IMG/VR virus record: IMGVR_UViG_3300027368_000102
Coordinates: 1-34,810 of that record
Direction: 5' to 3' (one strand)
Length of the DNA stretch: 34,810 nucleotides
Origin: a virus
Shown here: piece after piece, positions 1 to 34,810 of the stretch
Numbering within the stretch: position 1 is the stretch's first letter
How the letters are laid out: every line of letters starts with the position of its first letter
Made by a program: the position numbers and the translations under genes
The notes under the pieces: generated by a model
Told to the model about the DNA's origin: nothing
Seen by the model: only the letters and a program-made list of their open reading frames with translations
Database searches by the model: none

Positions 1-7
1 CAGGGGA

Positions 8-457
8 TTAGCCGATCGACATCCAGCTCGGTGGATTTTCCGAGTACGTTGGCTTGGCAGTAACCGAGGCGGTGATCGCTTCTTCGAGTGCCTCGTTCCG
101 AGAGAAACTTGCGATGCGACACGTGGCCCGTAGTCCTTGGGAACCGATACTCTCTGGCCCCGAGACCGGTCCGTCGAGAACGACAAATTCAATCGGCTCG
201 TTTTGGAGAAACGCGTTGACAACCGAAGTGAATCCGGAATCTTCTGGGTCAATGACCAACTCGAATTCCAACGACGCATCCTTGAGGGTGCTTACCGTTG
301 CTCGCCATCCTTGATTGGATCGAGTCGACACGTCGGCTTCACCCGTTTCCAGGTTCAGTGTTAGGTCACGAACGGTATTGAGTCCCGACCAAGTGGGGCT
401 CGCGTACGTCCCTGAGTTCATATAGAGCCTTGCATCGAGTCCTAGTTTTACACCCAT
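8..457 (-). CDS. Phage tail tube-like (major tail) protein
   Basis: Protein of 149 residues, the usual size for a siphovirus tail-tube subunit. It begins MGVKLGLDARLY and contains the pattern typical of these proteins: an N-terminal label-like strand, a mixed strand/turn middle with RDLTLNLETGEADVSTR, and a C-terminal half that ends in a strand rich in Thr and Ser. The start is supported by AAGGAG about nine bases upstream of the ATG. It is the last complete gene of the late operon inside the window and follows the HK97 gp10-like gene, the position where a major tail protein normally sits. The family call (TP901-1-type tail tube) rests on size, composition and order, not on a diagnostic motif; a generic virion protein is the alternative. 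Confidence 0.7.
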   Translation of the reverse strand: MGVKLGLDARLYMNSGTYASPTWSGLNTVRDLTLNLETGEADVSTRSNQGWRATVSTLKDASLEFELVIDPEDSGFTSVVNAFLQNEPIEFVVLDGPVSGPESIGSQGLRATCRIASFSRNEALEEAITASVTAKPTYSENPPSWMSIG

Positions 458-469
458 CGCATCTTCTCC

Positions 470-862
470 TTATCGAATGCTGCCAGCCCACATAGGTGGC
501 AATCGGTCTTTGACTTTTTCTAGGGCTGGTCCCATGAACGGTCGTTTGGGGTAATGCTCACGTCGAAACTTGCCACCAAACTCATGGGCTTTGCCAGCGG
601 TGGCAATCACATCGAAGTCAGGTCCGATGAGGGCCACGCCACGCTGTTTGTCGATTGCATACATGATCGATCGCTTGAGCTGGCCACGACGTGTGTTGGG
701 TGGACTACCTGGCATTGCAGCCGTCTGGCGTCTACGGATGGAGCGACGAGCCACCAAACGAATGGTCGCAGCCGCATGTCCAAGGCTTTTGAAGTTGCCT
801 TGCTGCGCCCTGCGTTTCACTTTGTCGATCGATTTCTTCGTGGTGACTTTAACGCCGATCAT
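470..862 (-). CDS. HK97 gp10-like head-tail/tail-completion protein
   Basis: 130-residue basic protein beginning MIGVKVTTKKSID. The open frame extends further upstream, but this ATG is chosen because it lies just 8 bases after the preceding stop and begins the conserved part. Features of the HK97 gp10 family are visible: a basic N-terminal helix region, the segment MPGSPPNTRRGQLKRSI (the family's PG.PP..RTG.L..SI pattern), a strand with ALIGPDFDVIATAGKAHEFG where the Y/H-E-F-G element is characteristic, and the ending RPFMGPALEKVKDRLP. Proteins of this family act at the head-tail joint or as tail completion factors. The gene lies between the large structural protein and the tail-tube-like gene, which fits. 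Confidence 0.8.
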   Translation of the reverse strand: MIGVKVTTKKSIDKVKRRAQQGNFKSLGHAAATIRLVARRSIRRRQTAAMPGSPPNTRRGQLKRSIMYAIDKQRGVALIGPDFDVIATAGKAHEFGGKFRREHYPKRPFMGPALEKVKDRLPPMWAGSIR

Positions 863-870
863 GGTTGCCC

Positions 871-2448
871 TTACGGTGCGGTGAATCCTTGTGCGTTGAC
901 GTAGACCGCAGCACCGGTGGTGATGCACGCAAAGTTCAGGGCCGCATTGGCCGTGGTCTTGAGTGGGTTCTCGAAGATGATCTCCGACATCGGAGCGTTG
1001 GCAGGCAAGTGACCTCGCCAAATGATCGTTGCTCCGTCTTTGAGGACGACTTCGGTGGCGACTGCCGAGTTGTTCGAGAGTTGCATCGAGCAGATGTAGC
1101 GACGCAGACTCGCACCCGCTGCGGCAACCAAGGGGACATCCGTCGTATTGATCGCACCACCCGCAGCAGCTACATACGACCATTCAAGTTCGGGAATTTG
1201 CCACGGACGCGTTACCAGTACACCTTGCAACGTAGAAACCAAGTCAGCCACATCACCGGTCGCGACGCTCGCGTACGCTGCTGTCTGCGCTCGCCCTGCG
1301 ACGCGCACAGGATTACCCGAGATAACAGCATCGTGGGCCGCCTGTCCGATAACGTTCGCTGTGACGGTTCCGATGTTGGTCGTGGTTGCGGTCGCACCGG
1401 TAAGGATCACCCCCACACCTTGACCGACGACGGTTTGGCCACGACCCGCAGTGATTTCAGCGGTGAGTTCCGCGTAATCCTGGCAGTTGATGAATTGGGA
1501 TTGGAAATTGATGTTCGCAGCTGGTGCGGCAGCGAGGGCAACGTGACCGGAACCTACAACGTATGAACCTCCAAACACGGTGCCGTTTAGATCAATCGTA
1601 TTGGGGTCGATCACCGTGGCGGAGTAATTGCCACGAACGGTAGCTCCATTGTTTGTAACACCTGCGAGATGATCTACCCACAGAGTTGGTGTTCCGGTGT
1701 ATCCATGTGCGGTCGACGTAAGACGGATGACATTGCCAGGTCCAGCGCCCGCGCCCGAAATCGCCTTGAAACCTTGATGATTCATCGAGCGGATGCGGAT
1801 TTTGTAGGTGGCGGTCGGATCTGGAATCTGTTGATGCCGAACGTACGAGTTCGAGCGTCCACCGGTCGAATCCATCGCTCGGGAGTGGAAGTAGCATTCG
1901 TCGGAGAATGGTTCGAGTTCGAGAATTGTGTAACTGACGGTGGTGACAATCGATGATGGCGCGGAGGGAAGTGGGGTCAGTCCGCCGTTTTGCACGCTAT
2001 AAACCATATTGCTAGCAGTCATATTCGCCGCACCGCCAAAGTCGATGTTCATGCTGTGCTTGCCATCCGGTATTCCGGTAGTTGGGTCCACCGAGACCGC
2101 TTCGATGATGTGATGCGTATTGGCTTGGCGAGGAGTTCCGGATTGAACCGCAATCATCGCTCGAAATGGAATCGTGAACGTGTCTTTCGAGAGCAGCTCG
2201 ACGTACCCTCCTGCGGTTGTTCCAGATCCGATGGTTAGGACGCCACCGGAGACGCTCGCCGTGGATCCACCGCTGGTGGTCAGATCCCAAAGGTCCGTCA
2301 GAGTTCGAGTCCAGGAATCGCGGAACTTCTTCTGGATCGATTTGACTTTGAACATGTCGTCCACGTCATCCAAGCCAGGAATCTCTCGGGTGACTCCACG
2401 CGAATTGGTGAACTGCATGCGGAATGGGCCAACGTCTCCGGTGGTCAT
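871..2448 (-). CDS. Large phage structural protein, unknown role
   Basis: 525 residues, starting MTTGDVGPFRMQFTNSRG. The N-terminal about 70 residues form a charged segment including DDVDDMFKVKSIQKKFRDSW. Residues about 60-210 look like a beta-rich carbohydrate- or lectin-type sandwich (alternating Ser/Thr/Gly strands). A middle element near VIRLTSTAHGYTGTPTLWVD followed by NTIDLNGT resembles a short beta-module found in many phage tail-associated proteins. The C-terminal 110 residues form another compact domain that starts near VPLVAAAGASLRRYICSMQL and looks like a decoration or receptor-proximal beta-domain. No catalytic motif is seen. It sits between tail-completion and gp10-like genes, an unusual position for such a long beta-rich protein; it may be a surface or neck decoration. 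The function is not established. Confidence 0.75.
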   Translation of the reverse strand: MTTGDVGPFRMQFTNSRGVTREIPGLDDVDDMFKVKSIQKKFRDSWTRTLTDLWDLTTSGGSTASVSGGVLTIGSGTTAGGYVELLSKDTFTIPFRAMIAVQSGTPRQANTHHIIEAVSVDPTTGIPDGKHSMNIDFGGAANMTASNMVYSVQNGGLTPLPSAPSSIVTTVSYTILELEPFSDECYFHSRAMDSTGGRSNSYVRHQQIPDPTATYKIRIRSMNHQGFKAISGAGAGPGNVIRLTSTAHGYTGTPTLWVDHLAGVTNNGATVRGNYSATVIDPNTIDLNGTVFGGSYVVGSGHVALAAAPAANINFQSQFINCQDYAELTAEITAGRGQTVVGQGVGVILTGATATTTNIGTVTANVIGQAAHDAVISGNPVRVAGRAQTAAYASVATGDVADLVSTLQGVLVTRPWQIPELEWSYVAAAGGAINTTDVPLVAAAGASLRRYICSMQLSNNSAVATEVVLKDGATIIWRGHLPANAPMSEIIFENPLKTTANAALNFACITTGAAVYVNAQGFTAP

Positions 2449-2451
2449 CGG

Positions 2452-2880
2452 TTATCTCCAAAGGCGAAACGTAAGAGTCAGGACGCTGGTGAATTGACGT
2501 AGTTCGTGCAAATGGTCGGGAGCATAGACCGGCAAGTTTTCCACGCTGGTGCAACGAGCCCCAGGGAAGCTCGATAGCGTATTGGATCGGAAGTAATCGG
2601 CGATCTCTTCGACCACGACCATCAGCAAATCGATGGCTTCGATTTCATTGGGTGTTTTCTTTTGGACTGCCACATCGATCTGGTAATCGAGGCTGTCTCG
2701 CGAGCGATCTAGCGATGCACTAATGATTCCCTTGGGGACCACGGTTACTTTGAGCTGCGACATCCCTTGCAGATCAAAGACCGGTAGGTAAAGCCGCTGC
2801 GCGGTGAACGGCTGACTGAACGAATTGCCGTTCAGCTCTGCGGTCACTGCATCGGCGATTGCGACGATACTTGCCGGCAT
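2452..2880 (-). CDS. Tail completion/terminator-like protein
   Basis: 142 residues with start MPASIVAIADAVTAELNG. A longer frame exists upstream, but this ATG overlaps the previous gene's stop as TAATG, so it is the likely translationally coupled start. The N-terminal helix, the central strand pattern with KVTVVPKG, the segment YQIDVAVQKK, and a long amphipathic helix (EIEAIDLLMVVVEEIADYF) before C-terminal strands match the layout of siphovirus tail-terminator or minor tail proteins. It lies directly after the putative connector and before the large structural protein. The assignment is by architecture and neighbourhood; no specific motif proves it. Confidence 0.65.
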   Translation of the reverse strand: MPASIVAIADAVTAELNGNSFSQPFTAQRLYLPVFDLQGMSQLKVTVVPKGIISASLDRSRDSLDYQIDVAVQKKTPNEIEAIDLLMVVVEEIADYFRSNTLSSFPGARCTSVENLPVYAPDHLHELRQFTSVLTLTFRLWR

Positions 2881-3260
2881 TACTCGATCCCGATCTGTTT
2901 TGTATGAATACGAAGAAGTCTGCGGTGTGGGTCCGACCATCGCCAAGGTGGTTCGCTCCCTGGGGCGTTAACCTCGTAGATGTAGACTTTGCCGTTGTCG
3001 GTTTCGCGGATCGTGTCACCACGTTCCGGCAGAACCTGAGAACTGGCGAGTACCAATTCCGCAGGTGAAACGAGAAAATCACGGTCGGTCCATTGCATGT
3101 GAACGCCCCCGTAACCATCCTCGATTTTCATCAGCGTCCGGCCGATGATTGCCGTGACGCTGGTTTGGTTGGCACCCCTCAGATAGACCACCGTGCTAGA
3201 CGCATGAGTCTTGAGCTGGTTGGCGAGCCATTCTTGGCCTGCACGAAGCATGTCGGCCAT
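2880..3260 (-). CDS. Head-tail connector-like protein
   Basis: 126 residues starting MADMLRAGQEWLANQLKTH; an ATG nine bases further in is also possible. The upstream open frame runs back into the preceding gene's 3' end and is not likely used, because this ATG sits 13 bases after the protease stop. The protein has an N-terminal helix followed by short strands (STVVYLRGANQTSV, GKVYIYEVN) and ends with RLLRIHTKQIGIE, the style of small head-completion proteins of siphoviruses. The next gene starts inside its stop codon, implying equal and coupled expression. Function is inferred from size and location between capsid genes and tail-completion genes. Confidence 0.6.
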   Translation of the reverse strand: MADMLRAGQEWLANQLKTHASSTVVYLRGANQTSVTAIIGRTLMKIEDGYGGVHMQWTDRDFLVSPAELVLASSQVLPERGDTIRETDNGKVYIYEVNAPGSEPPWRWSDPHRRLLRIHTKQIGIE

Positions 3261-3273
3261 GGCGCTGCTCCGC

Positions 3274-4527
3274 TTAGGATTTGATGTCCGGAGGAGTCTT
3301 GCCGTTTTGTTCAACGAGCTTGATCAGTTGAGAATACTGATCCATGAGCTGATTAAACTGCTCGTCATCAAGAAGCGTTTTCCCACGATTCTTGCGTGCA
3401 TTTCGAATAGCACCAAGCACCAGAGGGATTCCATATTGCAACCCCAAGATGATCGCAATGCTTGATGCGGCTGAGGTAGCAACCAAACCTCCTGCTGTCC
3501 AGGACGGTATAAGTCGAAAACGACCCGGCGTCGGATCCCATTCTTCTGGATCCCGAGGGGTTGGTCGTATCTTTGGTCGATCGACGATCGAGTCGATCAC
3601 ATCATCTTGCACCTGTGCTTGGGCGAGCAAACCCATTGGCCATTGCAATGGTTCGCCGAGCGTAGTTGAAGGAACCTGGACGATCTGTTCGGAGCCGCTG
3701 GCTTCTTCGGTTTGACAACTAACTTCCCGGGTGCCGGATGGTAGACCCTCGAGCGTTGTTGGAAGCTTGCCTCGCATCGCGCTGAGTAGAAACGGAGTCG
3801 ATTGGCCAAGCCCCTCGCCACCACCAGCCCAGGTAAGTAGCCCGACGACACGCGGACCTTCATCCGTGTAGTCGATCAGACTCGAGCCGCTGCGTCCTCC
3901 GATGGCTTCCGGTTTCCAAGAGAGGATTTGACCTTCCTTGCGATTGAGCCGAAGAACCTGAAGGCTTGGCCATTCGCATCGCGGGCATCCGAAGGTCGTC
4001 ACCGACGATTGGTTGCTAGGGTAGCGATCGGCTAGAGGGATCGGATCGACGTCTTTGGCGAATGCAGGACTGCACTTGAGCAAGGCGAAGTCGACGCTGG
4101 TGCCTCGACCATAACCGGAGGCGATGATCGTCCCGGTTCCTTTCTCGCTACTGCCGTTGGTATTCCAGCGTTCTACGTTGACGGTTCGGCCACGCGCGGT
4201 ACCTGCCACGTGTGCGTTGGTAAGCACAATCGCATTCCCTTCGGGGGTGCGACCGACAACCGTACCACTTCCGCATACACCACTGACCGTAACGCGAACC
4301 GTGGCCCGGACGACCTGATCGAAACGATCGCCAGCGATGCCGACGGCTGTTGCCCTCGGTTCCTGGTCTACAAGGGTGAGTTCCTCACGAAGTGGATCAA
4401 TGTAGATCGTGCTCTGGACTTGCCCAGCCTGGCACTTGCCATCGATGCAGATCGTTTCTTGGGAGAATGCAACGGTGGCGATGCAAACAGCCACCAGAGC
4501 TACCAGCGACAAACACTTGGTTTTCAT
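3274..4527 (-). CDS. Secreted, membrane-anchored trypsin-like serine protease
   Basis: 417 residues. Residues 1-22 are a classic signal peptide (positive start MKTK, hydrophobic core, cleavage near AFSQ). Residues about 70-255 form a chymotrypsin-fold protease: His106 in TNAHVAG, Asp146 in SVDFALLK and Ser213 in GGRSGSSL make a complete catalytic triad. Several Cys (Cys85, 152, 181, 184 and others) could form disulfides after export. A proline- and acid-rich linker leads to a hydrophobic segment at about 346-374, then a charged cytoplasmic tail with a short predicted coiled coil (DEQFNQLMDQYSQLIKLVEQ). AGGAATC precedes the ATG. It lies within the head-assembly operon between the DUF2190 gene and the connector gene, yet an exported protease is not a virion-assembly enzyme; the prohead protease is a different fold and is fused to the capsid gene. 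Likely a lysogenic-conversion or envelope-processing factor. Confidence 0.88.
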   Translation of the reverse strand: MKTKCLSLVALVAVCIATVAFSQETICIDGKCQAGQVQSTIYIDPLREELTLVDQEPRATAVGIAGDRFDQVVRATVRVTVSGVCGSGTVVGRTPEGNAIVLTNAHVAGTARGRTVNVERWNTNGSSEKGTGTIIASGYGRGTSVDFALLKCSPAFAKDVDPIPLADRYPSNQSSVTTFGCPRCEWPSLQVLRLNRKEGQILSWKPEAIGGRSGSSLIDYTDEGPRVVGLLTWAGGGEGLGQSTPFLLSAMRGKLPTTLEGLPSGTREVSCQTEEASGSEQIVQVPSTTLGEPLQWPMGLLAQAQVQDDVIDSIVDRPKIRPTPRDPEEWDPTPGRFRLIPSWTAGGLVATSAASSIAIILGLQYGIPLVLGAIRNARKNRGKTLLDDEQFNQLMDQYSQLIKLVEQNGKTPPDIKS

Positions 4528-4583
4528 AGTGATTCCTGCGAATGAATAGGTTTCAAAATTGGAAATACGAATCTGATGCGGGG

Positions 4584-4913
4584 TTACTGACTAAGTCGCA
4601 TTCGGACCGTGGTGTCTGCGGACGCCGCAGCGCGAACCACTTTGCCGATCGACTTGTTCCCTGCGGAGGTGGTGGTTACGACATTGGCGGTGTCATCCCA
4701 ATACAGGATGGTCCCAGCCGTGTAGGCCACACCGGTGTTCTTGTTGAAGTCAAAGACTCCATCGACGGCAAGGGAACCGGTTTCACCGGCTGCCAGCGGA
4801 CGGACTGTAACCCCCACAAGATCGCCCTGGACGACCACATCCCCGGAGGCAAGAGCGCCCACGGGGGTGTGATCGATGTAGTGACCTTCCTGAATAAATG
4901 TTGCCTGTGGCAT
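4584..4913 (-). CDS. DUF2190 family capsid decoration-like protein
   Basis: 109 residues with the DUF2190 layout: MPQATFIQEGHYIDHTP at the start (the family's F.q.G..idyTp element), GDVVVQGDLVGVTVRPLAAG, a VDGVFDFNK segment, GTILYWDD, and a closing IGKVVRAAASADTTVRMRL. Members are placed next to major capsid genes in many phages and are thought to decorate or stabilise the capsid; older annotations as a recombinase are unreliable. The gene lies 60 bases downstream of the capsid fusion gene; that gap holds the 12-bp palindrome GCCTAGCTAGGC (4,962-4,973). The start has no strong ribosome-binding site but is the only Met that includes the conserved N-terminus. Confidence 0.85.
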   Translation of the reverse strand: MPQATFIQEGHYIDHTPVGALASGDVVVQGDLVGVTVRPLAAGETGSLAVDGVFDFNKNTGVAYTAGTILYWDDTANVVTTTSAGNKSIGKVVRAAASADTTVRMRLSQ

Positions 4914-4973
4914 GATTGGTTTAACCTCAACTTATGAATTCAATGAAAGAATGAACGAGGTGCCTAGCTAGGC

Positions 4974-7028
4974 TTATGCCTCACCCTTGCACTTGATCGC
5001 TGCGCGTGGGTCTTGAAGACTCGCACCGAAGTCGTGATAACCGCGCATCTGGACGCCCAGGACGTTGAAATCAGCCGTAGCGGTTTCGATCGTTGGGGCT
5101 TCTTGGCCGTTCAAGAAAGCAACTTCGATCAGCGGAAGATCGTTGGGATCCGACAGCAAGTACCAAGCCTTGGTCGAATTCCCTGTATAAATCGTGTTGC
5201 CGAGGTAACGGCTGATCTCCACACGGAACTTACCAGCGTGAGGGTTGCTAATTGGAGTTCTGGCGTTGGCCGTGTTGTCTCGCATCTCCAAAGATTTGTA
5301 GAGCTGCGAGCCGATCGCGGACAATGACGTCGGCACCAGTAAAATCGCCGGCATCGTTCCGATCGGTTTTCCATCGGAGTCCACCAAGTCGTAGTAGGCA
5401 ACCTCTGCTTTGGTGAGCCCATCGATCGACAAAACGGTATCGGTCCCGGTCAAAAAGTTTTTGTTGCCTGCGGTGAAGAACGCCGAATTGTTCATGAACG
5501 TAGTCCAGAACACATCGTTGATCTTCATCCCTGATCCCCGGCCCAGCTTCCTAGGTACGGTGGTGATTGCTCCCAGATCATCGTTGATGAAATCTCGACG
5601 ATCCACACCGAGCATCAACCCGTAGGTGTCTGCCTTGTTCGTAAAGCTCTCGTTCCCAAGATTCCCGTGCTTGATTTCCCCCCCAGGGGCCACCAGCTCG
5701 TACTGATCTTTACCGATCAGCCGATAGCTCGTCACGGTTTTGAAGTCCGTTACATTACGCACCGAGCAGATGTTACGCCATGTGCGTTCCACGGTGTAGA
5801 AACCCTCAAGAAGGAACTTGTTTGCCACGTTCGAGAGAATTCCACCGATGTCGATATTGCTTACCGAGCTCGCTTCCACACGCTGGCCGAACGCTGCTCG
5901 CATCACCTCGCGGTTGTCTCGAAAAGTCCGTCCCGTATAACCATTGGCCCAAGCGGTTTCGAGCAGAAGTTCCTGAAGACCGATCCCCCCTCGGAACTTC
6001 TTGGAAGCAATCTCAAGGCTTTGCTCGGGAATATGCTGCTCGACGTCCATAAGATTAGCGCTGATATAACAGGCGGCCTCTAGGACGCTGGCGCTAATTG
6101 TGTTTTGCGGGACATGGATCGCAGGAACTTCGGGGCGCATCATTCGGATCTTCATGAGTTCAGCTTTCTCAAGGTTCCATCCTTCGCGGATCGCTTGGGC
6201 TTCGACTAGCGGAAGAGCCCCGTTGTAAATGCTGCGAATGCCAGCAATACGCTCGAGTTCAGTAGCATGGGCCGCCCTCATGGCTTCCACTTCGCTAATC
6301 CCCTCAGGAGGATTCGTGACTGGCTCGACTGGAACTGGATTCGGGGGAACCAAGACCGGTACTGGATCCGGAGCAACCGGAGTCGCTGGAGTTACGGCTT
6401 GGTCGTCTTGGTTTGCAGTTTGACTTTGATCCATCTCGGATTCTCCAAAGGTTGCAGATGCCTGAGCTGCGACACTCGCGCTAGTGGCTCCGTCGGCACC
6501 AAGGTCTACGAAACTGATTTCACCAAGCGAGGATCTTCGAATCACATTCACCGGACCGTTGTATTGGTTGCCGTTGACGGTGACCTTTTGACCTTCCTTG
6601 ACGAACTCGAACTCATCCACACCGGTCCCCACGCTTGCTTGCCATGGGAATCCGTTCTTTGAACTGACGACTACCTCACGAGCAGCAGGTGTATCCCGAG
6701 AGACCACACCGGTGGCTACAAGCTGGCCGGCCTCGACTCGGATCGAGTCGGTATGACCAACACCCGAGAGAGGATCGTGTCCGAATCGGATCGGCCGCGC
6801 TTGCGATGGGATCGATAGACCAGCCAGGTCGATGATCACAGGGTGCCGCCATCCAGCGACTCGCATCTGGCCACCTGTATATGCGACCATCCGAAAACGG
6901 GGGAGCACACCGCTTGATGCACCGTCAGCCGATGCATCGACATCGATCACCGCTGTTGCATTTAACCTCAGTTGGTTGCGATTCTCTTCGGCCTTAATCG
7001 TCGATGGGGACTTCATCGTCTTGGACAT
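4974..7028 (-). CDS. Prohead protease / major capsid protein fusion
   Basis: 684 residues combining maturation protease, linker/scaffold and capsid shell protein. Residues about 40-190 are an HK97-type prohead protease: His84 in RFGHD, Ser132 in WQASVG, and an acidic third residue in SLGEISFVDLGAD (Glu170 or Asp175). Residues about 205-245 are a Pro/Val-rich linker, about 245-335 is a helical scaffold-like region, and about 340-684 is the capsid domain with the substrate-like stretch ending IKCKGEA. The protease is expected to cut itself free during assembly. The start overlaps the 3' end of the portal gene by 35 bases; a second Met four codons in (7,016) is equally possible. Fused protease-capsid genes are known in other phages. 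A broken homologue of the protease part lies at 33,849-34,169. Confidence 0.93.
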   Translation of the reverse strand: MSKTMKSPSTIKAEENRNQLRLNATAVIDVDASADGASSGVLPRFRMVAYTGGQMRVAGWRHPVIIDLAGLSIPSQARPIRFGHDPLSGVGHTDSIRVEAGQLVATGVVSRDTPAAREVVVSSKNGFPWQASVGTGVDEFEFVKEGQKVTVNGNQYNGPVNVIRRSSLGEISFVDLGADGATSASVAAQASATFGESEMDQSQTANQDDQAVTPATPVAPDPVPVLVPPNPVPVEPVTNPPEGISEVEAMRAAHATELERIAGIRSIYNGALPLVEAQAIREGWNLEKAELMKIRMMRPEVPAIHVPQNTISASVLEAACYISANLMDVEQHIPEQSLEIASKKFRGGIGLQELLLETAWANGYTGRTFRDNREVMRAAFGQRVEASSVSNIDIGGILSNVANKFLLEGFYTVERTWRNICSVRNVTDFKTVTSYRLIGKDQYELVAPGGEIKHGNLGNESFTNKADTYGLMLGVDRRDFINDDLGAITTVPRKLGRGSGMKINDVFWTTFMNNSAFFTAGNKNFLTGTDTVLSIDGLTKAEVAYYDLVDSDGKPIGTMPAILLVPTSLSAIGSQLYKSLEMRDNTANARTPISNPHAGKFRVEISRYLGNTIYTGNSTKAWYLLSDPNDLPLIEVAFLNGQEAPTIETATADFNVLGVQMRGYHDFGASLQDPRAAIKCKGEA

Positions 7029-8448
7029 CTTGTGGATCCTGAATTGGAGTTTGAGAAACTTGCTCGGCAGCTAAACCAAGCTCAGATATAAGTGCAATCT
7101 CCCTTGCACGCTGGCGAAGCTGAACTTCCCAGTCTTGCCCCCGCTTGGCATACTCGTCTGCCAAGGTGGTGGTGTGGCTTGCTAGCCGAGTGGCTTGTGC
7201 GTTGGCTTCTTTGGCAGGATCAACATGTTCATGACCATCCCAGAACCATTGATGTGGCCATTGTGCAATGGGACCTAAACCTGTTGGAAGCAAATCAGGT
7301 ATGAGCGAGGCTTCATCAAGCCAAGCTGAGAGGATACGATCGAGAATAACTCGCTCTAAATGCGATTGCTCAACACGGATCGCTTTGAAATAAATTTGTC
7401 CATCAAGACGCCCACTCGCATAGTTATAAGAACTGGAATTGCAGGCAGCAAAATTATAAGGCATACTTAAGCATCGAGCGATCTCGTTGAGCAACTCACG
7501 TTTAAACTCCGCATACGTTGTAGATGGTTGTTCAGCCTGCATTTGAGCCATCTTCCATCCACCTGGCATGGTGACCAATGCACGCTTCTCAAGCTCGATT
7601 GGTTCGAATGGTTCTGCTGCATCAGCCTCTCCATTCGCAGGTGCATCGGTATAGAGGATCCCTGCAAAGTCAGCTGCAGTCTCTGCTGCAGCAAGAACCG
7701 CTAAAGTGAATCTTCGCAATTGAGCAAATAGCGGTAGGGCTGGCATGATGTCAGGGATGCCACGCGTTTGTCCTGGCCTATCGGCTCGAAACCAATGGAG
7801 CACAGACGATGCTGGGATCTGCTCGTAGTCGCTTCTTCCCCAGTAGTATCCATCCCCTGGATGACTTCGAAGTACGTGGTACTCGATAGGATTACCAGCA
7901 ATATCAAATACGATCCCGTCAACAGCGGTTGTCGAGAGCCTATCGAGATCGGACGTCGTGACCTGGTCGGCCTCGATGAGACGCAAGTCGAGTTGAACTT
8001 GCGTGCTTAGTCGAGGATTGTTCACCAAGACAGCAAATGCCTCGCCATCCGTGGCACGTGCCATCCGCATCGTGCGGAGTTTCTCTGCAAGGTTTACGGC
8101 CTTTGCCCACATCATGAAGGCATGCTCGATGCGACGGTTCGCTTCGGAGTCGGCAGTAAGCATTTGTAACCGGGGGCCGGTACCCACTACGTCATGCGCG
8201 AGGGTTAGCACAATCCCACGAGCATACGAGTTGTTGGCCGTTTCATACCGAGCACGGTTCCTAAGGATCCGCCGAACCTCGGCGCTATTGGATGCGTTGG
8301 GCGAGAGCCCATCGGCATTGGCCCAATGGCGACGATTATCATCGGTGGTCACCGCAGCGTCATAACGAGCGCGCACGACCCTTGCAATGTTTCGCGATTG
8401 CGAGGGAGTGCTTTTTGGCGACCACCAATTGGAAATCCAGGACAACAC
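6994..8448 (-). CDS. Lambda-type portal protein
   Basis: 484 residues, the usual length for the lambda gpB-like portal family. Recognisable parts are the N-terminal RHWANADGLSPNASNS and RARYETANNSYARGIVLTL (family pattern with N-N-.-A-.-G), VGTGPRLQ, the motif DGEAFAVLV, the segment EADQVTT, and the late region SMPYNFAACNSSSYNYASGRL, which is typical of this family. It forms the dodecameric ring at the capsid vertex through which DNA enters. It is preceded by two bases and the small gene at 8,451-8,648, and its end overlaps the capsid fusion start by 35 bases. A remnant of another phage's portal end (GDDWESELNQRAKEIS) is at about 34,197-34,290. Confidence 0.95.
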   Translation of the reverse strand: MLSWISNWWSPKSTPSQSRNIARVVRARYDAAVTTDDNRRHWANADGLSPNASNSAEVRRILRNRARYETANNSYARGIVLTLAHDVVGTGPRLQMLTADSEANRRIEHAFMMWAKAVNLAEKLRTMRMARATDGEAFAVLVNNPRLSTQVQLDLRLIEADQVTTSDLDRLSTTAVDGIVFDIAGNPIEYHVLRSHPGDGYYWGRSDYEQIPASSVLHWFRADRPGQTRGIPDIMPALPLFAQLRRFTLAVLAAAETAADFAGILYTDAPANGEADAAEPFEPIELEKRALVTMPGGWKMAQMQAEQPSTTYAEFKRELLNEIARCLSMPYNFAACNSSSYNYASGRLDGQIYFKAIRVEQSHLERVILDRILSAWLDEASLIPDLLPTGLGPIAQWPHQWFWDGHEHVDPAKEANAQATRLASHTTTLADEYAKRGQDWEVQLRQRAREIALISELGLAAEQVSQTPIQDPQDVQDDEVPIDD

Positions 8449-8450
8449 GG

Positions 8451-8648
8451 TTACTCGGCCCCCGGTGGAACGATCTTGTTGAAGACCAAGCCACGACGCT
8501 TCGATTTCGCAGCTTGCTTGGAGGCTAAATAGCGATCGGCTTCAATCTGGTCGGTCAGCTTGTGCTGCTCGATACTGCCCGCATCGCCCGAGGCCTTTGC
8601 AGGTCCTTGCGCGTTTTCAAGAATGGTGTCTTTTAGCTCATCAGCCAT
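8451..8648 (-). CDS. Small conserved head-region protein
   Basis: 65 residues: MADELKDTILENAQGPAKAS, then a Lys/Ala-rich helical part with DQIEADRYLASKQAAKSKRR. Proteins with this N-A-Q-G-P...S-.-E-Q-H...Q-I-E-A-D-R-Y pattern are often found immediately before lambda-type portal genes, the place held by gpW-like proteins in lambda. Its end is two bases before the portal start. The role (possibly head-tail joining or portal assembly) is unproven. It is followed upstream by a 100-base gap without a gene. Confidence 0.7.
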   Translation of the reverse strand: MADELKDTILENAQGPAKASGDAGSIEQHKLTDQIEADRYLASKQAAKSKRRGLVFNKIVPPGAE

Positions 8649-8750
8649 GGGGTCAGCTCCAGTTCGATAGACAATGCGTCTGCCTATCTGTAGAACTACC
8701 CGGTCAGTTGCTCATCTGACGTAAAAAAAGTCTGATTTGTTCGAGTATTG

Positions 8751-8945
8751 CTACCTGTAGCAATCTTGGTCTTTCGTCATCGTGATTTCATACGTCACGA
8801 TCCGTCGGCCGCAATGCCGACATTCTTTACGTCTGCGGATACGACCATCACGAAGCGGTTCGGTGTTAGTGGTGTAGAAGTGCCGACATCCACATCGGGG
8901 GCAAGAGATGCCTCGTTCTTGATTATCATCTTTGGGCTCGCTCAT
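8751..8945 (-). CDS. NrdR-like zinc-ribbon protein
   Basis: 64 residues. Four Cys in two knuckles (CPRCGC and CRHCGR) with RIRRRKECRHCGRRIVTYE between and after match the zinc ribbon at the start of the NrdR repressor (CPFCG...IRRRRECxxCGxRFTTYE pattern). The ATP-cone that makes NrdR a repressor is missing, so this is a free-standing ribbon. The start codon overlaps the TerL stop as ATGA, so it is co-translated with the large terminase. Likely a nucleic-acid binding accessory of packaging or a small regulator; no closer function can be given. Confidence 0.75.
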   Translation of the reverse strand: MSEPKDDNQERGISCPRCGCRHFYTTNTEPLRDGRIRRRKECRHCGRRIVTYEITMTKDQDCYR

Positions 8946-11209
8946 CGGTTTCGTTTCCTTTGCATTTCAGCGAAACTGACGCGTCCAGACTTGGGGATAC
9001 CAACCGATTTGCTTCCCGAGAGTGCTACACCCTGCATCGAAGCTCCAACGCAGCAACCCACAATGCAATCGAACCAGTGGTTGTCACCTCGCTCCGGGCG
9101 CTGCTTCCACTCATCCACTGTTCGACCACGGCCTTCGGTGCGCACGCGGTACTCGGCACAGAGGTGCTCGGCCAAGAGGCGGTGGGTCTCGGGGCTTGTT
9201 CCAAAAAAGGACAAGCAACCTCGGCTCCCCATCGAAACAGCGATGCGAGCATGCATGAAGGTTTTCCAGTAGTTGGTGTCATACACCACGTGCCGAACGG
9301 CTCGTTTCCCATGGATATTGGGGATTCTCCAGTTGTGGCCAACTCGATCCCCCGGGCGACGTTTGTACTCGGAAAACGGCTGACTCGATGCCCCAACGAA
9401 CCTCCCGTGGCTTGGGATTACGATGCCAGCGTGTGCACTTTGCCTGCAAAACTGGTATACCACATCGGTCGAAGCACCCCAGTTGGCATCGATTAGGCAT
9501 CGCTCGATTCGCATCATGGCACCATCGTCACGTCGCCATTCCCGACCAATCAGATCTCCAGTTAGTCGCTCAAGACCCGCGTAGATACTCCCTTCGAGCC
9601 CCTCGGCTTTGGTTGCCGTCGCTAGGGTGCTCCTTGCATCCCGAAGTGTGAAATAGGGCCGTTTTTGATCCGGGTAGCTCCCATAGTCGATGAGGTATCC
9701 AGTGAAATCGCTCTCCCAGGCGACCACGGTATAGAACAGCAGCGTTGCCTGAACGTCGACGAACATCGTTAGATGGTTGGTGGAAATCGGAACCACCCGT
9801 CTGTCGATCCGGTTAAACTTCGCAGCAATCTGATCTGCTGTCAGTTCGTTGTCATTTGCTTCTTGTTCTGGAAGAGGTTCGTTTTGGTACTCGGCAAAGA
9901 AGGCTGCTTCGTCTTGAAGCTTGAGGTTCATTGCATGTTGGATCGCCGAGAGTTCATCATGGTTGTAACGCTCGGGCCAGGCGACCTTGGATCCAAGATC
10001 CATCGCGGCACGATTCGAACCGTAGAATTCTGTGGCTAACGATAGGTCGCCACGACTACGAAGGCTCTCTGCTCGAAGCTCGGCGTACTTCGTCCAAAGT
10101 TTTTCGTCGGTTGGGAACTCATAGACCATCCGTGTCCGTTCCCCATTCCATTCGGGGTGCTTGTCTCGCGATAGGATGTTGTCGGCCATATCCCCCGGGC
10201 GAATGACCGTGCAGGGCATGATCCCAGAGATTTTTTTACCTGGGCCCGAGAGCCCCAAGATAGCCCCAGCAAGGATACTCTCGCGCGTGGCACACTGGGA
10301 AAGGGATCTGGCTGATTCGTCCGTTTGTGGATCGTCGATGACCACAAGGGTTGGCCGAACGGTCCTGCCATCGGACCGTTTGTACTTCATACCGCGGATT
10401 CGACCGGTGATACCAGCGACTTTGATGATCGCTCCGCTTGCGATGCTTCCGGGCATCGTAGGGAGCACTATTTCTTTGGCGGTCCATCCGATGTGGGTTC
10501 GCTCCCCTTTGTAGAGCTGGCCATTGCAGCGATTGGCGATTCCATCGAGGGATTGGATTGGAAACACTACCTCGGGGTAATCCGCAAGGAGCAGCTCGTT
10601 TCCATCGAGTTCCATCTTGATCGATTCGAGCATATCGCAGGCATGGCCCTCGTCGCTACCAATGAGGCATACGAACTCACGATGGCCGTTAAGAACCGCC
10701 CAAATGCAAGCACATTCACAAATCGTAGTCTTGCCACTCCCCCGAGGCATTGCCATCGAGAAAAGCCCCCCTCGCAGAACCGCTTGCTCGATCCGGTTGA
10801 TGACCTTCAGGTGATCATCCGACCAAGCCAGATGGAACGTCAACGGAAAATAGCTCTCGCAGAAGTATCGAAAATTGACAGCAGCCTTGGCTTTTCGCGC
10901 GGGGTCTGCAATCTCCGGAAGCTCTCCGATGTCACGACCTGCCGTTGCGATAGCCACATTGCGCGCCCGAGCACGTTCCTTGAGCTTCTCGTATGGATCC
11001 CCGGAGGTCTCGGGCTCTGGCGCATGCCGAGTCTCGACTAGCCATGCTCCGTAGCGAAGAAGATCGACGTACCTTGCATCGCCGATGCGCATGCCAGCGC
11101 GAGTTCGGTGTCGATACAGTTGCCTCTCGCTAATGACCTCACCTAGGGGTGTGGAGTTTAGCATTCTGCAAAGTTCGCTAGGTCGAAGTTTTCTTGGATC
11201 ACTCACCAC
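8942..11209 (-). CDS. terL: Terminase large subunit with N-terminal DNA-binding region
   Basis: 755 residues. The ATPase has Walker A MPRGSGKTT (residues 154-162) and Walker B TLVVIDDPQTDE (about 287-298), followed by a nuclease half with the Asp in MFVDVQ and a later DANWG stretch. This drives DNA packaging into the prohead and cuts concatemers. It is longer than most; the extra N-terminal 60 residues (SELCRMLNSTPLGEVISERQLYRH and VDLLRYGAWLVE) look like a helix-turn-helix and resemble the small gene just upstream. The start is GTG (two consecutive GTGs at 11,209 and 11,206) with GGAGATGG upstream, and overlaps the preceding small gene by 11 bases. Confidence 0.93.
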   Translation of the reverse strand: MVSDPRKLRPSELCRMLNSTPLGEVISERQLYRHRTRAGMRIGDARYVDLLRYGAWLVETRHAPEPETSGDPYEKLKERARARNVAIATAGRDIGELPEIADPARKAKAAVNFRYFCESYFPLTFHLAWSDDHLKVINRIEQAVLRGGLFSMAMPRGSGKTTICECACIWAVLNGHREFVCLIGSDEGHACDMLESIKMELDGNELLLADYPEVVFPIQSLDGIANRCNGQLYKGERTHIGWTAKEIVLPTMPGSIASGAIIKVAGITGRIRGMKYKRSDGRTVRPTLVVIDDPQTDESARSLSQCATRESILAGAILGLSGPGKKISGIMPCTVIRPGDMADNILSRDKHPEWNGERTRMVYEFPTDEKLWTKYAELRAESLRSRGDLSLATEFYGSNRAAMDLGSKVAWPERYNHDELSAIQHAMNLKLQDEAAFFAEYQNEPLPEQEANDNELTADQIAAKFNRIDRRVVPISTNHLTMFVDVQATLLFYTVVAWESDFTGYLIDYGSYPDQKRPYFTLRDARSTLATATKAEGLEGSIYAGLERLTGDLIGREWRRDDGAMMRIERCLIDANWGASTDVVYQFCRQSAHAGIVIPSHGRFVGASSQPFSEYKRRPGDRVGHNWRIPNIHGKRAVRHVVYDTNYWKTFMHARIAVSMGSRGCLSFFGTSPETHRLLAEHLCAEYRVRTEGRGRTVDEWKQRPERGDNHWFDCIVGCCVGASMQGVALSGSKSVGIPKSGRVSFAEMQRKRNR

Positions 11210-11405
11210 GGCCCATCTCCTTTACCATCCATGCGATGTAGTGGACCAAGTTGATTGATCCATCTTGGTTTGTTGGAGCACCGCTTTCGATGTCCAGCAC
11301 AATGTTCTCCTCGGGGATCCGGATCTTGGCCGCTGCCGAGAGGAGTTTGGCAGCCTGCTCGGGGGTTAGTCGATTCGGATCGATCGGGTTTTTTCCGTCA
11401 CTCAT
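11199..11405 (-). CDS. Small terminase-like protein upstream of TerL
   Basis: 68 residues, MSDGKNPIDPNRLTPEQAAK, then a helical middle and the ending VHYIAWMVKEMGRGE. The open frame goes further upstream but GGGAGCC lies ahead of this ATG. The final helix resembles the VDLLRYGAWLVE region in the N-terminus of TerL, so the pair may share a DNA-recognition module. As the first late gene beside the large terminase it may be the small terminase subunit, though it is short for one. Its ATG overlaps the stop of a 1,513-codon antisense open frame (see findings). Confidence 0.65.
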   Translation of the reverse strand: MSDGKNPIDPNRLTPEQAAKLLSAAAKIRIPEENIVLDIESGAPTNQDGSINLVHYIAWMVKEMGRGE

Positions 11406-11680
11406 GCCAGGCTCCCTTCTTTGAGGATTGGCACCGTGGCCCACACGGGGCCCACCGGCGTGTTTTCTTGGCGCATGCGAGCCCTTGGCCAAGGCGATTT
11501 CGCATGCGTGTTGTTGCAAACCGTGGCGTTTGTTGGGGCACCGAAAAACATGCAAAAAGACTGAGGAAAACATGCTTTATCGGCTGGATTGATCCCCAGC
11601 CGCAGGGCTGAATGTGTCACACGCAAACGCGATGGCGAATGCAAACGAGAGACCAACCCAACCCAAACGGACAGACGCAG
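11406..11680. promoter_or_regulatory. Divergent control region between late genes and plus-strand island
   Basis: No gene is seen in this stretch, which separates the late operon (minus) from the amidoligase (plus). It contains nested palindromes: CGCATGCGA at 11,472-11,480 and its reverse complement TCGCATGCG at 11,500-11,508, enclosing CCTTGGCCAAGG at 11,483-11,494. A further dyad CAAAC-N6-GTTTG occurs at 11,517-11,532. A second near-identical copy of the latter is at 14,677-14,692 in another gene leader. Promoter boxes could not be assigned with confidence. Confidence 0.55.
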
Positions 11681-12538
11681 ATGAACGCTAACGAGATCGC
11701 CTTCGGAATCGAATTCGAGACCACCCTTCCAAATAGCGACACCACACCGATCGGACCCTACCACCACGGACACCAAGTACCTTGGTTGCCCACCGGATGG
11801 CGAGCAGAACGCGACGCGAGCATCAAACCAGAAACACCTAACCGCAAGGGATGCGAATTCGTAAGCCCCAAGCTCAAGGGATACGAAGGCCTCAAGCAGA
11901 TCGAAGACGCGATCGACAAGATCAACGAGCACGGAGCACGCGTAAACGCCACCTGCGGTTTGCACATAACGATCGAATGGAATGGGGATGCAGCCGCCTT
12001 GGCCAGATTGATTTCCCTGGTTGGCAACCACGAAAAAGCGATTTTCGCGAGCACCGGAACACGCCGGCGAGAACAAACGGTCTACACCAAACGGATCAAA
12101 CAATACGGGGACAAAGACGCCGCGAAGAACCGATGCGAAGCGGATCGCTACCACCTGCTGAACCTCACCCACCTGGCCGCGGGCAAGAACCGAATCGAAT
12201 TCCGGGCCTTCGCCGGAACGCTCAACAAGACCAAGGTGGTCGGATACCTGATGATGGTCCTGGGGTTGGCAGAGCTGGCGATGAACACCAAACGATGCGC
12301 CGATTGGGACTACGCCAAGAAAGACGGAACCAAGAGTTGCTGGGATCGACCCGGGGCCGGCCTGGGCGAGACAGAACTCAACCGCCTTTTCTACCGGCTC
12401 GGATGGACCAAGGGTTGGTACAAGGGTGACCTTCGAAACAAGATCTTCGGCGAGATCACCGGCGAGACCAACCGCGAATGGAAGACGATCAAGAACAAGC
12501 TCCTGGAGATGGCCAAGAAATACGACCAAGCGGCCTAA
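11681..12538 (+). CDS. Putative amidoligase (Amidoligase_2-like)
   Basis: About 285 residues from the ATG of MNANEIAFGIEFET; in-frame ATGs at 11,612 and 11,639 are possible but precede the conserved core. Family hallmarks: FGIEFETT (substrate-binding Glu residues), WRAERDASIK, GCEFVSPKLKGYEGL, ATCGLHITI, and late RIEFRAFAG. These belong to COOH-NH2 ligases related to glutamine synthetase, which join an amino group to a carboxylate using ATP; bacterial and phage members are predicted to modify peptides or proteins. The usual partner, an AIG2-like gamma-glutamyl cyclotransferase, is not visible nearby. The gene opens the plus-strand island and is followed by an intrinsic terminator, so it is probably a single-gene unit. 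Confidence 0.88.
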   Translation: MNANEIAFGIEFETTLPNSDTTPIGPYHHGHQVPWLPTGWRAERDASIKPETPNRKGCEFVSPKLKGYEGLKQIEDAIDKINEHGARVNATCGLHITIEWNGDAAALARLISLVGNHEKAIFASTGTRRREQTVYTKRIKQYGDKDAAKNRCEADRYHLLNLTHLAAGKNRIEFRAFAGTLNKTKVVGYLMMVLGLAELAMNTKRCADWDYAKKDGTKSCWDRPGAGLGETELNRLFYRLGWTKGWYKGDLRNKIFGEITGETNREWKTIKNKLLEMAKKYDQAA

Positions 12539-12549
12539 GGGCCTAGCGG

Positions 12550-12585
12550 GCAAGAACCTTGGGAAAAACCCCAAGGTTTTCTTGC
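12550..12585 (+). terminator. Intrinsic terminator after the amidoligase gene
   Basis: AACCTTGGG and CCCAAGGTT form a nine-bp stem around an A-rich loop, extended by GCAAGAA and TTCTTGC with a two-base bulge. The 3' arm runs into TTTTCTT. It starts 12 bases after the stop codon. Confidence 0.75.
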
Positions 12586-12760
12586 TGGGTTCGTCACGGG
12601 GCATCCTGACCGTGTAGGTCATACCTATAGGGGATCCAATCCACGCGAGGGGCTTGTCTCCGATTTGGTTGGCTTGCGGCTTGATGTTTCCCGGCTTGAT
12701 GTACTGATGTGTGATGACTTTTTGTTTCCGACATATTTCAAACCCCATGGAGAACAGACC

Positions 12761-13033
12761 ATGACGATCGATGAATTGATTGCACGCCTCGAAGACTACC
12801 GCGACGAGATCGGTGGCGAAGCTGAGGTCCGGTTGATGACGCAGCAGAACTGGCCCTTCGAGAACTCTGTCTATGGCTTGGTATCCGGAGCCGAGATCAA
12901 TGACTACGACGAAGACGATGAGGACGGTGAGGACAACGACGATGCGGCCGAAGATGCGGTCCTTTTCATCGTCGAAGGCCAGCAGCTTGGATACGGAACC
13001 AAGCGCGCCTGGGATGTGGCCCGAAACAATTAA
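12761..13033 (+). CDS. Small acidic protein, unknown function
   Basis: 90 residues from MTIDELIARLEDYRDEIGGE; the frame is open upstream to 12,665, but GGAGAA about ten bases ahead supports this ATG. The N-terminal 45 residues look like a folded domain (helix then a strand with AEVRLMTQQNWPFENSVYGL), followed by a run of Asp/Glu (about residues 50-67) and a closing strand VLFIVEGQQLGYG with a short helix. The layout (DELIAxLE..........V........Y) resembles small phage and planctomycete proteins without a name. The leader contains two copies of CGGCTTGATGT (12,677 and 12,692), also found before the gene at 14,822. Confidence 0.75.
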   Translation: MTIDELIARLEDYRDEIGGEAEVRLMTQQNWPFENSVYGLVSGAEINDYDEDDEDGEDNDDAAEDAVLFIVEGQQLGYGTKRAWDVARNN

Positions 13034-13177
13034 CTTGCAAGGATTTCCACATGTTTCTGGAAGTCTCCAGATTACTGGCAGATTATCGCATAATCGAGTT
13101 GCATGTCTTTTGAGAACATGGCTCTTATATGAATACGCCAAACGAAGCACCACCCTTTCCAAGACGGAGAAACAAAA

Positions 13178-13504
13178 ATGGCCAACGAAAAGATTGACGT
13201 AACGGACCTCGACCTGGTGATCACCAAGATCGAAAAGCGAACTTCCAGCGGGGGAGCTTGGGTACGAGGCAAGATCAACAACGCGGTTCGGTTCGAAGCT
13301 CTGGTCTTCGCCGAACACGCAGAGAGCGAAGACTACGAACTCGGACGCACCAAGATTTCGAAGCTCTGGATTCAAGACATCCAAACCAAGAAGACCCTTT
13401 TCAACTTCGACCGCGGGTTGGATGTACCTGCCACGACCACCGAGATTCAGGTGGTGGTCGACTTCCTCGGATGCGGGTTGGCCGACCTGGTCTGGGGATC
13501 CTAA
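13178..13504 (+). CDS. Small conserved-type protein, unknown function
   Basis: 108 residues, beginning MANEKIDVTDLDLVI, with GGAGAAAC ahead of the ATG. The sequence alternates short strands (AWVRGKINNAVRFEALVFAEHA) with charged loops, ends VDFLGCGLADLVWG, and shows no membrane or catalytic motif. It looks like a small beta-rich fold. Its 140-base leader contains TTTCCACAT and ACGCCAAACGAA, repeated in the leader of the gene at 14,822. The stop is followed by an inverted repeat ATCCCGA...TCGGGAT (13,511-13,529). Confidence 0.7.
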   Translation: MANEKIDVTDLDLVITKIEKRTSSGGAWVRGKINNAVRFEALVFAEHAESEDYELGRTKISKLWIQDIQTKKTLFNFDRGLDVPATTTEIQVVVDFLGCGLADLVWGS

Positions 13505-13597
13505 GCCGAAATCCCGACACGATCGGGATCGTCGCTCGGTAGTGCGAGTGGCCTGACGATGGCAGCTAACCACGGTTCCAATACGGGAGAGAGACGA

Positions 13598-14143
13598 ATG
13601 AAGAAGGCAGAGGTCAGGATCGGTGGCAAGTACTATGCGAACGTCACCGGCAAGAAGGTCGAGATTCAGATAGATAGCGAGAAACCCAGCGGTGGTTGGA
13701 ACGCCACCAACCTGGCGACCGGCAAGAAGATCCTCGTCAAAAGTGCCCAGCGATTGCAGGGCGAGGTCGGCAAGAGCAAATCGACCGCGCAAACGCAAAG
13801 CGAATCGCCGGTAGAACAACCCGCCGATGCGAACCCGGATGTCGTTCCAATCAAACCCAAGCGGGTCGCCAAGAAGACCGAGGGCCAAGAACCCAAACGC
13901 CTGAGTGCTTTGGCTGCCGCCCACAAGGTTCTGTGCGAAGCGACCGAACCCCTCAACGTTCAGCAGATGATCGAAGCGATGACCAGCAAGGGGTATTGGA
14001 CAAGCCCCGGTGGGAAAACCCCGCACGCAACTCTCTACAGCGCGATCCTCCGAGAGTTGGCCAAGGGGGAGGCTTCGCGATTCGTAAAGACCGATCGGGG
14101 CCGGTTTGTAGCCGCTAGCGCGACTGCCGAGGTGGCCCAATGA
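13598..14143 (+). CDS. HARE-HTH domain protein
   Basis: About 181 residues from MKKAEVRIGGKYYANVTGKK; an ATG at 13,559 is in frame, but GGGAGAGAG ahead of 13,598 favours the shorter form. Residues 1-50 form a small beta-barrel-like part (VRIGGKYYANVTGKKVEIQI). Then a low-complexity Gln/Pro/Lys linker. The C-terminal part LSALAAAHKVLCEATEPLNV, QQMIEAMTSKGYW, TPHATLYSAILREL and FVKTDRGRFVA is the HARE-HTH winged helix, which links DNA or chromatin-like substrates in phage, restriction and RNA-polymerase-associated proteins. It is likely a DNA-binding protein. The next gene starts inside its stop codon (ATGA). Confidence 0.88.
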   Translation: MKKAEVRIGGKYYANVTGKKVEIQIDSEKPSGGWNATNLATGKKILVKSAQRLQGEVGKSKSTAQTQSESPVEQPADANPDVVPIKPKRVAKKTEGQEPKRLSALAAAHKVLCEATEPLNVQQMIEAMTSKGYWTSPGGKTPHATLYSAILRELAKGEASRFVKTDRGRFVAASATAEVAQ

Positions 14144-14334
14144 GCGACGATCCGAATTACCGAGTCGCAGATGCGATGCGAAAGGTTGCGCTGCGACTCG
14201 ATGAGGCTTTTGAGTCGGGCAAGGTGGCTTGCATCTACGCCAACCAACTTGCCGAGATCCTGCTCTCGATCGCCGAAGAGCTAGATCCACCGTTCCCCAA
14301 CCGCGACCAATCCACCAAGACCACGGAGCACTAG
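14140..14334 (+). CDS. Small helical protein, unknown function
   Basis: 64 residues: MSDDPNYRVADAMRKVALRL, then a helix with ANQLAEILLSIAEELDPPFPN. The start overlaps the HARE-HTH stop as ATGA, so both are probably made from one message and might work together. No recognisable domain; likely two or three helices. Confidence 0.6.
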   Translation: MSDDPNYRVADAMRKVALRLDEAFESGKVACIYANQLAEILLSIAEELDPPFPNRDQSTKTTEH

Positions 14335-14335
14335 C

Positions 14336-14575
14336 ATGCACATCGGACAGATCCATCTGGTGACCGATCTTACCGACGGCCAGCGGGTTTTCCCCGATGA
14401 CGACCATTCGTACCAAATCCAATCCGAAGACGACCCGTCGCTTGATACCACGGTTGAGTATGTCGAACGCCGAGGGGATCGATTGATCGCCCGAGGGCTT
14501 AACGGCCAGGACTATGCGGTCTCCGGTTTGGGCAGGTACGAGCTCAAGACGATTCGGAATTGGCTCCGGCGCTAA
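14336..14575 (+). CDS. Small protein, unknown function
   Basis: 79 residues starting MHIGQIHLVTDLTDGQRVFP, immediately after the preceding stop. Short strands and loops (VEYVERRGDRLIARGLNGQDY) end in a helix with the tail IRNWLRR. No known domain. The unit ends with a terminator 20 bases downstream, so the HARE-HTH gene, the small helical gene and this one form one transcription unit. Confidence 0.6.
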   Translation: MHIGQIHLVTDLTDGQRVFPDDDHSYQIQSEDDPSLDTTVEYVERRGDRLIARGLNGQDYAVSGLGRYELKTIRNWLRR

Positions 14576-14595
14576 CCCGGGTCGATTTGGCGACT

Positions 14596-14627
14596 GCGCC
14601 CCACGTTTGCGACGTGTGGGCGTTTTC
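14596..14627 (+). terminator. Intrinsic terminator after the HARE-HTH gene group
   Basis: CGCCCCACGT (14,597-14,606) pairs with ACGTGTGGGCG (14,612-14,622), allowing one bulge; the stem is followed by TTTT. Confidence 0.65.
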
Positions 14628-14676
14628 TCGTTGGATGGCCTAGTTACCCCAAGATCCAAAGCGACGCAACCGGTGC

Positions 14677-14821
14677 CAAACTGTGGCGTTTGTGGGGCTC
14701 GAAAACATTCTCCGAGAATCCAAAACATTACTTTCCACATCGGCTTGATGTTCTGCCCAACGCATGGGAAATGTGTTGTAACGCCAAACGAAAACCCCAA
14801 CGCAAACACGGAGAAACGACG
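14677..14821 (+). promoter_or_regulatory. Leader with duplicated control motifs
   Basis: CAAACTGTGGCGTTTGT (14,677-14,693) differs at one base from 11,517-11,533 and has dyad symmetry (CAAAC-N6-GTTTG). TTTCCACAT (14,732), CGGCTTGATGT (14,741) and ACGCCAAACGAA (14,781) are shared with leaders at 13,044, 12,677/12,692 and 13,135 respectively. Confidence 0.5.
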
Positions 14822-15115
14822 ATGAACGACACCGTCACACACCCAACGGTCGCAGCGATCCAGGAACAACTCAATCGCCTCGAGTGGATGATTCCGGACG
14901 CCAAGAAACGAATCGCAAAGGCCGCCGAACAAATGCTCTGGCGAGCCCAACGAGCAGTAGAGGATGCAACCGCAATGCTCAACGACCAACCCTGCTGCTT
15001 GAGTTGGACGGACTTCGCCGATGGCGACCTCCGCGAAGCCAAAGAAGCCAAGGCGGAACTCAACAAGCTCTACGAACAACAAAAGATGCTCCAGTACCTG
15101 ATCAAGAAACAATAA
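14822..15115 (+). CDS. Small coiled-coil protein, unknown function
   Basis: 97 residues from MNDTVTHPTVAAIQEQLNRL, with GGAGAAACGACG ahead of the ATG; an earlier in-frame ATG at 14,690 overlaps the leader repeats and is less likely. The protein is almost wholly helical (AAIQEQLNRLEWMIPDAKKR, AEQMLWRAQRAVEDATAMLN, then AKEAKAELNKLYEQQKMLQY), with a loop containing CC and a Trp. No known domain. It is followed 30 bases later by another helical gene. Confidence 0.7.
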   Translation: MNDTVTHPTVAAIQEQLNRLEWMIPDAKKRIAKAAEQMLWRAQRAVEDATAMLNDQPCCLSWTDFADGDLREAKEAKAELNKLYEQQKMLQYLIKKQ

Positions 15116-15145
15116 ACGCAACACCCCACCACAAGGAACCTTCCG

Positions 15146-15397
15146 ATGACCACCGCAGAAAAACAAGCCAACGAAAAAATCCTTCGCGACGCCTTCCGCA
15201 CGATGGACCCACACCAAGCCCAAGAGATCCGCGAGTCCTACTACAAAGCGATCGAAGGGATCCACGCCTTGGCCGAGCTCCTTGAGATCGCCGACGCACA
15301 GCAACCACAGACCGCCGGCCCGCTTCTTACCGAACACCTCCTGGCCTGCGAAGCGATCTACGCGATGAAGAAAAGCCTGCTCGGTAAGGTTCTCTAA
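15146..15397 (+). CDS. Small helical protein, unknown function
   Basis: 83 residues, MTTAEKQANEKILRDAFRTM, all-helical with charged faces (EIRESYYKAIEGIHALAELL and EHLLACEAIYAMKKSLLGKV). The start has AAGGAACC about ten bases ahead. It lies between two small genes with gaps of 30 and 18 bases, in what is probably one operon running from 14,822 to 15,967. No recognised family. Confidence 0.65.
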   Translation: MTTAEKQANEKILRDAFRTMDPHQAQEIRESYYKAIEGIHALAELLEIADAQQPQTAGPLLTEHLLACEAIYAMKKSLLGKVL

Positions 15398-15415
15398 ACG
15401 AAAGGAATCGCAATC

Positions 15416-15628
15416 ATGATCGATGCACCCAAAGTCGGAGATCGAATCCGACTGATCCACATGCCCGAGGATCCTGATCCGGTTCCTTCCGGATCGCTCG
15501 GCACCGTTCGCGCGATCCACCCGCACCATCGCTGGACGCAGGTTGAGGTCGATTGGGACAACGGTCGGCGATTGATGCTCACGTTGCCCGACGACCTCAT
15601 CGAGATCCTTAGTTCCGACGTAACCTAA
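15416..15628 (+). CDS. DUF4314-like protein
   Basis: 70 residues. KVGDRIRLIHMPEDPDPVPS, then GSLGTVRAI, QVEVDWDNGRRLMLTLP and DDLIEIL match the DUF4314 pattern: a small beta-barrel with a G-.-D-R-I-.-L, DPxP and V-.-W-D-N-G-R-.-L signature. The family is common in phages and mobile elements; the role is unknown. The ATG follows AAAGGAATCGCAATC. Confidence 0.85.
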   Translation: MIDAPKVGDRIRLIHMPEDPDPVPSGSLGTVRAIHPHHRWTQVEVDWDNGRRLMLTLPDDLIEILSSDVT

Positions 15629-15646
15629 TCCGAGAGAGGTACAACC

Positions 15647-15967
15647 ATGTCCACACGAGCAACGATTGCTTGTGCTAACGAGGATGGGACATTCCAGGCA
15701 ACGTACCTGCACTACGATGGTTATCCAGAATTCGCAGGCGTGATTCTTAATCAACGTTTCAACTCCATCGAAAAAGTTTCGGCACTCTTGGCAGGTGGTG
15801 ACCTTCGCAGCTTGACCTCCGAAGCCGGTGGTCCGGAGTACTTGGCTCGCGCTCGGCCCCCAAAGCATGTCTGCGACACCCGATCTCTGCTGGAGTTCGC
15901 ATGCAACTGCGATGCGAACTACCTGTATGTTTTCCAAAACCAAACGTGGCAGTGCCAGAAGCTGTAA
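15647..15967 (+). CDS. Phage-type small protein (MSTRATI family-like)
   Basis: 106 residues. MSTRATIACANEDGTFQATY, then LHYDGYPEFAGVIL, SALLAGGDLRSLTSE and CNCDANYLYVFQN. The start MSTRATIa...DG......hyDGYpe..G..L....s...v..Ll..GDlssL is a pattern shared by unnamed phage proteins from many hosts. The ending here is Cys-containing and Trp/Gln rich. The stop is only two bases from the convergent methyltransferase stop, so the transcripts overlap at their 3' ends. AGAGAGGTACAACC precedes the ATG. Confidence 0.8.
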   Translation: MSTRATIACANEDGTFQATYLHYDGYPEFAGVILNQRFNSIEKVSALLAGGDLRSLTSEAGGPEYLARARPPKHVCDTRSLLEFACNCDANYLYVFQNQTWQCQKL

Positions 15968-15969
15968 CG

Positions 15970-18168
15970 CTACTTAGCGTCTGCCGCACGCATCGGAATC
16001 GGCGAGGTTCCGGTTCTCTCGAGGACAGCCGGCTTGCCAGTGAACCGTTGGTACCGATCGACGATGACGTCGCTGTAAAGCGGGTCAAGCTCCATGAGGT
16101 ATGCATGCCGACCGGTCTGCTGGGCAGCGATCAAGGTCGATCCGCTACCACCAAACAGATCCAGCACGTTCTCTCCTGGTCGCGACGAGTACTGCATCGC
16201 GCGGACCGCCAGTTCGACAGGCTTCTCGGTCAGATGGACCATCGACTGCGGGTTGACTTTCTTGATCTGCCATAGATCCGTGGCGTTGTTGGGCCCTAGG
16301 TACACGTGCGCAGCCCCTTCAAGCCATCCATAAAAGCAATTATGGGTGACAAGCCCGTCGGCAATGTAGTGCTCGTGCGTATCGACCCCCAACGAGACAA
16401 CCTCACCAGAGTAGTCCTGGACATCAACGGCACGAATTGGAGTCCACTCCACATTTTGACCTCGCTTTGGAGTTGGAACCTCCATGCTGCCAGGGAGCAG
16501 ATTGCACGAACGTACTTGGATCGACTGCCGCGCTCCAAACTTTGCCCTGGTATCGTTTGATTCGACAAACGGATACTTTCGGTTTCGATTGAAGTGTGCA
16601 AGTGCGTTGCAAGCAGCCGCTTCTTGGGCATCTGCATCGAGTTGACCGTAAAAGTCCCTGATGTGATCACTTTGCCTGTGCGACGAGCTTCGGTTCGTGA
16701 CCCAGCATGTCTGCGGAATCCCAAACTGAATCGACACCAGCTGTTCTTGCATCCGAGCCTCCGCTGCCGAATCATGCAGCGAGAGAATCCAAGCCTCATC
16801 TCCAAGCTCATGAAGCAATCGTCCCTTTACACCAAAGCCCCAGGTGGTTCGCATCTTGGTCATACCAACGCGCCACCAAGTGCCACGACGCATAAGATAC
16901 ACGCACCATCGCGATGCGTAATCTTGGGTCATGCGTACCGTCCAGATGTGACCATCGGTCCCCCAGGATTGCTTCGACGGGGTTGCTACCCCATAGAGCT
17001 TTCCTCCGTAAGGCCGCCTGCCGACTTTGACTCGGTAGCCATCTCGCAAGCCCACGATTGCTGAGCTGTGCGAATAATAACTAACCACGCGATCGTCGTC
17101 ACGCATTTGGCCAAGCGTACTTGTTCCCCCTGCGGTTTGCACCATCGTATCTGGTGGTTGGCACCATTCATGGGCTCCCATGAAGTCCTTGCGGGTAAGC
17201 ACCGGGTGCATCTTGTCCCAGATGATTGCTTGGCTGAAATACAAACCATGCTTCTTGAGGAACGGTGGGTAGTTGCCGCAGTTGGCATACCCACCCCAGA
17301 TGTAGAAACCACGACCTGGGTCGAGCACCCGAGCGATGTTTCCAAACCATGCATCGAGCAATCGATCGAACTCTTGATCGCTCACAAAGTCGTTTGCCAA
17401 GGGACGATCCTTGGCTCGGAGTTTTTTGTGCGTCGCAGGATGCTTTGGCTTACCGGTCTCGTGGTCGACACCAAAGGAGGCTGCGTTCCCTTGGCCCCCT
17501 TTGAGCTTTTGTGAAGCGTTATCGTTCGAGAACGATGACAACCCCGCTGCGATCGCGTTGTTCGATCGCGGTTCCACCTTCACGTTGTAGGGCGGATCCG
17601 TGTTGACCAATTGGATGGTTTTACCACCCAAGAGTCGATCCAGGTCCTCGGGTTTCGATGAGTCCCCGCAGAGCAACCTATGATCACCCAAGATCCAAAG
17701 ATCTCCAGGTTGGGTTACCGCAGCATCCGGTGGTGCCGGCACATCATCGGGATCCGTGAGTCCTTCGTTTACGTCCCCGCTCATGAGCTTTAGAAGCTCA
17801 TCGGAATCAAAACCCAGGAGCGATAGATCAAATCCTGCTGTTTGAAGTTCACCAAGTTCGATCGGCAAGAGATCGAAATTCCAATCGGCCAATTCCGAAC
17901 TCTTGTTGTCGGCGATCCGGTAGGCCTTGATCTGCTCGGGGGTAAGATCCGTGGCCACATGGATCGGTACCTTCTCAAGGCCAAGCTTCTGCGCGGCTTT
18001 GAATCGGGTATGTCCGCAAATGATCACCCCATCGGTATCCACAACGATCGGTTGTCGGAACCCGAACTCCTTGATGCTACTTGCGACAGCATCGACCGCA
18101 TCATCGTTGATGCGGGGGTTGTTCGGGTATGGTTTGATTTCCGCTATCGGTCTAATGTCAATTTTCAT
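15970..18168 (-). CDS. ParB-like plus N4/N6 DNA methyltransferase, intein-interrupted
   Basis: 732-residue precursor. Residues 1-95 are a ParB/sulfiredoxin-fold domain (IKPYPNNPRIND, VIICGHTRFKAAQKLG). The methyltransferase follows: catalytic DPPY at 191-194, and the SAM-binding FGGSGS at 672-677 after KPVELAVRAM, i.e. the beta-class order. Between them, residues 336-610 are an intein, inserted exactly before the Cys of the conserved EWCFYGW...GAAH motif; after splicing the enzyme would be about 457 residues, normal for this family. The ParB-methylase combination is common in phages and modifies adenine or cytosine amino groups, likely protecting phage DNA. The gene is terminal in the early operon; AGGAAA lies ahead of the ATG. 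Confidence 0.93.
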   Translation of the reverse strand: MKIDIRPIAEIKPYPNNPRINDDAVDAVASSIKEFGFRQPIVVDTDGVIICGHTRFKAAQKLGLEKVPIHVATDLTPEQIKAYRIADNKSSELADWNFDLLPIELGELQTAGFDLSLLGFDSDELLKLMSGDVNEGLTDPDDVPAPPDAAVTQPGDLWILGDHRLLCGDSSKPEDLDRLLGGKTIQLVNTDPPYNVKVEPRSNNAIAAGLSSFSNDNASQKLKGGQGNAASFGVDHETGKPKHPATHKKLRAKDRPLANDFVSDQEFDRLLDAWFGNIARVLDPGRGFYIWGGYANCGNYPPFLKKHGLYFSQAIIWDKMHPVLTRKDFMGAHEWCQPPDTMVQTAGGTSTLGQMRDDDRVVSYYSHSSAIVGLRDGYRVKVGRRPYGGKLYGVATPSKQSWGTDGHIWTVRMTQDYASRWCVYLMRRGTWWRVGMTKMRTTWGFGVKGRLLHELGDEAWILSLHDSAAEARMQEQLVSIQFGIPQTCWVTNRSSSHRQSDHIRDFYGQLDADAQEAAACNALAHFNRNRKYPFVESNDTRAKFGARQSIQVRSCNLLPGSMEVPTPKRGQNVEWTPIRAVDVQDYSGEVVSLGVDTHEHYIADGLVTHNCFYGWLEGAAHVYLGPNNATDLWQIKKVNPQSMVHLTEKPVELAVRAMQYSSRPGENVLDLFGGSGSTLIAAQQTGRHAYLMELDPLYSDVIVDRYQRFTGKPAVLERTGTSPIPMRAADAK
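16339..17163 (-). mobile_element. Intein with GIY-YIG-like insert (275 residues)
   Basis: Host residues 336-610. Block A starts at Cys336 (CQPPDTMVQTAGG). Block B is at GTDGHIWTV (Thr404/His407). Blocks F and G are VVSLGVDTHEHYIADGLVTHN with final His609-Asn610, and the +1 residue is Cys611. The splice junctions join EW to CFYGW, restoring the methyltransferase consensus. No LAGLIDADG (DOD) endonuclease blocks are present; instead residues about 421-490 hold WCVYLMRRGTWWRVGMTK and EARMQEQLVSIQFGIP, which resemble the GIY-YIG nuclease core (Y...VG, then a catalytic Glu such as 470 or 475). The insert may therefore be a homing nuclease of uncommon type or a decayed one. Confidence 0.9.
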
Positions 18169-18401
18169 TTTTATTTCCTAGGCATGCGTTTGATGTGAAA
18201 TTCCAAGACACCACAATTGGCATCTGGCTTCCGTAGTGGTCCAACCCAGGCTCCAAAGGGACCGTTCCAACCCCCTGGCAATCTGGATCACGTCGATTCC
18301 GAAAAATCGTTTTCGCTTTGCTTTTCGTTGCTAAAGGTCCTCCTGATTTCAAATTCGGACTAGGAAATAAAACTCTGTCTAAGTTGCCGACCCTTCCCAC
18401 G

Positions 18402-18422
18402 CCCCTCCGGAGAGGGGTTTTT
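18402..18422 (+). terminator. Plus-strand intrinsic terminator with no upstream plus-strand gene
   Basis: CCCCTC-CGGA-GAGGGG hairpin followed by TTTTT. It works only on the plus strand, where no protein gene lies upstream, so it might end a short unknown RNA starting inside about 18,180-18,400. Confidence 0.65.
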
Positions 18423-18805
18423 GCCGGAAGTACCTATTGGGTCTGCCAGTTTGGCAGTCTTTTAAATCGCCACCGATGGCCCTGTTACGCGACCTTTCGC
18501 TAAATGCGCACATTGCACGAATGTGGTGCTCTGAACGCGTCAGGCGCAAACTTAGGCGGTTGTGCGCGAAGCCTGTAAGCAAGCGTGCGGTAGCGTGTGA
18601 TGAATGGGTTCGAAAGAGAATCACTGAAACAGATCCGTGATCTGAGACATTCAAATCAGCTGCCGACTCGAAAAAGCCTATGTAACGCTTGGCGTCGTTT
18701 TTCAGTGGTCGATACGCCCTCGTTGAGCGTCGATTTGGGATCATATTTTTGAGGCCATCACCACCCATGAAATTCAGTCCGACGACGAGCGATAAAATCG
18801 CCTCG

Positions 18806-18893
18806 TGCGCCAGGTTGCGCTGGGTACTTTTATTGATTCCCATGCGCGTACGCGCATGGAAGATAATGAAGTGACCTAGCGCAACCTGGCGCA
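18806..18893. repeat. Compound dyad with 20-bp palindrome at its centre
   Basis: Outer arms: TGCGCCAGGTTGCGCT (18,806-18,821) and AGCGCAACCTGGCGCA (18,878-18,893) are perfect complements, extended imperfectly inwards (GGGTAC versus GTGACC). At the centre is the perfect 20-bp palindrome CCATGCGCGTACGCGCATGG (18,840-18,859). It lies just past the 3' end of the primase-helicase gene. Candidate roles are replication origin, protein-binding operator or RNA processing structure. Confidence 0.75.
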
Positions 18894-18940
18894 ACGTGCA
18901 AATTTCCAGGGTTTTCGACAGTCTTTTGTGTTGCTTCGAA

Positions 18941-21283
18941 TCAGTCATTTTGATCACTTTTTGAGAAAGAAATGCCCTCGAAAACCTGCTTGTTTCGGAA
19001 CCGTCCAAAGTTGCGTTTTGAGTGCGCAAAACGGGTCTGCATTTGCTTCGAAAATCGGACCTGGCTCAGCTCGCCTCCCCAGGTTCGATAAGCATCAAAA
19101 AGCTCCGAAGAGGCGACCACAAGTTCCGGTGAAACCTCACAGCAGTCGGCAATGAAGCGACCTAGCTCATCCGAACTTCCCCGATACGATCTTGTCTCGC
19201 TAATGACCGATTGAGGCTCAATAAAGCCGTTCTTGCGCCAGTCTTTAAACCCTTCTAGTAGCCAATTAAGGATTCCAGGACCTTCTTCGCTAATGAGCAA
19301 TTTGTGATAGTCAGGGATAGGTTTTGTTACCGTCCGGAGGTCTACTCTAAAGGGGATAAGCTTGATGCGACGCCAGATGCCCTCATCAGTGCCATTGATT
19401 TGTGGCAGATGGTTCGTGCTTAGCCAAAACTTGTGCGTGCGTCGAAAGCTCCAATAATCCTCTCGCATCCGTCTTGCTGTGATCTGCTCGTCGCCTGTTA
19501 ATTCCTTGACCCGAGCTTCCCGGAGCTTTGAGCCTTCATCGGGCTCGCTGATGGCAACCAAACGCCGCTGGTAGAGCGATGCGATGATCGTGTCATGCTC
19601 GTTGGTCGTGCCAAGCAGCAACTTGCTAGGTGCCAGCATGGCATAGTCACCAAGCAATTCGACGATTGCATTCCAGAGCGTTGACTTGCCGTTGGCACCC
19701 GAGCCATAGCAGATTGGAAGAATATGCTCGCCGACATCCCCCGAGCACGAATAACCCAGCAGGGCTTGGATGTATCGCTTGGCTTCATCGTCGCTTCCGA
19801 AAATCAGATCGATGAATGCTCGCCACTTTGGACATGACGCATTGGGATCGTATGCGACGTTGGCGATTTGCGTAATGGAATCCGTCTGACGATGATCGCG
19901 AAACTCCGATGTGGATAAATCAAGTGTGCCGTTTTGCAGATTCAGGAAATAGGAGTTTTGATTCAATAGCTCGTGATCGATCGTCGTCCTACCATCGCAC
20001 CGTGCTAGCGATACGACGTTCTCGATCGTGGTCTTGCGATTGGCTCGTCGGCAGAAATCCGCCCATTTCTCTTGCTGGTCCTCGTTTTGGATGACTCGCA
20101 TCCTGTCCCAGTAATTGCGAACCAATCTGCGTGCCAATCGAGTCGTTCGACTTTGATCGATATCGATCTTCCAACGCTTTGAGTCCCAGGCGAGCCATTT
20201 CTTCCAAGATGGCACATATCGCAATATGGTTTGATTGCCGTCGATGAACTCCACGGCCATAGCGTTTTCAGTCTGATCGCTTCTGAAATCCCAATCGATG
20301 TCCGTGTTTGGGAAACCGATTTTTGGGGGGATCTGGCTTGGTGGCTTGGGGGCAACAGAGCGTTTTTTCGTCGGATCGTACTGCTTGGTGACCTTCTTTA
20401 ACGCATTGGCGATCGTCCGCTGTCCATAGGTTTCGTTGCCGTGTTTTTGATCCCATTTCTCACGCATCAACTGTGAACGTCGGAAGATCCGATCGATCTG
20501 AGCAGCATCTTTGGTGTAGTAAGCGAGGGTAAAGACCACCGATGAGTCCGCCTCACTGGCCGAATTGAAATGCGAGTTCCAATCGCCATTCCACAGCGAT
20601 TGAAACTTTGCGCCCGAGGAGCGACGCCGGGACGCCAGATTGATGATCTGATCGTCACTGAGAGAAACCGAACCACTATCGCTTGGCTGGGGGCCTCGAC
20701 TAGTCGATGGAGTCCCGTTACCGCCTGGTTCATCGTTGCCAAACACCTGTGCATAAACAGCATCGAGGGATTCTTGCCGAATATTCACCTCGTCGGGAAC
20801 ACTGACGATTCGATTCCCTGTGACAGTGAAAAACCGATCGCGATCATAGATCTCGACTTCACCGTCGTGATACGCCTTGCGGCAGCGGGATCCGGGCTTA
20901 CTGGCTCTGATGAATACTTTTAAGCCCAAGCCTGAAGGACTGATCTCGGTGTAACTGTCGAGTCGATCGACGATCTGCTGTGCCCACGGCTTAAGCTCTC
21001 TGGTGGCTTCGTCGATGGAATCATCCAGGTCCACACCGCAGTACGGATCATCGGCTGAAAAGACAAAGCCAACACCGGCAAGAGACTTGTTACGCTCGCA
21101 GGCTTGCATCGCCTGTGAGAATGTCCCCCAGGTCGATGAGTCAGTCGAAGAGGCAAGCAACCCAGTGTGTGGATTAATCGGTGCTTTGGTCGGCTTGCCG
21201 TCTCGCTCGACATACTTCCAAGCGACCCACTGATGGCAATCACGGATGCTCGCTGGACAATTTCGTTCAATAGCCTCACTCAA
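18941..21283 (-). CDS. PrimPol / D5-type primase-helicase
   Basis: 780 residues. The N-terminal 1-170 segment has the primase-polymerase layout: WVAWKYVERDGKPTKAPINP and GVGFVFSADDPYCGVDLDD, with catalytic Asp85 and Asp87, plus SGLGLKVFI. A helical linker with ISL-type repeats follows, then a D5_N domain (about 400-500). Last comes an SF3-like helicase: Walker A GSGANGKST (527-535), then the sensor region HKFWLSTNHLPQI. The protein primes and unwinds phage DNA. Start is TTG at 21,283, preceded by GGAGGTG five bases ahead and overlapping the RecD2 stop as TTGA; a strong ribosome-binding site makes this start credible. Confidence 0.92.
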   Translation of the reverse strand: MSEAIERNCPASIRDCHQWVAWKYVERDGKPTKAPINPHTGLLASSTDSSTWGTFSQAMQACERNKSLAGVGFVFSADDPYCGVDLDDSIDEATRELKPWAQQIVDRLDSYTEISPSGLGLKVFIRASKPGSRCRKAYHDGEVEIYDRDRFFTVTGNRIVSVPDEVNIRQESLDAVYAQVFGNDEPGGNGTPSTSRGPQPSDSGSVSLSDDQIINLASRRRSSGAKFQSLWNGDWNSHFNSASEADSSVVFTLAYYTKDAAQIDRIFRRSQLMREKWDQKHGNETYGQRTIANALKKVTKQYDPTKKRSVAPKPPSQIPPKIGFPNTDIDWDFRSDQTENAMAVEFIDGNQTILRYVPSWKKWLAWDSKRWKIDIDQSRTTRLARRLVRNYWDRMRVIQNEDQQEKWADFCRRANRKTTIENVVSLARCDGRTTIDHELLNQNSYFLNLQNGTLDLSTSEFRDHRQTDSITQIANVAYDPNASCPKWRAFIDLIFGSDDEAKRYIQALLGYSCSGDVGEHILPICYGSGANGKSTLWNAIVELLGDYAMLAPSKLLLGTTNEHDTIIASLYQRRLVAISEPDEGSKLREARVKELTGDEQITARRMREDYWSFRRTHKFWLSTNHLPQINGTDEGIWRRIKLIPFRVDLRTVTKPIPDYHKLLISEEGPGILNWLLEGFKDWRKNGFIEPQSVISETRSYRGSSDELGRFIADCCEVSPELVVASSELFDAYRTWGGELSQVRFSKQMQTRFAHSKRNFGRFRNKQVFEGISFSKSDQND

Positions 21284-23445
21284 AGTGACACCTCCGTGGC
21301 TTGAGCAGTCTCTTTGGCCCAGCGATCAAGGAAAGTTCGGCGCTGACTAACACTGTTCTTTTTCACAGCGTTTGACAGTCCCCAACGATCACCGACCAAG
21401 ATGCAGTACTTCGACGCGCGAGTCACCGCGGTGTAGAGCCAATTCCGATCGGCGAAGAAATGCGATTTGTGGCAAAGTACGACCACGCATGGAAACTCGC
21501 TCCCCTGGGCCTTATGCGCAGTCAGTGCGTAGGCAAGCTGGACGTTAAGAATCTGGTCATCCTGGACTAGCTTGCGACCGTGCCCATCGAAATCGACGAC
21601 GTACCTCGTCCCTGCTTCAGTGTCGATTTCAGAGATAATTCCGAGTGTGCCATTCATAACCCCCATGCAGTAATCATTGGCCGTCTGGATGACTTTGTCT
21701 CCGACTGCAAACTTGCGATTGACTTCACCGTGGAGCAGGTACTGCATCATTCCATTGATGGCCTTGGTACCGAGAGGTCCAATATGCGTCGGCGTGATGA
21801 TTTGAACATCAATGACAGGGTCTAGACCAAGCCGATCCGGAATTCGATTGAGCACCAAATCGCGCAGGTAAACCTGGATCTGCACCGGGTCACTGAGGGA
21901 ATCGATTACGCTCCAGCCCGGATCGCCCAGGGCCGTTGGCATCACACGCTGTGATAGAATCGCCATGCTGTTGGTTTTGAGAACACCAGCTTGGCGCATG
22001 ACCTCATCCAAAATGAACGTCGGAACAAGCTCATGTTTGATGCAGTCTCGAAGGACATTACCAGCGCCCACAGGGGGCAATTGATTATGATCACCGACTA
22101 GAATAAGTCTGGTGGAGTCTAAGTCGATGCGTCGAAGCAATTCAGCCATCAAGGGGACATCAACCATCGAGACTTCATCTACGATGACTACATCGAAAGC
22201 GTCGTTTGCTGTATCGCCAGCCCCTGGGTTGCTTGGTATCGAGAGGCTCTTTCTTTGAAACTCATGGCCGTTGTACTCAAGCAACCGGTGGATTGTCTTT
22301 GCTTCAAGCGATAGCCCTTGGGATCGCAGCGACTCCTCGATACGCTTGGAGGCCTTCCCGGTGGGTGAGCAAAGTGCGACCTTTAGTTCGGCTGACTCGA
22401 AGGTTTTAGCGATGCGAGCCAGTGTGTGGGTCTTACCGGTACCAGCCCCCCCGGAAATCACAATGATCGAATGATGCAATGCAGCCTCGTAGGCAGCTAG
22501 CTGTGCGCGTTTGAGACCTTCGCCGTGCGATGGTCTGATCCCCAGCGGACGAGTCACGTTGCCGTAATTCTGAAAACACTGGTGGATGAACCACTCGGAT
22601 TCCGCGTAATAGGCCAGAGCGACAGCATCCTCGTTGAGGATTAGCTTCCCTTGCTCGATGGTTCGATCGAGAGCAACCTCGATGGTTGACTGGCAGTCAA
22701 GCGAATCCAGGAGCAGCAACTCAGTTGCCTTGTGTACCAGCTCGTCGCGAGATATCCATGTGTGACCGGAGTTGACCTCATCGAATACCAAGTAGCACAA
22801 AGCGGCTTCGAGCCTTCCTGGATGTTCTTTTGGAACCCCCATGGATCTTGCTATCTTGTCGACTCGCTTAAATCCGTAGCCTTTGACGTACTGAATGATC
22901 AAATACGGATTGGCTCGAAGCACACCAACGACCGAGGAGCCAAACTCCTCGATCAAGGCTTCCATTTGAAGATGGGAGAGCCCAAAGCTTGCTAAGTAGG
23001 AACGGACCTCATTTTGTGCGCTGTTGGCGATCCATGCTTCCCGCAATGAATGCAATGTCTGCTTAGGGATCCGCAGTGCACGATTGAGTTCTTGAACATC
23101 CTGACGAATCACGCGATCAAGGTGCTCGGCGCTGCTGACGTACTGGACAATCTTGCGGGCTGTGGATTCCCCGATCCCAACGAACGCAGGATGTTTTGCT
23201 AGGTATTGCACTAACCCTTCAGGGGTTTCGGGCAAATCGTAAGTCACGCTTTTGGCGTCGAACTGGTCACCATACTTTGGGTCGCTTTTCCACTGCCCTG
23301 TGAGTGTGACCGAGTCACCTTCACTGACGCAAAATGGTCCACGGAAGCGAACACGGACGCCATCTTGGCCGACCAGTGCACCGGCGCAGAATTTGGCGCT
23401 AGTGAAGTACACTCGATCGACCGAACCAGAGATTTGCTTAATCAT
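21280..23445 (-). CDS. recD2: RecD2-like SF1B DNA helicase
   Basis: 721 residues from MIKQISGSVDRVYFTSAKFC; a longer open frame upstream lies inside the ERCC4 nuclease gene and is unlikely. Order: N-terminal OB-like part, helix-hairpin-helix repeats (KHPAFVGIGESTARKIVQYV, and later PYLIIQYVKGYGFKRVDKIA), and two RecA-like domains. Walker A is GGAGTGKT (332-339), Walker B VVIVDEVSMVD, and the late motifs AYALTAHKAQGSEFP and YTAVTRASKYCILVGD. This is the RecD2/TraA helicase architecture, unwinding 5' to 3'. It is the partner for replication or recombination here; no RecB/RecC is nearby. Start overlaps the ERCC4 gene by 8 bases; its stop overlaps the primase start. Confidence 0.92.
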   Translation of the reverse strand: MIKQISGSVDRVYFTSAKFCAGALVGQDGVRVRFRGPFCVSEGDSVTLTGQWKSDPKYGDQFDAKSVTYDLPETPEGLVQYLAKHPAFVGIGESTARKIVQYVSSAEHLDRVIRQDVQELNRALRIPKQTLHSLREAWIANSAQNEVRSYLASFGLSHLQMEALIEEFGSSVVGVLRANPYLIIQYVKGYGFKRVDKIARSMGVPKEHPGRLEAALCYLVFDEVNSGHTWISRDELVHKATELLLLDSLDCQSTIEVALDRTIEQGKLILNEDAVALAYYAESEWFIHQCFQNYGNVTRPLGIRPSHGEGLKRAQLAAYEAALHHSIIVISGGAGTGKTHTLARIAKTFESAELKVALCSPTGKASKRIEESLRSQGLSLEAKTIHRLLEYNGHEFQRKSLSIPSNPGAGDTANDAFDVVIVDEVSMVDVPLMAELLRRIDLDSTRLILVGDHNQLPPVGAGNVLRDCIKHELVPTFILDEVMRQAGVLKTNSMAILSQRVMPTALGDPGWSVIDSLSDPVQIQVYLRDLVLNRIPDRLGLDPVIDVQIITPTHIGPLGTKAINGMMQYLLHGEVNRKFAVGDKVIQTANDYCMGVMNGTLGIISEIDTEAGTRYVVDFDGHGRKLVQDDQILNVQLAYALTAHKAQGSEFPCVVVLCHKSHFFADRNWLYTAVTRASKYCILVGDRWGLSNAVKKNSVSQRRTFLDRWAKETAQATEVSL

Positions 23446-23890
23446 TTCCAAGCCCCCCTCCGCTAGAGATCTCGCGAATGTATGATCGCAAGAACGTGTC
23501 AGTAAACCTAACTGCGGCAGGTCTGGATCCGCACCAGAACACCGGCACCTTGTATTTGATGCCGATGTAGGTTGCCGCCCCAAGAAGCGAATGTGGAGAA
23601 ACCGCTCTGAGTGAATCGGTGTGCTTATTGCAGAGCACAGCATTCAGATCCGCTTCAACCACGACGCATGCTGCGTTCATGGCTGAGAGCTTTTCAAGCT
23701 CCCGAGAAAAGCGATCGTAATTGTGAATCACAGTACCAACGAAGTCAGCGAGGCTTTTGCGCTCGACTGCGACTTGATGCTCAAAGCCGTGCACAGAGTA
23801 ATCGCCAGCATCAAGCTTGGCTTTTAGAACTTCACATGCAAACGTGTAAGGCTCTTTTTCCCTTGAGTCGATCACTATTCGGAAATCCAT
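23438..23890 (-). CDS. ERCC4-type nuclease (XPF/MUS81-like fold)
   Basis: 150 residues from MDFRIVIDSREKEPYTF, with AAGGAAAAC just ahead of the ATG; the open frame upstream (to 24,019) overlaps the structured leader and is unlikely to be coding. The XPF-family core is clear: VIDSREKEPY, then LDAGDYSV, then VAVERKSLADFVGT with the ERK-x3-D catalytic motif, followed by FSRELEKLSA and ACVVVEAD. Such phage proteins cut branched or flapped DNA. The gene sits with Sak4, DUF669 and RecD2, pointing to recombination-driven replication. Confidence 0.92.
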   Translation of the reverse strand: MDFRIVIDSREKEPYTFACEVLKAKLDAGDYSVHGFEHQVAVERKSLADFVGTVIHNYDRFSRELEKLSAMNAACVVVEADLNAVLCNKHTDSLRAVSPHSLLGAATYIGIKYKVPVFWCGSRPAAVRFTDTFLRSYIREISSGGGLGND

Positions 23891-23926
23891 GTTTTCCTTT
23901 TTGAAAATCTCGGAGTAAAGAGAAAG

Positions 23927-24035
23927 AAAAAGCCGAGACAGGCTCGGGGAGTCTGGACTAGGAAACGCGATAGGTACCCGGCAAAAGAACCACATCGCGA
24001 AGGACTGTTTCCCTGTCACGCCATCCTGTCTCGGC
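23927..24035 (-). promoter_or_regulatory. Leader with competing stem structures ahead of the ERCC4 gene
   Basis: In the direction of transcription, GCCGAGACAGG (24,035-24,025) is complementary to CCTGTCTCGGC (23,942-23,932). The second segment can alternatively form a local hairpin CCGAG-CCTGT-CTCGG (23,947-23,933) followed by TTTTT (23,931-23,927), which looks like an intrinsic terminator. The two folds exclude each other, as in attenuators. A separate hairpin GACCGGC...GCCGGTC sits upstream at 24,040-24,069. Confidence 0.45.
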
Positions 24036-24083
24036 CGCAGACCGGCGCTAAAATCAAATAGTGCCGGTCAAACAAACAACCAT

Positions 24084-24542
24084 CTAAAACGGAAGGTTCT
24101 TATCTGCTAACGAGTTACTCGAAGCGCGAGCGATATTAAGCCGACGGTTGAGATACACGTTCGTGTAGTCGCCTCGAGTCCGTTTGGTAATCTCAAGCGT
24201 CACGTCGAGTAACTCCTCGAGTCGCCCCGAGAGTTCACTGAACTTGGCAAGCTCCAAGCCGAGCGTCTTTAGATCAGCTTTGACATACGGAAGAGATGCC
24301 TGGGTAATGACCGAGTTCTTGAAGATATGCCGACCTGCCTGTGAGCCAGAGATAATCTCCAGATCGAATTTGATCATCGGATCCCCTTTTTGGCTGGACT
24401 CAAGCTTCGCCGTCTGGATCTTCACCTGGTACTTGCCGTCAGGCACCTCCTCGTAACTAGGTGCCTCCGCAGACTCGAACTCATCATCGAATGATGTGAG
24501 GTCTACCTGCGAGTTTGGTTCGAATGAATCATGACCATTCAT
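24084..24542 (-). CDS. DUF669-like single-stranded DNA-binding protein
   Basis: 152 residues. The acidic start (FDDEFESAEAPSYEEVPDG) leads to YQVKIQTAKLE, MIKFDLEIISGSQAGRHIFK, a helical part TLGLELAKFSELSGRLEELL, and LEITKRTRGDYTNVYLNRRL. This is the DUF669 layout: a phage replacement for ssDNA-binding protein, normally next to the Sak4-type recombinase as here (its start is two bases after the Sak4 stop). Expected to bind ssDNA in recombination. Confidence 0.88.
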   Translation of the reverse strand: MNGHDSFEPNSQVDLTSFDDEFESAEAPSYEEVPDGKYQVKIQTAKLESSQKGDPMIKFDLEIISGSQAGRHIFKNSVITQASLPYVKADLKTLGLELAKFSELSGRLEELLDVTLEITKRTRGDYTNVYLNRRLNIARASSNSLADKNLPF

Positions 24543-24544
24543 AG

Positions 24545-25327
24545 CTATTTAGCCTTTGCTGAAGGAGTGCTTGCCGGCGCGGGACTCTTCGCTGCGCTGC
24601 TGGTGCCGGTTTCCGAGCTGCGAGCGGGAGAATTGAAGGCTTTGACGAACTGCTCGTAATCAAGAGGTAGCAATTCAGGCAGACGGCCAGTGCGATCACC
24701 GGCCTCGTAGGTTGGATGGGGCTTGGTGCGCAACACCCGTTCGACCGTAACGTTGCCCGCAGCATCCTTTTTGGCGACCGAGTCACCGAACAAAATGATG
24801 TCCACGAGTCCCAATACGACATTGCGTGCGCGATCCGGGAGGCTTGGAGTGGTCTTCGTGTACTCCCCAGTTCGCGTTTCGATCGTTTTGTCGATCGCAT
24901 GCGAAATAAGGATCAAGCCATACGGTAAGCTGGCTAATCGAGTAAGCACACGATGCCATTCGTTCTTGACCAGAGCCCATCCCTTACCGTGGCCCATGTC
25001 CCCTTCGTACTCGATACCATGCTTGGCACAGACGTAGTCGGAGCACATCTTGAATGCGTTGTCGACCGTATCGATCACAATCGTTTTGAAATTGTGGTCG
25101 CCCTTGGCAACTAGCTTGCAAGCCTCGAGGAACGCCTCCCAAGAGTAGGTCGGTACTTTGAAGACCTCCAAATGGTTCAGACCAGGCTCGCACTCGAAAA
25201 AGAGTGCCCCTGGTGCCTTACTCGCAAAAGTGCTTTTTCCAAGTTTGGGATTTGCGTAGAGTAAGATGGATTGTTTTCCAAGCTCGGTCACAGGCTTGGA
25301 AGCTTCGGTCGGTAAAACGATGGTCAT
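24545..25327 (-). CDS. Sak4-like RecA-fold ATPase (phage recombination)
   Basis: 260 residues. Walker A NPKLGKST (26-33) in a LLYANPKLGKSTFASKAPGA context, Walker B KTIVIDTVDN (81-90), and the motif LILISHAIDKT, then TTPSLPDRARNVVLGLVDII. This is the AAA/RecA-like single-strand annealing Sak4 type, usually paired with DUF669 and a nuclease. The C-terminal 30 residues are a Ser/Ala/Pro-rich tail. It is spaced 15 bases after the PD-(D/E)XK gene and promotes DNA pairing in phage recombination. Confidence 0.9.
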   Translation of the reverse strand: MTIVLPTEASKPVTELGKQSILLYANPKLGKSTFASKAPGALFFECEPGLNHLEVFKVPTYSWEAFLEACKLVAKGDHNFKTIVIDTVDNAFKMCSDYVCAKHGIEYEGDMGHGKGWALVKNEWHRVLTRLASLPYGLILISHAIDKTIETRTGEYTKTTPSLPDRARNVVLGLVDIILFGDSVAKKDAAGNVTVERVLRTKPHPTYEAGDRTGRLPELLPLDYEQFVKAFNSPARSSETGTSSAAKSPAPASTPSAKAK

Positions 25328-25342
25328 CGCAAATCAGTCCTT

Positions 25343-26389
25343 TCAAAAAACGGGTGAGTCAGAATCGATCGAGGTGAGCTCTTCATGCGGTGGAGTGATC
25401 TCATAGAGGTTCTCCGCAACGTTGGGATTGAAGCCAGATTGGCAGTACGAGAGGTACTCGCAGGGACGCTGGTACGAGAAGCAGCTCGATGTGTTCAGCA
25501 GCCATTTGCCACGTCGTCGTGCATCGAGGTACTGCTGGGTGATCTCCCAGACCTCATCTTGGAGCATGGCCAGCCGCTCTTCAGAGAGATAAATGAACTC
25601 CCGATGGAACGATTCTGGTTTTGAGTACCATGCCGCCAGTCGCCCCTGAAACTCCTCGTTGGTTTCAGGCATCTGGCGTTTGGCCGTCGACTTGCCGCTC
25701 TTGTTCTTGGCGGCTAGTTCCGCGTGGCGAGCTTCGTACTCTTGCTCCGTTTCACCTGGGCTTTGCTTGAGACGGCTCTTTAGGAGCACGTTGTAAATGA
25801 TGCCGACGATGGGATAGCCGAGCTCGCGGAGGTAAAACGAGTACAGTGCGATCTGCGTATCAGTCCACAATTTGTCCAGGTAATTGCCATCGATCGACGC
25901 AGCGGTCTTGTGCTCGAGCAAATACATCCCATCATGTAACTGGACGATCGCATCGGCTTTGCCAGCCATCACAAAGGTTTGGCTACAGCGGCCAGTGTCT
26001 GGATTCCGAATCTGTCCGGTGAAGGTTTTCTCAACCTCGATGATCGTAAAGTCCTCGGTTGGGTAGCGCGAGGCGTACCCTGCGAACATGGCTCGTGCCA
26101 AATGCCAGTTGGCCATTTGGTTCTCGTCCGTGGCTCGCTCCGGGAAGCTTCTGTCGATGAAATCAAGGGCCTTCCACAAGCGATTTGTATCGTTGACGGT
26201 TCGATACCAAAGCTCGATTGCGCCGTGAATCACGCTGCCAAACGACAGCGATTCGACCTTCATCCGTGGACGCAGGTTATCGATGTAACGATGTTTGTAC
26301 TTACGAGGACAATTGCGAAACGTATTGAGCGCTGAGTAGGTCAGCACGTTTTTGTCGCTGGTCTCTGAAGGAAGAGTTGCTTGGGACAT
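25343..26389 (-). CDS. PD-(D/E)XK exonuclease with probable Fe-S cluster
   Basis: 348 residues. Motifs of the RecB/Cas4-type nuclease are visible: Cys27 in NCPRKYKH, GSVIHGAIELWY, AGKADAIV with Asp146, and LLEHKT with Glu159 and Lys161 (the D...ExK core), then TQIALYSFYL. Three Cys at the end (303, 310, 316 in CFSYQRPCEYLSYC) with Cys27 form the four ligands of an Fe-S cluster, as in AddB and Cas4. It probably resects ends for the Sak4 recombinase. It is co-oriented with and 15 bases ahead of that gene. Confidence 0.93.
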   Translation of the reverse strand: MSQATLPSETSDKNVLTYSALNTFRNCPRKYKHRYIDNLRPRMKVESLSFGSVIHGAIELWYRTVNDTNRLWKALDFIDRSFPERATDENQMANWHLARAMFAGYASRYPTEDFTIIEVEKTFTGQIRNPDTGRCSQTFVMAGKADAIVQLHDGMYLLEHKTAASIDGNYLDKLWTDTQIALYSFYLRELGYPIVGIIYNVLLKSRLKQSPGETEQEYEARHAELAAKNKSGKSTAKRQMPETNEEFQGRLAAWYSKPESFHREFIYLSEERLAMLQDEVWEITQQYLDARRRGKWLLNTSSCFSYQRPCEYLSYCQSGFNPNVAENLYEITPPHEELTSIDSDSPVF

Positions 26390-26439
26390 AAGATTGCCGT
26401 AGTCAAAAAGAGAGGGGGGTGAATCAGTTTCGTCACCGA

Positions 26440-26769
26440 TTAAAAGTTCATTCGATAAGAGTCGTTCCTATCGAGAAGGTTGCCGTTGAGGCGTTTCGCG
26501 CCTCGTTCGCGAGCGATCAAAGATTCACTCAGCTTCATGGATGCATTGGTTTGCGAGCATGGTTTACAGATCCGATTGGCAGCGCTCTTGGATTGAAACA
26601 TCTTGTCGCACTTGAGGCACCTTCGTTCTCCAGGCTCATGGGGGACCAGTCGCGTTGACATCTTCAGCGGATCTTTCAGCAAGAATTTCATGGGTTGTTT
26701 ATCGCTAAGAAAAATGCTCTCGGTATCTGTTGAAATACCCGACTCATTGGTTGACTGACGGTTACTCAT
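26440..26769 (-). CDS. Small zinc-finger protein
   Basis: About 109 residues from MSNRQSTNESG, a start that overlaps the sigma-factor stop by 8 bases; a Met further in (MKFLLKDPL) is an alternative. The centre RRCLKCDKMFQSKSAANRIC followed by KPCS holds four Cys (C-x2-C and C-x2-C) spaced for one zinc ribbon. The rest is charged and probably disordered. Candidate role: DNA or RNA binding, or a partner of the sigma factor with which it is translationally coupled. Confidence 0.7.
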   Translation of the reverse strand: MSNRQSTNESGISTDTESIFLSDKQPMKFLLKDPLKMSTRLVPHEPGERRCLKCDKMFQSKSAANRICKPCSQTNASMKLSESLIARERGAKRLNGNLLDRNDSYRMNF

Positions 26770-27361
26770 CGAGATATCTGTCAAATCCTGCTTCCTCAAA
26801 AAGCGATTGGATTTTTCTCATCCACTCGTTGACCGTGGTTCGAGGAACACCCAAGTCGCGTGAAATCTCGGAGATCGTTTGGGTCTGCCTTCGACGGAGA
26901 AGATCTTGGAACCTCTCGGGTAAGGTCTTCATGAAAGCGGCTAGATCAAGACGAAGGTCGTTAAGATCCTCTTCACTAAGTCGACGCTCGCGACCTAGTC
27001 GTCGATCTTGGTCCTTGTCGTGTAGAACCTGGGACATTTCCACATGGGAATCTTCCTCGGATCTGACGGTCTTACTTAGGCTCACACGTCCTCGAGTCGC
27101 ACGTTTTGCGACGTTGCGATCACGAACAACATTGCCTAAGTGACGCTGAACGACCGTGACGATAAACGGACGAATGTGACCGACCGCAGGATCAAAACTT
27201 TCCAAACTCTTAGTGACCTGGGTGTAGGCTTCTTGGACTAGATCGTCTCGATCATCGTTTGTAAGATTGGAGGTCGCGATCACCTTTCTGACCTGACGAA
27301 GAATTACTCGCCGAACGAATTTGTCGTCACCCAGGTTTGACTGTGTTGTTTCCTCTGCCAT
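26762..27361 (-). CDS. Sigma-70 family factor (ECF-like)
   Basis: 199 residues. Region 2 is visible in DDLVQEAYTQVTKSLESFDP and RPFIVTVVQRHLGNVVRD, and region 4 in LPERFQDLLRRRQTQTISEI and SRDLGVPRTTVNEWMRKIQ (a helix-turn-helix that would bind the -35 element). The protein would direct RNA polymerase to a specific set of promoters, presumably phage genes. AGAGGA precedes the ATG, and the leader contains a nine-bp hairpin. It heads the early operon; the following gene starts inside its stop. Phage-encoded sigma factors occur but are uncommon in siphoviruses. Confidence 0.9.
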   Translation of the reverse strand: MAEETTQSNLGDDKFVRRVILRQVRKVIATSNLTNDDRDDLVQEAYTQVTKSLESFDPAVGHIRPFIVTVVQRHLGNVVRDRNVAKRATRGRVSLSKTVRSEEDSHVEMSQVLHDKDQDRRLGRERRLSEEDLNDLRLDLAAFMKTLPERFQDLLRRRQTQTISEISRDLGVPRTTVNEWMRKIQSLFEEAGFDRYLDE

Positions 27362-27378
27362 TTGTTGATTCCTCTCGA

Positions 27379-27418
27379 TTCCCCACAGGAACAGGTCTGA
27401 GATTTCAGGCCTGTGGGG
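27379..27418 (-). promoter_or_regulatory. Leader hairpin ahead of the sigma-factor gene
   Basis: CCCCACAGG (27,381-27,389) pairs perfectly with CCTGTGGGG (27,410-27,418) around a 20-base loop. It starts 17 bases before the sigma ATG, so it lies close to or over the ribosome-binding site and may modulate translation. Confidence 0.55.
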
Positions 27419-27485
27419 ATCGACCGCTTGTTTGCGGTGCTTTGTGTTGATGTGAGTAAGACCCGTCGCCTATGACTGGCGAAAA

Positions 27486-27620
27486 TTCCCAAAACAGCCT
27501 TGGGAAAAGAGATAATTCACGGGTGCATTCACGAGAAACCCAGCAAAAGCCAGTGGGTTAGTTCGCGGAAATTTGCTAAATTCCCTAGAGAGGGTTTTGG
27601 GAAATTCCCATATTTCCCAA
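27486..27620. promoter_or_regulatory. Cluster of TTCCCAA operator-like sites
   Basis: TTCCCAA-N7-TTGGGAA at 27,486-27,506 and TTGGGAA-N10-TTCCCAA at 27,597-27,620, plus single copies TTCCCTA (27,581) and TTCCCAT (27,605). The repeated heptamer in both orientations suggests a dimeric repressor binding region between early genes and the integration cassette. The rest of 27,362-27,897 shows no gene. Confidence 0.55.
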
Positions 27621-27897
27621 TTCGACCTATTTGGACAGCCAAACGAAGACTTGGGGTTTCTGGGCCAACACGAAAAAAGAGGACCGTGGGATTCAGGGTC
27701 GGTTATAAGTACAAGAAGTTTACGGCCTAGGTTTTGCATTGCTTCCAATCGTTGACGGACCGTTTCAGCGTTTGGGATGCAGTCTAGCGTACTTCCCCTC
27801 CGCTCTTTGTTTGTAGCCAGGTTTGGCCCTCATTTTGTTAGAGTGGCCAAATAATCGCACAGCGGATTGCCTGCGTAAGGTCCGAAAATGGAACAAT

Positions 27898-28104
27898 TTA
27901 GGAACGCCGTCCCAACTCAGAATTCAAAACGAAAAGACATCGTTCGTTGTCCTCAGGAATGACGCACCAAGCCTCTGCATTTTCAGATAACTTCTTGTTT
28001 ATGCGTTTGGCCATGTTGGTTGCGCCTTTGCGGGGATCTTCCCAACCGAATTCGCCAACCACACTCGAATCCTCATGGGGCAAAACTCCGTCGGACTTGG
28101 TCAA
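27898..28104 (-). CDS. Uncertain ORF, possibly a truncated or frameshifted gene
   Basis: A 68-codon stretch with TTG as the only usable start (28,104) and no ribosome-binding site. The same frame is open far upstream, back into the 3' end of the HTH gene, with no ATG or GTG. The translated sequence (PEDNERCLFVLNSELGRRS at the end, and GEFGWEDPRKGATNMAKRIN in the middle) reads like a genuine folded protein, perhaps a winged-helix end, so the gene may have lost its own start or may be fused by frameshift to the HTH gene. Function unknown. Confidence 0.4.
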   Translation of the reverse strand: MTKSDGVLPHEDSSVVGEFGWEDPRKGATNMAKRINKKLSENAEAWCVIPEDNERCLFVLNSELGRRS

Positions 28105-28255
28105 TGATGTAATAAAGATTTTCTGGTCTTCTGTCGGCCCACTGAATGTCTTCGGTTTTCCCGACCATATATTAGCTAATTCTATTGCCGATATCCGTGG
28201 ATGGTTTGTTGTTGCTGATGGTGGTTGTCCGATGCGTGCGGTAATGCTTGAACGA

Positions 28256-28672
28256 TCACTTGTTAGTGCGTTTGAGACCGAACCATGCGCTCCGTTGCTT
28301 ACTCCAGCTTGGATACATCGAGATTTCCTGAAGCTCCTTCAGCCCAATTTGATCCCGCATGACATTCTTGCCAACTTGGAGAAGAATATCCTCCTGGATC
28401 TCTGGCGCAAGCAACCGTAGATTCATGATCTGCGTGACACGAGCCCGCGTCACGTGCCCAAGTCGGGCAAGGTCAGCGAAATCTGTGACCACCCCTTTCT
28501 TGATAAGACCCTCGAAGTGAATCGCGAGTGCCATATAGCGAGCGATCCGAGGGATTCGTTCTAGAGGTTTCGTCTCTACCGAAGGGCCCTTTTTCTCAAC
28601 CATTTTCTTTCGGGCACCTCGGCCCTGAGGCTTGATTGAGAACTGAAAATCGACGCTTAATGTATCGTTCAT
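28256..28672 (-). CDS. HTH protein of the recombinase cassette
   Basis: 138 residues from MNDTLSVDFQFSIKPQGRG; a longer open frame upstream overlaps the recombinase gene and is rejected because this ATG overlaps the recombinase stop as ATGA. A helix-turn-helix is seen in VTDFADLARLGHVTRARVTQ followed by IMNLRLLAPEIQEDILL, with a basic N-terminal tail. The same neighbour occurs after planctomycete-type large serine recombinases and may act as a regulator or excision-directing factor; this is inference. Confidence 0.75.
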   Translation of the reverse strand: MNDTLSVDFQFSIKPQGRGARKKMVEKKGPSVETKPLERIPRIARYMALAIHFEGLIKKGVVTDFADLARLGHVTRARVTQIMNLRLLAPEIQEDILLQVGKNVMRDQIGLKELQEISMYPSWSKQRSAWFGLKRTNK

Positions 28673-30243
28673 GATGCGGCTTCCGCAAGTTCTGGTTTGT
28701 TGCTTCTGGCGATCGATTTGATTCCGTCCGGGTGAAACGTGATGGTAACTCGCCCATTGGCACCGTCGTAATCGACCTGCTTGACGATTAGCTTGACGAT
28801 CCGTGATTGTTCGCGAACCGTGAGCGATTCCCAAACCGGCTCAAAGCTATCGAGCGCTGTTGCTACATCGTTGGATGTCAGCGCCTGCGACTTTAGTAGG
28901 GTTAGTTTTGCGTTGACGATGGTGAGCCGATTCTCAGCAATCCGAAGATCCTCATGCCAATCTGCTAACTGTTTCAGCAGGTTCGCATCTGGGGAATTTG
29001 GTTTGATTTTGGGGGCAGCAATTCGGATGGCTTCGTTCCAATACTCGATTTCCTTGACGATCTCGTCCTGTTCGGCAACAAGGGCGTCGAGCTCGTGTTG
29101 TGTCTGTACTTCAGCTTGCTGCACGACCTCGTCGACAAGCCTCTCGTTTTCTACGACTTGGCGTATCTTTTCGACTACGAACTTCTCGATTTCCGCAGCT
29201 GGCACCGACCTCGACTCGCAGATCCGTCTGCCACGCTTCTGGGCCTTCATGCACACGTAGTATCGGTAGCGTTTGGCCCCACTCTTTGTCGTATGCGTCG
29301 GAGTCATCGAGCAATCGCAACAGGAGCATCGCAGAATTCCCTTGAGCAAGGCACCAAATTTGTTTCTTGCATCGACACCGCCAGTCCGACCGTTTCGTCG
29401 AAGCAAGGACTGGACCCTTTGCCACACATCGAGCGTGACGATCGGGTCGTGTTCACCTTCGTTGATTTCGTCTTTGTAGGCTAATTTGCCAATGTAGGTC
29501 ACGTTGGTAAGGAGTCGGAACAGCGTTGCTTTGGTGAACGGCGAACCGCCTCGAAGCATGCCTTTCTTGGTATTCCATGATTTGTTGTTCCAGCCACGGT
29601 TGTCGAGTTCAGCGATGGTCGCCATGATCGATTCGCGATCCAAGTATAGATCGTAGATCGCCCTGACTCTATTGGCCTCGACCTCGTTGATTCGAAGCTT
29701 GCCACCTTGCGGCTCGATGTCGTATCCAAGCAGAGGCATCCCCCCGGACCATTTTCCCTTTCGCCGAGCGGCAGCGATCTTGTCGCGGGTACGCTCTGAT
29801 ATGATCTCGCGTTCAAACTGGGCGAACGACAAGAGCACGTTGAGCATCAGCCGGCCCATCGAGTTGGTCGTGTTGAATTGCTGAGTTACGCTTACGAATG
29901 CAACTTGATGACGTTCGAAGACTTCGAGCATGCGAGCGAAGTCCATCAGCGAACGGCTCAGTCGATCGACTTTGTAGACGACCACGCAGTTGACCTTCCC
30001 AGCTTCGATGTCCGCCAGTAGTTGCTTTAGAGCCGGACGATCCATGTTGCCACCGGTGAACCCACCGTCGTCATAGTGATCGGGCAGGCAGTTCCAGCCC
30101 TCTTGCGTTTGGCTTTTGATGTAGGCTTCGGCGCATTCGCGTTGAGCATCGAGGGAATTGAACTCTTTGTCTAGCCCCTCGTCTGTGGACTTCCGGGTGT
30201 AGATCGCACAGTTCAGCCTGCGATTGTTGTTGAGTTTGTTCAT
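28669..30243 (-). CDS. Large serine recombinase (integrase)
   Basis: 524 residues. The N-terminal resolvase domain has the nucleophile Ser19 in YTRKSTDEG, VVYKVDRLSRSLMDFARMLE and MGRLMLNVLLSFAQFEREII. The recombinase domain follows with GYDIEPQGGKLRINEVEANR, then the zinc ribbon with CSCCDCSMTP and later Cys residues, then a long coiled coil at about 380-460. This class integrates phage DNA between short attP and attB sites in one direction without supercoiling. It is coupled by ATGA overlaps to the genes on both sides. Confidence 0.96.
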   Translation of the reverse strand: MNKLNNNRRLNCAIYTRKSTDEGLDKEFNSLDAQRECAEAYIKSQTQEGWNCLPDHYDDGGFTGGNMDRPALKQLLADIEAGKVNCVVVYKVDRLSRSLMDFARMLEVFERHQVAFVSVTQQFNTTNSMGRLMLNVLLSFAQFEREIISERTRDKIAAARRKGKWSGGMPLLGYDIEPQGGKLRINEVEANRVRAIYDLYLDRESIMATIAELDNRGWNNKSWNTKKGMLRGGSPFTKATLFRLLTNVTYIGKLAYKDEINEGEHDPIVTLDVWQRVQSLLRRNGRTGGVDARNKFGALLKGILRCSCCDCSMTPTHTTKSGAKRYRYYVCMKAQKRGRRICESRSVPAAEIEKFVVEKIRQVVENERLVDEVVQQAEVQTQHELDALVAEQDEIVKEIEYWNEAIRIAAPKIKPNSPDANLLKQLADWHEDLRIAENRLTIVNAKLTLLKSQALTSNDVATALDSFEPVWESLTVREQSRIVKLIVKQVDYDGANGRVTITFHPDGIKSIARSNKPELAEAAS

Positions 30244-30740
30244 TGCTCCCTACTTTTCTTGCTAAGTTTGAAGAAGTGATACCCATTGCAGTGCTGCCCT
30301 GTGATCTTTTTGGCCACAGCGCTGAGCGTCTTGTAGATTGCTCCGTCGTATTCGAAGCCGGTTTCCAGGACCAGAACTAGAATCTTTTGGCCCTTGTAGA
30401 CCCGCTCGATGACTGATCTTGGGGGAGGTAGACGGCTGTCTTCTCCCGGCTCGACGAATCCGGTCACCGTGTCAGCCACAGGGTTTGTCACCGGTTTGGT
30501 AGCCTTGGGGGCCGTCGTTCGGATGTCGGTGCCGCGTGCGAGTTCGGCCGCCCGACTTCTAGCACGCTCGGAAATGTCACCCTCGATATTGGCTTGCATC
30601 TTCCAAGCGATGCGTTTGACGAGCCACTGTTTGTTGCGCGTGTTGGTCGGCTCGCCCCACGTCTCTTCGAACCTCTCTCGCAGCTGCCCAACCGTCATGC
30701 GTTGGAGCAGCGCGACCTCTTTGTCGATGTCTAGTTGCAT
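30240..30740 (-). CDS. DUF2924 protein of the recombinase cassette
   Basis: 166 residues from MQLDIDKEVALLQRM, chosen because AAGGAG lies six bases ahead of the ATG. DUF2924 features: MTVGQLRERFEETWGEPTNT, RNKQWLVKRIAWKMQANIEG, then a variable middle and RVYKGQKILVLVLETGFEYD, YKTLSAVAKKITGQHCNGYH with FFKL. It ends in an ATGA overlap with the recombinase start. The family sits ahead of serine recombinases in alphaproteobacteria and planctomycetes and is thought to assist them, but the mechanism is not known. Confidence 0.92.
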   Translation of the reverse strand: MQLDIDKEVALLQRMTVGQLRERFEETWGEPTNTRNKQWLVKRIAWKMQANIEGDISERARSRAAELARGTDIRTTAPKATKPVTNPVADTVTGFVEPGEDSRLPPPRSVIERVYKGQKILVLVLETGFEYDGAIYKTLSAVAKKITGQHCNGYHFFKLSKKSREQ

Positions 30741-30763
30741 TGATTTCTCCTTAGAAAGCGGAC

Positions 30764-30976
30764 TCACTGGTCGTTAACCACGTTGGTCATAGAGAGCACG
30801 CTTTCTGGAGAAAGCTCAAGGCAAGCTGGTGGTGATTTGTAGGGATCGTTGGCAATTTCTGGATCGCGGATCGCCAAACGCGATTTCATTCGAACGATAC
30901 CGGCCGCAAGAATCGCAGCGATTTCCGATTGCCGAGCTTGGGCAGACAAAGAAGAAGGGGGAACAGTCGAGAGCAC
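30764..30976 (-). CDS. Small protein opening the recombinase cassette
   Basis: 70 residues with a GTG start at 30,976. The central part SEIAAILAAGIVRMKSRLAI and ending ACLELSPESVLSMTNVVNDQ follow the pattern seen in small unnamed proteins upstream of DUF2924 genes. It may be a DNA-binding or recombinase-accessory protein; the short length and odd start make the boundary uncertain. It is the outermost gene of the cassette; att sequences are expected just outside it. Confidence 0.6.
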   Translation of the reverse strand: MLSTVPPSSLSAQARQSEIAAILAAGIVRMKSRLAIRDPEIANDPYKSPPACLELSPESVLSMTNVVNDQ

Positions 30977-31221
30977 CTCGCACCTCCATGGACTTGGCCG
31001 CTATTGTGGGCGGCTTGTCAACAGACATTCGCAGCCACAGCGGCCGCTTCTATCTGTAGGAATACCCGGTGCGAGTTCGAATTGACGGTTTAGGGTGCGA
31101 AAGAGACTAGCAGTTGACCGTGTACTAGACTACCGCAAGAAAATTTTGTTGCGTTTTGCTTCCGCGTGCCCTTTAATACCTCCTGCGGGTAAGAGTCAAG
31201 CAAGTCGGGAGGCGGAGTTCG
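30977..31221. other. Gene-free junction between prophage and right-flank cassette
   Basis: No gene is visible. This stretch should contain the prophage attachment site because it is adjacent to the recombinase cassette. A possible -35 TTGACC (about 31,115) lies ahead of the plus-strand cassette, without a good -10. GGGAGGCGGAG precedes the ATG at 31,222. Confidence 0.4.
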
Positions 31222-32442
31222 ATGAAAAAACGTGATCGACGAAAGCGACAAACTATTACGGCAAAAGCAGCCTCCAAGCTTGCGTCTACTGAAACAAGCA
31301 AAGAATTAGTGAGACCGTTACGGCTATATGCCATCTGGACGTTGAGTGCGCTTTGTGCGTTAGTCGTCACTGTTCTAGGTATTTGGAGTCTCTCTGCTCC
31401 GTCGCAAACGGCGATTAAAACTGCGAATCCTAGATTGCGAGCCACGCAGCCAAAGGATCCTGTTCTTCCAACCTTCGCTGACTTGACCATGATGACCGAA
31501 GAGGAGTTGAGCAAGCAGGACATTGCTTTACTGAATCTACGAGCTACTGATGGATTGCCTGGCACAGAGAATGTGAACGTTGCACAACTGCTGGCTCAGT
31601 TAGATGGCTGGGCGAAGAAGGTCAGGATAGACACCGATCGCAACCTCTACCAGTTCTTACAAAAGCCGAACGAATTCAACAACTCGGAAGCTTACTTCCG
31701 GATGTTGATATTGGTCACAGTTTTGCAACAAGACTTCGGCGTTCATTACAACTTGGAGCGAGTCAAAGATATTGACTTCACAAAGAGCCAAGATCTTTTC
31801 CTTCACGGTATCGTTGGCAGTTCAAACGGTGGTACTTGTGTCTCGATGCCAGTCCTGTACACGGCGGTCGCTCGACGACTCGGTTATCCCGTCTACTTGG
31901 TGAACGCGAAGGAGCATCTATTTTGCCGATGGGATAAATCTGGCGAACGCGTGAATGTCGAAGGCACCAATCGAGGATTGAATAGTTTCGCCGATGATCA
32001 CTACATGAGCTGGCCGCATCCGATCGCTCAACACGAAGTAGATGCCGGACTTTATCTGAAATCACTTTCGAACGCCGAGTCCTTTGCGGCTTTTCTTGCC
32101 GCACGGGGCCATTGCTTGGAAGACAGCGGCAATCGTTCCGACGCTGCTGTAAGTTATTCGCTTGCTGTGAAGCACTATCCACATCCGATGTATCGCGGTT
32201 TTCTTTCACGACTCGTTCGTCCCAAGACCATCGATGACTTTCCAGAGCTACTTGCGCAGCAAGAACGATTGCGTCAAAAGCGCGATCTGCAATTCAATCA
32301 ACTTGGACCACCAACTTCAAATCCGACTGCGTCATTTGGGTTTGGTAATCCAGTGACGCAAGGGAATCTAAACTACGATACCTTCAACCACGTTACACCG
32401 CCAAACTTTTCTAACAATCCCAATGGAGCTTCAGGAAGATGA
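31222..32442 (+). CDS. Membrane-anchored transglutaminase-like protein (SirB1-like fold)
   Basis: 406 residues. A positively charged start, then a transmembrane helix at about 35-57, then an extracytoplasmic domain. The transglutaminase-like core is GGTCVSMPVLYTAVARRLGY (Cys206), VNAKEHLFCRWD (His232) and RVNVEGTNRG (Glu247), the layout of the SirB1/transglutaminase-like superfamily. The C-terminal 70 residues are Asn/Pro-rich and disordered. Such folds act as cysteine proteases or cross-linking enzymes. It is the first gene of a three-gene unit whose next gene begins in its stop codon (ATGA), so they are co-translated and probably act together. Confidence 0.82.
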   Translation: MKKRDRRKRQTITAKAASKLASTETSKELVRPLRLYAIWTLSALCALVVTVLGIWSLSAPSQTAIKTANPRLRATQPKDPVLPTFADLTMMTEEELSKQDIALLNLRATDGLPGTENVNVAQLLAQLDGWAKKVRIDTDRNLYQFLQKPNEFNNSEAYFRMLILVTVLQQDFGVHYNLERVKDIDFTKSQDLFLHGIVGSSNGGTCVSMPVLYTAVARRLGYPVYLVNAKEHLFCRWDKSGERVNVEGTNRGLNSFADDHYMSWPHPIAQHEVDAGLYLKSLSNAESFAAFLAARGHCLEDSGNRSDAAVSYSLAVKHYPHPMYRGFLSRLVRPKTIDDFPELLAQQERLRQKRDLQFNQLGPPTSNPTASFGFGNPVTQGNLNYDTFNHVTPPNFSNNPNGASGR

Positions 32443-33167
32443 ATCATCGACGAATTCTAATCGCATTGTTTGCATGCCAAATGGCAATCCAGTTCGCGAG
32501 CTCTGCTCTAGCAATGTACGACCCAGGACTGGGGCGATTTTTGTCGCGAGATCCAGCGGGCTATACGCCAATTGCACACAATCTTCACGAATATGTAGCT
32601 TCCAATCCCGTCTATTACGTCGACCCGTTAGGGCTTGAACGGCGGCTACCCGAGCCAAACAAAGTACCAAAACTTGACCCCAAAGATCCACCCAAATTAC
32701 CTCCGTTCGGCCCTAAGTTTCCAGAGCCATTAGATCCAAAGGAGCCATTCAAACCTCGAGGTGATGCTGGACCTCGTACGTCCGGTTTTCTCATTATTAC
32801 GTGCAATTGTCCCAAGCCTGACTCATACTACATTCCGATTGTCAGTGGAGGAGACAACTCGTACCCTGGTTATCCGCCATACGATAAGAATGACCAGATA
32901 GGTCAACATGCTGAAGGGCAATGTCGAGCTATTCGCGACCATTATAAGGCATCCGACAAATTCAAGGACTGTAGCTTTTCTTGCTACATAAACAACATTC
33001 CATGCAAAGATGGGTGCGAAAAAATTGATGACATACCGATTTATCATCCAGGTCCGAAGGACCCAACTGATCCCTACAACAATCCGAAGGATCCACCCGG
33101 CCCGACTGTCCCTCATTGCACAAAAACTCCAGACGGTTGGGTGTGCCAAAATCCTTCCGTGAGGTGA
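32439..33167 (+). CDS. Secreted protein with one isolated RHS hallmark and a Cys-rich tail
   Basis: 242 residues. Residues 1-25 are a signal peptide. Right after it is the RHS-associated core: YDPGLGRFLSRDPAGY (27-42), NLHEYVASNPVYYVDPLGL (48-66). In RHS toxins this sequence ends the shell and precedes the variable toxin tip. Here the shell repeats are missing. A Pro/Lys-rich linker (about 68-108) follows, then a Cys-rich domain with CNC, GQHAEGQCRAIRDHYK, DCSFSCYINNIPCKDGC and VCQNPS. The Cys-rich part resembles no domain that I recognise. It is the expected toxin or effector of the unit, or a decayed RHS tip that acquired a signal peptide. Confidence 0.72.
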   Translation: MNHRRILIALFACQMAIQFASSALAMYDPGLGRFLSRDPAGYTPIAHNLHEYVASNPVYYVDPLGLERRLPEPNKVPKLDPKDPPKLPPFGPKFPEPLDPKEPFKPRGDAGPRTSGFLIITCNCPKPDSYYIPIVSGGDNSYPGYPPYDKNDQIGQHAEGQCRAIRDHYKASDKFKDCSFSCYINNIPCKDGCEKIDDIPIYHPGPKDPTDPYNNPKDPPGPTVPHCTKTPDGWVCQNPSVR

Positions 33168-33173
33168 TGTTCG

Positions 33174-33734
33174 ATGCTGATTGACTTGGATGACACGATT
33201 TGGTCGGAATTGCGACATGCCTATGGCAATGCCTCATCGATACCCCAAACTCTTCGTGAGATGTACTCGGGCGACGATGTGGCGGACGAAAAGTTTTTGG
33301 GTTTCACAAATGCAGTTTCACATCAAGGATCTGTATACAACGCAAGTTTCGCTGCGTTCCCGCATCTTGTGAAGATTGGCATTAGTGCCGGGAGGTATCA
33401 TGAGATTGCATTTTCGATCGCAGAGATAATTCTTTATGACGCATTGTCTGGAGATGGCGCCACGCTACCTCCTATGAGCGACAGGCTACATCAAGGATTC
33501 ATGTACGGATTGGCGATGGGGCGAGCATACCTCTCAAAGCAACTGGAGCTAGAATTTTTAAACTCAAGCGATCCTACCGAGCTTTACCTTCTACGGCGGA
33601 TTTCGTTGTTTCGGATGAGGCCACGCGTAACCATGTTGCTAGATACCGTTAGTCGAAATTTCCACTGTCCGCTTTGTAGGGAGACAATCGAGAATCCGAT
33701 TGAAGCATTATGTCCCTTTCCGTATTCTAAATAA
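33174..33734 (+). CDS. Probable immunity-type protein
   Basis: 186 residues, cytoplasmic, no signal. IWSELRHAYGNASSIPQTLR and FTNAVSHQGSVYNASFAAFP match a pattern seen in unnamed bacterial proteins often next to toxin genes (L.HAYG.A.DIP..L and ..HQG.VY.A...A.P.L), probably an alpha-helical HEAT-like repeat. The C-terminus has CPLC and a later Cys, possibly a zinc site. Start follows AGGTGATG, six bases after the preceding stop. In polymorphic toxin systems the gene just downstream of the toxin is the immunity gene, so this is the natural reading; it is not proven. Confidence 0.65.
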   Translation: MLIDLDDTIWSELRHAYGNASSIPQTLREMYSGDDVADEKFLGFTNAVSHQGSVYNASFAAFPHLVKIGISAGRYHEIAFSIAEIILYDALSGDGATLPPMSDRLHQGFMYGLAMGRAYLSKQLELEFLNSSDPTELYLLRRISLFRMRPRVTMLLDTVSRNFHCPLCRETIENPIEALCPFPYSK

Positions 33735-33848
33735 TTTATAGGCCCTAGAGGATTACTACATTTGATATCCCAAGGGTATTTGCCTCCACTTGAAATCGTT
33801 CCGTCGACGAATACGCGTGGAACATTGAAACCTTCGAGCCGCGCGCAC

Positions 33849-34169
33849 TCAACGACGACAGGCCATGATGTCGTCGGTACGACCCACGATACTGGCGCGA
33901 TCGTGGTCCTTGAGGATTGGGCGCGACTTGCGAGTCACTCGCATGCCTGCGAAGTCCACAACCACAGGGTAAGGCCAGCCACCAAGACGCATTGCGCCAT
34001 CGGTGTAAGCGACCATAGAGAACTTTCGCAACGCCGGCTTGCCTTCTTCGGCAGCCTCAGCGGCTTGTAAACTGATCGAACTGGCATCGTCACAAACGAT
34101 TCGTAGCGAGCTGGGTACCGACTAGGCATCCACCTCACTCTGCTGGTTCGACTGCAATGTCTTCGTCAT
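33849..34169 (-). pseudogene. Broken prohead protease/capsid gene of a second prophage
   Basis: Reading from an ATG at 34,169 (MTKTLQSNQQSEVDA) there is an in-frame TAG at 34,122-34,124, after which the same frame continues through VPSSLRIVCDDASSISLQAA, then KFSMVAYTDGAMRLGGWPYP and VVVDFAGMRVTRKSRPI. This aligns with residues 22-95 of the intact fusion (RMVAYTGGQMRVAGWRHPVI), and the homology stops near GRTDDI. The catalytic His region is altered (LKDHD in place of RFGHD). So it is a stop-containing and truncated relic, from a different phage than the intact copy because many residues differ. Confidence 0.88.
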
Positions 34170-34196
34170 CCGTTACATCTCCTGGAGAAAGTGAAG

Positions 34197-34290
34197 CCAC
34201 AATCGGTCGAGAGTCCCAGCACACGCATGAGCGAGATCTCTTTCGCGCGTTGGTTAAGTTCTGACTCCCAATCATCCCCCAAGCTTTCCT
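34197..34290 (-). pseudogene. Broken portal gene end of the second prophage
   Basis: Translated from the minus strand, this stretch gives GDDWESELNQRAKEISLMRV followed by LGLS, matching GQDWEVQLRQRAREIALISE followed by LGL in the intact portal (14 of 23 positions identical). It lies just upstream of the capsid relic, reproducing the gene order portal to capsid. Upstream bases lose similarity after about 34,300. Confidence 0.82.
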
Positions 34291-34299
34291 CCCTACGGA

Positions 34300-34583
34300 C
34301 GTGCAGAAAGTCGGTGACGGCTATCTCTGTAGAGGTTCTCGAACCCGTGGACGATAGTTCGAACCCGTTTTCACCTGGGGTCCGAGTGAAAACTCTGTGT
34401 TAATTCTGGAGCCCATCGAAAACAGAGAGTCAGAGAGTTCGAGACCGTTTTTCCGCACTCTCAGGCGCAACCTTGAACGTTGCACTCGCACTCCGGAAAT
34501 CTCTCTTCGAACAGAGAACGCAGCGAGTTGGGCGACCCGAGCCCAAAAAACCCACAAATCCTTGTGATTTCCTGCCTAGAAAC
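34300..34583. other. Gene-free stretch with short repeats
   Basis: TCGAACCCGT occurs at 34,339 and 34,359 (20-base period), and TCGAGACCGT at 34,439. These look like tRNA T-arm sequence, which is a common phage attachment point, so this might be decayed att or tRNA material. No gene can be supported here. Confidence 0.35.
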
Positions 34584-34622
34584 GAAAAACGCCCGGCGGT
34601 CGATCTCTCGACGCCGGGCGTT
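34584..34622 (-). terminator. Intrinsic terminator downstream of tRNA-Asn
   Basis: A strong stem, AACGCCCGGCG-G-TCGA paired with TCGACGCCGGGCGTT and one bulged G, with a four-base loop. In minus-strand direction the 3' arm runs into TTTTT. It lies 39 bases after the tRNA 3' end. Confidence 0.85.
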
Positions 34623-34634
34623 AAGTCTTTTGGT

Positions 34635-34656
34635 CGTCAAAGTTCGTACTTTGACG
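34635..34656 (-). repeat. Hairpin immediately 3' of the tRNA
   Basis: CGTCAAAGT-TCGT-ACTTTGACG, a perfect nine-bp stem with a tetraloop, four bases after the mature tRNA end. It may aid RNA processing or be left from recombination. Confidence 0.6.
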
Positions 34657-34660
34657 CAAG

Positions 34661-34733
34661 CTCCCCCGGGTGGGCTCGAACCACCGACACGCGGATTAAC
34701 AGTCCGCTGCTCTGCCGACTGAGCTACAGGGGA
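34661..34733 (-). tRNA. tRNA-Asn (anticodon GTT)
   Basis: A complete 73-base cloverleaf. Acceptor stem TCCCCTG/CGGGGGA, D-arm GCTCAGTCGGCAGAGC, anticodon stem GCGGA/TCCGC with loop CTGTTAA (anticodon GTT), T-arm GGTGG-TTCGAGC-CCACC and discriminator G. The 3' CCA is not encoded. Transcribed leftwards with the terminator downstream. A broken second copy lies upstream at the right edge. Confidence 0.97.
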
Positions 34734-34761
34734 GTTTGTTCTGGTTTCCTCTGTTGCCCGT

Positions 34762-34810
34762 CACGCGGATTAATCCCGATGGATCGGGACTGCTCTGCCG
34801 ACTGAGCTAC
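34762..34810 (-). pseudogene. Broken second tRNA-Asn copy (runs off the window)
   Basis: The D-arm GTAGCTCAGTCGGCAGAGCAG and the anticodon 3' part TTAATCCGCGTG are identical to tRNA-Asn, but the seven bases between (CGGACTG) are replaced by a 16-base palindrome TCCCGATCCATCGGGA, and the T-arm and 3' acceptor half are absent. The anticodon stem cannot form, so this is not a functional tRNA. The 5' end is outside the window. Confidence 0.82.

Follow-up and report, generated by a model that had tools for sequence, protein, structure and literature searches.

The locus raises the question of what kind of element interrupts the ParB-methyltransferase gene of this phage, and whether the domain embedded in it is a homing nuclease of the GIY-YIG type. 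In the window, i.e. the whole stretch of 34,810 nt of viral DNA that was analysed, the ORF at 15970-18168 on the minus strand encodes ParB_N and N6_N4-methyltransferase domains, and intein and methyltransferase share one open frame. The original prediction had placed an intein at 16339-17163, starting at Cys336, with a block B reading GTDGHIWTV, a THN end and a +1 Cys, all of which proved exact on translation. That is, the 275-residue intein, with a mass of 31 kDa, corresponds to ORF residues 336-610 (16339-17163, minus strand), Cys1 being ORF residue 336, and its translation begins with CQPPD and closes with VTHN. Relatives were compared in an alignment of 73 sequences (A2), from which 9 of the 81 references were omitted (L028, L054, L069, L070, L088, L089, L091, L098 and L104). 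The features of the locus are the following:

17164-18168, minus strand: N-extein, comprising ParB_N and the N-terminal half of the N6/N4 DNA methyltransferase (residues 1-335)
16924-17163, minus strand: N-terminal half of the Hint domain (intein residues 1-80) containing Cys1 and T69..H72 of block B, from the A2 profile and AlphaFold
16714-16908, minus strand: putative GIY-YIG-type nuclease core (intein residues 86-150), from hhalign, AlphaFold and conservation
16525-16713, minus strand: linker (intein residues 151-213) with two helices (165-173 and 177-190), from AlphaFold
16339-16524, minus strand: C-terminal half of the Hint domain (intein residues 214-275), with the His274-Asn275 end, from the PF14890 C-half, TIGR01443 and the A2 profile
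15970-16338, minus strand: C-extein, comprising the +1 Cys, FYGW.. and the C-terminal methyltransferase half (residues 611-732 and stop)

The N-extein matched PF02195 (E=3.3e-9) and PF01555 (E=7.3e-24) in Pfam as well as phrog_498, DNA methyltransferase (E=2.5e-121), and the best PF01555 stretch in the C-extein covers residues 628-702. The DPPYN motif (residues 191-195) lies in the N-extein and FGGSGST (672-678) in the C-extein. Joined without the intein, the exteins read ..GAHEW-CFYGW.., in agreement with the claim that removal restores EW-CFYGW exactly. Furthermore, the junction was gap-free in 234 of the 240 intein-free alleles aligned to the joined exteins (10 residues on each side); the invariance of HE[WP]C[FL]YGW among intein-free alleles was built into the search patterns and is not evidence. 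A second intein, considered for the terminase ORF (8942-11209, minus strand, 755 aa) from a gap in its profile, was rejected, only GpA_nuclease being matched there at E<=0.01.

Class 1 cis-splicing inteins are characterized by an N-terminal Cys or Ser, a block B TxxH motif, a C-terminal His-Asn and a Cys, Ser or Thr at +1. The sequence of the window intein has C1, T69 and H72 (within block B), H274 and N275 (its C-terminal end reads ..YIADGLVTHN) and the +1 Cys. PF14890 (Intein_splicing) matched protein P0002 with E=5.5e-4 and 20.2 bits, below the Pfam cut-off of 35.8, and was matched in all 73 members of A2 (E up to 1, the best 2e-15). TIGR01443 (intein_Cterm) scored 17.7 bits with the whole protein, above its cut-off of 15.6, and 14.1 with the intein alone, which is below it. 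The profile of the 73 A2 sequences matched solved inteins over residues 1-80 and about 214-275, and in the AlphaFold model of the intein (pLDDT 95.6) residues 1-80 and 214-275 form a Hint fold with a separate domain between them. Compared with Hint structures, the model gave its highest Z with 1at0 (Z 21.0, rmsd 1.8, 138 aligned), a further match being 4o1r (Z 19.8, rmsd 1.5, 133 aligned). From its sequence and model, the element defined by Cys1, His-Asn and the +1 Cys is a cis-splicing intein of class 1 type, and is predicted to splice.

In the insert, the motifs VYLMRRGTWWRVGMTK (intein residues 88-103) and EARMQEQLVSIQFGIP (135-150), both quoted in the original prediction and both present, hold most of the conserved positions. 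The AlphaFold model assigns strands to residues 86-93, 96-103 and 123-130 and helices to 111-118 and 133-147; the predicted order, beta-beta-alpha-beta-alpha, is the GIY-YIG topology, and the structure prediction that had been suggested as a check places the two motifs in this separate domain, outside the Hint fold. Modelled alone, the insert reached a pLDDT of 94.7 and a pTM of 0.87. In a second structural look with VIA-align, the first 13 of 18 rows were GIY-YIG enzymes (BH0048, PD-T4-3, Slx1 and UvrC), which makes these its best neighbours, at Z values of 3.6-4.8 (next row 2.5) that, being below 5, may mean only a common arrangement. A Foldseek search of the insert against the PDB gave 57 matches at E<=10, of which 0 passed E<=0.001; no entry among the best 50 was named GIY-YIG. 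Of the BFVD matches in rows 4-50, 9 of 47 were named GIY-YIG and a further 9 had names of endonucleases (intron, homing or other), with E values from 0.007 to 0.4. The remainder of these rows were unnamed, uncharacterised, BRO or KilA-N, and rows 1-3 (one methyltransferase, one helicase and one protein with no name) are, judging from their names, intein-bearing relatives. The linker that follows the core is possibly a DNA-contact segment. L188 and P198 are kept in at least 90% of A2. When the window intein was scanned with Pfam, no family matched residues 151-213, and no recognised DNA-binding module was found in this region, which is short (about 60 residues).

Direct searches gave no GIY-YIG family match for the insert. 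PF01541 matched nowhere in the window, the GIY-YIG family was absent from the families listed by Pfam scans of P0002-P0006 and the 73 A2 members, and phmmer and profile searches of solved-structure sequences recovered the Hint halves but, with the insert, returned only glutathione S-transferase (E 0.3 and 0.38). The GIY-YIG assignment therefore rests on profile-profile and fold evidence. With hhalign, the insert profile against a GIY-YIG profile gave 91.0% (E 1.1e-6, score 37.7), whereas the best of 60 column shuffles scored about 17.8 and the reversed control 13.8, and this result supports the original proposal of a GIY-YIG-type insert in the intein of a phage ParB-methyltransferase. As a yardstick, the UvrC-type profile against the URI-type profile gave 92.9%, which is near the value of the insert. 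Against UvrC-type sequences alone the insert gave 78%, and against the remaining sequences, mostly URI-type, 61%; the group called URI-type consists of 15 non-UvrC sequences, a few of other kinds among them. From the GIY-YIG comparison set, L140 (partial) was left out, and L151 and L152, which came from the T5orf172 search and were read as URI-type, were added. The insert does not appear to be of the HNH type (0.09% against a 20-sequence profile, 20 of the 22 loci listed having entered it), nor of the LAGLIDADG type (0.20% against LAGLIDADG_3, a comparison profile of 8 sequences only). T5orf172/MUG113 was considered as a candidate subfamily of the insert, and the profile comparison gives it no support (0.7%, 7 sequences); UvrC-type and URI-type profiles gave 0.26% and 93.05%, respectively, against T5orf172.

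The likeness to GIY-YIG could in principle have arisen by chance, the insert residues being part of the splicing domain or of an unrelated fold, as the want of a significant PDB match in Foldseek alone and the low Z values in VIA-align would allow. However, the profile match exceeds all 60 shuffles as well as the HNH and LAGLIDADG comparisons, the domain is separate and modelled at high confidence, and the mini-inteins L055 and L093, at the same site, lack the whole nuclease domain and retain the splicing residues. A chance likeness is hence scarcely to be expected, and the insert appears to carry a putative GIY-YIG-type nuclease domain.

Candidates for the catalytic set of this domain are Tyr89, Arg115 and Glu140. 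Arg98, Gly100, Arg115 and Glu140 are kept in all 82 distinct inserts and Tyr89 in 81 of them, Phe replacing it in L104, a relative that is among the references omitted from A2 (the residue counts are taken from the 82-insert set). Y89 and E140 were aligned to canonical GIY-YIG residues by hhalign, and R115 was assigned by its position in the first helix and its i,i+4 spacing, outside the profile alignment. The core reads Arg98-Val-Gly100, that is, the canonical Tyr of the YIG half is absent and Arg98 stands in its place in 82 of 82 inserts. Moreover, the His/Tyr of the first helix is Glu (Asp or Gln in a few inserts), and no clear counterpart of the C-terminal metal-binding Asn was found by eye. 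Together with the Phe of L104 and the recognition of 0 of 73 members by the Pfam GIY-YIG models, these replacements could suggest that the insert has kept the GIY-YIG fold and lost catalysis, its sole function in the intein being in folding, DNA binding or regulation. Yet Hpy188I, itself a GIY-YIG enzyme, has Lys where the insert has Arg, so that Arg98 alone does not exclude GIY-YIG membership, and the i,i+4 spacing of its first-helix R84/Y88 equals that of R115/E119 of the insert; the Asn motif is also missing in the Slx1 family. The insert is under purifying selection, with dN/dS of 0.04-0.09 against four close relatives and 0.02-0.05 for the core; because synonymous sites saturate, the ratio was usable in 7 of 73 pairs. 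The low core values, the conservation of Arg115, Glu140 and Tyr89, and the loss of the domain as a whole in the mini-inteins all argue against a non-catalytic module, which we consider unlikely.

Full-length relatives of the intein were detected by tblastn down to 2e-18, and one group of them carries an intein annotation. They were counted as 105 ORFs, partial matches (e.g. L044, L081 and L094) being excluded, and 85 distinct inteins, from which L062 was then dropped as a chance match without Cys1; A3 excludes the two mini-inteins. The genes that carry them encode ParB-methyltransferases or UvrD-type helicases, the annotated intein of SPO1 being one of the latter cases, and bacterial UvrD helicases host them as well. 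An extra segment of ~100 residues, present in 28 of the 73 inteins, had no match to LAGLIDADG, HNH, GIY-YIG or T5orf172. The element had been called rare, and this holds for how often genomes carry it (4 of 294 in one sample, 1 of 299 in another, both containing the centre genome, a known carrier), but not for the family, which is broad and extends across phages and bacterial phyla. A search of other phages for intein-free alleles had also been proposed, and such methyltransferase alleles do occur there, the closest at about 76% protein identity; no two near-identical alleles were found of which one has the intein and the other lacks it. A different role for an active nuclease, mainly to keep out competing phages or to act with the methyltransferase in a restriction-like pair, would draw on the fact that the ORF would give a DNA methyltransferase and a nuclease together. 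The same nuclease is found, however, in inteins of UvrD helicases, where the ORF has no methyltransferase, so that the pairing is not general, and the existence of alleles without intein or without nuclease is consistent with a homing cycle. Such a role in place of homing is, in our view, very improbable.

Inteins are known to host endonucleases of the LAGLIDADG type and, less often, the HNH type, and in these homing inteins the endonuclease is inserted in the Hint domain and a homing cycle is presumed. The architecture is the same here; the nuclease fold differs. With the GIY-YIG superfamily (the UvrC N-domain, Slx1, URI-type enzymes, I-TevI and Hpy188I) the insert shares the topology, the profile match and the Tyr/Arg/Glu set, and it departs from it in the Arg for the YIG Tyr, the Glu for the first-helix His/Tyr, a longer loop before the catalytic Arg and its location within an intein. 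The intein of Bacillus phage SPO1 gp34.33 (with a CampHawk counterpart) is 275 aa long as here, 34.5% identical over the whole intein and has the same insert motifs; its host, in contrast, is a UvrD-type helicase, with insertion after GDDDQ and a +1 Ser (methyltransferase and +1 Cys in the window). Its record is annotated as intein only, with the nuclease type unnamed, and the available text of PMC3868849 likewise does not name it. In Streptococcus suis phages (e.g. YS162), inteins of 285 aa with 40% identity and the same insert occupy the homologous site HEP-CLYGW of the homologous adenine methyltransferase gene, and are annotated as methylase only. In the literature searched, GIY-YIG domains were described for mobile introns, and no description of one inside an intein was found. 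For the split class 3 intein AceL NrdHF, the available text of PMC7891396 describes a putative GIY-YIG homing endonuclease gene as intervening, i.e. the nuclease lies between the split-intein halves of a fractured gene, whereas here the domain is inside one intein.

Taken with its models, the sequence thus points to a cis-splicing intein that probably carries a GIY-YIG-fold endonuclease domain and is predicted to home into intein-free methyltransferase genes; the element is most likely a homing intein. The precursor would be translated as a single chain of 732 residues, from which the Hint domain would excise the intein and ligate HEW to CFYGW, giving an intact ParB-methyltransferase. Once released, the intein would be expected to use its GIY-YIG domain to cleave the methyltransferase gene of any co-infecting or resident phage that lacks the intein, at the insertion codon or close to it, and the intein would be copied in when the break is repaired. 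Splicing, DNA cleavage, target site and homing are all steps that we infer. A putative control of methyltransferase activity by splicing is plausible because the intein separates the DPPYN and FGGSGST motifs. That the ORF might work as a one-gene restriction-modification-like pair, in which splicing frees the nuclease, the genome of the resident phage is protected from it by the methyltransferase, and splicing thereby sets how cutting and protection are balanced against rival phages, is a notion we hold to be extremely improbable.

If the homing reading is true, the coherent family of inteins with a GIY-YIG domain would bring a further nuclease class to the mobility of protein introns, one present in the much-studied SPO1 and in bacterial UvrD helicases. 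With Arg at the position of the YIG Tyr, its altered active site would then add one more to the small number of variants known in GIY-YIG chemistry. The element would also provide a natural Hint-GIY-YIG chimera for work on mechanism, and SPO1 and B. subtilis would allow a simple test of homing.

The intein interrupts, in frame, a phage gene for a ParB_N-methyltransferase fusion:

15970–18168, minus strand: ORF of 732 residues, with a ParB_N match at residues 6–77 and N6_N4_Mtase matches
16339–17163, minus strand: intein of 275 residues (ORF residues 336–610), an in-frame insertion that begins with Cys and ends with His-Asn, followed by Cys

All of the splicing motifs quoted in the original prediction were found in the translated sequence. 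PF14890 (Intein_splicing) matched the intein-bearing ORF at E 5.5e-4, which is below the Pfam cut-off, and TIGR01443 scored above its curated cut-off with the whole protein and below it with the intein alone. A profile of 73 aligned inteins matched solved inteins over residues 1–80 and ~214–275, and the AlphaFold model built from that alignment (pLDDT 95.6, pTM 0.91) resembled both the Hint fold of hedgehog 1at0 (Z 21.0, 138 residues, 1.8 Å) and the NpuDnaB intein 4o1r (Z 19.8, 133 residues, 1.5 Å). By eye, an open frame of 1513 codons at 11402–15943 (minus strand), antisense to several plus-strand ORFs, is probably no gene.

The GIY-YIG-like insert that had been proposed from the sequence alone was supported both by structure prediction and by profile comparison. 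Residues 84–203 form a domain of their own, apart from the splicing fold (modelled alone: pLDDT 94.7, pTM 0.87), in the order strands 86–93 and 96–103, helix 111–118, strand 123–130, helix 133–147 and two further helices. The Pfam scan reported a GIY-YIG-kind nuclease family in none of the 73 aligned members. A profile of 71 inserts matched a GIY-YIG profile (28 sequences) with a probability of 91.0% (E 1.1e-6, score 37.7), above controls that reached at most 17.75 in 60 column shuffles and 13.8 with the reversed profile; the probability was 0.09% against HNH (20 sequences) and 0.20% against LAGLIDADG_3, a profile of 8 sequences only. As a yardstick, two accepted GIY-YIG kinds, UvrC-type against the rest (mostly URI-type), gave 92.9%, and a T5orf172 profile (7 sequences) gave 0.7% with the insert, 0.26% with UvrC-type and 93.05% with URI-type sequences. 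Foldseek returned no significant relative of the insert in the PDB. In a second structural comparison, over Foldseek's 420 chains, the 13 top-ranked of 18 rows were all GIY-YIG enzymes (Z 3.6–4.8; next row 2.5), values that taken alone are weak support. The UvrC rows are labelled as such, and we take Slx1, BH0048 and PD-T4-3 to be GIY-YIG members. Slx1 is so treated in the accessible text of PMC1564403.

The putative active site is strongly conserved among the 82 distinct insert-bearing inteins (84 less two mini-inteins). That is, Arg98, Gly100, Arg115, Trp125 and Glu140 are kept in all 82, Tyr89 in 81 and Glu119 in 78, the remaining four having Asp or Gln there. The sole exception at Tyr89 is locus L104, which has Phe and whose nuclease is perhaps inactivated; in the 71-row insert alignment, without L104, Tyr89, Arg98, Gly100, Arg115, Trp125 and Glu140 are invariant. 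Profile alignments equate Tyr89 with the GIY tyrosine, Gly100 with the YIG glycine and Glu140 with the catalytic glutamate; in the portions of the sources available, the tyrosine is the presumed general base (PMC4081073, PMC10287932) and the glutamate a likely metal ligand (PMC10287932). The first helix beyond the hairpin bears Arg115 and, at i+4, Glu119; R84 and Y88 are spaced alike in Hpy188I, and the two pairs are equated by position, not by the profile alignment. The YIG tyrosine is replaced by Arg in the insert, and by Lys in Hpy188I (PMC2630997, in part).

The family extends well beyond this phage. A tblastn search of a phage collection with the window intein gave 66 records, 28 of them full-length (15 Streptococcus phages at ~40%, 12 of the Bacillus SPO1 group at 33–35% and Vibrio phage RYC at 29%); in many Escherichia-phage records the match was limited to residues 1–174. 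The SPO1 record holds a UvrD-type helicase with an annotated intein of 275 residues. Profile-guided scans reached 49 genome loci and at least 53 viral loci, and an HMM placed the full-length intein in 105 ORFs, including repeats from contigs retrieved twice; 85 were distinct, from which L062 was removed as false. By flanking residues, 27 of the 73 aligned inteins sit in methyltransferases (HE[WP]|C[FL]YGW or near variants), 40 at helicase-like sites (e.g. GDxxQ|[SC]IY) and 6 elsewhere, and Pfam reported UvrD domains in all three helicase-site proteins scanned (L045, L099, L012).

Several relatives depart from this pattern. Loci L038–L042, L086 and L046 hold related inteins in other contexts, with junctions ELQD|CSAS, EAPD|CSPV and HIEA|CDNM, and the N-terminus of L086 is UvrD/AAA-like; L038, L041 and L046 gave no assignable extein family. 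In 28 of the 73, the larger helicase-site inteins (L057, L056, L065, L087, L097, L099 and others), an extra segment of ~100 residues follows the GIY-YIG domain; it matched none of four endonuclease profiles and is perhaps a DNA-recognition module. In L014 (Bacillus phage phiBsKO1-1, 2191–3370) the SPO1-type helicase intein is spread across several frames and the helicase gene reads broken, through either decay or sequencing error. In L067 one ORF (2018–2482) holds an N-terminal Hint half and a separate one (2995–3912) a C-terminal half joined to a domain resembling spore photoproduct lyase; together they are a candidate for a split intein whose host gene is fractured.

Two mini-inteins, L055 (149 residues) and L093 (144 residues), lack the insert yet keep Cys1 and His-Asn at the same methyltransferase site, which argues that the nuclease is a separable module. 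The Hint part and the insert seem to have moved as one unit, since the methyltransferase inteins are set apart from the rest in both the Hint tree (27 of 27, 73 tips, support 0.853) and the insert tree (25 of 25, 71 tips, support 0.888). In comparisons of the window with four close relatives, dN/dS was 0.04–0.09 for the insert, 0.02–0.05 for its core and 0.03–0.13 for the Hint part. The insert profile occurred in 4 of 294 genomes of Planctomycetota, the phylum of the L073 host, and in 1 of 299 of the L084 host's phylum, each sample including its centre genome, an already known carrier, and at most 15 candidates being scored per genome. All six places lay inside ORFs of 684–1107 residues, which leaves no free-standing copy among the candidates scored in these genomes. 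Intein-free alleles, which the original prediction had suggested seeking, were recovered at no fewer than 120 loci by each of two pattern scans, and 234 of 240 best alignments crossed the junction without a gap. The nearest such allele among the matches listed is ~76% identical to the window exteins (the flanking host-protein parts), and a recent gain or loss was therefore not caught.

Inteins 93–100% identical to that of the window occur in seven IMG/VR contigs, and inteins 95–100% identical in three planctomycete MAG contigs, from which Planctomycetota is probably the host phylum. The contig, a virus record, encodes portal, head protease, large terminase, primase, exonuclease and an integrase, and two features suggest that the phage is temperate:

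28669–30243, minus strand: DNA-invertase-related integrase, probably of the large serine type
34660–34733, minus strand: tRNA-Asn, near the contig end

In the accessible text of PMC1564403, GIY-YIG members had not been found in inteins as of 2006, and the portions available of PMC3943268, PMC10448857 and PMC7765530 mention no intein that contains one; PMC7765530 counts GIY-YIG among homing endonuclease families, with LAGLIDADG commonest in inteins. A putative GIY-YIG endonuclease between split-intein halves is mentioned in the available part of PMC7891396. Because no description of a GIY-YIG domain within an intein was recognised in the literature searched, partly seen and with subscription papers mostly outside its scope, we regard the arrangement as a new variation on a known theme, of which an earlier description may exist elsewhere.

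A homing intein is the best supported reading of the element. Splicing would restore the methyltransferase, the excised intein would cleave intein-free alleles, and repair would copy it into the cut allele. Since the intein separates DPPYN (191–195) from FGGSGST (672–678), the unspliced methyltransferase is, judging from sequence, probably inactive, and methylation may be gated by splicing.

Follow-up and report, generated by a model that had tools for sequence, protein, structure and literature searches.

The cassette and its three genes

The window, the whole stretch of 34,810 nucleotides analysed here, is an IMG/VR virus record in which phage-like genes lie chiefly on the minus strand and end at a large serine recombinase. 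Three further open reading frames sit beyond this prophage end, which is formed by the recombinase and a DUF2924 gene, and ahead of a tRNA-Asn at 34660–34733. The same recombinase/DUF2924 prophage end also adjoins related cassettes in many contigs. Among named relatives, locus L004, from a Pirellula metagenome-assembled genome, was the closest found. The features of the cassette and its neighbour are:

31222–32442, plus strand: gene 1, predicted membrane-anchored transglutaminase-like protein of 406 residues, the constant component (PF13369; invariant C206/H232/N245/E247; N-terminal hydrophobic segment)
32439–33167, plus strand: gene 2, mini-RHS protein of 242 residues made up of a signal peptide, an RHS hallmark and a Cys-rich tip; proposed toxin (TIGR03696; hydropathy and sequence)
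32514–32636, plus strand: RHS hallmark of gene 2, MYDPGLGRFLSRDPAG...DPLGL (identity break against L004 and L009; hallmark alignment A4)
32655–33164, plus strand: exchangeable tip of gene 2 with a possible deaminase-like site (HAE ... PCKDGC), a candidate (SNAD4, E 0.095; four-member family A3; low-confidence model)
33174–33734, plus strand: gene 3, possibly HEAT-like cytoplasmic protein of 186 residues, proposed immunity protein (intact without toxin in L154 and L153; longer homologue L159 matches HEAT_2)
28669–30767, minus strand: neighbouring prophage end, outside the cassette, with the large serine recombinase (28669–30243; PF00239, 4.6e-39) and the DUF2924 gene (30240–30767; PF11149, 2.5e-36)

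An earlier sequence-only reading of this DNA had described three open reading frames, the first two coupled by an ATGA overlap (32439–32442) and the last two separated by six bases (33168–33173), and all of these are present at the positions given there.

Gene 1 matches the Pfam family PF13369 (Transglut_core2) over residues 123–259 with an E value of 2.7e-8, and its score of 33.9 bits exceeds the curated cut-off of 23.5, making it a member of the transglutaminase-like superfamily. The N-terminus is rich in Lys and Arg and is followed by a single hydrophobic segment near residues 37–54, which suggests, on hydropathy alone, one N-terminal membrane anchor. An alignment of 10 sequences with identities down to 24% shows no variation at Cys206, His232, Asn245 or Glu247; all 35 family members inspected have the Cys and the His, and one has Asp in place of the Glu. 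Judged by these residues, gene 1 apparently encodes a transglutaminase-like enzyme with its catalytic residues intact. The Pfam match, the hydrophobic segment and the conserved residues bear out the membrane-anchored Cys206/His232/Glu247 protein proposed earlier. Its family forms a separate high-scoring clade, with more than 200 bits against its own model, compared with less than about 108 bits for generic Transglut_core2 proteins. No relatives were found in 50,697 phage records or in a plasmid collection.

Gene 2 matches TIGR03696 (Rhs_assc_core; E 1.2e-9) through residues 26–66 only, equivalent to model positions 37–76 of 76. Because just the last 40 positions of the model are covered, gene 2 has the hallmark and no RHS repeats; the cage-forming RHS/YD repeats are absent, and the mature part ahead of the tip is about 41 residues long. 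Hydropathy and sequence point to a signal-peptide-like N-terminus (MNHRRILIALFACQ...SSALA) ahead of the hallmark, and the tail behind it contains nine Cys, in agreement with the secreted RHS-hallmark protein with a Cys-rich tail that had been predicted. Two DPxG motifs, DPAG and DPLGL, precede the tip and are 20 residues apart. In a full-length Rhs protein the C-terminal cage plug has a pair of DPLGL motifs, the second of which contains the catalytic Asp, and autocleavage behind the second DPxGL has been demonstrated for full-length Rhs1 (PMC8636562). By its sequence, gene 2 is a protein that keeps the Rhs C-terminal plug without the cage. The hallmark is the sole constant part of gene 2 across loci.

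The tip of the window belongs to the four-member family A3, and few further relatives were found in the viral contigs and 241 genomes. Its best lead is a candidate deaminase-like site, HAE and PCKDGC set against the HxE and PCxxC zinc site of SNAD4-like deaminases, together with a weak SNAD4 match; a deaminase identity was not accepted because the sister tips are without the HAE ligand. A structure model from four sequences (pLDDT 45.6) was too poor for use, and the best match in a fold search had an E value of 2.9.

Gene 3 matches no family in Pfam or NCBIfam. It contains the HAYG and HQGSVY motifs by which the earlier reading had characterized it, and its relatives have an N-terminal HAYG ... 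HQGxVYEA motif in common. The longer homologue in L159 matches HEAT_2 with an E value of 6.6e-14. A single-sequence structure model of gene 3 is helical and, with a pLDDT of 44.6, too poor for use.

Several other features were observed in the window and in related contigs. The phage part contains a Type II hammerhead ribozyme match (13504–13571, plus strand; RF02276, 43.3 bits, above the gathering score) and a 732-residue open reading frame (15970–18168, minus strand) whose translation, judged by eye, resembles a ParB/DNA methyltransferase protein split by an intein-like insert with a VTHNC-type junction at its end. The segment at 33868–34170 (minus strand) is a degenerate copy of the beginning of a capsid/protease-type phage gene and shares about 40% identity with the N-terminus of the window frame at 4974–7028; a 59-base piece of this segment also follows displaced cassettes in L004, L009 and L053. 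In L010 (50–1735 and 1732 onwards), and likewise in L012, L015 and L017, a phage gene resembling window 655–2344 is fused to the recombinase at window position 29418. The same junction in four contigs, with the intervening DNA missing, probably represents a defective prophage.

Recurrence of the gene pair in Planctomycetota

Relatives of gene 1 were sought with a model built from gene 1 itself and independent of RHS content. At the family level 14 of 199 genomes gave a match at 1e-8, and at the order level 30 of 397 did so at 1e-10. The phylum-level search returned matches in 100 of 392 genomes at 1e-10, with only seven matches (six genomes) above 200 bits; the remaining matches are generic Transglut_core2 proteins, all below about 102 bits. 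Pairing was counted over 35 intact, unclipped gene 1 loci with sequence remaining downstream, that of G001 being counted once. An RHS hallmark lies directly downstream of gene 1 in 32 of the 35, on the same strand and with a start within about 550 bases. The three exceptions are L089, where the hallmark is upstream, L103, where a hallmark-free protein follows, and L050, where gene 1 is truncated. L089, in which a PilM-like gene comes after the enzyme, was dropped as an exception to the pairing, a mini-RHS gene having been found upstream of the enzyme.

The order in L089/L175 (G453:C82) is inverted: a mini-RHS gene with a signal peptide is followed by a membrane protein and then by a membrane-anchored transglutaminase-like gene. 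At L103 (G240:C60, 3200–4093) the transglutaminase-like gene precedes a 297-residue protein with a GIY-YIG-like stretch and without the RHS hallmark.

No RHS hallmark was seen downstream of any of 24 generic Transglut_core2 genes, in control loci that spanned only about 500–1250 bases downstream. Since the arrangement of genes 1 and 2 was found again in about 30 other genomes and the control gave 0/24, chance adjacency of the two genes is excluded. The pairing holds down to about 25% identity of gene 1 and in differing genomic settings. Absence of the three genes together elsewhere had been named as grounds for refuting the earlier reading; genes 1 and 2 do occur together, which leaves it unrefuted for this pair, and gene 3 varies with the tip. 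Divergence of the hallmark correlates with that of gene 1 (Mantel r 0.43, p 2e-4), a co-divergence that is expected from either recognition or plain linkage.

The predicted compartments of the two proteins also match. Hydropathy, used here in place of a trained predictor, assigns both the gene 1 anchor and the gene 2 signal peptide in 8 loci, neither in 24 and a mixed state in none; L134 (gene 1 start disrupted), L088 (contig end) and L103 (no RHS core) were left out of this count. Mapped on a maximum-likelihood gene 1 tree, anchor and signal peptide change state jointly three times, at least two of these changes being independent and forced by supported branches. Fisher's test gives p 9.5e-8, a value that treats loci as independent and is descriptive only. 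In seven loci (L041, L042, L051, L091, L094, L095 and L104) the third gene product is predicted to be membrane-bound or exported although gene 2 carries no signal peptide, and therefore the toxin may still reach the envelope.

Exchange of tips and third genes

The variable parts of the cassette are polymorphic: at E 1e-3, 44 tips form up to 36 clusters, an upper bound because the end of the hallmark was set imprecisely in some of them, and 38 third genes form 30 clusters. The exchange can be followed between the window and L004 or L009, which share about 98.5% DNA identity through gene 1 and agree completely over the first ~102 bases of gene 2. Identity then breaks off inside the hallmark, and both the tip and the third gene differ. 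This switch is the tip displacement known for rhs genes, beside which displaced short tips are normal (PMC2935791), and displaced tip/third-gene cassettes are also present in L004, L009 and L011. Those of L004 and L011 that have no gene 1 of their own retain intact mini-RHS genes; therefore the enzyme is perhaps dispensable for some copies, or acts from a distance. The divergent loci L044 and L094 have one tip/third-gene pair in common. RHS open reading frames of 2,000–6,300 residues occur elsewhere in many of the genomes with a cassette. A signal peptide or start codon of its own and the ATGA overlap with gene 1 characterize gene 2, and this form is kept over large divergence in about 30 genomes.

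Some tips belong to known families. The L099 tip matches CDI_toxin_EC869_like (PF21111, E 1.5e-21), and its third gene gives a weak match to the second half of the CdiI model PF07262 (E 0.0083, below the Pfam cut-off). The tip of L135 matches TGL (E 7.7e-25) and that of L095 phospholipase A2 (E 9.2e-6); weaker matches among other tips are to phospholipase A2 and an M76-like peptidase, and HExxH was seen by eye in several others.

Third genes also persist where the toxin is gone. L154 equals the window locus minus 31495–33137, a loss that takes away the catalytic region of gene 1 together with almost the whole of gene 2 and leaves gene 3 intact, overlapped by the shortened leader frame. In L053 residues 1–42 of gene 1 are fused to the last residues of a tip, and the 281-residue third gene is intact. 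L012 and L013 join residues 1–227 of gene 1 to a tip-like tail; the LRR protein encoded next is full length (287 residues) in L013 and shorter in L012. In L153 gene 3 alone is present. No intact toxin with a broken third gene was noticed among the loci viewed. Retention of immunity genes after toxin loss is typical of such systems (PMC9086364). The relics at L053 (6757–7569) and L173 (2921–3202) adjoin an integrase-like gene, with a trigger-factor-like gene and a tRNA-like stretch nearby, at sites that are without the serine-recombinase prophage.

The loci thus combine a constant part and exchangeable C-terminal tips, a downstream third gene that changes with the tip, and displaced or orphan cassettes (L004, L009, L011, L053, L153 and L154), as polymorphic toxin–immunity systems do. 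Gene 3 is not a constant partner of genes 1 and 2 and differs along with the tip, which is the behaviour of immunity genes. On several independent lines, comparison of the loci gives good support to the toxin-tip and immunity roles suggested in the sequence-only reading, through the swap at the hallmark, the co-changing and orphan third genes, and the CDI-type toxin with a CdiI-like gene in L099. By analogy with the known toxin families among related tips, toxicity and its neutralization by the third protein are likely. We infer from these comparisons that genes 2 and 3 very probably form a toxin and its immunity protein.

Recombination clearly exchanges DNA just downstream of gene 1, and linkage alone would yield the correlated divergence of hallmark and gene 1. 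Both would suit a gene 1 with no toxin role, either a conserved landing site or an ordinary housekeeping gene, with rhs tip cassettes recombining in behind it. We find this improbable: the pairing survives to about 25% identity of gene 1, in varied settings and in the inverted order of L089; anchor and signal peptide change jointly; gene 1 disappears along with the toxin in relics; and its presence in 14 of 199 family genomes is too rare for a housekeeping gene. More improbable still is a role as phage cargo, in which the cassette would keep other phages out or defend the lysogen and would not be a weapon against other bacteria. The cassette does adjoin the prophage recombinase in many viral contigs of the window lineage, and a capsid-type phage gene remnant lies to its right; the association is partly one of sampling, because these contigs came from a search of a viral collection. 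Most relatives in other genomes, however, are on contigs without recognizable phage frames nearby, the 50,697 phage records gave no match, and the tip families are antibacterial-type toxins.

Proposed role of the enzyme and comparison with known systems

We consider it fairly probable that the cassette is a polymorphic toxin–immunity system with a transglutaminase-like enzyme that acts in trans, its target being an Rhs plug without a cage. Gene 2 would be a small secreted Rhs-type toxin in which a signal peptide and the C-terminal plug precede an exchangeable tip, and gene 3 would encode the cognate immunity protein of that tip. Gene 1 would be the constant second component and share the compartment of gene 2. 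It would most likely recognize the hallmark and either free the tip by cleavage behind it or link the hallmark to an envelope acceptor. The toxin would then be processed or presented in trans, replacing the role of the Rhs cage. If gene 1 acts on gene 2, its most likely target is the hallmark, because the hallmark alone is conserved across unrelated tips; that it does so we rate at even chances. The processing or cross-linking of the RHS protein that had been proposed from the sequence is consistent with the invariant catalytic residues, the near-obligate linkage and the matched compartments; reaction and substrate alike are inferred. L103, where the enzyme is followed by a hallmark-free protein, counts against the pairing of enzyme and hallmark, and linkage and co-variation could stem from shared history instead of enzyme–substrate recognition.

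The near-obligate linkage and matched compartments suit binding as well as catalysis. The main alternative keeps the toxin–immunity system and makes gene 1 a non-catalytic anchor or chaperone that would keep the small Rhs protein at the envelope by binding its hallmark, a role proposed by Zhang et al. for the N-terminal transglutaminase domains of RHS toxins (PMC3482391). Unlike those inactive domains, gene 1 retains its residues, and Cys and His in 35 of 35 members, with an acid that shows a single conservative change, are not expected of a pure binder; we therefore regard this alternative as unlikely. Returning to an enzyme that acts in trans, we put forward, tentatively, that Planctomycetota possess a distinct two-component class of polymorphic toxins in which a dedicated transglutaminase-fold enzyme may replace the Rhs cage and read the bare hallmark as a cleavage or sorting tag, with sortase-like release of the tip or its attachment to the envelope.

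Rhs toxins are understood as cages that hold the toxin until self-cleavage. In these cassettes the cage is gone, the plug motif is kept and an enzyme gene is now the near-obligate partner of the plug. Two questions thereby become directly testable: can an enzyme in trans use the Rhs hallmark as its recognition tag, and by what means do planctomycetes, in which antagonism has received little study, deploy their toxins? The cassettes also supply a large set of uncharacterized toxin tips with matching immunity candidates. A literature search, with subscription literature mostly outside its scope, found no published account of cage-less Rhs toxins paired with an intact transglutaminase-like gene that is separate from them; for the pair of genes 1 and 2 it yielded nothing beyond general Rhs papers and the polymorphic toxin survey of 2012.

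The cassette resembles Rhs-class polymorphic toxins (PMC3482391, PMC2935791, PMC8636562) in its hallmark before a variable tip, the two DPxG motifs, the downstream immunity-like gene, the displaced tip cassettes and the exchange at the hallmark. It differs from them in having no RHS repeats, and hence no cage, and no PAAR or T6SS N-terminus; the signal peptide stands directly before the hallmark, and a separate transglutaminase-like gene is the constant partner. In the RHS toxins with an inactive transglutaminase described by Zhang et al. in 2012 (PMC3482391), too, an RHS sequence and varied C-terminal toxins go with a transglutaminase-like domain that is preceded by a signal peptide or TM helix, whereas here the transglutaminase is a separate overlapping gene that retains Cys, His and acid, and no RHS array is present. 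Orphan rhs toxins of Salmonella (PMC7043789, PMC3967940) are also short Rhs proteins with a toxin tip and without a conserved delivery part, but those are displaced copies beside full-length rhs, while here the short form is the main copy, coupled to the enzyme gene. With the CdiA-CT/CdiI pair of E. coli EC869 (PF21111/PF07262; PMC9071432) the link runs through L099, whose tip matches PF21111 and whose third gene weakly matches PF07262; CdiA/CdiB delivery is absent, and the window tip belongs to another family. Gene 1 itself is of the same superfamily by sequence as other Transglut_core2 (PF13369) proteins, but stands apart from them as a clade tied to RHS tips.
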